A stretch of 45,026 nt of DNA from assembly GCA_028823035.1 (NCBI GenBank), contig JAPKCI010000027.1, positions 1 to 45,026 of the forward strand, in the 5' to 3' direction. This document shows positions 1 to 45,026 of the stretch, piece after piece. The notes beneath the pieces are model-generated. The model saw only the letters and a list, made by a program, of their open reading frames with translations, did not search any database and was not told the origin of the DNA. Every line of letters begins with the position of its first letter. The first letter of the stretch is position 1. The DNA comes from Rubripirellula sp. (lineage in GTDB: Bacteria; Planctomycetota; Planctomycetia; Pirellulales; Pirellulaceae). A program made the translations under genes and the position numbers.

Positions 1-105
1 CTAATTACTATCGCTTGGCAGTACTGATGCAAGGTTAACAACCCAAGCTGTCAGCAGCATGGACAACAACATAGCAACGAAAATCTCTCCAAATAGAATC
101 TTCAT
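1..105 (-). CDS. Possible 34-residue hydrophobic peptide
   Basis: A short reading frame runs from an ATG at 105 to a TAG at 1-3. It would encode 34 residues: a charged start (MKILFGE) and one hydrophobic stretch of about 22 residues, so it would be a single-pass membrane peptide. An AGGGA Shine-Dalgarno-like sequence lies about 7 bases before the ATG, better than at many of the certain genes here. It is downstream of and co-oriented with the di-heme gene. I recognise no family. A chance frame is quite possible, and it touches the window edge. Confidence 0.35.
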   Translation of the reverse strand: MKILFGEIFVAMLLSMLLTAWVVNLASVLPSDSN

Positions 106-426
106 TTTCTATTCCCTTGCTAGATAACGACTGACTTCAGGAACTCCGCAAACTCACCTGACTTCATTGGCGATCTGGTTACCGCGTATCCTAGGTATTC
201 GTCTGTTGATGCGAGTTTTGTTGGTACTCGCCGTCGCAGGCGTAGCAATGTTTCTGGAATCTGGGCGTTTTTTTTGGTACTCGCATGAGCTTGTCCATCA
301 CCTATGCGATTGGCGTGACAGTAGTCGGCCTTGATTCTGTTGTCCTGTTGGTGTTTCAGAGAGATTGCCTGAATGAGAGCAGAAAACGTGGCAGTTGTAT
401 CGGGGCTGTTGTTGCCTGTTGGAACC

Positions 427-1767
427 TTATGGTTCGGTCTGAAGTTGTTTGACTGAATGGAATTCTGCTTGAGGAAATCCATCTTTCCATTCCGCTTCAA
501 TATCTAATGAACCTTGGTAATCCGACGCATCGAGTATGGCTGCTGAATTGGTGCGAATCTTTCCCTTGGCGTCGACAAAGATGCGAACACGGTAGGTTCC
601 AGGCAGCAATTCAGCAGGCTCGATTCCTAGCATGGTCAGCGGGCCATTGACGATTCGTCGGGGCGTGACGATACCTTGGGTGAAAGCGATTGGATTGCTG
701 GTCCATGCGTTCACAGTCCCGTCTCGGGTCGGCGTGTGAATGAACAGTTGAACAAGACTTCCCGGTGCCCATGCTTCGGGTATGTCTTTCAACCGCAGCA
801 CCTTCATCGTAGGTATCCAGGTGTCACTCGGCAGGTCAGCAGTGGTCTGATAGCCCTCAGTCATGACTTTTCCCAGGTCTGTAATCCAGTTCACGATGGC
901 TTTGTAGGACATGTCATCCACATGCATCTTCAGTCCACCCATGTGAGAGACCGGCGACGTCGATGATGGCGGTCCAATCTGGCCCTGTGCGTTTTTGGGC
1001 GGGAGTTTTGATGTTGGCTTCAACACCAACAGACTTTGCTCAGGGTCCTTGAAGTTCAGCAGCGGCAGAGCTTTGGCCGAGGATTTCCGGCTGTTTGCAA
1101 TCATGGATCGCATCGTTTGCTCGGGTGTTTTCTTAAAGAAATTAATTCGTGCGCCGTGAGTCTTCAGAAGCTTGGCGTAATTCTCGGCAGGCTTCTTGTG
1201 TTTTGGATTGGTGGAGTCAATCTCGCCTGGCGTGTGGCATGGAAAGCAACGCATTCGTTGAGACCAGACATTGCGGACAAATGAGTCGAGAATACGATCC
1301 TTGCGAGCATGTCGGATGATTTCGTTCGCTGAAGCAGGTTGCGCTGTTTGAGTATTTGCATCGACTTTTTGACCGGCCAGATCGGGGTCTGCGCAGCAAG
1401 CTACCACCCAAGCCTGAAACGCCCCCAGTTCAGCTAGACGTTGTTTTTCATGAATGCGTTTCGCAAGTGGGTCCGAATCCTGGTCACCCATTTGAATCAG
1501 AGTCAAAATCTTGGACTTGCGAGGTGAGTCCAGATTGATCAGTCCTTGACTCTTCAGGGATAGAAATGTGGCTTCGTGCGAGGGCAGTATGTAGTTTTTC
1601 AGATCAACGGAAGCCAAATGGCATTGAACGCAACTGGAAGGATTCGGCGAGCGAAAAATCGGCATGATTCTCTGCTCGAATATTTCCATCGGCGAATTTT
1701 CAGCGCGGGTTACCGTGGGAATCGCAATCGCGAGGGCCAGCAGCATGAATCTCGAAAACGTGTACAT
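427..1767 (-). CDS. Exported di-heme cytochrome c-like protein
   Basis: This 446-residue protein starts with a clear Sec signal peptide (hydrophobic stretch about residues 7-20, cleavage near TRA-EN). It has two CXXCH heme c attachment motifs: CVQCH at 46-50 and CFPCH at 174-178. The first is preceded by a segment (EIFEQRIMPIFRSPNPSSC) like those of planctomycete cytochrome-like domains, where heme ligands follow a short helix. The C-terminal third (about 290-440) has no heme motif and looks like a beta-rich domain. An electron-transfer or heme-anchoring role in the periplasm is the family expectation; no substrate can be inferred. It is divergent from the ethanolamine ammonia-lyase gene, with about 345 bases between them. 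Confidence 0.85.
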   Translation of the reverse strand: MYTFSRFMLLALAIAIPTVTRAENSPMEIFEQRIMPIFRSPNPSSCVQCHLASVDLKNYILPSHEATFLSLKSQGLINLDSPRKSKILTLIQMGDQDSDPLAKRIHEKQRLAELGAFQAWVVACCADPDLAGQKVDANTQTAQPASANEIIRHARKDRILDSFVRNVWSQRMRCFPCHTPGEIDSTNPKHKKPAENYAKLLKTHGARINFFKKTPEQTMRSMIANSRKSSAKALPLLNFKDPEQSLLVLKPTSKLPPKNAQGQIGPPSSTSPVSHMGGLKMHVDDMSYKAIVNWITDLGKVMTEGYQTTADLPSDTWIPTMKVLRLKDIPEAWAPGSLVQLFIHTPTRDGTVNAWTSNPIAFTQGIVTPRRIVNGPLTMLGIEPAELLPGTYRVRIFVDAKGKIRTNSAAILDASDYQGSLDIEAEWKDGFPQAEFHSVKQLQTEP

Positions 1768-2112
1768 GGAAATTCCTGATGGGCGTGAATCGTATGCTGC
1801 CTAGATGTAAATTTCCATGATATCCGACTCAGCGGTCCGCAACCGACACCTGCACTGATGGACAGGAGTCCCCAGACAGGCACGAGGACCATTGGAAGCT
1901 GTCCTATGAACAGCTGTTTTTGCCGGCGTGGCCCTCGATACGGGCAAACTGAAAAGTTGCTTGATCTATACTGTTAGTCTCCCTTACCGGTGTCATGATG
2001 TCGTGCCTACGATTGTCGGTCATGGACATGCGCTCGGAGTTACGTTGATCTGAAGCCGTTCGGGCTACAGACAGAACCTGTCATGACAACTCAGGTTGTT
2101 GGAAGGACGGCG
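1768..2112. other. Divergent intergenic region
   Basis: This region separates the di-heme gene (-) from the ethanolamine ammonia-lyase gene (+) and must carry promoters for both. A TATACT hexamer at 1967-1972 could be a -10 box for the + gene, but no convincing -35 sits 16-18 bases upstream. A small GGCCC/GGGC hairpin lies around 1930-1944. I looked for a cobalamin riboswitch because the + gene should need B12, and saw no recognisable B12-box. No coding sequence is apparent. Confidence 0.4.
2101..2106 (+). promoter_or_regulatory. Shine-Dalgarno deciding the eutBC start
   Basis: GGAAGG lies 6 bases before the ATG at 2113, with a second in-frame ATG at 2116. The open frame extends upstream to 2083 without another ribosome binding site. 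Starting at 2113 puts the twin-arginine motif within the first six residues, typical of Tat signals. Confidence 0.55.
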
Positions 2113-4416
2113 ATGATGATCAGTAGACGGCAATTCGTTCGTACAACGGCCGCATGTGGCGCTGCAGCGCTGGGCAATGCAGCAGCGACCGGTTCGGCCA
2201 AGCCACTTCAGTCTTCTGCAGTGTCGTTAAACGACTGTCTTCCCGGGGAAGATATTTTCGGCTATTTGAATCGCGTCAATTCGAGATTTGATGAGGACTT
2301 GTACCGTCAGATTATCGGTGCTGCGAACCCTTTCAAGGAAGGTGATGCCACGATTGGAGTATCTGCAGATAACGATTCCGTTCGCGATATTGCACGGCAG
2401 CTTCTTTCCAACACACGTATCGCAGATTTGGATGATCATCAAATCAGTAGTGATCGGCTCACCAAATTGTTGCAACAGTCTGTCCAGGTCGATGCTCAAA
2501 CAAAAACACAAAATTTCACATTGAGCACGTTGAAGCAATTCCTGCTCAATCGGCCGGAGGATGAAATCAAAGCAGTTTTGCCGGGGCTTTCCAGCGATGT
2601 GATCGGCTGCATCGTGAAGTTGATGAGCAATGAAGAGCTGATAGCCGTTGGTTCAAAGATTTTTTATCCATTGCCGGGCAGTAAGATTGGTGCGCGTGGT
2701 TATCTGGGAGCTCGCGTTCAGCCAAATTCGCCCACTGACAATCTTGACGATATTCGCTGGCAGGTTTTTAACGCATGGTCTTATGCTGTCGGAGATGTGT
2801 TGCTGGGTACCAATCCAGTTTCCAGCGATCCGGAATCAGTGACTGCTGTGGAACTCACCCTGAAGGACATACTGGAGACATTTGGCGTGCAGGATGCGCT
2901 ACCACATTGTGTGCTGTCACACATCGATGTGCAGGCCGAAGTTGAACAACAACATCCGGACAGCACTGCTTTATGGTTCCAGAGCATTGCCGGCACAGAT
3001 GGCGCCAATCAAACGTTTGACATCAGTGTTGAAAAAATGCTGTCCTACGCTCGACAGAGGACAGGAAGGTTTGACTTGTACTTTGAAACTGGTCAGGGGG
3101 CTGACTTTACCAATGGCCATGGCAATGGATTCGACATGGTTGTCCATGAATCCAGAAAATACGGTTTTGCTCGTGCTTTGAAATACCAGGTTGCAAAGGG
3201 CAAGGCAGGCACAGACTTCGAGCCATGGGTTCATTTGAATGATGTTGCCGGCTTCATCGGACCCGAAGTGTTCCGAACAAAAGAACAGTTGGTCCGATGT
3301 TGTCTGGAAGACATCGTGATGGGAAAGTTGCACGGACTGACAATCGGGCTGGATGTTTGTTCAACGCTTCATATGGAAGTTTCACTGCAGGACCTCGATT
3401 GGTGTCTGGAACAGATCATGCCAGCGAGTCCCGCCTATTTGATGGCCTTGCCTACCAAAATTGACCCCATGCTGGGTTATCTCACGACAGGATTCCATGA
3501 TCATCTGCGGCTCCGTGAAAAATTTGGGTTTCGGGTAAACGACCGAATCTGGGAATTCTTTCAATCGATTGGCATTGTCGATGGTGAAGGAAATCCGACC
3601 GAACATTTTGGAGATCCCGGTTGGGTTTATCTTCAATACCAGCGACGCAAAGGAGATACCCGAACCGATTCAGCGATCCAAATAGAGGGGAGGGCACACA
3701 TTGAAGCAGTCCGTCAGCGCGGTGTCTTCATCGCTGAGGGATTTGGTGCGACAACGGGTGACCTTTCACCAAAAATCGCTGACGAGATTCGTCAAATCTA
3801 CGATGATGCGAAAAAAAGCATTTGGGCGGAACTGACACCGGAGTTTCTCGTCCAGATTCCCAGTTCGGTAACGCTCGCGACGCAATCAAAAGACCGCAAT
3901 GACTACATTCTGCATCCGCCTACCGGTGAGAAGTTAAGCGTGGAGTCCGCACTGGCAGTCGAGAAACTGCGGAGAGATCATGCTGGCAACTACGATGTTC
4001 AAGTGGTCATCTCGGACGGACTAAATGCATTGTCGATCATGGAGGAAAAACACTTGAAGCCATTTCTTGCCCAAGTCAAGCAACAACTAAAACTAAAAGG
4101 CTATCAGGCGGCGCCGGAAAACATCATTGTCAAATCTGGCCGCGTTCGAGCCGGGTATCAGATTGGAGAAATCCTGTACTCGCAGTCAAAGAACCCGAAA
4201 GCCCTGTTGCATGTGATTGGAGAACGTCCCGGTACAGGACATCGCACGTTTTCGATCTATATCACCGCTCCTGACGGGCAGATCTGGAGCAGCCCTGGCC
4301 GTGTTGACCACAACATCACGAAAGTGGTCTCAGGTGTGGCTTCGACAGCCTTGGCACCGCAAGCCGCTGCGAACGAAACCGTGCGATTGCTCATGTCGAT
4401 CACATCCCAATCATGA
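2113..4416 (+). CDS. eutBC: Fused EutB-EutC ethanolamine ammonia-lyase with Tat-like signal
   Basis: Ethanolamine ammonia-lyase converts ethanolamine to acetaldehyde and ammonia using adenosylcobalamin; its large (EutB) and small (EutC) subunits are normally separate. Here both are in one chain. The frame is open from 2083 (777 codons; residue numbers below use that start), but GGAAGG at 2101-2106 favours the ATG at 2113. EutB spans about 55-525. Residues matching E. coli R160, Q162, N193, E287, V326, F329 and D362 are R211, Q213, N244, E335, V388, F391 and D424. E. coli E257 is replaced by T311, and about 14 residues are inserted between E335 and F391. EutC spans about 585-777, with VVISDGLNALS (641-651) and HVIGERPG (710-717). 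A linker of about 60 residues joins them. The N-terminus reads ISRRQFVRTTAACGAAALG, a convincing twin-arginine signal. No eutA reactivase, microcompartment or aldehyde dehydrogenase gene is nearby. Confidence 0.93.
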   Translation: MMISRRQFVRTTAACGAAALGNAAATGSAKPLQSSAVSLNDCLPGEDIFGYLNRVNSRFDEDLYRQIIGAANPFKEGDATIGVSADNDSVRDIARQLLSNTRIADLDDHQISSDRLTKLLQQSVQVDAQTKTQNFTLSTLKQFLLNRPEDEIKAVLPGLSSDVIGCIVKLMSNEELIAVGSKIFYPLPGSKIGARGYLGARVQPNSPTDNLDDIRWQVFNAWSYAVGDVLLGTNPVSSDPESVTAVELTLKDILETFGVQDALPHCVLSHIDVQAEVEQQHPDSTALWFQSIAGTDGANQTFDISVEKMLSYARQRTGRFDLYFETGQGADFTNGHGNGFDMVVHESRKYGFARALKYQVAKGKAGTDFEPWVHLNDVAGFIGPEVFRTKEQLVRCCLEDIVMGKLHGLTIGLDVCSTLHMEVSLQDLDWCLEQIMPASPAYLMALPTKIDPMLGYLTTGFHDHLRLREKFGFRVNDRIWEFFQSIGIVDGEGNPTEHFGDPGWVYLQYQRRKGDTRTDSAIQIEGRAHIEAVRQRGVFIAEGFGATTGDLSPKIADEIRQIYDDAKKSIWAELTPEFLVQIPSSVTLATQSKDRNDYILHPPTGEKLSVESALAVEKLRRDHAGNYDVQVVISDGLNALSIMEEKHLKPFLAQVKQQLKLKGYQAAPENIIVKSGRVRAGYQIGEILYSQSKNPKALLHVIGERPGTGHRTFSIYITAPDGQIWSSPGRVDHNITKVVSGVASTALAPQAAANETVRLLMSITSQS

Positions 4417-5139
4417 TGGATCTGCTAACGCCCCTAGCTAACTATCACTGTCTTGCGTCCCAGTCTGTGACGCTCATTACGTTTTCGAATGCTCATACCG
4501 CTTTTCCCGCTTCACCAATTGGCATTGTTGTCCGCAACTCGAATCACCACAGGAACCGATCCGTCGTGCGACCGGAAACGCACGTGAATCGAGCTCAAAC
4601 GCACTGATCGTCGGTCAGGCAAACAGCATAAGATGCACAATCGTTAAAATAAAAAGAGGGATGGGAATTTGGGGTAGATTAAGAAAGATCGTAAGCAAAG
4701 GGGGTCTGGGGTGTTTTCTCAGGGGGTCTTGCGGGACGGACCAAGCTCAAGATGTCAGTGGATCCGTCAATTCTCGATCCATTGAGCTCCAATGGAAATG
4801 GCCAATTGGATTCCCCTAACCAGGCACATAAAAATCAAAATTAACGTGCATTCATCAAAATGCGGTGATGACAGCTGTTGATTTCACCCTGAAAGCTATC
4901 TTGGCCGAAATCGAAATCTCCATGCCTCTCCAGCCAATCGCGGGCGTGGTAAAATAGGAAAAGTAGGTACCTTTGAATTCATTTCCCTCTTAAGTTGGTC
5001 GTTTGGGTCCTGCTGTGTCGAACGAAGACGCATGAGGTGTCTTTAGTGCCACTTGAGCGGCTTGTTCGGCTCGGTGCTGTTTGATCGGATCAGCAATCAC
5101 CATGAAACGATGACTAAACCTGAGGGAAGGACCCCGGAG
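4417..5139. other. Long intergenic region with inverted repeat
   Basis: No plausible gene was seen in about 720 bases. The first half is A-rich around 4640-4660, then G-rich, with two GGGGGTCT boxes near 4700 and 4725. Nested inverted repeats lie at 4745-4787: GCTCAA pairs with TTGAGC, and inside it TGGATC pairs with GATCCA over an 11-base loop. That could be a terminator for eutBC without a T tract, or a regulatory structure. The second half probably contains the promoter of the beta-barrel gene, but I could not place -35/-10 boxes with confidence. Confidence 0.35.
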
Positions 5140-6360
5140 ATGCAGATTACGTCAATCACATTGCCTAAGTGCTGGATGAACACACTCCTGTCGATGGGGC
5201 TGGGTGTGATGTGGATAACCGCATTGCAAGCCGAAGATGCACTGCAGCTTGGGCAATCATTAGAGCTTGAGCAATGCAGTTGGATAGACTTTGCGGGCTA
5301 CTCGGAAGTTGGGGAACAAGCTACTGCGGCACCGCAGTTGGTACAGGTAACTGAGGAGATAGCGCAGGTTGGTTTTGTTGACCTGCTGAGGAACACACAT
5401 ACCTCGCGTGATTCGGGCTGTGATGGTTGTGGCGAAGCAAAGAATTACTGCTGTTGCAAACCATGGTGGTCGCATCGCTGCGGAGTTTTTGCAGAGTTTC
5501 TGTTACTGCGTCCCGGTAGCGCTGATTTCATTTACGCCGTCGAGCAGAATGACACGACCCCTGCTGCGTTCCCAACTGGCCCCGTTGGCCGCGTGAATAT
5601 TGACAGCAGTGCTGGCGGGCGATTTGGTTTCTCGATTTCCGCCAGTCAGTGCAGCAGCCTCGAGGTGATTTATACAGGCTGGCAGGGAGACACCAGTGAC
5701 TCGATTACGGCGAACGGTACCAACGTGTTGAACTCTCAGGTCATCCAACCCAGTTCATTGACGACCGGCGCCGCCAGTTCCGTTTCCAGCGCAGACTTCG
5801 ACATGGATTTTCAGACAGTGGATCTGGCCTACCGCCGAATTTGGCGGGCGAACGATAATTATGCCATCAACTGGTCTGGCGGTTTCCGCTACGGCAACAT
5901 GTCACAGGACCTGACTGCCAGACAGAATATTTCGGTCGCTTCAGGTTTGGTGACGGTTGACACGGACGTCGATTTCGAAGGCTTTGGTTTGGCGCTGGGC
6001 TTGGATGCAGAGCGTCGCAGTTGCCGTACAGGCATGATGTGCTACTCGAAAGCACTCAGCAGTTTTCTGGCAGGCGACTGGAAAGGTCGTTACCGCCAGA
6101 CCGAGCAGTTTAGTTCGGGTGTGATTGCCAACGATTACGAGGACTACCGCGTCACTCCGGTAATGGAACTTGAGTTGGGTATTGGCTGGCGTAGCTCCTG
6201 TGGACGTTGTCGTGCGTCGATCGGTTACATCACGACTGCATGGTATAACGCCGTTTCGACTCGCGAGTACATCGACGCAGTGCGTTCGAGTCATTACGTG
6301 AACGTCGACGAAACCATCACCTTCAGCGGTCTCACCGCAGGTTTGGAAGCAAACTTCTAA
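5140..6360 (+). CDS. Cys-rich outer-membrane beta-barrel protein (Lpg1974/BBP7-like)
   Basis: The product has about 406 residues from the ATG at 5140, which has GGGAAGG about 9 bases upstream; in-frame codons extend to 5053 without a good ribosome binding site. A signal peptide ends near LQAED (residue 33). The body alternates polar and hydrophobic residues with many aromatic and Gly positions, as in a beta-barrel, and the chain ends in ...LEANF with the terminal Phe typical of outer-membrane porins. The segment FAEFLLLRPG, followed by a glycine-rich strand, resembles the start of the Lpg1974/BBP7-type barrels common in planctomycetes. A Cys cluster (residues 94, 97, 104-106, 114) precedes the barrel, and further Cys pairs lie within it. 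Family naming is from memory of strand patterns; the beta-barrel assignment is firmer. Confidence 0.75.
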   Translation: MQITSITLPKCWMNTLLSMGLGVMWITALQAEDALQLGQSLELEQCSWIDFAGYSEVGEQATAAPQLVQVTEEIAQVGFVDLLRNTHTSRDSGCDGCGEAKNYCCCKPWWSHRCGVFAEFLLLRPGSADFIYAVEQNDTTPAAFPTGPVGRVNIDSSAGGRFGFSISASQCSSLEVIYTGWQGDTSDSITANGTNVLNSQVIQPSSLTTGAASSVSSADFDMDFQTVDLAYRRIWRANDNYAINWSGGFRYGNMSQDLTARQNISVASGLVTVDTDVDFEGFGLALGLDAERRSCRTGMMCYSKALSSFLAGDWKGRYRQTEQFSSGVIANDYEDYRVTPVMELELGIGWRSSCGRCRASIGYITTAWYNAVSTREYIDAVRSSHYVNVDETITFSGLTAGLEANF

Positions 6361-6392
6361 GCGAAGCGACTGTCCTTGAATAAGTTTCGACC

Positions 6393-6425
6393 AAGCCCGC
6401 GCCGATGCCAAATCGACGCGGGCTT
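6393..6425. terminator. Terminator-like hairpin between convergent genes
   Basis: AAGCCCGCGCCGAT at 6393-6406 pairs with ATCGACGCGGGCTT at 6412-6425: a 14-base arm with one G-T type mismatch and a 5-base loop. It begins 33 bases after the barrel gene stop. There is no clear T tract, so it may act with Rho or as a messenger-end structure. Confidence 0.6.
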
Positions 6426-6769
6426 ATGTTATGCCTGAGGCGTCCACTGAGAAGTAGGGATAGTCAGTACGCGAAATGGATAGCAGTTGAGCGAACGCCT
6501 TGAGCTTCACCAGCACGCTGGTCTGAGACCGTGGTATAGAACATCGCATGCGATGGTCGCTTGGGCATCTGGATGTCATTGACACGCAGATCTTTGATAC
6601 TGGCAGGGCAGTGTTTCAGCAGGTGTGACCAAAAGTTCAAATCATTGATTGAGAATGATGAGAGCAAAGTTTTGTACGAGATCTGAGTTTTCAAGGTCAA
6701 CTACTTTGTTCACGGGGTCGCGAACGAAAAGCGAGATCCCGTCATACCGACGTCCCGGGGATCCAAGAC
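6426..6769. other. Intergenic region between convergent genes
   Basis: No certain gene was found in these 344 bases. A 78-codon open frame on the - strand (6464-6700) has plausible-looking composition but no ribosome binding site and no family I recognise. It may be a gene remnant. Confidence 0.3.
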
Positions 6770-7639
6770 TTATCGAAGTTCGTGTTTTTTGTCGTTCAGA
6801 GATTCAATGAAACTCCGGAACGATTGCAAAACCTCCGCGGTACAGTCGCGGTGAAGCTGGTGGCCCATGCCGGAGAACTGAACACGTTGTCCCAAAATCA
6901 TCGAGCTGACAGCAGCACTTGCGTCATCATCAGTCAACGCCCCACCAGCAGATGGATCGGCTTGCAGTATCAGAGCCGGGCATCGGACATGAGTGAGGAT
7001 GTCTGATACATCAAAACCATCCAACCAGCATCCGTCGATGACGGGTGTGAGAACTTCAGGATCGAGATTTTCAAGACACTCGGCGCTCCATGCCAGCGAA
7101 GCTGAACTGCGTAATTCTCCTAGGCGCTGAATTTGGCCGTCAACTGCGGGCAGCTGAATGTTCGCCAAAGCCTCGGCCAATTGGTGAATATTGCCACGCT
7201 TTCTAGCAGCCTCTCGCATTCCGACAAACAAAGCTTGCCAGCTGGTGTCCGGGATACGGTTTCCCATGGTGTGAAACGGTGGATCCTCGAGTACGATACT
7301 GCGCACAATCTCTGGCAACTCAGCGGCGACAGCCGCTGCCACCATCGCACCCAGGGAGTGGCCGAAGACCACTACCGGACCGGCAATTTCATCACGGGTG
7401 AAACGGATTGCGTCAGCGACGTAGTCGGTCACCAAGTAGCTGTCAGCTCGGGCTGATTCACCGTGACCGCGCTGTTCCAAAACGATCACCCGCCATGTGT
7501 TGGTGAGGGACGCGACCAGCGGATCCCAATCGCCCCATCCGCGGGTCACACCGTGCAGCATCAGCAATGCCGGTCCGCTGCCCATTTCCACGTAACGCAA
7601 TCGGGGTTTCCCGTTGAAAATGTGTGTCGTGTTCGTCAT
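6770..7639 (-). CDS. Alpha/beta-fold hydrolase
   Basis: This 289-residue cytosolic protein (no signal peptide) has the full alpha/beta-hydrolase pattern. An oxyanion-hole region LLMLHGVTRG lies at 26-34, then RGHGES (57-62), the nucleophile elbow GHSLG at 93-97 with Ser95, the likely acid Asp228 in LQADPSAGG, and the likely base His260 in GMGHQLH. Such enzymes cleave esters, amides, epoxides or C-C bonds; the substrate cannot be read from sequence. It is the second gene of a pair with the amidohydrolase upstream. Its ATG directly abuts a 14-bp tandem repeat that supplies its leader. The best Shine-Dalgarno is the GGGAA of the nearest repeat unit, only about 3 bases from the ATG. Confidence 0.9.
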   Translation of the reverse strand: MTNTTHIFNGKPRLRYVEMGSGPALLMLHGVTRGWGDWDPLVASLTNTWRVIVLEQRGHGESARADSYLVTDYVADAIRFTRDEIAGPVVVFGHSLGAMVAAAVAAELPEIVRSIVLEDPPFHTMGNRIPDTSWQALFVGMREAARKRGNIHQLAEALANIQLPAVDGQIQRLGELRSSASLAWSAECLENLDPEVLTPVIDGCWLDGFDVSDILTHVRCPALILQADPSAGGALTDDDASAAVSSMILGQRVQFSGMGHQLHRDCTAEVLQSFRSFIESLNDKKHELR

Positions 7640-7709
7640 TGTTCCCGATTCATTGTTCCCGATTCACTGTTCCCGATTCACTGTTCCCGATTCACTGTTC
7701 CCGATTCAC
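7640..7709. repeat. Five tandem 14-bp repeats at a stop/start junction
   Basis: Five head-to-tail copies of TGTTCCCGATTCAC fill 7640-7709; only the first differs, ending CAT. On the - strand each unit reads GTGAATCGGGAACA and so contains a GTG or ATG, an overlapping TGA and a GGGAA. The amidohydrolase stops inside the fourth copy (TGA at 7694-7692), and the alpha/beta hydrolase ATG begins immediately after the first copy. The unit length is not a multiple of three, so a change in copy number shifts the reading frame. Confidence 0.95.
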
Positions 7710-8987
7710 GGCTGTTGGAAATGGGTCTGCAAGTCGACCTGCTTTCATCACGCCTCCCTGCATGACCGCGATGAATTTACTTCGGTCTTCTAGCACACTG
7801 ATGTCAGCCACCACATCGCCGTCTACGATCAGCACATCGGCCAGCTTGCCATTCTCCAAAGTGCCGAATTCGTCATCGCGGCCCATGATCTCTGCACCAG
7901 TTCGTGTGGCGCAGGTGATTACTTCCAACGGTTCGAGTCCAACATCGTTAACAAAAAACGTGAGTTCACGGGCATAGTCTCCATGCGGATTCCAACCAAA
8001 ACCATAGTCTCCACCCATGCCAAGACGCCCACCGGCACGCAGAATTCGTCGGGCGCTTTCGATTCCACCATCGAGTGTTTCCTGATGACCATCGATGACT
8101 TGCTGAGGTAAACCGAATTTTGGTCCAAGGAGAATACTGGCTTTCTCAAAGTAGAGTGCTGGTACGCACGGCACATCGCGCTCGAGAAGCAGTTCCAAAG
8201 CCTCATCGTCCATGAAGGTGCCGTGTTCGATACAGTCGTAGCCGGCACGCAGAGCGTTTTTGATTCCCTCGGTGGCGCGGCAGTGTCCGGTGACTTTTAG
8301 ATTGTGATTGTGGGCTGTTTTGACCACCGCATTCATTTCTTCAAAGGTCATGCAAAGTGTGTGGTGGTCATTGATATCGGGTGAGGCAGCGTCGCCGGTG
8401 GGATAAGTCTTGACCCACTCGACACCATCTTTGACCAGTGCGCGTACTGCTTTTCTCGCATCTTCCTGGCCGTTGATGATAAAGACAAGGCCTTCCATAC
8501 CGATCTTGCGAAACTCGGGATTCCAGTCCATCAGTCCACCGGCTGAACAAATCTCTCGTCCGCTGGAAGCAAGACGTGGACCAGGGATCATGTCTTCCTC
8601 AATCGCCTTCTTTAGCCAGAAATCTACGTTGAACAAGCTTCCACCCGATCTTGCCGCCGTGTAACCACATTCGAGTGCAAGACGCGCGTTCACAGAGGAC
8701 AGCAGCGAGACGTATTCGACGGGGTATTTGATATCGAGGTCTTCGAGGGCGGCGATATTGAAATAGGTTGCGTGAAAGTGTGCTTCGACCAGACCCGGCA
8801 TCACCGTGCCACCCAACGCATCAATCCGTGAGGCCGATTCGGATACTTGAGGTGCTTCCTGAGCCGATCCGACATATGCAATCTTTCCATCCTCAATGAT
8901 CAGCACGCCGTTGATGATCGGTTTTTCCCCAGTGCCGTCGACGATGCAACCGTTATGGATCAGTGTTGTTTCTGTTGATGTCCTCAT
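7692..8987 (-). CDS. Amidohydrolase-family metal-dependent hydrolase
   Basis: This 431-residue protein has the composite amidohydrolase fold. N- and C-terminal segments form the small beta-sandwich domain (TLIHNGCIVDGTG; GKLADVLIVDGD). The barrel carries metal ligands His70 and His72 (EAHFHAT), a likely carboxylated Lys193 (WVKTYPTG), His235 (TGHCRATEG), His255 (IEHGTF) and catalytic Asp327 (MGGDYGF). This is the pattern of the imidazolonepropionase/prolidase-like subgroup, which includes cyclic-amide hydrolases and dipeptidases. The substrate is unknown. No signal peptide is seen. The last residues (NREQ) are encoded by the tandem repeat, so they are probably not functional sequence. It is probably cotranscribed with the alpha/beta hydrolase. 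Confidence 0.92.
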   Translation of the reverse strand: MRTSTETTLIHNGCIVDGTGEKPIINGVLIIEDGKIAYVGSAQEAPQVSESASRIDALGGTVMPGLVEAHFHATYFNIAALEDLDIKYPVEYVSLLSSVNARLALECGYTAARSGGSLFNVDFWLKKAIEEDMIPGPRLASSGREICSAGGLMDWNPEFRKIGMEGLVFIINGQEDARKAVRALVKDGVEWVKTYPTGDAASPDINDHHTLCMTFEEMNAVVKTAHNHNLKVTGHCRATEGIKNALRAGYDCIEHGTFMDDEALELLLERDVPCVPALYFEKASILLGPKFGLPQQVIDGHQETLDGGIESARRILRAGGRLGMGGDYGFGWNPHGDYARELTFFVNDVGLEPLEVITCATRTGAEIMGRDDEFGTLENGKLADVLIVDGDVVADISVLEDRSKFIAVMQGGVMKAGRLADPFPTAVNREQ

Positions 8988-9239
8988 GCCAGTAACCAGC
9001 TGTTATGGGTTTGTCCGGTCTGAATCAGCTACCAAGCTTTTTCCGAGGTCCGTCATCGGGAAAGCCACGTTTCCCTTGGAAATCGAATTCGAGGCAGCTA
9101 TCAGTGATTGTTGAAATGGCTCTCTGGAATATCGCAGCAGCCTGTTTTTTGGACTCAAAGTGCTGCTGCTCTTCTGCTAATGGATTCTAACGATTTCAAG
9201 TGCCCACGAGGAACTGGATCCGCACAATTGGCTGGTGGC

Positions 9240-10325
9240 TTAATGAGCGAGGCTCAGCAGGGTGGTGAGTATCGAGCATATCACCAACGCGCATGTGATC
9301 CTGAATAGCACTGGCTGAATATAATGAAGCGTAGCGAGCATCGCTGCGCCTGAGTCACTCGAGATTTGTTCAAAGGTTTTTTCCAGAGTTCCGGCCAACT
9401 CTCCCACCTCGATAGCGGCTTGCTCCTCAGAGCTTAGGATGCGCACTTTACGAAATGCTTCCGCGATCGTTGCTTGATTTTCGATTGCATTTGCTGCTCT
9501 TTGAAGGTCCAGCCTCACTGCATGATTGTCGACCGTTTCTGCAGACATGCGAATCATGGACTCAACCCGATGCTCACCGACTTCATAGACCAGTGACATG
9601 ACACGAAAGAAGCGGTGTATCGCGATGTTCTTCTCAAGTGCACCAAGTATGGGAATGGAAAGCCTTAGTTGATCCAGGAAGTAACGCACCGGGGTCTGCA
9701 TGACCAAGCTGACCATGATCACTATCAACACCCATTTTACCACTTCGCCCACGGCGGCTCCCATGGCTCCCAACACAGAGCCGCTAAACAGATACAGCAA
9801 CACACGTATGAATGATCCTGCGACAAGAATGGTCAGTGGATAAAACCACGTCTGTCGCAACGTGGCCAGGGGACCTGCCAATGATTTGCAGTGTTCCTCC
9901 AGGAACGAAAATACGTCTGTCAGTCGTCCTGACCGTTCACCTGCCGAGACAAGCGGCAGGTAGAAATTGGGAAGAACTTCTTTGGCTGGTTTAAGAGCCT
10001 CGGTAAGTGTGCCTCCTTGACGGATCGTGCTTACAGCGTTGGACCAGCGTTGTCCAAAAGGCGTGCGGCAAATGGGTCGGATACAGAGTCCGAGAGCCTT
10101 TTCAACGTCTGAAATGGTTCTCATGCAGACCGCGAAATCATGCGAAAACTGGGCTAATGAACGGTAGTCCGTTCCACGCAGGGCGAGGCAGGTTTGGCGA
10201 TATCGTTCCTTGGCGATGGCCTTGAGCCAAACGAACATTTCTGCGTAACCGTTTGGTGAGTTACGGTTCGGCAGTGGCGGGTGCTGAGGCATAAGGTTGG
10301 TAGATCGGCATGCTGTTGAGAGCAA
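9240..10325 (-). CDS. Type II secretion/type IV pilus GspF/PilC-like membrane protein
   Basis: The 361-codon frame contains two T2SSF-type helical domains (about 50-165 and 240-335). The first includes SAGERSGRLTDVFSFLEEH, and the second SSEEQAAIEVGELAGTLEKTFEQ; the G-E-x-(S/A)-G-x-L core is the family signature. Three hydrophobic segments (about 163-185, 192-213 and 337-358) fit inner-membrane insertion. GspF/PilC is the platform protein on which the assembly ATPase acts. No ATPase, prepilin or secretin gene lies nearby. The start is uncertain: 10325 is a TTG, while ATGs at 10292 and 10238 begin shorter forms; none has a clear Shine-Dalgarno. The 252 bases between it and the amidohydrolase gene hold nothing I recognise. 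Confidence 0.85.
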   Translation of the reverse strand: MLSTACRSTNLMPQHPPLPNRNSPNGYAEMFVWLKAIAKERYRQTCLALRGTDYRSLAQFSHDFAVCMRTISDVEKALGLCIRPICRTPFGQRWSNAVSTIRQGGTLTEALKPAKEVLPNFYLPLVSAGERSGRLTDVFSFLEEHCKSLAGPLATLRQTWFYPLTILVAGSFIRVLLYLFSGSVLGAMGAAVGEVVKWVLIVIMVSLVMQTPVRYFLDQLRLSIPILGALEKNIAIHRFFRVMSLVYEVGEHRVESMIRMSAETVDNHAVRLDLQRAANAIENQATIAEAFRKVRILSSEEQAAIEVGELAGTLEKTFEQISSDSGAAMLATLHYIQPVLFRITCALVICSILTTLLSLAH

Positions 10326-10441
10326 GTGTTGAGCCAGCTAAGGTAAGGTGTAGCTCTTTCCTGCGTGGCGTGCACGATGGCAGCATGTTACCTGTTTCTC
10401 TTGATTGAATCTTTACCCGATCCGAAAGTGTGGCCTGAGCC

Positions 10442-12736
10442 TTGCCCGAAATCAAATTCTTCACCGTGCGAGTGCTGGTTCTCATTCTGGCATGCTCGTC
10501 CAACGTTGCTCTGGCAGCCGAGTATCGAGAGATTGTCTTGCCGTTTCTCCGGGCACGATGTGTTGAGTGTCACGGTGCGACGAATCCAGAAGCGGGTTTG
10601 CGATTGGACAACCTGCGGGCGGACTTTTCTGATGAATCGCAGGTTGACGTATGGCAACGAGTGCACGAACAAATCACTCTGGGGTCCATGCCACCTGTGG
10701 AAGCATCTCAGGAGCCAGTGGATTCTCAGGAGCCAGTGGATGAGGTCGAGCAGGTTACTGGATGGATTGCCGAGCAATTGCGAGCAGTGGGGCAGACACC
10801 GGTGGTGCAGTACAAACTGGGTTCGCCCGAGTTTGGCAACTATGTGAATCACGAACGGCTTTTTGATGGTTCGCACCTGGGGCCGGCGTCCTCTCCACCG
10901 CGACTGTGGCGTTTGAGTCCCTATGTTTATGACGATTTCGTGAATGGATTCGGACGACATCTGCGCGAAGTGACTGCGATTCACCAACCGTTCCCGCTTG
11001 ACGCGTCTCGGGGCGAGATCGCTGACTTTGCTGCTCAGCATGTCGCCGGCGAGGCAACGTTGCAACTATTGCTGATGAATTGCCAGACGCTGGCCGAGTA
11101 CCAGACCGCCGGCGTCACTTTTCGCGACCATGAAGGCAAGTTAAGAAAGGCGAAACGAACGCCGCCCGAGTTTGAAGCCATCCTCACAGCAGACGAAATG
11201 CCAACGGCCGAGATTCTTCGGGCTGCAATCGCGTTTGAATTCGACCTGCTGCTCGAACGACGACCCACTGCGGCAGAGTTCGAAAAGCTCGCAGCTTTCT
11301 TCCGCCAGGCGGCTATGGTTGGTGGCAACGTTCGAGCACTCCAGACAACCCTACAGGCGATCTTGATGAAGCCTGAGGCGGTGTACCGGATGGAGATAGG
11401 TCTCGGTGCGATTGACGAGAATGGTCGGCGCCGGTTGTCCCATGCCGAGCTGGCTTTTGCCATCGCGTATGCCCTGACGGACAAGGGACCGAGTGAAATC
11501 GAAGTCACTTCAAGAGACGGCGAAACTCGAACCAGTCTGCTTAAATTGGCTTTGAGTGGTGGCCTGACCGAACCCCGGGACATTCGGCGCGTCGTGGTGC
11601 AGATCCTGAACGACAACAACATGTCGACTGCCAACTATCGAATGTTCACACAGGATCATGGTGTTCGGAATACACGTACGCTGCGTTTTTTTCGCGAGTT
11701 CTTTGGTTATCATCATGCACCCAAGGTTTTCAAGGATGCGAAACGAATTGGTTTCGGAGATCGTTACCTGACGCAGCGGATGGTCGATGATGCAGATCAG
11801 TTGGTCATGCACATTTTTGATCAGGATCGTGACGTTCTGAAACGGTTGCTCACAACGGATGAGTACTTTGTTGCTTACCTCGGTTCGCTTGAGAACATCC
11901 AGCAGGATCTGCATTACATCAAGACAAACGAAGATGATGCCAATTTCGCCTTCAACACCAAGTATGTTCAGCTAGCCGAAGCTGAAGGCCGGCACCCGAT
12001 TCCTATTGAAGGACCGAGTTCGCGGCAGTACGTCGGGTTTTATAATCTCGACCATGCGACTTGGGATTATCCGACACAACAGCCATTTCAAATGCCGGGC
12101 GGGCAGCGGGCAGGGATTCTGACTCATCCTGCCTGGCTGATCGCCTGGAGTGGAAATTTCGACAATGACCCGATCCGTCGTGGCAAGTGGATTCGTGAGC
12201 ATCTGTTGGCGGGTACGATTCCTGATGTACCGCTGGATGTGAATGCCGTGGTGCCGGAGCATCGCGATCAATCGCTTCGCGAACGGCTTCAGGTCACACG
12301 CGATGAATACTGCTGGAAGTGCCACCAGAACATGGATCCATTGGGATTGCCGTTTGAACAGTTTGATGATTTCGGTCGGTATCGAAACAGCGAAATGGTG
12401 GGTGAGTTGCTTTCGATTTTTCCTGAACGCCACATTGATGCACCAACGTTGCCCATTGATACCGACGGAAGTGTCACCGATAGTGGCGACGAAGGGTTAG
12501 AGGGCGATGTGCAAAATGCGTTTGACCTGCTGCAGAAACTGGGTAGTTCGAAACGCGTTCGGCAGTCGTTTGTCCGCCACGCGTTTCGCTACTGGCTTGG
12601 ACGTAACGAAACGCTCGATGATTCACCAACGCTGATCGCTGCCGACGAAGCTTATGTCAAACATGGTGGCAGCATGAAGGCGATGATCGCATCGCTGCTG
12701 TCGTCCGACTCGTTCCTGTATCGAAAAGCGAAGTAA
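10442..12736 (+). CDS. Exported cytochrome-like DUF1592/DUF1588/DUF1585 protein
   Basis: This 764-residue exported protein has a signal peptide ending near ALAAE (residue 27). A first heme motif CVECH is at 40-44, in the planctomycete cytochrome context FLRARCVECHG. The DUF1592-type helical region follows (about 290-450), then a DUF1588 module with CWKCHQNMDPLGLPFEQFD (heme motif 624-628) and a C-terminal DUF1585 module with FRYWLGR (about 700-764). These proteins are exported c-type heme proteins of unknown reaction. The frame opens at a TTG (10442); a GTG at 10466 would give a shorter signal peptide, and neither has a good ribosome binding site. An 18-bp perfect duplication at 10706-10741 encodes SQEPVD twice. 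The DUF1552 gene starts 3 bases after its stop, the usual pairing. Confidence 0.93.
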   Translation: MPEIKFFTVRVLVLILACSSNVALAAEYREIVLPFLRARCVECHGATNPEAGLRLDNLRADFSDESQVDVWQRVHEQITLGSMPPVEASQEPVDSQEPVDEVEQVTGWIAEQLRAVGQTPVVQYKLGSPEFGNYVNHERLFDGSHLGPASSPPRLWRLSPYVYDDFVNGFGRHLREVTAIHQPFPLDASRGEIADFAAQHVAGEATLQLLLMNCQTLAEYQTAGVTFRDHEGKLRKAKRTPPEFEAILTADEMPTAEILRAAIAFEFDLLLERRPTAAEFEKLAAFFRQAAMVGGNVRALQTTLQAILMKPEAVYRMEIGLGAIDENGRRRLSHAELAFAIAYALTDKGPSEIEVTSRDGETRTSLLKLALSGGLTEPRDIRRVVVQILNDNNMSTANYRMFTQDHGVRNTRTLRFFREFFGYHHAPKVFKDAKRIGFGDRYLTQRMVDDADQLVMHIFDQDRDVLKRLLTTDEYFVAYLGSLENIQQDLHYIKTNEDDANFAFNTKYVQLAEAEGRHPIPIEGPSSRQYVGFYNLDHATWDYPTQQPFQMPGGQRAGILTHPAWLIAWSGNFDNDPIRRGKWIREHLLAGTIPDVPLDVNAVVPEHRDQSLRERLQVTRDEYCWKCHQNMDPLGLPFEQFDDFGRYRNSEMVGELLSIFPERHIDAPTLPIDTDGSVTDSGDEGLEGDVQNAFDLLQKLGSSKRVRQSFVRHAFRYWLGRNETLDDSPTLIAADEAYVKHGGSMKAMIASLLSSDSFLYRKAK
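10706..10741 (+). repeat. In-frame 18-bp tandem duplication
   Basis: TCTCAGGAGCCAGTGGAT occurs twice, back to back and identical, inside the DUF1592-type gene. It adds six residues (SQEPVD) to an acidic, probably surface-exposed linker after the first heme domain. Perfect identity points to a recent duplication. Confidence 0.9.
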
Positions 12737-12739
12737 ACC

Positions 12740-14173
12740 ATGTCACCGAGAACGCGTCGAGAACTGCTCAAGACGGCCGCTGCCGCCAGCGTTTCACCGT
12801 TGTTGTTCCCTTTCCTGCAGCGTGTTCAGGCAGAGGCCGCTGGTGCCTCGACGGCGATGCCCCAACGGTTCTTGTTCGTTGTGAAATGCAGCGGACTGAC
12901 TCCGGCTGAACTGGTACCCAAAGGATTGGCAAGCGAATTGACGCAACCGGGGAATGAGGAGGGTTGGCCCGCTGAGCTGAAACCAGTCGAATCGCTGCTG
13001 GACGTTTCGCTTGCCGATCATGAGCTTCCCGATTCTCTTCAGCCACTGTCGCCATTCAAGAACCATCTGACACTATTGCAGGGACTGTCAGGCAAGATGT
13101 GCCGAGGTGGTCATTCTGCTTGGTATGGGGCGATGGGTTGTTATCACACGGGAAGTGAAGGTAACCCGGGGCGGGCTGCCAGTCCGACGGTGGATGGTCT
13201 GCTTGCAAAGTCACTGCCTGCCATCTTTCCTCACGTTGGCTTGACGCTCGGTGGCAAGGTCCTATCGGGCGTCAAGGACACGGTGGTGTATCCCGGTATC
13301 TCGGCCATTGATACCGATCGGCCATTGCCCTATCAAGCCAGTCCCCAGATGGCCTACAAAAATCTATTCGGGATCGTCGCAACGGGAGCCGATGGGAAAG
13401 CAGAGCAACACTTGAACGCCATGCTGTTAGATCACATGGTCAGCGACGTCCAACACTTGCAGGGCCAGATTGCAGGTGCGGATCACCAGAAACTCGATCA
13501 CTATCTGGAGGCATTCGAGAGCTTGCGGGATCGACGCAGGAAACTGAGTGGTCTCGAGGCCACCATCCGGCGCCATGCTCCGCAAGTTGATGACAAGTAC
13601 GAGTCCAATGTGGAAACCGACCGGATCGAAGCCCACTTTGACATTGCCACTGCGACACTGATCGCAGGTCTCTCAAATGTGGTCACCATTCGCGCTGACA
13701 CCCTGGATATTACGTATCGCGGTTTGGGTATCCAAAAGCATGTGCATGGGCTCGGCCATGCGGAAACGGTACCCGGGATGACAGCTGTCGAAGCTCGCAA
13801 CCGCATTCGACGTTTTCAAGTCGAACAGATTGCCCGAGTCGCTGCCAAACTCAAGGCGGTGCCCGAGGGCGATGGCACGATGCTCGACAATACATTGATT
13901 GTCTACCTCAGTGACGCTGCCGAGAAACACCATGGCAGTTGTATCGAATGGCCTTTCGTTCTGCTGGGTGGCCTGGGCGATCAGTTCAAGCAAAGTGCTA
14001 ATGGCCGCTATCTACAATACCCAGGCTATGGAAAGCCAGGTCACCGTACCATCGCCTGTCTGTACAATTCGCTCCTGCATGCTGCGGGTCAACCTCGCGA
14101 TGTGTTTGGCCGTTTCGATCTGAATCTCGACGAATCGCAACAGCGAGGTCCTCTCTCAGAACTACTGCTGTGA
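12740..14173 (+). CDS. DUF1552 exported protein
   Basis: This 477-residue protein belongs to the DUF1552 family. The N-terminus has a twin-arginine signal (RTRRELLKTAAAASVSPLLF; RR at 6-7). The middle contains HSAWYGAMGCYHTGSEGNPG and a long helical part with LDHYLEAFESLRDRRRKL (about 250-275). The C-terminal part resembles the DUF1501/alkaline-phosphatase-like fold: IVYLSDAAEKHHG, then HRTIACLYNSLLHAAG. In this phylum DUF1552 genes commonly sit directly after DUF1592/1588/1585 genes, as here with a 3-base gap, implying a joint function of the exported pair. No enzymatic activity is established. It converges on the MBL hydrolase gene. Confidence 0.93.
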   Translation: MSPRTRRELLKTAAAASVSPLLFPFLQRVQAEAAGASTAMPQRFLFVVKCSGLTPAELVPKGLASELTQPGNEEGWPAELKPVESLLDVSLADHELPDSLQPLSPFKNHLTLLQGLSGKMCRGGHSAWYGAMGCYHTGSEGNPGRAASPTVDGLLAKSLPAIFPHVGLTLGGKVLSGVKDTVVYPGISAIDTDRPLPYQASPQMAYKNLFGIVATGADGKAEQHLNAMLLDHMVSDVQHLQGQIAGADHQKLDHYLEAFESLRDRRRKLSGLEATIRRHAPQVDDKYESNVETDRIEAHFDIATATLIAGLSNVVTIRADTLDITYRGLGIQKHVHGLGHAETVPGMTAVEARNRIRRFQVEQIARVAAKLKAVPEGDGTMLDNTLIVYLSDAAEKHHGSCIEWPFVLLGGLGDQFKQSANGRYLQYPGYGKPGHRTIACLYNSLLHAAGQPRDVFGRFDLNLDESQQRGPLSELLL

Positions 14174-14332
14174 CAGCAACAACACTCAGGGACTCGTTGA
14201 ATTTGGTCGCCTGATTCCAGCAGCTTGGGATGAATGGTTGCACGCAAACCGTGAAGCGAAGCGGGGAAGATCGCCTGACCTTGGATGTCCGTTCTCTGCC
14301 CCAAAGCCATGATGCCTTTTGGGCTGGGAAGC

Positions 14333-15100
14333 TCAAAGCTTCAGCGGTGGTGTTGCCGAGTCTCGACTGGCACAGTACACGGGAAACCGATCGCCAAGTA
14401 AACGACGATGCGTTTCGATTGCCAACTCTGGTGTGTTACTCTCTTCGGACAAGTGGGCCAGGCAAACCCATTTGAGTTTTGGCGATGCGGCACGCCGCAA
14501 TAGTTCAGCGGCATCCAGATTCGAAAGGTGTCCCCGCGAACTGCGGATGCGTTGCTTGAGACTTTCCGGGTAGAAGCTTCCCGCTAACATCTCTAGGTCA
14601 TGATTACTTTCAATGAAGACAGCATCGAGTTGCGGCAGGATCTCATCCAGTTCGTCGAACACGTGTCCCAGATCAGTCAGGATGCCTACTTTGTGGGTGC
14701 CATCGTCAACGACGAAAACGACCCCGTCGGCTGCATCGTGTGGGGTCGGGATGGTGTGAATGCGGACACTGTCGAGCACAAGCGTCGTGCCAGCCTCGAA
14801 ATGCCGAACATCGTGTAACTTTCCGAGCCGAATCTTGCGTTGGGCGACAGCCAGAGTTGCTGGCGTAACATAAATGGGAAGCCCGAACTTTCGCTGATAG
14901 ATGCCCATGCTCTGAGCGTGGTCGCGATGGTCATGAGAGATGATCAGGGCATCAACGTCACGAATCTCCCGGCCGTGCATCGCCAGACGGCTTTCCGCCT
15001 GTATGCCGCTGATGCCTGCATCAAAGAGTAGCCGCTTGCCGCCAGCTTCGACGTAAATGCAGTTACCACTGCTTCCGGATTGCAATGCGATGACTTCCAT
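14333..15100 (-). CDS. MBL-fold metallo-hydrolase (YycJ/WalJ-like)
   Basis: About 255 residues from the ATG at 15100. It begins MEVIALQSGSSGNCIYVEAG, the usual start of YycJ/WalJ-type metallo-beta-lactamase-fold proteins. The metal-binding motif SHDHRDH lies at 55-61, followed by the further ligands His (TIPTPHDAADG), Asp (ILTDLGHV) and His (LAHLSEESN). Members bind two metals and act as nucleases or phosphodiesterases; YycJ has been described as an exonuclease involved in DNA repair in Gram-positives. The open frame extends upstream to 15319, but that part is not family-like; an alternative ATG is at 15112. No export signal. Its genomic neighbours are functionally unrelated. Confidence 0.9.
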   Translation of the reverse strand: MEVIALQSGSSGNCIYVEAGGKRLLFDAGISGIQAESRLAMHGREIRDVDALIISHDHRDHAQSMGIYQRKFGLPIYVTPATLAVAQRKIRLGKLHDVRHFEAGTTLVLDSVRIHTIPTPHDAADGVVFVVDDGTHKVGILTDLGHVFDELDEILPQLDAVFIESNHDLEMLAGSFYPESLKQRIRSSRGHLSNLDAAELLRRAASPKLKWVCLAHLSEESNTPELAIETHRRLLGDRFPVYCASRDSATPPLKL

Positions 15101-15491
15101 GGTGAAAAGCATAATGCAGGGAATCGTCTTTGAGCAATCCGACACAGTTGAAGATGTGTCAGCAACAGTTGTGAGTTGATCCCGATAAGCTTTAGGAATA
15201 CAGGTCAATTGCCCGAACTCTGCCGCGCAATGCGTGGCAGAAACTAAAGGTAGCTGAAGGGGTTCATTGACCGTGATTTCATACAGTAAACCCAATGCGT
15301 TGGGTAAATGAACCACCAAGTCAATCGGCTTGACGGTCAGCGTGCAGGATTAGAACCTGTGCCAGATAATCAGGTTCGAAACCTAAAAAAAGGATGGGAA
15401 GGTCGTCTGAACTGGATAGAATCTTTGCAATCCAGCGAAGTGAGTCAACACCTTCATTTCGTCTGGATGGTCATTTTCGCAGGATCTCGGC
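15101..15491. other. Intergenic region with small hairpins
   Basis: Between the divergent MBL and DUF1501 genes I see no gene. A hairpin ACCCAA-TGCG-TTGGGT lies near 15290-15306. At about 15342-15394 two short stem-loops (CAGG-ATTAGAA-CCTG and AGGTT-CGA-AACCT, the latter followed by seven A) superficially resemble tRNA arms, but no complete tRNA can be folded. Promoters for both genes should lie here. Confidence 0.35.
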
Positions 15492-16895
15492 ATGCACAAT
15501 TATGAATTGAACCGCCGGCAGGCCCTCGTAGCGGCAGGCATGGGTGCGATGTCACTGAACATGCCGGGGTCGGTGATGGGTAGTGACTCGCTGAATGCAA
15601 GTGGCAATGCCGTTGCTGCAGAGAAGTCTTGCATTTTTGTGTTGTTGTGCGGCGGACCAAGCCATGTTGACACGTGGGACATGAAACCGGATGCACCCAC
15701 CACAATCCGAGGACCCTACAAACCAATCTCGACCAAAGTACCCGGGATGCGCATCAATGAGATGCACACGCAGTTGGCGAAGGTGACAGACCAGTTCACC
15801 CTCATCAACTCGATGACACATCCGGGTGGTATCAGCAATCACTTCGATGCCATGCACAACCTGCTCAGCGGCCAATCGGAGGGTCGTGTGCAACAGGGTG
15901 TGAGTGATGACAGACCTTATCTGGGTTCGTTTGTCGCCAAGCACAATCCGAGCAAACGGAATATCGTCTCCAATGCCTGGCTGATCAAGTGTGTCGGACG
16001 GCCGGTGTTTTGCGCGCCCAATATTGCCATTGGCGGTTATCTCGGTTCAGCCTACGCCCCGGTGTTCGTAGGCTCAGCGAAAAACCACCCCGCGATGGAC
16101 GATTTTACGCCGCCCCCGATTTATGAACTTGGCGACGCGGACCGGCTTGCCCAACGCCGCAAGTTGCTCAGTAGCATGGAGAGCAAAGTGTTGAGCAAGG
16201 ATGCCGCTGGCACAGACTGGACGGATTTGCGTGAGAAGGCATACGATGCGATGACGCGCCCTGAGGGACGGGAGGCGTTCAATCTGAACCGCGAGCCGAC
16301 GAAAATACGAGATCAGTACGGGCGTCATCCACTTGGGCAGAACCTGCTGCTTGCCCGGCGCATGGTTGAGGCCGGTGTGCGGTTCGTCACCGTCAACGGC
16401 TGGACCGGTCAAGCCGCACACGAAACCTCCGGACCACCCAGTAGCAGTTGGGACATGCACGGCGGGAACATGGGGATGGGGAATGCCTTTGGTGATGGTT
16501 CCTACGGCATGGGCTTCTGTCTGCCTCGACTGGACCAGGCACTTGCTGCGTTGCTGTCCGACCTCAAAGAACGCGGCATGATGGAAAATACGCTTGTGGT
16601 TGTGACTGGTGAGTTTGGCCGCACACCCAAGGTGTTGACGCAGGAACCTCCAGGACGCCAGCACTGGCCAAAGTGTTTCTCTGCCATCATGGCTGGCGCG
16701 GGTATCGCCGGTGGGCAAGTCTATGGCAAGTCAAATAAACATGGCGAGTATCCCACCAGCAATCCCGTTCGCCCCGAGGAACTGGCGGCAACGATCTACC
16801 ACGCCCTCGACATTCCACTTAACGAACCGCAAAACAATACCGGCATTTCTCGCCCTATCACCACGGGCAAACCAATCATGGAATTGTTTGGTTGA
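15492..16895 (+). CDS. DUF1501 exported protein, copy 1
   Basis: This 467-residue DUF1501 protein (alkaline-phosphatase-like superfamily) has a twin-arginine motif NRRQALVAAG at 7-16. The N-terminal core motif GGPSHVDTWDMKP is at 54-66, GRHPLGQNLLLARRMVEAGVR follows in the middle, and the late motif is GEFGRTPKV followed by HWPKCFSAIMAGAG. In superfamily enzymes the corresponding Asp and His residues bind metal; whether DUF1501 proteins hydrolyse anything is not established. AGGATC lies just before the ATG. The DRPYL...AKHNPSKRNI region and the glycine/methionine-rich HGGNMGMGNAFGDG loop are copy-specific. A broken DUF1501 remnant follows about 125 bases downstream. Confidence 0.95.
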   Translation: MHNYELNRRQALVAAGMGAMSLNMPGSVMGSDSLNASGNAVAAEKSCIFVLLCGGPSHVDTWDMKPDAPTTIRGPYKPISTKVPGMRINEMHTQLAKVTDQFTLINSMTHPGGISNHFDAMHNLLSGQSEGRVQQGVSDDRPYLGSFVAKHNPSKRNIVSNAWLIKCVGRPVFCAPNIAIGGYLGSAYAPVFVGSAKNHPAMDDFTPPPIYELGDADRLAQRRKLLSSMESKVLSKDAAGTDWTDLREKAYDAMTRPEGREAFNLNREPTKIRDQYGRHPLGQNLLLARRMVEAGVRFVTVNGWTGQAAHETSGPPSSSWDMHGGNMGMGNAFGDGSYGMGFCLPRLDQALAALLSDLKERGMMENTLVVVTGEFGRTPKVLTQEPPGRQHWPKCFSAIMAGAGIAGGQVYGKSNKHGEYPTSNPVRPEELAATIYHALDIPLNEPQNNTGISRPITTGKPIMELFG

Positions 16896-17022
16896 AATTC
16901 GGGCAGCAGGGAGCGTTGGCTTTGCTCGAGTGTGACCGGAACGTGCCATCCTTGCACACGCGTGGTGCGTTCTTCCGGACCATCTCAGCACGAAACCTGG
17001 GATCCTCAACTGCTGGCCCCTG

Positions 17023-17403
17023 TTGAATTTCGTGGCGATTTCGGTGCGATGCTTTTCAGCGTTGATTGAAGACATGAGTCAAAGCGGATTACTCGATACA
17101 ACGCTGGTAGTGGCGTGGGCAGAGTTTGGCCGTACGCCACGTGTTAACAAAGATTCGGGGCGTGACCATAATCCCAATGTATTCAGTGCCGCCCTTGCAG
17201 GTGGTCCTGTTCAGCGCGGTCGCGTCGTTGCTTGCTCCGATGCCAAAGGGGCCTTTCCAAAAGACAATCCCAAGACTCCTCAGGATGTTTTGGCAACGAT
17301 TCACCAACACTTGGGTGTCGATATACGAAAGCACTACCTCGACCATTCCGGCTGGCCAGTCATCACGCTGCCCTTTGGTGAGCCAATTTCTGAACTGACC
17401 TAG
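17023..17403 (+). pseudogene. Remnant: C-terminal third of a DUF1501 gene
   Basis: The 126-codon frame matches only the end of DUF1501 proteins: ALIEDMSQSGLLDTTLVV, then EFGRTPRV, GRDHNPNVFS, DNPKTPQDVLATI and a terminal GEPISELT. The whole N-terminal two thirds, including the signal and the GGPSH-type motif, is missing. Just upstream in another frame (from about 16997) the bases encode TWDPQLL, which may be the preceding DUF1501 segment thrown out of frame. The usual GEFGRTP is altered to AEFGRTP. No ribosome binding site precedes the first ATG. I read it as a decayed paralogue of copy 1. Confidence 0.8.
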
Positions 17404-17648
17404 CTTGGGAAATAACATTGGTCACGGGGCTTTCGCCCTGTAGAATGGGCGTCTCCCACCGACTATCCCCGCCGATAACTCTAAAAAAACGCCTTCCGGG
17501 TGATTCAACGCTGAAATTGAGACGGATCGGTTGATTGATGCGCGATTCGTCGGCGGTGTTTGGATATGCTATCGATAACTGGAATTTACGTGAGGAATGG
17601 ATATATCACTATCATCCATCCCTTCAACTCAAGATGAGGAATCTCAAG

Positions 17649-20138
17649 ATGCGAGTCCACACCGCGTCTCCCGCCTTGGCCATTCTGCTGCTGGCCGCTG
17701 TATTCGTCGTCCAAACTCAAGCTGCATCGGTTGAGCCTCTTGGACTGGGGGAACCGGGCACATTGGAATTCGTCTCGATTGAAACCGGACGTACCGTCGA
17801 TGGCGTTTTGACCTTAGCTGGCCGCGACGCTAGTCAACAGTTGCTGATCAGTGGGAAATTCAGTTCCGGGCAGATCCGCAATCTCAACCCGATCGCAACG
17901 TATCACGTGCATCCGGCTGGTATTTTGAATGTCGATTCTACCGGTTGGGTGACACCTGTCACCGAAGGTCAGGCGACAATCGAAGCCGAAACCGCTGGCG
18001 GTATCAAGGCGTCGGTCGTTGTACGGGTGACTGACCTGATCACCGACATACCAGTGAACTTCCCAAATGAAGTCGTGCCCGTTTTCACCAAATACGGTTG
18101 CAATTCGGGTGGTTGCCACGGAAAGTCCGGCGGACAAAACGGTTTCGCGTTAGCGCTCTTGGGATTCGAGCCGACAGAGGATTTTGAGCACTTGGTGAAC
18201 GAACTGCGCGGACGACGTTTGTTTCCCGGATCACCTGATCGAAGCTTGTTGCTACTGAAAGCAAGTGGCGGATTACCTCACGGCGGCGGCGCAAGGTTCG
18301 ATATGGATTCGCCTCCCTATCGCATGATTCGTCGTTGGATCGAGCAAGGGATGCCGTACGGTAATGAAGAGGATCCCGTGGTCACCCACATCGAAGCGTT
18401 TCCAAAGGAACGCCTCATGCCGCGTGATGGCAAACAACAGTTGTTGGTGATTGCTCATTACAGTGACGGGTCAACACGAGATGTCACTCGCGTTACCCAA
18501 TTCGATTCGAATGAGGAAGACATGGGCACCGTGTCACAAACCGGCATGGTGTCGACAGGAAAGATGACCGGAACGGTCGCTGTGATGATGCGTTACCAAT
18601 CACATGTCGACGTCTTTCGTGGCACGGTTCCTCTGGGTGTCAAGGTCGACAAGCTTCCTCCATCGAACGGATATATCGACGACCTTGTCTTTAAGAAGCT
18701 GATTGAACTCGGTCTGCCCCCGTCAGAAGCGTCCACTGACGGAACATTCCTGCGTCGGCTGACGATTGATATCGCGGGTCGTTTGCCGAGCCAACAGGAA
18801 ACGGAGCAATTCCTCGTAGACCAGGACGCTTCGAAACGCAAACGAGCGATTGACCGTTTATTGGCAAGCTCTGACTATGCCGACTATTTCGCAAACAAAT
18901 GGGGTGCCGTCCTCCGCAACAAACGGGCAACCAATACGAGAAAAATGCATACCTATGGATTTCATGATTGGATTCAACGTAGCATGCACGACAACAAACC
19001 CTACGATCAGTTTGTCCGTGAAGTGATCACTGCCTCGGGAGACTCGCAGTTCAATCCGCCAGTGAACTGGTACAACGAAGTCAAAGATCAATCAGCCCAA
19101 CTCGAGGATACTGCTCAGTTGTTCCTGGGGCTTCGTATCCAATGCGCGAAATGCCATCACCACCCGTTTGAGAAATGGAGCCAAGACGACTATTACGGCT
19201 TCGCTGCTTTCTTCTCGAGGGTGGGGCGGAAGCCTTCACCAACCGATAGCAATCGCTCGCGGATCTTCCACCGGCGTGGCGTTGCGTCTGCCAATAATCC
19301 CAAAACTGGCAAAAAAATCATGCCGACCGGCCTCGGGGCCACCGCGATTGAGATTCCAGTCGACGAAGACCCACGTCAACAACTTGCCGACTGGATGTCA
19401 CGGCATGACAATCCGTTCTTTGCAAGAGCATTGGTCAATCGTTATTGGAAACACTTTTTCAGTCGCGGTCTGGTTGACCCGGAAGATGACATGAGGGTCA
19501 CCAATCCAGCCTCAAATCCTGAGTTGCTGGATGCGTTGGCCGCAGATTTCATCGAATCGAATTTTGATCTGAAACATCTGGTCCGTACGATTGCAAATTC
19601 AAAGACTTACCAGTTGAGCGCGACGCCGAACGACTACAACGAGAATGACAGGCAAAACTTCTCTCGTTACTATCCACAACGCCTCAAGGCCGAGGTCTTG
19701 CTGGACTCGATTGACGTCTTAACAGCAACTCCCACCCAATTTGCCGGTTTGCCATCGGGCACACGTGCAGTTCAGTTGCCGGATAACGCTTTTGATTCGT
19801 ACTTTCTGACCGTCTTTGGCAGGCCAGAATCGGCCAGCGCATGCGAATGCGAGCGGACTGGCGATGCAAACCTTGCGCAACATCTGCTGCTGCTGAATTC
19901 CAAAGAAATTCAAGCCAAGCTGGGAAGTGGACGATCGGCTCAACTGGCTGATGACAAACGCGATCATGCTGCCAAAATCCGCGACTTGTACCGAACCGCG
20001 CTGTCACGGGAACCGGAGCCAGAAGAAATTGCAATTGCGTCCGCTCACATTGACAAGAACCTGCCAAATGTGAAAGCCGCCTATGAAGATGTCATCTGGG
20101 CGCTGGTCAATACGAAAGAGTTCTTGTTCAACCACTAA
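17649..20138 (+). CDS. Exported DUF1549/DUF1553 cytochrome-like protein with Ig-like domain
   Basis: The start at 17649 (829 residues) has GAGGA 8 bases upstream and gives a standard signal peptide (SPALAILLLAAVFVVQTQAAS); the frame itself is open from 17535. An Ig-like/BIG2-type beta domain follows (about 35-135). Next is a heme-like motif with four intervening residues, CNSGGCH at 151-157, and a second BIG2-like stretch (about 255-335). DUF1549 begins about 345 (FLRRLTIDIAGRLPS) and contains CAKCHHHPFEKW (CXXCH at 499-503). DUF1553 occupies about 575-829 (NPFFARALVNRYWKHFF... to ALVNTKEFLFNH). An exported surface or periplasmic heme protein of unknown reaction. It leads a four-gene cluster with the PPC-like, WD40-cytochrome and DUF1501 genes. 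Confidence 0.94.
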   Translation: MRVHTASPALAILLLAAVFVVQTQAASVEPLGLGEPGTLEFVSIETGRTVDGVLTLAGRDASQQLLISGKFSSGQIRNLNPIATYHVHPAGILNVDSTGWVTPVTEGQATIEAETAGGIKASVVVRVTDLITDIPVNFPNEVVPVFTKYGCNSGGCHGKSGGQNGFALALLGFEPTEDFEHLVNELRGRRLFPGSPDRSLLLLKASGGLPHGGGARFDMDSPPYRMIRRWIEQGMPYGNEEDPVVTHIEAFPKERLMPRDGKQQLLVIAHYSDGSTRDVTRVTQFDSNEEDMGTVSQTGMVSTGKMTGTVAVMMRYQSHVDVFRGTVPLGVKVDKLPPSNGYIDDLVFKKLIELGLPPSEASTDGTFLRRLTIDIAGRLPSQQETEQFLVDQDASKRKRAIDRLLASSDYADYFANKWGAVLRNKRATNTRKMHTYGFHDWIQRSMHDNKPYDQFVREVITASGDSQFNPPVNWYNEVKDQSAQLEDTAQLFLGLRIQCAKCHHHPFEKWSQDDYYGFAAFFSRVGRKPSPTDSNRSRIFHRRGVASANNPKTGKKIMPTGLGATAIEIPVDEDPRQQLADWMSRHDNPFFARALVNRYWKHFFSRGLVDPEDDMRVTNPASNPELLDALAADFIESNFDLKHLVRTIANSKTYQLSATPNDYNENDRQNFSRYYPQRLKAEVLLDSIDVLTATPTQFAGLPSGTRAVQLPDNAFDSYFLTVFGRPESASACECERTGDANLAQHLLLLNSKEIQAKLGSGRSAQLADDKRDHAAKIRDLYRTALSREPEPEEIAIASAHIDKNLPNVKAAYEDVIWALVNTKEFLFNH

Positions 20139-20253
20139 GATCCCACCTCATCCATATCAGAAAAGCAACGCGCGACCAGGATCGAGATCTCGGTTTTAAA
20201 TCGCAATCCGATCATCGCGGTGCCAGCTGACCCAACCAATCCCGGAGCAGGCC

Positions 20254-23061
20254 ATGACGCATTTCGCGAGAATTGTCGTCGTCATTGGAATCGTTTTTTC
20301 GTGTGAAACGCTCGTCGCTCAATTGCCCGCATCGCGACTTGATCTGATCTCGCCAGTAGTGGGCAAGACAGATTCAGAAATCCAAGTAACGATCAGTGGT
20401 GAGGAACTCGACGAAGCTCGGAATTTGGTTTTCAGTCATCCCGGCATCACGGCAACGCAAAAACTGTCCCAGCCAGACGAGATTGACACCAAACCCTTGC
20501 CAATACCAAGGCAGTTCGTGGTGAAAATCGCAAGCAATGTGGTTCCTGGTGTTTATGAAGTGAGGGCCACTGGACCTTTAGGTGTAACCAATCCACGTGC
20601 TTTTGCAGTTGAAACCATGGAGACGATAGCCGAATCCGGTAACCATCGCACTCTCGAAACAGCGATGGAACTGCCGCTGGGAGTTGCCGTGACGGGAACC
20701 GTCGACGCCGGTGCCTTTGACTTTTACAAATTTGCCGCCAAGAAATCACAACGTCTTTTGATTGACTGTTACGGCCAACGGATTAAATCCCGCATTGATG
20801 CGACGCTCGTGATTTACGACTCTGACGGAACCCGGTTAAAGAAAGTGCGCGACGTTGCCCAACTCGATCCTGTCATCGAATTCATCGCCCCGGCGGACGG
20901 CGAGTATTATGTTTGCGTTTATGATTTTGAATACAACGGTGGAAACGAATACTTCTATCGACTTTCTGTGAACGAGGGGGCATACGTTTCGTTTGTGTTT
21001 CCGCCCGTCGGAACACCTGGTGCCAACGGGAAGTTTACGATCTATGGCTATAATCTGCCGGGATCTAAGCCTGTTGACGGCATGTCCGTCGCAGACAATG
21101 CCGTGCAGGAAGTTACGGTTGATGTTGCAATGGGTGAACCATCAAGCCAACCGGAATTCGATGCGGGCTTGATGGAAACGCCGGCGACTTCGGCACTTGC
21201 CAGAAAATTGTTTCGGCTCGAAACGCCACAGGGACAGGCCAACCCCGTTGCGATCGGATATGCCACAGCGCCCATTGCGGTGGAAAAGGAACCGAACAGT
21301 CAAGCAACTGAAGCCCAAAAGGTTGACATTCCTTGCGAGTTCGTCGGACAGTTTTATCCACGCGGCGACCGTGACATGATTTCGTTTGATGGAAAAAAGG
21401 GGGACGTCTATTGGATTGAGTTGCTATCGAACCAACAGGGCGTTCCTACCGATACGCACATGTTGATCGAAAAAGTCACAACGAACGAAAAGGGCGAGCA
21501 GCAGGTCAGGCTGGTTGCCGAAGTGGACGACAGTGGGAAAGTTACCAATGCCAACACGGTGCATGTTTATTTCAACTCCAGCCGTAGTGACCCCAGTTAC
21601 CAACTGAAGATCGACGCCGATGCAACTTATCGGGTCACCATCAAGGATTTGTTCGGTAATGCTAACAACGACCCTCGATTGGTTTACCGCCTGCTAATCC
21701 GCCAACAACTTCCCGACTTCAGATTGCTGGCATATTCAGTTCCGATTTCCGGCGACAAGAATAAGGTAGCGCCATCGGCAACGCTCCTGCGTTGTGGAGG
21801 GAATACCACGCTGGCTGTCCGAGTTATTCGGCAATATGGTTTCGACGGGGATGTAGAAATTTCAGTTGATGGCCTTCCTGATGGCGTTATCTGTCACGGC
21901 GCATTGGCCAGCGGCAAGGTCGATCAAGTGTCGCTGGTCATCAGTGCCCTTGAGAACACGACACCCTGGTCGGGACCAATCCACGTCATTGGCAAAGCAA
22001 AGATTGGTGACCGTGAAATCAATCGACTGGCACGTGGCAGCGCTTTCATTTGGGGCACGCAAAATGCCCAGCAGCAGAAACCGGTGATTCGCCTTGTCAG
22101 CGACGTGACGCTCGCTGTGCTGGACCGGCCTAAAGCTCCGCTTGCAGTTCAATTAGGAGATGGAAAATCATGGATCACCGCGCGCGGCGGAAAACTCGAA
22201 ATCCCGGTCAAGGTCGTCCGCAGTGAATTCATCGAGGGAGATTTGAAAATGAAGATGGTCGGAGTTGACGGAGTCAACTTGAAAGAGACCACGGTTAAGG
22301 GCACCGACGGCAACTATCCACTTGAAGTGACCGACCAGAAATTCTTGGTGGGTACCCACACCGTGTTATTGACCGGGACTGCAAAATACAATTATCAGGG
22401 CGACCCGCAAGCGATTCAGAAAGCAGAGGAAGAAAGTAAACGACTCGATGGTGTTGTGAAGCAGTTTGCAGAGACGGAAAAACAGGCTCAGGACAATCTC
22501 CGCAAAGCTCAAGAGGCTGCAGCAAAAGAAAAAGACAATCCAGCTCTCGCCGATGAAGTGAAAAAAGAGCAAGAGGAAATCAAACGACTGAACGCCCTGT
22601 CCAAACGTGCCCAGCAGCGTAAGCAAGAGTCGGACAAAGCGCTGACGGACACCAAAAACAAGAACAAGCCGCGGGCTGTCAACATCCCCTTCGTTTCCAC
22701 TCCTGTTCGCCTCGAAGTAGTCGCTTCGCCGGTCACACTCAAGCTGGATGCCTTGTCCAAGCTGAAGCAGGGTGACAAGACAGAAGTCACTGCAAAGCTT
22801 GAAAAATTATACGATTTTGATGATCGAGTGGATGTTACCGTTGAGATGCCCGGTGGCGTTACCGGTATCACCATCAAGCCGCTTCAATTTGAAAAAGGCA
22901 AGAACGAGGTGAAATTGGAAGTGATGCTGGATGCCAACGCGACACCAGGGACTCACCTTCTCAAGCTTCGTACCAAGCTGAAATTCAATAACGTGAATAT
23001 CGATACAGTTGATGAACTGACGCTGACAGTCGAAAAAGTTGAACAAGCCGCAGCTAACTGA
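20254..23061 (+). CDS. Exported PPC-domain beta-sandwich protein with coiled coil
   Basis: This 935-residue protein has a signal peptide ending near VAQLP (residue 24). It contains an IPT/TIG-like N-terminal domain (VTISGEELDEARNLVFSHPGI, about 40-118) and a bacterial pre-peptidase C-terminal-type domain (about 120-240, with TGTVDAGAFDFYKFAA and ADGEYYVCVYD). Further beta-rich domains follow, including a second PPC-like repeat around 345-490. A charged coiled coil occupies about 719-808 (EEESKRLDGVVKQFAETEKQ), before a final beta domain. No catalytic motif is visible; it looks like a large adhesive or scaffolding protein. GGAG lies 6 bases before the ATG. It is the second gene of the cluster, 115 bases after DUF1549/1553 and 56 before WD40-cytochrome. 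Confidence 0.88.
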   Translation: MTHFARIVVVIGIVFSCETLVAQLPASRLDLISPVVGKTDSEIQVTISGEELDEARNLVFSHPGITATQKLSQPDEIDTKPLPIPRQFVVKIASNVVPGVYEVRATGPLGVTNPRAFAVETMETIAESGNHRTLETAMELPLGVAVTGTVDAGAFDFYKFAAKKSQRLLIDCYGQRIKSRIDATLVIYDSDGTRLKKVRDVAQLDPVIEFIAPADGEYYVCVYDFEYNGGNEYFYRLSVNEGAYVSFVFPPVGTPGANGKFTIYGYNLPGSKPVDGMSVADNAVQEVTVDVAMGEPSSQPEFDAGLMETPATSALARKLFRLETPQGQANPVAIGYATAPIAVEKEPNSQATEAQKVDIPCEFVGQFYPRGDRDMISFDGKKGDVYWIELLSNQQGVPTDTHMLIEKVTTNEKGEQQVRLVAEVDDSGKVTNANTVHVYFNSSRSDPSYQLKIDADATYRVTIKDLFGNANNDPRLVYRLLIRQQLPDFRLLAYSVPISGDKNKVAPSATLLRCGGNTTLAVRVIRQYGFDGDVEISVDGLPDGVICHGALASGKVDQVSLVISALENTTPWSGPIHVIGKAKIGDREINRLARGSAFIWGTQNAQQQKPVIRLVSDVTLAVLDRPKAPLAVQLGDGKSWITARGGKLEIPVKVVRSEFIEGDLKMKMVGVDGVNLKETTVKGTDGNYPLEVTDQKFLVGTHTVLLTGTAKYNYQGDPQAIQKAEEESKRLDGVVKQFAETEKQAQDNLRKAQEAAAKEKDNPALADEVKKEQEEIKRLNALSKRAQQRKQESDKALTDTKNKNKPRAVNIPFVSTPVRLEVVASPVTLKLDALSKLKQGDKTEVTAKLEKLYDFDDRVDVTVEMPGGVTGITIKPLQFEKGKNEVKLEVMLDANATPGTHLLKLRTKLKFNNVNIDTVDELTLTVEKVEQAAAN

Positions 23062-23117
23062 AAAACAGTAACTAAAAAACAATCCTGCTCACAAACAGTC
23101 TTCTCGACTTCAAGAAT

Positions 23118-26100
23118 ATGCAAACAAACCGCATCGGCTACTGGTTGATTCTCGCCATCATATGCTTTCCGGTTGTCCGGACCAGCGCAGATGAAGCTTT
23201 GGAAGTTGCCGTAGTCAAACATGAAGGGCCAGTGGATTTTGAAAAAGAGATCCTCCCGTTCCTGCGCCGTAATTGCCTGGCCTGTCACAGTTCAACGAAA
23301 TCCGAAAACGATCTGATTCTCGAAACTCCGCAAATGATCCTGAAAGGTGGCAGCGAAGGTCCGGCGGTGGTTGCTGGCAACAGTGCTGATAGCCTGATTT
23401 TCACGACTGCAGCCCACCTTCAGGAATCGTTCATGCCGCCTGAAGAAAATGAGGTTGATGCTCGTCACCTTACACCGCAGGAATTGGGGCTCCTTAAACT
23501 TTGGATCGATGAGGGTGCGAAGGGTGAAGTGCTGGGTATTGCAGCTGCGCCCGATTGGCAACCGCTGCCTGCCCGCGTGAATCCAATTTATGCCGTCGCG
23601 ATGGCACCACAGGGAGACTACCTGGCTGCAAGTCGAGCCAATCAGATTTTCTTGTATCACGTGCCAGGCAAGATGTTGATTGGCCGCCTGACAGATCCCG
23701 AGATGGTCAAATCCGGCACTTACGATAAGCCAGGCGTGGCTCACTTTGACCTCGTTCAATCGCTGGCATTCAGTCCCGATGGCCAATGGCTTGCTTCGGG
23801 TGGTTACCGGACTGTCAAGCTTTGGAAGCGACAGGACGATGTTCGCGAAGCGGAACTTCCGAAAGCAGACGGCGCGGTATCGGCGATGGCCCAAAGCAAT
23901 GATGGAGCCACGCTTGCGGTTGCCGAGGATAACGGAAAGATCAAGTTGATCGATGTGGCCACCAGAAAAGTCATGCACTCTTTGACCGGGCATGAAGGTG
24001 CGGTCAACGGCGTCAAGTTTTCAGCCGACGCAAGTTATCTCGTTTCTGGCGGTGCCGACAAGACGTACCGAATCTGGGATACAACTGCAGGACAGGAACG
24101 CGCCAAGGTTGCGACTTCCTTGCCAGTGACTGCTGTCGCCTTTGCTGCGGAGGATAAACAAGTCGTCACAGCCGAAGACGATAACGTTATCCGCACCTGG
24201 CTGGTCGAGACTCAAGAGGCAGAGGATCAAGAGGCCGAAGATCAAGAAGCGGAAGCTCCCAAGCCGTTAAAAGAAATGGCTGGCCATACTGCGAGAATCA
24301 CCGATTTGACAGTCATGCTCAATAGCGACACTCATATCGTTTCGACAAGTCAGGATGGAACTTTTCGTCGCTGGGACGTTAATGGTGGCAATATGATTCG
24401 CCAGTTTTCTCATGGCGGTCCTGTCAATGCGATCGCAGTTCGACCCGATGGAAAGCGAATCGCCAGCGTCAGTGAAAACGGCACATCCAAACTGTGGGAT
24501 GCGGACAACGGTCAACAAATCGTTGAACTCGATTACACCACTGCTGCCAAGCAGAAGGTCAATCAGAAGAATCTGGTCGTCGCGGTCGGACAGCGGCGAG
24601 TACAAAACGCGAAGAAGGATCTTGAAGACGCCAGAAATCGGCAGAAGTCCGAAGAAGAGAATGCGAAGAAGGCTGTAGAAAACGTTAAGAAGAGTGAAGA
24701 AGATCTTAAAAAGAAAACTGAAGCTGCTAAAAATCCGGAAGAAGAAAAGCTAGCGGCGGACAAGGCATTGAAAGACGCAGAGCCAAAAATTGCCCCGGCA
24801 GAAGCGGAACATAAGAAGGCGGACGAAGGATTGAAAACTGCTGAAGAAACATTGGCAAAGGCGAAGACCGATGCGGAAAAAGCAACAGACGAAGACGCCA
24901 AAGTAAAGGCCAAGACAGAAGTCGAGGAAGCCGACAAAAATTACAAAGCAGCCCAGGAAGCAAAAAAGAAAGCGGACGAAGCACTTCGTTTGGTGCAAGA
25001 GACGCTCAAAAAGGCTCAGGAAAATTCGAAGAACAAAACCAACGTCGCCCAGAAGCCAATTGACGAACGCAATGCTGCCGAGCGGGCGTTGGAGTCAGCC
25101 AAGCGTTCGGTGGTTCGGTCCGGTGAATTGGTGAAAATAGCGATCGCAGCCATCCCCAACTTCGAAGCTGGTCACAAGCAAGAGGAGGACACACAGAAAC
25201 AACGGCAAGCGAATCAGCAAGCATCCCAAAAAGAACTGGCAGACGCCGCTGTAACTCAGCGCAAACCAGTTCGTGCCGTCGCATTTTCACTGGACGGTTC
25301 GCTGCTCGCGACTGCCGGCGACGATCAACAGGTCCGAACATGGAGCGGCGAGACCGGTTTATCGATCGCTACGATCAATAATCAGGTTCCCGTTCTCGAC
25401 CTGGCATTCGCAGTGGGTCAAGATGACCTCATTACTTTGGGCAGCGACAAGTCTCTGGTCCTCCGGAGCGCGAGACCGGTATGGCAATTGACACGCACCA
25501 TCGGCGCACACGACAAACCCGATCAACTGGTTGATCGCGTCACGTCTCTGCACTTCAGTCCCGACAGCAAGATCCTGGCGACCGGTGGAGGTGAGCCCTC
25601 TCGTAGCGGCGAATTGAAGATCTGGAACGTCGAAAACGGGGCGTTGATCCGTCATTTCGAGGACGCGCATAGCGATGTGGTTCTGGGACTGGAATTTTCG
25701 CCCGACGCCAGACATGTCGCTAGTTGCGGATCGGACCGGTACATGAAGATCTTTGACATTGCCACGGGAAAGCACGCCCAATCGTTTGAGGGCCACACGC
25801 ATCATGTGTTGGGCGTAAGTTGGCGAGCCGATGGTCGCATGCTTGCCACCTGCGGGGCTGACACGGTCATCAAGGTTTGGGACTTCCAGACCGGAGAACT
25901 CACCAAGACAATCGCGGGATTCAAGAAGGAGGTCACATCCGTCGAGTTCATGGGAGCGAGCGACAATATGATGTGCAGTTCGGGCGACAAACAGATCAGC
26001 GCCAAGAATGTCAGTGGTGGCAATGTTCGCAACTACGACGGCCCTGTTGATTTCATGTACAGTGTCCGTTCCAGTGCGGATGGTAAAATCATTGCAGCAG

Positions 26101-26207
26101 GTGGACAAGACAGCATTGTTCGGGTCTGGAATGAGAACGGCCAGACGATCCTCAATTTTGAGCCTCCCAAGCCATTGGCTGAACCAAATCAGCAAGCGAC
26201 AAAATAA
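23118..26207 (+). CDS. Exported cytochrome-WD40 protein with large coiled-coil insert
   Basis: This 1029-residue protein has a signal peptide to about residue 24, then a planctomycete cytochrome domain with CLACH at 53-57 and MPPEENEVDARHLTPQELG (106-124), the usual C-terminal part of that domain. WD40 repeats follow at about 150-470 (for example LVQSLAFSPDGQWLASGGY and GGADKTYRIWD). They resume at about 716-1010 (ATCGADTVIKVWDF, GGQDSIVRVWNE). Between them lies an insert of about 240 residues (475-712) made almost entirely of Lys, Glu, Ala, Asp and Gln, predicted to be coiled coil. An acidic 15-bp repeat (QEAED) sits at 366-380 in the first propeller. Likely an exported scaffold holding a heme. 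The next gene, DUF1501, starts 11 bases after its stop. Confidence 0.93.
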   Translation: MQTNRIGYWLILAIICFPVVRTSADEALEVAVVKHEGPVDFEKEILPFLRRNCLACHSSTKSENDLILETPQMILKGGSEGPAVVAGNSADSLIFTTAAHLQESFMPPEENEVDARHLTPQELGLLKLWIDEGAKGEVLGIAAAPDWQPLPARVNPIYAVAMAPQGDYLAASRANQIFLYHVPGKMLIGRLTDPEMVKSGTYDKPGVAHFDLVQSLAFSPDGQWLASGGYRTVKLWKRQDDVREAELPKADGAVSAMAQSNDGATLAVAEDNGKIKLIDVATRKVMHSLTGHEGAVNGVKFSADASYLVSGGADKTYRIWDTTAGQERAKVATSLPVTAVAFAAEDKQVVTAEDDNVIRTWLVETQEAEDQEAEDQEAEAPKPLKEMAGHTARITDLTVMLNSDTHIVSTSQDGTFRRWDVNGGNMIRQFSHGGPVNAIAVRPDGKRIASVSENGTSKLWDADNGQQIVELDYTTAAKQKVNQKNLVVAVGQRRVQNAKKDLEDARNRQKSEEENAKKAVENVKKSEEDLKKKTEAAKNPEEEKLAADKALKDAEPKIAPAEAEHKKADEGLKTAEETLAKAKTDAEKATDEDAKVKAKTEVEEADKNYKAAQEAKKKADEALRLVQETLKKAQENSKNKTNVAQKPIDERNAAERALESAKRSVVRSGELVKIAIAAIPNFEAGHKQEEDTQKQRQANQQASQKELADAAVTQRKPVRAVAFSLDGSLLATAGDDQQVRTWSGETGLSIATINNQVPVLDLAFAVGQDDLITLGSDKSLVLRSARPVWQLTRTIGAHDKPDQLVDRVTSLHFSPDSKILATGGGEPSRSGELKIWNVENGALIRHFEDAHSDVVLGLEFSPDARHVASCGSDRYMKIFDIATGKHAQSFEGHTHHVLGVSWRADGRMLATCGADTVIKVWDFQTGELTKTIAGFKKEVTSVEFMGASDNMMCSSGDKQISAKNVSGGNVRNYDGPVDFMYSVRSSADGKIIAAGGQDSIVRVWNENGQTILNFEPPKPLAEPNQQATK
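24213..24257 (+). repeat. Threefold 15-bp repeat encoding an acidic loop
   Basis: Three consecutive 15-base units (CAAGAGGCAGAGGAT and two diverged copies) encode (QEAED)-type repeats in a loop of the first WD40 propeller. Divergence between copies shows this is older than the perfect duplications elsewhere in the window. Confidence 0.8.
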
Positions 26208-26218
26208 GGTCTCACAAA

Positions 26219-27625
26219 ATGCATCAAGACCAGTCCGATCACCGAAAGTTTCTTTCGCGGCGGCGAATGCTGCAGGCTGGTGGTATTGGCGCGTTGAACC
26301 TGACGTTGCCGGACTTGTTGCAAGCTGAGGAATCAACACAGAACACCAGCAGAGCCAAGTCTGACGCCAAATCATGCATCTTCATTCATCAATACGGTGG
26401 ATTGAGCCAACTCGATTCCTGGGACATGAAGCCCGATGCACCACAGGAGATTCGAGGACCCTACAAGCCGATTTCGACGGCGACTCCGGGGTTTCAGATT
26501 TGCGAGTTGATGCCGCAACTTGCCCGGTTGTCGCCGCTCTATGCAGTGGTTCGTTCGATGACTCATACACAGTCAAATCACATCCAGGCCAATTCGATGT
26601 ACTTGGCAGGTCGCGAGAATCCGGCTGCCGATGATCCGTCATTCGGAGCCATGGTCACCAAATTGCGTCCATCCAATGCAAACGTCCCCCCACATGTCTG
26701 GCTGCAAAAGTTCGGCGGCGGTGCCGCACCACCGGATCATGCGTATCTGACGGGCGGACGTCTTGGCCTGGCACACGCCCCGATGCTGATCGGTGAACGG
26801 CACGACGATAATCCGGCTGCGTCCGATTTTCGCGTTCACGCGCTCGATGCTCAAGGTGTCACCACACAACAATTGCAACAACGGCGCAGTTTACTGAAAG
26901 ACTTTCAGCGACGTTCGCCGCTGAAAAGCACAGTCGAATTTGAGGGATTCGAACTGCATCAACAACGAGCGTTCGAGTTGTTGCAGGGCGGAGAGGCGAA
27001 ACAGGCTTTTGACGTTGACAAGGAAGACTCAAAACTCAGGGATCGTTATGGCCGCAATCCTCTGGGACAAAATCTGTTGCTTGCACGCCGACTGGTAGAG
27101 TCAGGCGTCAGGCTGGTCAACGTCGTCGCTTGGACAGGACTGGGTGTCGGCGAAAAGTTTGTCAGTGTTGAAACGTGGGATATGCACGGTAACGCCGACG
27201 TCGGTATCTTCGAAGACGGCTGGAACGGTTTGCCGTTTGCATTGCCGCGCACGGATCAGGCAGTTGCAACCTTGTTAGAAGATCTACAAGACCGAGGCTT
27301 ACTTGATTCCACGCTGGTGGTGCTGGTGGGCGAATTCGGCAGGACACCCATTATCCGCAAAGGAGCCAAGCGGATCGGTCGCGACCATTGGCCGGGGTGT
27401 TACAGTGCCATGATGGCGGGAGCCGGAGTTCAGGGCGGGGTGGTGTATGGCCAGTCCGATAAGCATGCTGGATACGTCAAAACCAATCCGGTGACGCTCG
27501 AGGATTTTACCGCCACGCTCTTTGCAGCCATGAATATCAATCCCGCCTCACGATTAAGCCCCGACGGATTTACCCGTCCCGCCAGCAGTGGAACCGCAAT
27601 TCCTCTTCTACTGAAATCGGGATGA
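26219..27625 (+). CDS. DUF1501 exported protein, copy 2
   Basis: This 468-residue DUF1501 protein closes the four-gene cluster, 11 bases after the WD40-cytochrome gene, with AAGG about 9 bases before the ATG. The twin-arginine region is FLSRRRMLQAGG (11-22). The N-terminal core reads YGGLSQLDSWDMKP (59-72), where the common GGPSH is replaced by GGLSQ. The C-terminal core is GEFGRTPIIRK, then GRDHWPGCYSAMMAGAG. Residues RYGRNPLGQNLLLARRLVESG match copy 1 closely. Gene order (DUF1553, PPC, WD40, DUF1501) suggests that it functions with those exported proteins; the reaction is unknown. Confidence 0.95.
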   Translation: MHQDQSDHRKFLSRRRMLQAGGIGALNLTLPDLLQAEESTQNTSRAKSDAKSCIFIHQYGGLSQLDSWDMKPDAPQEIRGPYKPISTATPGFQICELMPQLARLSPLYAVVRSMTHTQSNHIQANSMYLAGRENPAADDPSFGAMVTKLRPSNANVPPHVWLQKFGGGAAPPDHAYLTGGRLGLAHAPMLIGERHDDNPAASDFRVHALDAQGVTTQQLQQRRSLLKDFQRRSPLKSTVEFEGFELHQQRAFELLQGGEAKQAFDVDKEDSKLRDRYGRNPLGQNLLLARRLVESGVRLVNVVAWTGLGVGEKFVSVETWDMHGNADVGIFEDGWNGLPFALPRTDQAVATLLEDLQDRGLLDSTLVVLVGEFGRTPIIRKGAKRIGRDHWPGCYSAMMAGAGVQGGVVYGQSDKHAGYVKTNPVTLEDFTATLFAAMNINPASRLSPDGFTRPASSGTAIPLLLKSG

Positions 27626-27669
27626 TTGTTAAACTGGAAACACAACCGTGACTCGCTAAATCATGGTGA

Positions 27670-27707
27670 CTGGGATGAGAACAGTCTGCTGGGATGAGAA
27701 CAGTCTG
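27670..27707. repeat. Perfect 19-bp tandem duplication, intergenic
   Basis: CTGGGATGAGAACAGTCTG occurs twice in direct tandem, identical, in the 209-base gap between DUF1501 copies 2 and 3. It is about 45 bases after the stop of copy 2. No other feature was recognised in the gap. Confidence 0.95.
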
Positions 27708-27834
27708 GCAATGAAACCTTTCGTACTTCGGTAACCACAGTGGAAACCGGATCAACAAGCGAGGTAATGGACTTTCGTTTTCGTGGACATATCGGATCAA
27801 CCGAAGTAGACCATGGCGTAAAGGAGCTGGTAAC

Positions 27835-29247
27835 GTGCTATCGATCACAGACAATCGCCCGGCTCACTGTTGTGCCGGTTACTCGCGCCGCGAATTCCTT
27901 CGGATCGGTGGACTTGGCGCAGGCGGTTTGACTCTGCCCGATCTGCTACGCGCACGCTGTGAAGCTTCTTCACCCTTGGGTCAGGTGGTCCGTGGTAAGT
28001 CGATCGTGTTGCTGTTCTTGAGTGGTGGCCCCTCGCATATCGAGTCATTCGATCCCAAGATGACCGCGCCGTCGGAAATCCGCGCAATCTTCGGCGAGGT
28101 CAAAACGAAAATTCCTGGTGTCACGTTTGGGTCACATTTTCCGCAGATGGCAGCCCGGGCGGATCGGATGTCCGTGATACGGTCGTACGGTTCTGGCAAC
28201 GCTGGTCACTCGTATCAGCAAGTGGCAAGCGGGAACAATGCTACCGAGGCGACAATGGGTGCGATCTACTCGCGTGTTGCCGGCACGAACCATCCTGTTA
28301 ATGGGGTTCCGAGCAATGTGCTGCTCTTACCCGAAGCGATCAACCCAGAACTGAAACTGGGAAACAACTTCGAAACGGGTGCATTGCCAACGCTCACACA
28401 ACCGGGTGAACTCGGTGTCAATTTCGGAGCATTCAATCCGCAAGGCGGAGGTCAGTTGACCAGCAATATGGAACTGACGTTGCCACGTGAGCGATTTGAT
28501 GATCGCCGAAAACTACTGGCGAGCCTCGACAGGTTCAAACGACTGGCGGACTCCGGTGGACTCAAAGAAACCGATCGCTACCAACAGCAGGCATTCGACA
28601 TCATCACTGGGGGTGTGGCGGATGCGTTTGATCTTTCAAAAGAAGATCCGCGCACGGTTGCGATGTACGACACCAGCCATGTATTCGACCAGCAGGAGGT
28701 TAGCCGCTGGCACGACATGAAGCGGGCGTCAAACTTGCTGGGCAAACAGATGTTGCTCGCTCGGCGGTTGTGTGAGGCCGGCTGCGGATTTGTCACGGTC
28801 AGCGATTGTGGCTGGGACCATCACAGCAACAGTAACAGTCCCAAAGGGTTGGGAGGCTTCGCCTGGCTGGGGTCACAAGTTGATCATGCCGTTTCGGCGT
28901 TCATCGACGACGTGCGGGACCGCGGACTGGAAAACGAAATTCTGCTGGTAGTCACCGGTGAAATGGGCCGCTCGCCGCGGATCAACAGTAACGGCGGTCG
29001 TGATCACTATGGCGAACTGACCCCGCTGGTGTTTTCGGGCGGTGGCTTGCCCATGGGGCAGGTCATCGGTCGCTCGGACAGCCAGGCGACCCGCGCTTCC
29101 ACCCGCCCGTATCGGCCAGAGCACATGTTGTCCACGATCATGCACGTTCTGTTTGATGTGGGCGAATTACGCACCAACGGCGGACTTCCCGGTAATTTGC
29201 AGAAAGTCATCACCGACGGCGAGCCGATTGATGAACTATTATCCTGA
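27835..29247 (+). CDS. DUF1501 exported protein, copy 3 (divergent)
   Basis: This 470-residue DUF1501 protein starts at a GTG at 27835, preceded by AAGGAG at 8 bases. The twin-arginine motif is YSRREFLRIGGLGAGGL (16-32). Its core motifs depart from the other copies: SGGPSHIESFDPK (63-75) in place of the WDMKP form, and GEMGRSPRI followed by GRDHYGELTPLVFSGGG. The middle keeps LGKQMLLARRLCEAGCGFV. It probably belongs to a different DUF1501 subgroup from copies 1 and 2. It is co-oriented with and 81 bases before copy 4. Function is unknown beyond alkaline-phosphatase-superfamily resemblance. Confidence 0.94.
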   Translation: MLSITDNRPAHCCAGYSRREFLRIGGLGAGGLTLPDLLRARCEASSPLGQVVRGKSIVLLFLSGGPSHIESFDPKMTAPSEIRAIFGEVKTKIPGVTFGSHFPQMAARADRMSVIRSYGSGNAGHSYQQVASGNNATEATMGAIYSRVAGTNHPVNGVPSNVLLLPEAINPELKLGNNFETGALPTLTQPGELGVNFGAFNPQGGGQLTSNMELTLPRERFDDRRKLLASLDRFKRLADSGGLKETDRYQQQAFDIITGGVADAFDLSKEDPRTVAMYDTSHVFDQQEVSRWHDMKRASNLLGKQMLLARRLCEAGCGFVTVSDCGWDHHSNSNSPKGLGGFAWLGSQVDHAVSAFIDDVRDRGLENEILLVVTGEMGRSPRINSNGGRDHYGELTPLVFSGGGLPMGQVIGRSDSQATRASTRPYRPEHMLSTIMHVLFDVGELRTNGGLPGNLQKVITDGEPIDELLS

Positions 29248-29274
29248 GATGCGATTCATACGAAACCATCAATA

Positions 29275-29294
29275 AGCCGTGATATAATACGGCT
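29275..29294. promoter_or_regulatory. Hairpin with TATAAT in its loop
   Basis: AGCCGT at 29275-29280 pairs with ACGGCT at 29289-29294, around the loop GATATAAT. The loop includes a perfect TATAAT hexamer (29283-29288), but no -35 box lies at the right distance. It sits between DUF1501 copies 3 and 4, about 35 bases before the ATG. It could be a weak terminator, an operator or a chance structure. Confidence 0.35.
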
Positions 29295-29328
29295 GTGATT
29301 TAATTTGGTTGAATAAGGAAACTCAAAG

Positions 29329-30699
29329 ATGCTGACCATTCTTGGACGACCCATCAAGAAATCCGGTTTTTGTGACGGGATTTCTCGTCGCGGGTTTTTA
29401 CAGGTCGGTGGTGCTGCCATGGGGGGGCTCTCACTGAACCAAATCCTCGAGATGGAAGCTCATGCGGGTACTGGCAGTTCTCACAAGGCGATCATCAACA
29501 TCTACCTTCCTGGTGGTCCATCACATTTGGACATGTGGGATCTCAAGCCCAACGCGCCGGTTGAAATCCGTGGTGAGTTCAACCCCATCAGTACGAATGT
29601 TCCGGGCATCCAGATCTGTGAACTGTTCCCTCGCATCGCACAAATGATGGACAAGTTCGCAATCGTTCGCTCGCTGTCGGATTCCGATGGCGCTCACGAT
29701 GGCTACCAATGCATGACCGGTCGCAAGAAAAACGATCGCGGACCCGCTGGTGGTTGGCCGTCTGCGGGGGCGTGGGTGTCGCGTCTGGCTGGAGCTGCGA
29801 ATGAGGCAGTGCCGCCGAATCTGGCAACCATGTACGCCACCGGCAACCGCACATGGGGTGAACCCGGTACAGCTGGTTTTCTCGGCCTGAGACATAACCC
29901 GTTCAATTTGGTCGGTCGCAAGGCACGGGACAAGTCGGACAACATGGTGCTGCACGGAATCACACTCGAGCGTTTGCGTGATCGCGAAAAGTTGCGATTA
30001 TCACTCGATCGATTTCGCCGGGATGTGGATGCATCTGGTCAGATGGATGGGGTTGATGCCTACATGCAACAGGCGATGGGAATTCTGACCGATTCCAAAC
30101 TTGGCGATGCCTTGGATCTGTCCAAGGAAGACCCAAGGATCCTGGCGAGATATGGAAAGAGCGATGAGAAATTCCAGCGGGACGGTGCGCCGAAGATGGT
30201 CGAAAACTTCTGCATTGCTCGGCGGTTGGTGGAAGCCGGGGCTCGCTACGTCGCATTGAATTACAGTCGTTGGGACTGGCACGGCGGTGATGGTATGAAC
30301 TTCCCTCGATCGCGTGAGGAGTTTCCGCTATTGGATCAAGCGCTCTCAGCGCTGGTCACTGATTTGCACGAGCGTGGTTTGGATCAAGACGTGTCCGTTG
30401 TGATGTGGGGAGAGTTTGGCCGAACACCGAAGATCAATCAGAATAACAGTCGCGATCACTGGCCGCGAGCGAATGCCGCGATGCTGGCCGGCGGCGGCAT
30501 GAGAACGGGGCAGGTCATCGGCGAAACCAACAAGTATGGTGAAGAACCTGCCAAACGTCCCGTCAAGTTCCAGGAAGTCTTCGCCACCCTTTATCACAAC
30601 ATGGGACTCAACGCTCATCGCGACCGTATCTTCGACGGATCGGGCACCCCGCGTTATCCGGTGGATCCCGGCAATGAACCCATTCAAGAGTTGGTTTAG
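29329..30699 (+). CDS. DUF1501 exported protein, copy 4
   Basis: This 456-residue DUF1501 protein has AAGGAA about 9 bases before the ATG. The twin-arginine segment is GISRRGFLQVGGAAMGGLSL (17-36). The N-terminal core is PGGPSHLDMWDLKP (61-74), and the C-terminal core is GEFGRTPKINQNNSRDHWP. FCIARRLVEAGARYVALNY and RWDWHGGDGMNFPRSR are typical of the subgroup in which a Trp-Asp-x-His motif precedes the last domain. It ends the long + strand block and converges on the - strand DUF1501 copy 5. The 158 bases between them show no clear terminator. Confidence 0.95.
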   Translation: MLTILGRPIKKSGFCDGISRRGFLQVGGAAMGGLSLNQILEMEAHAGTGSSHKAIINIYLPGGPSHLDMWDLKPNAPVEIRGEFNPISTNVPGIQICELFPRIAQMMDKFAIVRSLSDSDGAHDGYQCMTGRKKNDRGPAGGWPSAGAWVSRLAGAANEAVPPNLATMYATGNRTWGEPGTAGFLGLRHNPFNLVGRKARDKSDNMVLHGITLERLRDREKLRLSLDRFRRDVDASGQMDGVDAYMQQAMGILTDSKLGDALDLSKEDPRILARYGKSDEKFQRDGAPKMVENFCIARRLVEAGARYVALNYSRWDWHGGDGMNFPRSREEFPLLDQALSALVTDLHERGLDQDVSVVMWGEFGRTPKINQNNSRDHWPRANAAMLAGGGMRTGQVIGETNKYGEEPAKRPVKFQEVFATLYHNMGLNAHRDRIFDGSGTPRYPVDPGNEPIQELV

Positions 30700-30857
30700 A
30701 CGCTGACGCCGTTGAAGCACGATTCGTCGTTGTCTGGCGGACGAGCGGTACGTTCGTCAACACTGGGCTAAACATCGTAGGGGCAGGATGTATTTCGCTT
30801 CTCTCTGTTTCTCGAATCTCAATGTCAAAGAGCTTGTTGGCTGAAAGATCCGCGACG

Positions 30858-32309
30858 TTAGGCCAGGATTTCTTTGACGACGCGCCCGTGAACGTCGGTA
30901 AGCCGGTAATAGCGACCTTGGAACCGGTACGTCAACTGTTCGTGATCGATGCCCAGTTGGTTTAGCATCGTCGCATGCAGATCGTGAACGTGGACGGGAT
31001 GTTCGGCGATGTTGTAGGAAAAATCGTCGGTTGAACCGTGTGTTATCCCGGGTTTGATGCCTCCGCCCGCCATGAAGATCGTGAAGCAACGCGGATGGTG
31101 GTCTCGGCCATAGTTCGTATCGGTCAGTGTTCCCTGACCGTAAACCGTGCGACCGAATTCCCCACCCCAAATGACGAGTGTTTCATCCAGCATTCCACGA
31201 GCATCAAGGTCGTTGATCAGTGCCGCCGTTGCCTGATCGGTATCATAACACTGGCCCTTGATCTGCTTCGGAAGCGACTTGTGTTGATCCCAGCCCATGT
31301 GGAACAACTGCACGAAGCGGACGCCGCTTTCGGCAAGTCTGCGTGCCAGAATGCAATTGTTCGCATAGGTACCTCGATTCTTCGATTCCGGGCCGTAAGC
31401 GTCGAATGTTGATTCAGGTTCGCTGGACAGATCGGTCAATTCCGGCACCGACATCTGCATACGAAAAGCAAGTTCATATTGTGCAATCCGTGTTGCGATT
31501 TCCGGATCGCCAAAGTCGTCGAGCTTTTGTTCGTTGATCTCCGCGATATCGTCGAGCATTCGTCGTCGTAATTCTCGACCGATGCCGTCCGGGTCCTTCA
31601 AATACAGGACGGCATCTCCAACACCTCGAAGTTTCACACCCTGATGGGTCGTGGGAAGAAAACCACTGCCCCACAATCGATCGTAAAGCGGTTGACCACC
31701 GGGACGGCCAGTGCCGGTGGACGTCATCGCAACGAAGGCGGGAAGATCTTCATTTTCGTTCCCAAGACCGTACGACAGCCATGCTCCCACGCTGGGACGC
31801 CCGGCGATTTGCGAGCCGGTCTGAAAGAACGTTATTGCCGGGTCGTGGTTGATCGCTTCGGTATACATCGACTTGATGAAACAGAGTTTGTCGGCGACCG
31901 TTGCAAGGTGCGGCATCAATTCGCTGATCCATGCTCCACTTTGGCCGTGCTGTTTGAATTCAAAGATTGAGGGAGCGGTCGGAAAGCGAGCTTGTCCCGA
32001 GGTCATGCCTGTCAAACGCTGACCTTTGCGGATTGAATCAGGAAGGTCTTTGTCAAACTGATTCCGGAGTTCGGGCTTGTAATCGAATAGATCGATTTGT
32101 GATGGAGCGCCCGACTGAAAAAGGTAGATGACACGTTTGGCTTTCGGTGCGATCAAACCGGCTCGCGCGATGATGTCCTCTGCGATCAGGTCCCGCGAAA
32201 GCAGTGAACTGAGTGCAATGCTACCGAGACCGGCTGATGAGCGGCTAAAGAAATGTCTGCGGTTCAGGTCGAGCCGCGATCGGGTGAGGGGGTCTTGGTG
32301 AGTCATCAT
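30858..32309 (-). CDS. DUF1501 exported protein, copy 5
   Basis: This 483-residue DUF1501 protein has a twin-arginine motif LNRRHFFSRSSAGLGS (15-30). Core motifs are SGAPSQIDLFDYKP (66-79) and GEFGRTVYGQGT followed by GRDHHPRCFTIFMAGGG. FVQLFHMGWDQH precedes the last domain. It belongs to the subgroup normally encoded next to cytochrome/DUF1549/DUF1553 genes. The ATG at 32309 overlaps the stop of that upstream gene by 4 bases (ATGA), indicating translational coupling; a second ATG follows immediately at 32306. This pairing is the strongest evidence in the window that DUF1501 and DUF1553 proteins act together. Confidence 0.95.
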   Translation of the reverse strand: MMTHQDPLTRSRLDLNRRHFFSRSSAGLGSIALSSLLSRDLIAEDIIARAGLIAPKAKRVIYLFQSGAPSQIDLFDYKPELRNQFDKDLPDSIRKGQRLTGMTSGQARFPTAPSIFEFKQHGQSGAWISELMPHLATVADKLCFIKSMYTEAINHDPAITFFQTGSQIAGRPSVGAWLSYGLGNENEDLPAFVAMTSTGTGRPGGQPLYDRLWGSGFLPTTHQGVKLRGVGDAVLYLKDPDGIGRELRRRMLDDIAEINEQKLDDFGDPEIATRIAQYELAFRMQMSVPELTDLSSEPESTFDAYGPESKNRGTYANNCILARRLAESGVRFVQLFHMGWDQHKSLPKQIKGQCYDTDQATAALINDLDARGMLDETLVIWGGEFGRTVYGQGTLTDTNYGRDHHPRCFTIFMAGGGIKPGITHGSTDDFSYNIAEHPVHVHDLHATMLNQLGIDHEQLTYRFQGRYYRLTDVHGRVVKEILA

Positions 32310-35300
32310 TCCTTGGTCACTGTTTCATCAAGGTTCAGAAAAATGGTAGCGACGACAGAACAGGTGGCAAGTTCGACAGGATCGAGTTTGGGATCGGGAA
32401 CAGAATTTCCCACCGATACAAAGGCTTTTGCTGATTCAGGACTCTCGACAAAGGAGGCCATGTAATCGTCGTAGCCCATTCGGAAGACTTTCATCTCGGA
32501 ACTCGATGGCCTTCGTCCCAGCAGCAACTCGCTGCAATGAGCAATCCGATCTTCAGGCGTCCCTTTTGCTTCCTTCATCATGCGCTCACCCAAAATAAGT
32601 GCTGCTTCTACATATTGTGGGTCGTTTTGCAGGTTCAACGCCTGGAGTGGAGTATTTGTGCGACTCACGTTGACGGTGCAGGATTCTCGACCCGCGCTGT
32701 CAAAGTTGATCATGTTCGGTGGAGGAACCGTACGTCGCCAAAACGTGTACAAACTACGGCGATACAACCCCTCATCTTTTGCCACAGCGTATTTGAAGCC
32801 CTTGGCGCTTACCTCTTCCCAAAGACCGGCAGGCTGATACGGCATGACAGGGGGGCCGCCTTGTTTATCGACAAGTAGACCTGATGCTGCCAGAGCCTGA
32901 TCTCGAATGGCGAAGGCGGTCAGACGAAACCGAGCACCACGTGACAGCAATGCGTTCGTAGGATCCCTCTCAAGCATTTCCTTGGTGGTGCGAGAATCCT
33001 GACAATAAGTTTCCGATGTCACGATAAGTTTCAGCAGGGCCTTGATGTCCCAACCGCTCTCGCGGAACTCCACTGCCAGCCAGTCAAGCAGTTCGGGATG
33101 GCTTGGCATACTTCCCTGCGTACCAAAGTCTTCAGGAGTCTTGACCAAGCCGCTGCCAAACAGCATTTGCCAATGGCGATTGACGGCAACCCTAGCGGTC
33201 AGCGGGTTGTCCGACTGAAACAGCCAGCGTGCCAATCCCAGCCGATTCTTGGGATGGTCGCTCGCCATTGCTGGCAGGCTGGCGATTGTCGCAGGTGAAA
33301 GTGTCTCACTCGTGTCCGGCTGGCTGTAGTCACCTCGAATCAAACGATGCGTATCGCGTGCTTCCGGCATTTCCTGCATGATACTGACCTTCGTGATCTT
33401 TGACTTCTCGAATGCAGCCAGTTGCTTTTGTTGACGTTTGAGTTGTTGAACAATATTTTGGTAGCCGGGATCGTAACTTGCAAAATACGTTTTTTCCAAA
33501 AACACCTTTTGCGTGTTACTTAGTTTCGATCGCATGAGCAATTGCGAAGCGGAATCATGCTGGGAAAGAGACTGTACCTGTTCCGCAGCCAGACAAATTG
33601 AGTGAATGTACAGCTCGTCGATCACTGCGAAGCTCAGTCCCGAGCCTATCAGGTGATCTTGCTGCAACCGAAAGCTCTCTGAGGGCAGATCATCTGCCGC
33701 GGTAACAATGTTTGTACGTTCGCCGTTGATGTAGATTGCGATGCCATCTGCGGAAAGAGACCCATCGTAAGTGACAGCGACGTGAGTGAATTCGCTAGCA
33801 TTCTCGGTTATCAAACCAGGTGTTTGCACTTCGAGTCGTTTTCCATTTTGTTCATCGGCCACGAGTTGGAAAGCAATCGCAAGTTGACCTTTGCCGCTTG
33901 CCTTCACGAGAGAAAGCAGATACCCGGTTTTTCTCGCATCGGTTGTCTGGCTGGAAAGTACTGCACCGATCGCTCCTTTCTGCGGCTTGATGAAGAACGA
34001 CCAACTGGCCGGCGTTTTGGGATCGTAGCCTTCTGTACCAAAAAGTTTTCCCAGTCGGACGTGTCCTGCGTCTCTAAACGCAACAGCTTGGCCAAACTTG
34101 CCAGCGGGATCGATCTTCACGTGGTTCTCGCGTCCCTGTATTCGCCCCGGCATCGCACGACTCTCGAGATTCGAAAGCACCTTGCTTTTCGGGAAGTCGA
34201 ACGGAATGTGAGCAACGAAACTGTTGACGCTGGTCTCTCCCCCAAGACGTTTTTGTTGCTTTGAAATCCAGGCGGCAAATGTTGCCTGATGTTTTTTTGC
34301 GTATTCTTTTTCGTCCTGTTGCAGACGCGCTACATCTTCCGCCAGTTTCTGGTGCTGATCTTTTGTTCCACCGGTATAGACATTCATATTCGGTGCTGGA
34401 GCTATCGCACCGTCTTTTCCGTTTTCGGGGACGTTGTGAAAAAAGGCAAAAAACCGATAGAAGTCATCCATGGTGATCGGGTCGTACTTGTGATCATGAC
34501 ACCGCGCGCATCCGGTGGTCAGGCCGAGCCAGATCGTGGAAGTTGTTTCGACGCGATCGGCCACGTATTCCACCAGAAACTCTGCTGGAATGATTCCACC
34601 TTCGTTATTGATGCGGTGGTTGCGACTGAAGGCTGTGGCCAGACGCGTGCTGTCAGTCGCATCGGGCAGCAAATCGCCCGCAAGCTGCTCGATACTGAAT
34701 TGGTCGTAAGGCATGTTGCGGTTGTAGGCGTCGATGACCCAATCTCGCCACGGCCACTGCGATCTTTTGAAGTCGTTTTGATATCCCGCAGAATCAGCGT
34801 ATCGACTGGCGTCCAACCAAACCTGAGCCATCCGTTCGCCATACGCCGGGGATCTCAGTAATCGATCGACAACATTTTCGTACGCGGTAACACTAGCGTC
34901 AGAAACAAATGCCTGTACCTCTGCGGGTGTCGGCGGCAGTCCCGTGAGATCGAGGGTTACTCTACGGATGAGTTGTCGCTTTTCGGCGCGGGTCGAGGGA
35001 CTGAGCCCCGTGTCGTCGAGTCGTTTCCCAACAAAATGATCAATGGCATTCGTGCCAGCGGGTGCCTTACTCTTGACTGGTAACTTGAAGGCCCAGTGTT
35101 GATCGTAATTTGCGCCTTGGGTGATCCAGTTTTGTAGGATCGATTTTTCCTTCTGCGACAGATGACGCGGAGCGTGCGGCGGCGGCATGACCTTGTCGGG
35201 GTCGTCACTCTCAATCCGGAGGACCAGCTCGCTTTGCTCCGGTTCATTGGCGACAATGGCCGCGTAGCCACCGAGATCAGCTAATGCATGCTCAGCCGAA

Positions 35301-35488
35301 TCGAGTCGAAACTCCGAGTCCTGATTTTCAACATCCGGGCCGTGGCAATGAAAGCACTTGTCCGACAGGATAGGTCGAACGTCCCGATTGAAATCCACGT
35401 CACTCGCACTGACGAGTGTTGTTCCGCTGGCAAAAATGTAAACAAGTCTGATCAATGACTTAATCAAAGGGCTCATGCGGCTCCACAT
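32306..35488 (-). CDS. Exported cytochrome/DUF1549/LamG/DUF1553 protein
   Basis: The 1060 residues comprise, in order: a signal peptide (to about 28); a cytochrome domain with CFHCHG (45-50) and the trailing [17 protein letters not shown]1549 from about 150, including [29 protein letters not shown] with a second heme motif at 327-331; a coiled region about 375-405; a LamG/concanavalin-like insert (about 440-640, with [19 protein letters not shown]); and DUF1553 (about 740-1040, with [18 protein letters not shown]). LamG domains bind carbohydrate in other proteins, so polysaccharide contact is plausible. ATGs at 35488 and 35476 are both possible; the latter has GGAG at 5-6 bases. It overlaps the DUF1501 start by 4 bases. 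Confidence 0.95.
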
Positions 35489-35973
35489 CGTTGTTTTCCG
35501 TCCACTTGATGCAAGAGCTTCAAGCGGGCTGTTGCCTGTAATCGCGTGGTGTGGGGCAGGGTACGCCTTCGCTGTCTGGCTGATCGTGTGCGTCGCGTTG
35601 GCGAACGTCAGCCATTGCTAGAAAATCAGCCATGTGTTTCGTGGCATCTTGCACACTTCGGGGCTCAATTTGGCTGCTCGTTAAATCGCCCTCCCGATTG
35701 ACCGTGCTGCTTTTAGTATGATCGAAATCGCTGGTCTCCGCAGTTGCCGGGTCATGCTAAGTTCCCATTCGGACGGTTTTTAGTTCGCTTCACATTGCCA
35801 AATTCCGATTGCAGTGCTGTTTCGGTTGGGGGTTGCCAGGGTGGATCGCGGGTCTTCGCTGGATTTCTGTTGGCTTGATCCCACCTCGGGTCCGGTAACA
35901 GTCGACTGTCCGTTCCAACCCTGGTTGTCAGCGGCGGTCAGGAGGACGTTGGGCTAACGCTTTGAAGTTGCCC
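35489..35973. other. Non-coding region upstream of the DUF1549/1553 gene
   Basis: About 485 bases with no plausible gene in either orientation. It should contain the promoter for the - strand cytochrome/DUF1553 gene, but I could not identify one. It may contain eroded sequence continuing from the neighbouring sulfatase remnant. Confidence 0.3.
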
Positions 35974-36381
35974 TTATGTTTTATTGGGCCGCTTGCTGGG
36001 TTTTGGGGTCGCCTTTTTCACAAGGGCTCCTGTCGCGGTCGTTTTCGAAAACCCAATGAAATCCCTGAGCTTGGGAAGATCACCCGGTTCAGAAATCAGC
36101 CGTTTTGCTGTTCCGGTTTTTCCAACCGCGGCCGGTCGTGTGTCGGCTTGGACTGCTGCCGCAGCCTGTTCCGCCTTTTCCGCTGATACTGCCATGCTTG
36201 TCAGAGCGTCAACCGTAGGCGTTGCGATATCCTCAGCACCATTGAATCCCACATTTGCATCGCTGAGATCAACACAAAGAATCAGCACGATATTAGCCTG
36301 AAAAAGTGCAACTTCAGTAGCCTCAACGGATAGCGGCGTTACACAAGAAACTATGACAAATGCAATTGCACCAAGGCCCAA
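35974..36381 (-). pseudogene. Remnant: N-terminus of a sulfatase gene
   Basis: A 135-codon frame begins with a hydrophobic signal-like segment and then NIVLILCVDLSDANVGFNGAE, followed by DIATPTVDAL. This is recognisably the start of a formylglycine sulfatase, where the consensus is NIVLILADDLG-x-x-DVGFNG and TPNIDSLA. The metal-binding Asp pair is damaged (CVD for ADD), and the Cys-x-Pro-Ser-Arg formylglycine site never appears; the chain instead runs into Ala- and Lys-rich sequence and stops. The frame starts at a TTG with no ribosome binding site, so the original start is lost. I read it as a decayed sulfatase gene. Confidence 0.65.
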
Positions 36382-36781
36382 TAAAAGACAAGACGAGCAA
36401 CTCGCGGCCGAAGTACTCGAGTGTCATAAGATATAGTTTTCACGTGGCTTTTTCAGTCGATGTGAGTCGTCGTCACATTTGATCTTCAATCCTACATCGC
36501 ATTGACAACATTATTCCATCTTCCGATTTGATTGTGCTGTAGCAATCCCGAATGGAGCGAATGGGAAAAGGTTCCTGACCTTTTTAAACGCGGCCCTTTT
36601 TTATCGCTCCGTGCGTTAAGATCTGAATGGGTGATTAATCGCAGGGCAGTATTTCAGATTGCAAAAGCGAATGCCGGAATCACCTCGGTAGACAGAACCG
36701 CTCAACATACTTAAGCGGTTCATTTCTCACAGCAAGAATTTCCGGCCCGTCCTGTGATAAGTGGCATCGGAATATCGCATC
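36382..36781. other. Upstream region of sulfatase gene
   Basis: About 400 bases without a gene. A TTGACA at 36502-36507 resembles a -35 box, but the spaced position holds only GATTTG/ATTTGA, a poor -10. A perfect 8-bp hairpin (GAACCGCT/AGCGGTTC, loop 11) lies at 36695-36721, about 60 bases before the sulfatase ATG. It could be a leader structure or an upstream terminator. Confidence 0.35.
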
Positions 36782-38329
36782 ATGAAACGGTTGATAAACA
36801 TTACGCTTGTCTTGTTCACTTTTTGCTTGGCCAACAACGTCTCAGCAAAGCCGAACATTCTATTCATCATGACCGATCAGCACCGCTGGGATTGTCTTGG
36901 CGTGAACGGTAACGAACGGATCAAGACGCCGAATCTTGATCGACTGGCGTCCGAGGGCGCCAATTTCACGCACTTCTTTGTGCAGGCGCCTGTTTGTGTA
37001 CCCTCGCGAGCGAGTTTCTTTACGGGGCGGTACCCACATTCGCATCGAAACCGAGTTAACTATACGCCTTTGGACCGAAGCGAAGTGTTGATGCAACGAC
37101 GTCTGCATGATGCTGGTTACGCGACCGCATCAGTCGGGAAGCTTCACTATCACCCACCCACGATGGCGGAGGCGAAACGGACGGGATTCGAGTTTGTCGA
37201 ACTTCACGATGCGGTTCCGCAGCTCGATCGATTTTCTGACTATGTCGCTTGGCGGGAAAGCCACGATCCACAGTTCGAGATTCGTTATCGGGCAACTGCC
37301 AAGGACATTCGACCTGGCAAGAATCCGTTCCGACAAGCAATTGACGAAAAGTATACCGAGACCACGTGGACCGGTGAGCGGACACGGCATTATATTCGTA
37401 AACTCTCAAACGGCGACCAGCCGTTCTTTCTGTTCAGTTCGTATTGGAAGCCGCACTCTCCATTTGAGGTACCGCAGCCATTTGATGCGATGTATGACGA
37501 CGTCGACATCCCGCTACCTGAGCCGATGACGCTGGAGCAGATTGGCCGACTGCCGACTCCATTACGGAGATTGATTCTGCGTTTTCGACCATCGTACGAC
37601 ACCGACCGTGAACGACTGCAGTGGATGTACCGCAGTTATTACGGCGCGATTAGTCATATCGACCGTGAAGTCGGATTGATTCTGGATGAACTCGACAGCG
37701 CAGGTATCGCGGACAACACAATTGTTGTCTTCAGTTCCGATCACGGTGACCAAATGCTGGAGCATGGATTGATGGGCAAGAACTGTTTCTTTGATTCGTC
37801 GGTGCGAGTGCCCTTCATCATTCGCTATCCAAAGCGTGTTCGGGCGGCGACCTATAATGAACTTGTCGAATCAGTCGACTTGCTGCCAACACTTTTTGAA
37901 TTATCTGGTCTTCCCGAGCCATACAAAAACCAAGGCCGAAGTCTCGTCGGTCTGATTACCAAGGATGGTGGCGACTACAAACCCCGTGAGGCCGTCTTCA
38001 GCGAAAACATTATCCCGGAAGTGATCACGGGAAATAAAGAAACGTTCGAGTTCATCAAAGGCGAAGGCATTCGCGATATTCGTCATCCCGATGCCAAAAT
38101 GGTGCGCACTCGGCAATGGAAGTACATCTATTATCCAGAAGGCTTTTCAGAACTCTACGACTTGCAAACGGACCCAGGCGAGATGACCAATCTGGCCAAT
38201 GACGCAGGGCATCGCGAGCAAGTTTACGAAATGAAGGACCGACTACTGCACTGGCTGACAACAGCCGACGAACCTGATCAAATCGCACCCAAGTGGTTAA
38301 GGCCCAAGTGGTTAAGGCCCAAGGAGTAG
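36782..38329 (+). CDS. Exported formylglycine-dependent sulfatase (S1 type)
   Basis: This 515-residue enzyme (ATG at 36782; the frame opens 21 bases earlier at a GTG) hydrolyses a sulfate ester. It has a signal peptide (KRLINITLVLFTFCLANNVSA), then KPNILFIMTDQHRWDCLG (23-40) with metal ligand Asp32 and Gln33 in the second position, as in heparan/choline-sulfatase-like groups. The modification motif CVPSRASFFTGR is at 72-83, with Cys72 converted to formylglycine by a maturase not present here. SSYWKPHSPF, SSDHGDQMLEHGLMGKN and a C-terminal YDLQTDPGEMTNLA complete the family pattern. The C-terminus holds a 15-bp perfect duplication (KWLRP twice). The substrate is probably a sulfated polysaccharide, by inference from the family and the nearby alginate lyase. 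Confidence 0.95.
   Translation: MKRLINITLVLFTFCLANNVSAKPNILFIMTDQHRWDCLGVNGNERIKTPNLDRLASEGANFTHFFVQAPVCVPSRASFFTGRYPHSHRNRVNYTPLDRSEVLMQRRLHDAGYATASVGKLHYHPPTMAEAKRTGFEFVELHDAVPQLDRFSDYVAWRESHDPQFEIRYRATAKDIRPGKNPFRQAIDEKYTETTWTGERTRHYIRKLSNGDQPFFLFSSYWKPHSPFEVPQPFDAMYDDVDIPLPEPMTLEQIGRLPTPLRRLILRFRPSYDTDRERLQWMYRSYYGAISHIDREVGLILDELDSAGIADNTIVVFSSDHGDQMLEHGLMGKNCFFDSSVRVPFIIRYPKRVRAATYNELVESVDLLPTLFELSGLPEPYKNQGRSLVGLITKDGGDYKPREAVFSENIIPEVITGNKETFEFIKGEGIRDIRHPDAKMVRTRQWKYIYYPEGFSELYDLQTDPGEMTNLANDAGHREQVYEMKDRLLHWLTTADEPDQIAPKWLRPKWLRPKE
38288..38317 (+). repeat. Perfect 15-bp tandem duplication at a protein C-terminus
   Basis: CCCAAGTGGTTAAGG is repeated twice in tandem, with a third partial copy (CCCAAGG) after it. 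It encodes PKWLRPKWLRPK at the end of the sulfatase, beyond its conserved fold, so it probably has little structural effect. Confidence 0.9.
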
Positions 38330-38519
38330 CACTTTCGCTGGGAAAAATTTGTTGTCGACTGATGAATGCGCAGGCTTTGGCATTCTGCCAACGGGATACA
38401 CTACATTGCCGTCGGCGGGCAGTTGTGATGCGACGAAGGTACTCACCTCTTTTTTGTTGGTGACACTGAACGCGACGTCGCATCCAAAATTTGGAATTGG
38501 TTGCCATTGTTCGAAGTGA

Positions 38520-38906
38520 ACCGGATTCCAACTTCGGGATTGTTTTCATGCGAACCGTGAGTTACCTGAAGGCAAATATCTGAACAAGGGCTACGAAGTC
38601 CAACTCAACAGTTCGAAAAAAAGAAGGCGGAAAATAGGAAGTCTCTACGACATTGAGAATATCGCTGAATCACCAGTTGATGAAACCAAGTGGTTTGACG
38701 TTCGCTTGCGAGAACAGGGAAGGCGGATTCAGGTTTTCATTGACAGCAAAAGTGTGGTCGATTACACGGAACCGGAGAATCCCGTACGAGAGCCAGTTCG
38801 GGCTAAACGCTTGATCGATTTAAACAGTGGTGCGCTGGCAATTCAGGCACACGACCTGGGTAGCGTGTTTTACTTCAAACAGATCCGTGTCCGCGAGTTT
38901 CCGTGA
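38520..38906 (+). pseudogene. Remnant: C-terminal part of a DUF1080 gene
   Basis: A frame without a usable start is open from 38520, just after an in-frame TGA, to a TGA at 38904-38906. It reads NKGYEVQLNSSKKRRRKIGS and LYDIENIAESPVDETKWFDV, then IQVFIDSKSVVDYTEPENP and ALAIQAHDLGSVFYFKQIRV. This is the second half of a DUF1080 (3-keto-disaccharide hydrolase, LamG-like) domain, a family abundant in planctomycetes. The first half, the signal peptide and a start codon are missing; bases upstream to 38330 show no family match. DUF1080 domains occur in carbohydrate-active proteins, fitting the sulfatase neighbour. A decayed gene is the best reading. Confidence 0.8.
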
Positions 38907-39339
38907 GAATCGTCGGAAAGCATCTCAGGGTGCCGGTTCGAACGGCGGTTTTTACAAAGAGATAAGATTCCTGGGAATGATGCAGCGTCGACAATCTCAG
39001 AGGCGATGGCAGTCATTCGTAGCGGCCGTGGATGCATTCACCGAGCAGTCCATCCTGTCCCGTTTTGAATTGTCTTTGTCCTCAGCATTGCTGTGGTTCT
39101 CATTGCGATTTTTCCTGACCAGAGCTTGGGAATTGTGCCGTTTGGGATCGATAACATCCATGAAGAGACACAGCGGAAAGTTGAGGAGTTTCAGAGTAAG
39201 CAGCAGCAAGGAAAAGATGTTCATCCGCAAGAATGAAGCTCGCTGCAGGTACCGTCAGTTTGGGCTCTTGAACTGCAACTGACTGAATCAGCTTTCCCTG
39301 AACTGAACCTCTTGTGCGTTCAGGTACTCAACTCAATGA
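38907..39339. other. Intergenic region, possible small membrane-peptide relic
   Basis: No certain gene. One stretch on the + strand, 39069-39236, is open and reads like protein: a hydrophobic run (IVFVLSIAVVLIAIFP), then a charged tail (NIHEETQRKVEEFQSKQQQG). It follows a stop directly and has no ATG, GTG or TTG at its head. It may be a relic or chance. Longer overlapping frames in the region look like noise. Confidence 0.3.
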
Positions 39340-40077
39340 TCAGTCGAGTTTTAATGAGGAGATGACGACTTCACCATAGGCTCCCTTACGGTCACCGCGT
39401 GAGGGATTTGATTGAGTGTAGCAACCGGCTTTGAAGTAGCAGCCTTCCGCAACTACCGGCCAGTTCATGGCGAGTTGATTATCAATCCACAGCTTGATTC
39501 TTTTATTTCCGGCTTGAATCTTGATCTTGATGAAAGTTCCGAGTTCATAACGACGTGTCAGAAAAATATCGTCCAGCGGTTTCCTCTCTATGAATAATTT
39601 TTTTCCTTCCAATCGCACCATCAGTACATCCTGTTCTGCATTGTGGATTTGGGCGCATACTACGTGTGGCTTGGCACTTGGCGTCGCAGTAACAGCCAGT
39701 TGCAAGATCATCGTATGCAGATCCGGGTATTCTGTACTCCATTGAGCTCGGATGTCCGGATCGGCAGTCATCTCCCGCAATTCAGATCGCGGATAGGTCG
39801 AGCCCTTGGTTGGAATGCCCTCAACGTAGGCTCGAAACACGCCGCCGCCCTTGGCAGTGTCAGCGTAAAAGTGATTGTCGTCTACGAAGCTGGCCAGCTC
39901 AGGTTGCCGAATTTCGTCTGGCCGTCCCTTCCTCGCCGTGTCCACTGGCAGAGTGAGCTTCCAGAGAGACAGATCGAGCAGTGCTCCTGGTAGCTCCGCT
40001 GTACTTGAGAACGTGTGAAAGAAAGTGAACCATGCGACACAAGCATAGGCAATGTAGGACGTGCCAAGGTAAGACAT
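39340..40077 (-). CDS. Polysaccharide lyase family 7 alginate lyase
   Basis: This 245-residue exported enzyme cleaves alginate by beta-elimination. A signal segment (about 1-28) is followed by LDLSLWKLTLPV (34-45), the usual opening of PL7 beta-jelly-roll domains. The three family signatures are present: RSELREM at 97-103, QIH at 143-145 and YFKAGCYTQ at 214-222. From the family, Arg97, Gln143, His145 and Tyr220 are the expected active-site residues. QIH rather than QVH is generally associated with preference for guluronate-containing blocks. The third motif has Cys219 where Val or Ala is common. The protein is a single catalytic domain without binding modules. No other alginate-pathway gene is in the window. 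Confidence 0.93.
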   Translation of the reverse strand: MSYLGTSYIAYACVAWFTFFHTFSSTAELPGALLDLSLWKLTLPVDTARKGRPDEIRQPELASFVDDNHFYADTAKGGGVFRAYVEGIPTKGSTYPRSELREMTADPDIRAQWSTEYPDLHTMILQLAVTATPSAKPHVVCAQIHNAEQDVLMVRLEGKKLFIERKPLDDIFLTRRYELGTFIKIKIQAGNKRIKLWIDNQLAMNWPVVAEGCYFKAGCYTQSNPSRGDRKGAYGEVVISSLKLD

Positions 40078-40798
40078 CAGCTGTTCTTCACAATTGGGAT
40101 TGATCTGGAGTTAAGCAAATTCGCAGTTGTTCGTTCGCTTGACCCGTAGGAATCCACGAGTTTATCCCATGGGCGATCAATTTGGTCGCGTTGCTTTGCG
40201 GGCAAACGGAGATACCTGAAACCTTCCCTCCGTTTGGCATGGGATATTCGAGGGTTCTACAAGATGCTACGGGCCGACGGCTTATTGCGTTTTTCGTTAT
40301 CCATACCGGTGGCACTTCGTTTCCGCAATTCCGCTTCGCGATAGCAGAGTTTTGGAGATGTGATTAAGCGGAAACGACTGCTGATTTGGAAAATGATACT
40401 ATCCACAGGGCAGGCCAACCGTTTCGTGTCTGGCACAAAAAAAGTTTGAGAAGAAAAGTGGTCAGGAAAGTTTTGTGATGCCCAAGTGTCTTGGAATTGC
40501 CGACTCACCCTGGAAACGTATTGGTGCAGGTCAGGTCCGGTTAGCGGATTCGACTCGGTCGTACTGCGGATTCAGTCCATCACAGACCCGATCATGCCGC
40601 GACGCGATCTGAGTAGTCAACAAAGAACGTCGGTTGTGAAGAGTTACCCGTAATGAAATGGTATGGTCTTGTAGGGGTTCGGGGAAATTGACCAATGGAT
40701 TGCGAAACACTGTTGGCGAACGTCCGATCCAATATCGTGTAGTGAGTCCCTTGAGTGGGGACTTCGTGGTTCGTACCGACTCGCATACCAGCCCAGGC
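40078..40798. other. Divergent intergenic region between alginate lyase and HTTM genes
   Basis: About 720 bases with no gene I can support. Short open frames on both strands (for example 40088-40315 and 40182-40367) have neither ribosome binding sites nor recognisable motifs. The region must hold the promoters of the two divergent genes; none could be placed with confidence. Confidence 0.3.
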
Positions 40799-42373
40799 AT
40801 GAAAACACGCATCGAGAGAGTTTTTGGCTGCGACGTTCGCTCTCTGGCGATTTTTCGCATCGCATTGTCATGCCTGGTTTTCTACGTTGCGGTCGATCTA
40901 CTTCAACATGCCGAAGAGTTTTATTCCGAGCTGGGGTTCCTCAATGCCACTTTGGCGAAGCAGGTTTCTCCCGACAGTTTTTCATTGAATTACCTGTCGG
41001 ACACGGTCGTCTTCCAAAAATCCATCTTCATCGCCCTTGCACTGGTTGCAGTTTTGCTCGGTATTGGATGGTTTTCCAGAGTCGCTGCTTTTGTTTGTTG
41101 GATACTCGTCGTCTCGGTGCATGTGAGAAACCCGCTGGTTCTGTACAGCGCAGACACACTGCTGCGGGTACTGCTTTTCTGGTCGATGTTCATTCCGCTT
41201 GGTCGCACATGGTCGGTGGATAGTTGGCTCGGTAGAAGGAGGCGAGTTGGCAGTGAGGACGGTATTGGGTCACCTGATGACATCTGCTCGGTTGGGACCG
41301 CGTGCCTGATACTGCAGATTTGTATCATGTACTGGACCTCTGGATTTGCGAAATTGACCGAGACCTGGTTCGATGGTACGGCGATTGAATACGTGTTAAG
41401 GCTTGATGCCTATTCGCGGCCATTGGGGCAATGGATCCTGAATTACCCAATGTTAGTGGAAGGCATAACGCGTGTCACACCAGTGGTTGAACTGCTGGTT
41501 CCGCTGCTGTTGTTTCTGCCGTTCTGGACAGAACGGATTCGACTCGGTGTCGTAGCGTTTTTCTTGTGTTTTCATGTTGGCATCGACCTGTCATTGGACG
41601 TCGGAAAATTTGGGATCGTTTGCGTGATCGCATGGTTGCCGTTCGTACCATCGATTTTTTGGAACTACTTCGGCAGGCTGAAAAGGCCAGAGTCGTGCCT
41701 GACGAATGAACAAGTGCGCGCAGAAAAACAAGGATCCCGCAGGTTCTTGTTTTGGGTAAAACGAGTTGTGACTGATGGCGTCCCGCTTGTATTGATTTTT
41801 TACGTAGTGTTTTGGAACTGCGCGGGGCTGAATGCGTTGCAGGGCAAGATGTGGCATCGGAAGATTTCACCGGAGGTTTTGCGGCTAGGTTGGGCCACGA
41901 TGCTTGCGCAGAATTTTCAAATGTTCGGTGATCCGCCACGGCGCAACATGGTTTATGTTTTTAATGGACGCATGCTGGATGGGACGCAGATGGACATGAT
42001 GAGGGATCAGCCAGCAACAGTTCAGATGCCGAGTGGAAAAAAAAATATGGATCCAGGCTGGAAAAAGCTACACCGACATTTCTTGAGCTTTGGTGGTGAA
42101 CCAAGACTCTACGAAGCATTGCTTGATTATTACACGCGCAAATGGAATCAATCGCATAGCGAAGCGGAGCAAGTCATAGAATCGCGATTGGAGTGCTATT
42201 ACGAAAGAATTGGTCCTGGCGTGATGCCAGGAGCTTTCGTGGACATTTCCAATCTTGCTGTCTGGAACAACCCGACAATTCTGAAGCGTAGTGATGAAGA
42301 TTTGTCGCAAGAGTTCGATAATTTGCTGAAACGTCTGGAAAATGGTCCTCTGTTTCCCTCGGATCTTGAGTGA
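40799..42373 (+). CDS. HTTM-domain (gamma-carboxylase-like) membrane protein
   Basis: About 524 residues from the ATG at 40799; the frame is open from 40658 but the extra 47 residues are not family-like. Roughly nine hydrophobic segments are visible, for example LAIFRIALSCLVFYVAVDLL and SIFIALALVAVLLGIGWF, then IRLGVVAFFLCFHVGIDL and LVLIFYVVFW. The opening FRIALSCLVFYVAVDLL and the central QICIMYWTSGFAKL plus TWFDGTAIEYVLRLD match the HTTM domain, named for horizontally transferred transmembrane and related to vitamin K-dependent gamma-carboxylase. The C-terminal 200 residues are soluble and lack an obvious catalytic motif. Most bacterial HTTM proteins have no known activity. It stands alone on the + strand. 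Confidence 0.82.
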   Translation: MKTRIERVFGCDVRSLAIFRIALSCLVFYVAVDLLQHAEEFYSELGFLNATLAKQVSPDSFSLNYLSDTVVFQKSIFIALALVAVLLGIGWFSRVAAFVCWILVVSVHVRNPLVLYSADTLLRVLLFWSMFIPLGRTWSVDSWLGRRRRVGSEDGIGSPDDICSVGTACLILQICIMYWTSGFAKLTETWFDGTAIEYVLRLDAYSRPLGQWILNYPMLVEGITRVTPVVELLVPLLLFLPFWTERIRLGVVAFFLCFHVGIDLSLDVGKFGIVCVIAWLPFVPSIFWNYFGRLKRPESCLTNEQVRAEKQGSRRFLFWVKRVVTDGVPLVLIFYVVFWNCAGLNALQGKMWHRKISPEVLRLGWATMLAQNFQMFGDPPRRNMVYVFNGRMLDGTQMDMMRDQPATVQMPSGKKNMDPGWKKLHRHFLSFGGEPRLYEALLDYYTRKWNQSHSEAEQVIESRLECYYERIGPGVMPGAFVDISNLAVWNNPTILKRSDEDLSQEFDNLLKRLENGPLFPSDLE

Positions 42374-42453
42374 CGCTGGTATCAACACTGCGTCGAGATG
42401 GGAATGTCCGTTGGATCCATCGACAACGTTCTGAAATGCCTCTTGGTAAGACT

Positions 42454-42472
42454 ATGTTTGTATGACAAACAT
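42454..42472. terminator. Perfect 8-bp palindrome downstream of the HTTM gene
   Basis: ATGTTTGT-ATG-ACAAACAT forms a perfect stem of 8 with a 3-base loop, about 80 bases after the HTTM stop. There is no T tract. It may be a weak terminator between convergent transcripts, or a protein-binding site. Confidence 0.4.
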
Positions 42473-42660
42473 GAACGGTCAATCGTGTGATTCTTCAAGC
42501 AGATTGAATATTGAATGTGATTCGTCGGCAATTCCCAAGTTCCAATTGGGCGGTGATCTTTGCCAATCGTTGCAACTGATCCGGCGAAGCCACCATACGC
42601 CGTGACCCCGGAAGGCAGGCTGCCGATATTCTAATTGGCTGAATACGTCGACTCGGCCCA

Positions 42661-42801
42661 CTACGGCCAACGCAGGTCCATCATCATGATGTCGGCGCCC
42701 GGTTCCACATTTACACCGTACCATGTGGCACTGATTGGGATGGAAGGCAGCATCACAGCCAACAAGATTGATGTGAGCATTCTGACTGGCAGTCCCGCCA
42801 T
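42661..42801 (-). CDS. Possible small secreted peptide or broken gene start
   Basis: An ATG at 42801 opens 46 codons: [20 protein letters not shown] and [20 protein letters not shown], ending MDLRWP and a TAG. The first 25 residues are a convincing Sec signal peptide. After the stop the same frame continues with protein-like sequence (WAESTYSAN, another stop, then NIGSLPSGVTAYGGFAGSVA). This suggests the front of a larger exported protein broken by nonsense codons. It lies downstream of and co-oriented with the sulfatase at 42910. The family was not recognised. Confidence 0.3.
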
Positions 42802-42909
42802 TGTTTTCGCCTTTTTGCGAATGAAGCTGTTTGCTGAGTGGTGCTCAAGATAACAAGCTCGCCTGCGACCATGTCGGATAGACGGATGGAAACTGTCCTT
42901 GCCTCACGG

Positions 42910-44409
42910 CTAGAACAGCGGTTCACTCATTTCGCTGTTCATTTTCTGCCACCGCTCGATCAGTTGTTGAAGAAGATCTGGATGATCCTTTGCCAGGTTG
43001 TTCGTTTCAGCGAGGTCGTTTGACAGATCGTACAGTTCCCAACCTGCCTTTCCCGTACGCGCTTTGCCGCCCATGCGGACAAGTTTCCAATCGCCGTGTC
43101 GCATGGCAGTCTTGCCACCCTGACGCCAGAAAAGGGTTTCATGGGGGCGACTGTCGTCCTGGCCGGTCAGGTAGGGAATCAGGTTCACGCCTTCCAGTTT
43201 CTCCGGAGCCTTAGCGGCCGCGATGGCTGCCGCGGTCGCAAAGATGTCCATCGAGCTGACAGGCTTTTGATAGATTTTTCCCGCTGGCAATTTACCCTTC
43301 CACTGAACCATGAAAGGAATCCGAATTGCCCCTTCATACATCTGTCCTTTGGATCCTCGCAGTGGAAGGTTTGAGGATGTCAGTTCCCGTGTCGGACCGC
43401 CATTATCACTCAGGAAAAAGATCAGCGTGTTATCCTCGAGTCCTGACTTGCGCAGCTGTGCAAGAACCTCGCCCACACTGTCATCCATGTTGGCCAGCAT
43501 GGCGGCGAATATTCGACGATGCACGTCATCGATGTGTGTAAACTTTTTCATGTAAGCATCTGCACCTTGCAGTGGGCTGTGGACAGCGTTGTAGGCCAAA
43601 TAGAGAAGAAAAGGCTTGTCATCATGACGGCCAATGAAATCGACAGCTTCCCGTGTCAAAGCGTCTGTCAGATATTCACTTTCAACCACTGGTTGCCCAC
43701 CCCTGACAATCGGATTGTTGGCATCGTAGTCGGGTTCGTTACTTCCCATGTGCGTGCTGTAAATCAGCCCCTTGTCGCCGACCCAACGACCTTTACTGCC
43801 TCCGGGTAGCGTCTTACGACGCAGCATTGTCGTGACACCTTTGTACGGGGGAGGAACAAAGTAATGGCCTTCGTGCGTGAAGCCAAAAAATTCATCAAAA
43901 CCATGACGGAACGGGTGATACTTGGCTTGGCCACCTTGGTGCCACTTGCCGATCAAGCCTGTGGTGTAGCCGGCATCATGTAATGTTTCAGCAATCGTGA
44001 TTTGCTCGGGCGGTAATCCAAACCCAGGTTCTTCATTGCGGGCGCCCGTCGGGTTGAATTCGTAGCCAAAGCGTGTCGGGATGCGTCCGGTCAACATGCC
44101 GGCACGTGACGGACTGCAGTTGGGCCCCGTGACATAACCCGCTGTAAAACGCACTCCGTTTGCAGCGATCGAGTCAATGTGAGGTGTCGGGATTTCAGCG
44201 TTCCCCTGACAACCAAGTTCTCCGTATCCAAGATCATCCGCAAACAGAATGACAATGTTGGGCGATCCCGCACTGGCGAAATTCCCTGTCGATGGGGAAC
44301 ACGCCAATAAGAGACAAAGGGTAGCCCATCGCATCAGTGTGGACTGAATCGAAACGAAACCTTTCAGCTGCGGTTGAAAAATCATGACTCTGAATTTGAT
44401 GGGGTACAC
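42910..44409 (-). CDS. Exported formylglycine-dependent sulfatase, second copy
   Basis: The frame of 499 codons most likely starts at the ATG at 44334, giving 474 residues and a normal signal peptide (MRWATLCLLLACSPSTG). Numbering from there: SPNIVILFADDLGYGELGCQGN (24-45) carries the metal-binding Asp pair, CSPSRAGMLTGR (73-84) is the formylglycine motif with Cys73, and LIGKWHQGG, YNAVHSPL and SDNGGPTRE supply further conserved metal and active-site residues. This arylsulfatase-A-like type has DD, unlike the DQ type at 36782, so the two are not recent duplicates. It follows the heme-binding gene on the - strand by a gap of about 110 bases. Confidence 0.95.
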   Translation of the reverse strand: MYPIKFRVMIFQPQLKGFVSIQSTLMRWATLCLLLACSPSTGNFASAGSPNIVILFADDLGYGELGCQGNAEIPTPHIDSIAANGVRFTAGYVTGPNCSPSRAGMLTGRIPTRFGYEFNPTGARNEEPGFGLPPEQITIAETLHDAGYTTGLIGKWHQGGQAKYHPFRHGFDEFFGFTHEGHYFVPPPYKGVTTMLRRKTLPGGSKGRWVGDKGLIYSTHMGSNEPDYDANNPIVRGGQPVVESEYLTDALTREAVDFIGRHDDKPFLLYLAYNAVHSPLQGADAYMKKFTHIDDVHRRIFAAMLANMDDSVGEVLAQLRKSGLEDNTLIFFLSDNGGPTRELTSSNLPLRGSKGQMYEGAIRIPFMVQWKGKLPAGKIYQKPVSSMDIFATAAAIAAAKAPEKLEGVNLIPYLTGQDDSRPHETLFWRQGGKTAMRHGDWKLVRMGGKARTGKAGWELYDLSNDLAETNNLAKDHPDLLQQLIERWQKMNSEMSEPLF

Positions 44410-44447
44410 GTGCTTTGGGGAACTCTGTTCTTGTCTGTCTGATCTTA

Positions 44448-44951
44448 TCAGTTCTTGAACAGAGGATGGTCGGGATTCCCGGCCGAGATCAGGTACGCAA
44501 GCAGGTCAAGAACGTCCTTGTCGCTCATCGTGTTGAGCAGACCTGTGGGCATCATGGATACCTGTGATGGTCGAATCGCCTCGATGCTGTCCACTTTTAC
44601 TTTGGTGATCGTGCTCGGTTTCATCATGTCGCTGTTCACCCAGTACTCATTCTCTTTCAGATTCATGACGCTACCGACAAGTAGCGTTCCATCGTCCAGC
44701 AAGAACTGACTGGCGCTGTATTGGTCACTAATCACTTTGCTGGGATCCACCACGGTTTCCAGTAAGTCCACGGCACTGAATTTACCGCCTGACGATGTCA
44801 GGTCGGGACCGACGGCTCCACCTTCACCCTGAAAACGATGGCAAGCGTAACAGCTTCCTGCTCCGAACATCTTTCGACCGTTCTTGAAGTCGCGTTCCCC
44901 GGGAACACCTTTTGCAATTGCGCTGTGGAAGTCATCCGTGCTAACAGTCAC
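44448..44951 (-). CDS. C-terminal heme-binding module of a larger, frameshifted protein
   Basis: The frame encodes a c-type heme module: RDFKNGRKMFGAGSCYACHRFQGE with CYACH, GAVGPDLTSSGGKFS, DPSKVISDQY and a C-terminal SDKDVLDLLAYLISAGNPDH. This is the putative heme-binding domain found at the C-terminus of large planctomycete exported proteins, often after a membrane-bound-dehydrogenase/propeller region. The apparent GTG start at 44951 is probably not real. Upstream bases to the window end encode TNWVNRGPVQAAARELAHKT in the next frame, typical of the preceding linker, and leaving out one base near 44955 joins the frames as ...KTPVVVTVSTDDF. The gene therefore seems to continue past 45026 and to carry a single-base frameshift, real or a sequencing error. 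Confidence 0.82.
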   Translation of the reverse strand: MTVSTDDFHSAIAKGVPGERDFKNGRKMFGAGSCYACHRFQGEGGAVGPDLTSSGGKFSAVDLLETVVDPSKVISDQYSASQFLLDDGTLLVGSVMNLKENEYWVNSDMMKPSTITKVKVDSIEAIRPSQVSMMPTGLLNTMSDKDVLDLLAYLISAGNPDHPLFKN

Positions 44952-45026
44952 AACATACTGGAGTTTTGTGGGCGAGTTCCCGCGCGGCGGCCTGAACTGG
45001 GCCCCGGTTCACCCAGTTAGTCGGGG
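44952..45026 (-). pseudogene. Out-of-frame upstream part of the heme-binding protein gene
   Basis: The - strand from 45024 down to about 44956 reads PTNWVNRGPVQAAARELAHK then TPV, before running into CCDC and a TAG in that frame. The text continues naturally into the frame of the heme module after a one-base shift. The 5' part of the gene lies outside the window. Confidence 0.6.

Follow-up and report, generated by a model that had tools for sequence, protein, structure and literature searches.

Textbooks present ethanolamine ammonia-lyase as a radical enzyme of the cell interior, and its adenosylcobalamin (AdoCbl) cofactor sits between EutB and EutC. The E. coli EutB/EutC enzyme (3abo) has its fold, its substrate residues and most of the presumed cobalamin-contact residues in common with the protein described here, which differs in being a single chain with an export signal and in having no linked shell, EutA or EutH genes in view. 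The corrinoid reductive dehalogenase RdhA differs from this protein in being an Fe-S reductase and, to our knowledge, carries out no AdoCbl radical chemistry. It does set a precedent, as a corrinoid enzyme that bears a twin-arginine signal; the motif is present in 27 of 29 RdhA proteins of one genome according to the passage on them in PMC4918011.

Fused forms of the lyase have been described from Pelobacter carbinolicus, strains of which split ethanolamine. The section of PMC3543383 on these genes lists two EutBC proteins, EutBC1 and EutBC2 (Pcar_0491 and Pcar_0467), 70% identical and "each being an unusual fusion". Each adjoins a solute-binding protein and a multitransmembrane protein, cobalamin biosynthesis genes lie between both copies, corrinoid-transporter-like genes adjoin, and eutA is absent. 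A signal peptide on EutBC is not mentioned in that section, additional files aside, and the two signal-peptide passages in the body of the paper deal with cytochromes and geopilins. The fusion has been in print since 2012 (PMC3543383), and export signals were not found in print in these parts of the paper; no exported ethanolamine ammonia-lyase was among the literature matches listed, as judged by title or abstract opening.

The window, that is the whole stretch of 45,026 nucleotides from Rubripirellula sp. that was analyzed, carries the following features.

2103..2107, + strand: Shine-Dalgarno-like AAGGA, 5 bases 5' of ATG 2113 and 8 bases 5' of ATG 2116
2113..4416, + strand: fused eutBC gene, likely start 2113 or 2116, longest frame from 2083
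2116..2199, + strand: predicted Tat signal peptide, SRRQF motif with RR at 2125-2130, then a hydrophobic stretch, TTAACGAAALGNAAATG
2302..3603, + strand: EutB domain (Pfam) with substrate residues R211, Q213, N244, E335, F391 and D424 (777-aa numbering), fold match to 3abo_A
3790..4407, + strand: EutC domain (Pfam), fold match to 3abo_B, presumed cobalamin-side residues V688 and E714 kept

Both Pfam domains were found in one intact open reading frame of 777 codons (2083-4416, + strand), EutB at residues 74-507 (444.8 bits) and EutC at residues 570-775 (112.7 bits), which bears out the earlier reading, made from the sequence only, that EutB and EutC are fused in a single chain. The NCBIfam EutB model scored 582.2 bits, above its cut-off of 554, and the NCBIfam EutC model 89.9 bits, below its cut-off of 230; the EutC half is divergent. 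This gene is the sole EutB match in the source genome (G000, 7.4 Mb). The sequence-only reading gave the N-terminal string correctly, and the frame it placed at 2083-4416 exists, but its start at 2083 is probably wrong, because no Shine-Dalgarno match was found before that codon, AAGGA precedes 2113 and 2116, and the close homologues L031-L034 start alike, with M-K/R-I-N/S-RRQF. Translation most likely begins at 2113 or 2116. The in-frame starts at 2221, 2266 and 2299 (searched up to 2400) all lie 3' of the signal, and no Shine-Dalgarno match was found before them.

The proposed twin-arginine signal was recovered by the Pfam TAT_signal model, which gave 24.4 bits on the 70-aa piece from ATG 2116 (M-I-S-R-R-Q-F), above the cut-off of 22.7, and 21.2 bits, slightly below that cut-off, on the 777-aa frame from 2083. 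TatC was found in the same genome on contig C219 (193.6 bits). Residues 1-42 of the 777-aa frame had a pLDDT below 50 in the AlphaFold2 model, which is what a signal that is cleaved off and a tail would be expected to show.

The AlphaFold2 model (57 sequences, pLDDT 90.4, pTM 0.89) matched E. coli EutB 3abo_A with a TM by target of 0.89 at 2.3 A, EutB being 31% identical in the fold alignment, and E. coli EutC 3abo_B with a TM by target of 0.68 at 4.7 A. The six substrate residues R160, Q162, N193, E287, F329 and D362 (E. coli EutB numbering), which had been named as retained before any search was run, are present in the window protein and invariant in 114/114 members of the family described below. 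We took the cobalamin-contact residues to be EutB P194, Q246, S295 and M401 and EutC V207, E228 and C258 (UniProt). EutB P194, Q246 and M401 are invariant in 114/114, and EutC V207 and E228 are kept in 113/113 and 111/111 readable rows, respectively. S295 is replaced by T in 114/114, and the position of C258 carries V in 95 rows, the window protein among them, and L in 15, so these presumed contacts are only partly kept. The dN/dS of the mature protein was 0.04-0.27 in the 10 computable of 11 close pairs, eight of the 10 being signal-bearing and two signal-less; the pair of the window protein and L031 was saturated.

An enzyme that is exported and active, only on another amino alcohol or on choline in place of ethanolamine, appears quite unlikely: at each of the six substrate positions the residue is that of E. 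coli EutB, and the known choline trimethylamine-lyase is CutC, a glycyl radical enzyme unrelated to EutB. Such a substrate would fit the change of S295 to T throughout the family and the two copies in P. carbinolicus, for which the authors suggested that separate lyases may act on ethanolamine and on choline (PMC3543383, section on these genes).

The window protein is a member of a fused EutBC family that spans several phyla. The sequence-only reading of an exported fused lyase was supported, but as a family of 114 dereplicated members and not as a single oddity. The set started from 134 frames, from which three truncated ones (L035, L055, L065) and six near-copies at 95% (L075, L079, L042, L180, L062, L178) were removed; a 64-aa fragment (L071) and two repeats (L036, L090) had been removed beforehand. 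The resulting 125 rows comprise 114 members of the family (family A) and 11 others, one of which, L067, was placed there by the score cut-off and is a truncated family member without a signal. The loci are a non-random sample, collected by similarity to the query or taken from a subset of the matches; several matches in Myxococcota with frames of ~749 aa, probably signal-less, lie outside it, as do second copies of G396 and G399.

When 123 mature domains were placed in a tree by a quick method with midpoint rooting, the 114 family rows fell on one branch (SH-aLRT 99), with nine rows of other fused types apart. These other types (L077, L081, L259, L260; L261-L263, L068; L176, L177) have ~700 aa or more and align through both EutB and EutC, as the family does, but they stand apart from it in the tree (L260 was outside the tree) and bear no signal. 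Four of the 10 other-type rows, namely L077, L081, L259 and L260, have A or S at D362, where D is invariant in the family. EutA lies beside L077 (G061) and on another contig of G081, the genome of L081. EutB of any kind was found in 30/392 genomes of the phylum of the window (12 canonical and 18 fused, of which 16 belong to this family), in 26/297 genomes of the phylum and 50/244 genomes of the class that include G411, the source of L056 and a Geobacteraceae genome, in 9/296 genomes of Bacteroidota, the phylum of G407, and in 66/146 genomes of Myxococcota, the phylum of G396. A single EutB match was present in 27 of the 30 genomes reached through contig-scan loci.

Export signals were called by one start-agnostic rule applied to the in-frame stretch 5' of the conserved domain. 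The rule called a signal in 93 of the 114 dereplicated members (48 Tat, 11 Tat with lipobox, 34 Sec, 21 none), in 1/67 canonical EutB controls (65 in frames of 553 aa or less, L002 and L133 in long open frames) and in 0/11 other rows, the truncated, signal-less family member included. In 100 shuffles, a mean of 16.3/114 (maximum 27) passed the whole rule, and the Tat part, observed in 59, was passed by a mean of 2.7 (maximum 7), indicating that the signal is not due to chance. After correction by eye, which turned the Tat calls of L242, L234, L239, L247, L174 and L063 into Sec and gave L251, called signal-less by the rule, a Tat signal, the 114 members comprised 43 Tat, 11 Tat with lipobox, 40 Sec and 20 without signal. 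The motifs of the 54 Tat rows were RRxF in 40, RRx[LVMIY] in eight and RKxF in six, and the lipobox forms came from Archangium, other Myxococcota and Saprospiraceae. Among planctomycetes, 12/14 dereplicated family members were Tat by the rule, and the near-copies L075 and L079 looked the same by eye. General Tat HMMs gave a weaker result than the rule, Pfam reaching 10 and TIGR01409 reaching 12 of 53 Tat rows (E <=0.05). The invariant R in the 53-row alignment A2 is not evidence, because its rows were picked by the motif.

The Sec rows occupy one region of the tree, in which the Tat trio L165, L256 and L258 is nested (support 100 for the trio and 95 for the surrounding set), and the signal labels required 11 changes on the tree versus 65 when shuffled (quick method, midpoint root). 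Because Tat and Sec swap within the tree, export seems to be kept while the route changes; in some parts of the tree it appears to have been lost or never acquired. The twin-arginine pair, whose conservation had been suggested as a check, is present in part of the family, and where it is absent a Sec signal usually stands instead (40/114, by eye), which argues for export more than conservation of the pair alone would. Most homologues bear a signal, as the sequence-only reading would expect, but a minority of 20/114 lack one, and to that extent the refuting observation named beforehand, homologues without the N-terminal 40 residues, does occur. Sixteen of these 20 form one clade of Myxococcota rows, and the Myxococcota genomes G1137, G1120 and G1147 each encode both a Tat-lipobox form and a form without a signal; a cytoplasmic location is thus possible for the fused enzyme too. 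TatC was detected in G000 and in 36/38 genomes searched; it was not found in G404 and G421 of these 38, both of them MAGs reached via Tat-type loci. Cysteine content as a mark of location showed no clear difference (means 6.7 to 8.4).

These signals bear on a reading in which the protein is an ordinary cytoplasmic enzyme, with an N-terminus that acts as a tether or as a poorly used signal and most of the protein inside. The 20 signal-less members and the low reach of the general Tat models would agree with it. It is nevertheless a very improbable account, as three kinds of signal replace one another on the tree, the same rule finds a single signal among the 67 canonical EutB, and the Sec signals end in cleavage sites of the AGA, SSA or SGA kind, as judged by eye. 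Export is, by comparison of the homologues, very likely.

The genome G1190 encodes two fused EutBC, 71% identical and ~28.6 kb apart on a contig of 3,665,893 bases, each with a classical N-terminal Sec signal whose last residues are AGA. The gene order is Gcw_chp, SBP_bac_6, EutBC and an unassigned protein. A CobA-type adenosyltransferase gene lies between the two EutBC genes, one of which has Peripla_BP_2 and ABC ATPase genes as neighbours. The gene order follows the locus tags in the section of PMC3543383 on these genes, and G1190 is almost certainly Pelobacter carbinolicus. If so, EutBC1 and EutBC2 belong to the same family as the window protein, from which they differ in having Sec and not Tat signals. 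No EutH or BMC shell match was found in G1190, and its EutB matches are the two signal-bearing fusions only.

A recurrent gene order was observed in the Sec clade, SBP_bac_6, Gcw_chp, EutBC, an unassigned protein, ABC ATPase, Peripla_BP_2 and FecCD, complete in L054 and L059 and partial elsewhere. With neighbour families assigned from one representative per cluster, the Gcw_chp cluster was present at 11, SBP at seven and FecCD at six of 101 loci. An aldehyde:ferredoxin oxidoreductase (AFOR) cluster was present at 6/101 loci, all of Desulfobacterota type, five of them Sec and one the Tat-type L165, where acetate kinase lies directly 5' of the lyase. These Sec-clade and AFOR neighbours are genes that would be expected if cobalamin enters and acetaldehyde is used. 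No eut, cobalamin or transport genes were found among the annotated neighbours at the window and other planctomycete loci, and no partners of the uptake or AFOR type among those at myxobacterial and Bacteroidota loci. No cobalamin riboswitch was detected at the Rfam gathering threshold in the window, 11 Sec-type loci and nine planctomycete loci. The DUF1501/PSCyt genes near loci of genus g10 look like ordinary planctomycete gene pairs.

A PduO-type adenosyltransferase was found in 50/59 genomes, G000 included, and was missing in 9/59. No full-length EutA was found in 45 family genomes searched, G000 included, or in 12 planctomycete genomes with canonical EutB, and EutH was found in 0/65 genomes, G000 and the canonical-EutB controls included. 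The absence of EutA and EutH was considered as a sign of a special mechanism and rejected, the canonical-EutB control genomes being without both as well; missing EutA is no mark of the family, because the 12 planctomycetes lack a full-length form too. Weak, partial EutA matches in 17 genomes (20.6 to 36.8 bits, 13 above the cut-off) were set aside as probably other actin-like ATPases. BMC shell genes occur in 25/45 family genomes, G000 included, but none was found to share a contig with the fused gene, except in genomes made of a single contig, where more than 1.7 Mb separated them. A microcompartment eut system was rejected for G000, which has no EutA, no EutH and two BMC genes, both on contig C168 and not on the contig of the window.

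Re-adenosylation of AdoCbl with ATP is impossible outside the cytoplasm. An exported protein might for that reason no longer act as a lyase in practice and serve instead to bind or scavenge cobalamin or ethanolamine, its AdoCbl not being renewable. Although the lack of a full-length EutA in the 45 family genomes, the lack of ATP outside and the BtuF/BtuC/BtuD-like and solute-binding protein genes linked to the lyase in the Sec clade would suit this role, we regard it as unlikely: the six substrate residues stay invariant, D362 included, which is A or S in four of the 10 rows of other fused types; AFOR is linked at six loci and acetate kinase at L165; and canonical EutB of 12 planctomycetes also goes without a full-length EutA.

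The window protein is probably an AdoCbl-dependent ethanolamine ammonia-lyase that works outside the cytoplasm; we infer both location and catalysis, and catalysis outside the cytoplasm is the best explanation of the observations. Because the cofactor sits between EutB and EutC, the single chain observed would cross the membrane whole, bringing over both halves of the cofactor site together, which would explain why the exported forms are fused. Signal-less fused copies exist, and therefore fusion does not need export. Tat can export a folded chain with its cofactor, and it would carry the window protein, folded and probably loaded with cobalamin, over the inner membrane. Lipid anchoring is probable for the lipobox forms. 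Geobacter- and Pelobacter-type Sec forms would have to take up cobalamin in the periplasm, and the linked BtuF/BtuC/BtuD-like uptake genes could supply it there. Outside, ethanolamine would be converted to acetaldehyde and ammonia by the usual radical chemistry, for which the residues are in place. Both products would re-enter the cell, where acetaldehyde may be taken, for example, by the linked aldehyde:ferredoxin oxidoreductase at the six loci that have it. With the reaction located outside, the cell might need neither an ethanolamine importer nor a shell round the aldehyde-making step.

For the family as a whole, the chances seem evenly balanced that it runs AdoCbl radical chemistry outside the cytoplasm, with ethanolamine split either periplasmically or on the membrane surface, as an alternative to the microcompartment that would keep acetaldehyde off the cytosol, with the Sec branch taking its cofactor from imported periplasmic cobalamin. 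If this is true, the loading, reactivation and oxygen exposure of AdoCbl enzymes would need rethinking, and an ethanolamine importer and a shell need not be universal. P. carbinolicus is cultured and grows on ethanolamine; if it is G1190, the only EutB genes of this organism would be the two signal-bearing fusions.

Genes in the window other than the fused EutBC gene, and those found directly after the fused gene at Sec-clade loci (L059 and relatives, and L232), encode the following proteins.

Window 427-1767, minus strand: divergent neighbour (446 aa) whose N-terminus is Sec-like and which carries two CxxCH motifs
Window 10442-16895: PSCyt/PSD gene (planctomycete cytochrome-type) with DUF1552 and DUF1501 genes
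L059 8455-9234 and relatives (cluster c6), and L232 4854-5675: conserved protein with hydrophobic segments, encoded directly 3' of fused EutBC at Sec-clade loci

The divergent neighbour had no Pfam match, and its relatives were not found among the clustered neighbours of other loci. The conserved protein following the Sec-clade gene likewise gave no Pfam match and is a candidate partner. The PSCyt/PSD, DUF1552 and DUF1501 gene set is widespread in planctomycetes.

Weak matches to bacterial microcompartment shell proteins (26 to 31 bits) were detected on the same contig close to eutB in four planctomycetes with canonical EutB (G149:C155, G178:C100, G118:C419 and G240:C22), whereas none was found close to the fused genes. 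Three Myxococcota genomes each carry one fused copy with a Tat-lipobox signal and one signal-less copy (G1137, L183 and L184; G1120, L181 and L182; G1147, L201 and L202).

Two further kinds of fused EutBC were observed, both without an export signal. The first (L261, L262, L263 and L068) retains D362, and midpoint rooting of the tree places it beside the exported family. The second (L077, L081, L259 and L260) is distinct from the exported family, with L077 and L081 sharing ~28% identity with the window protein; EutA adjoins L077 in G061 and lies on a different contig from L081 in G081. The D362 position is occupied by A or S in all four proteins of this second type, which may act on a different substrate.
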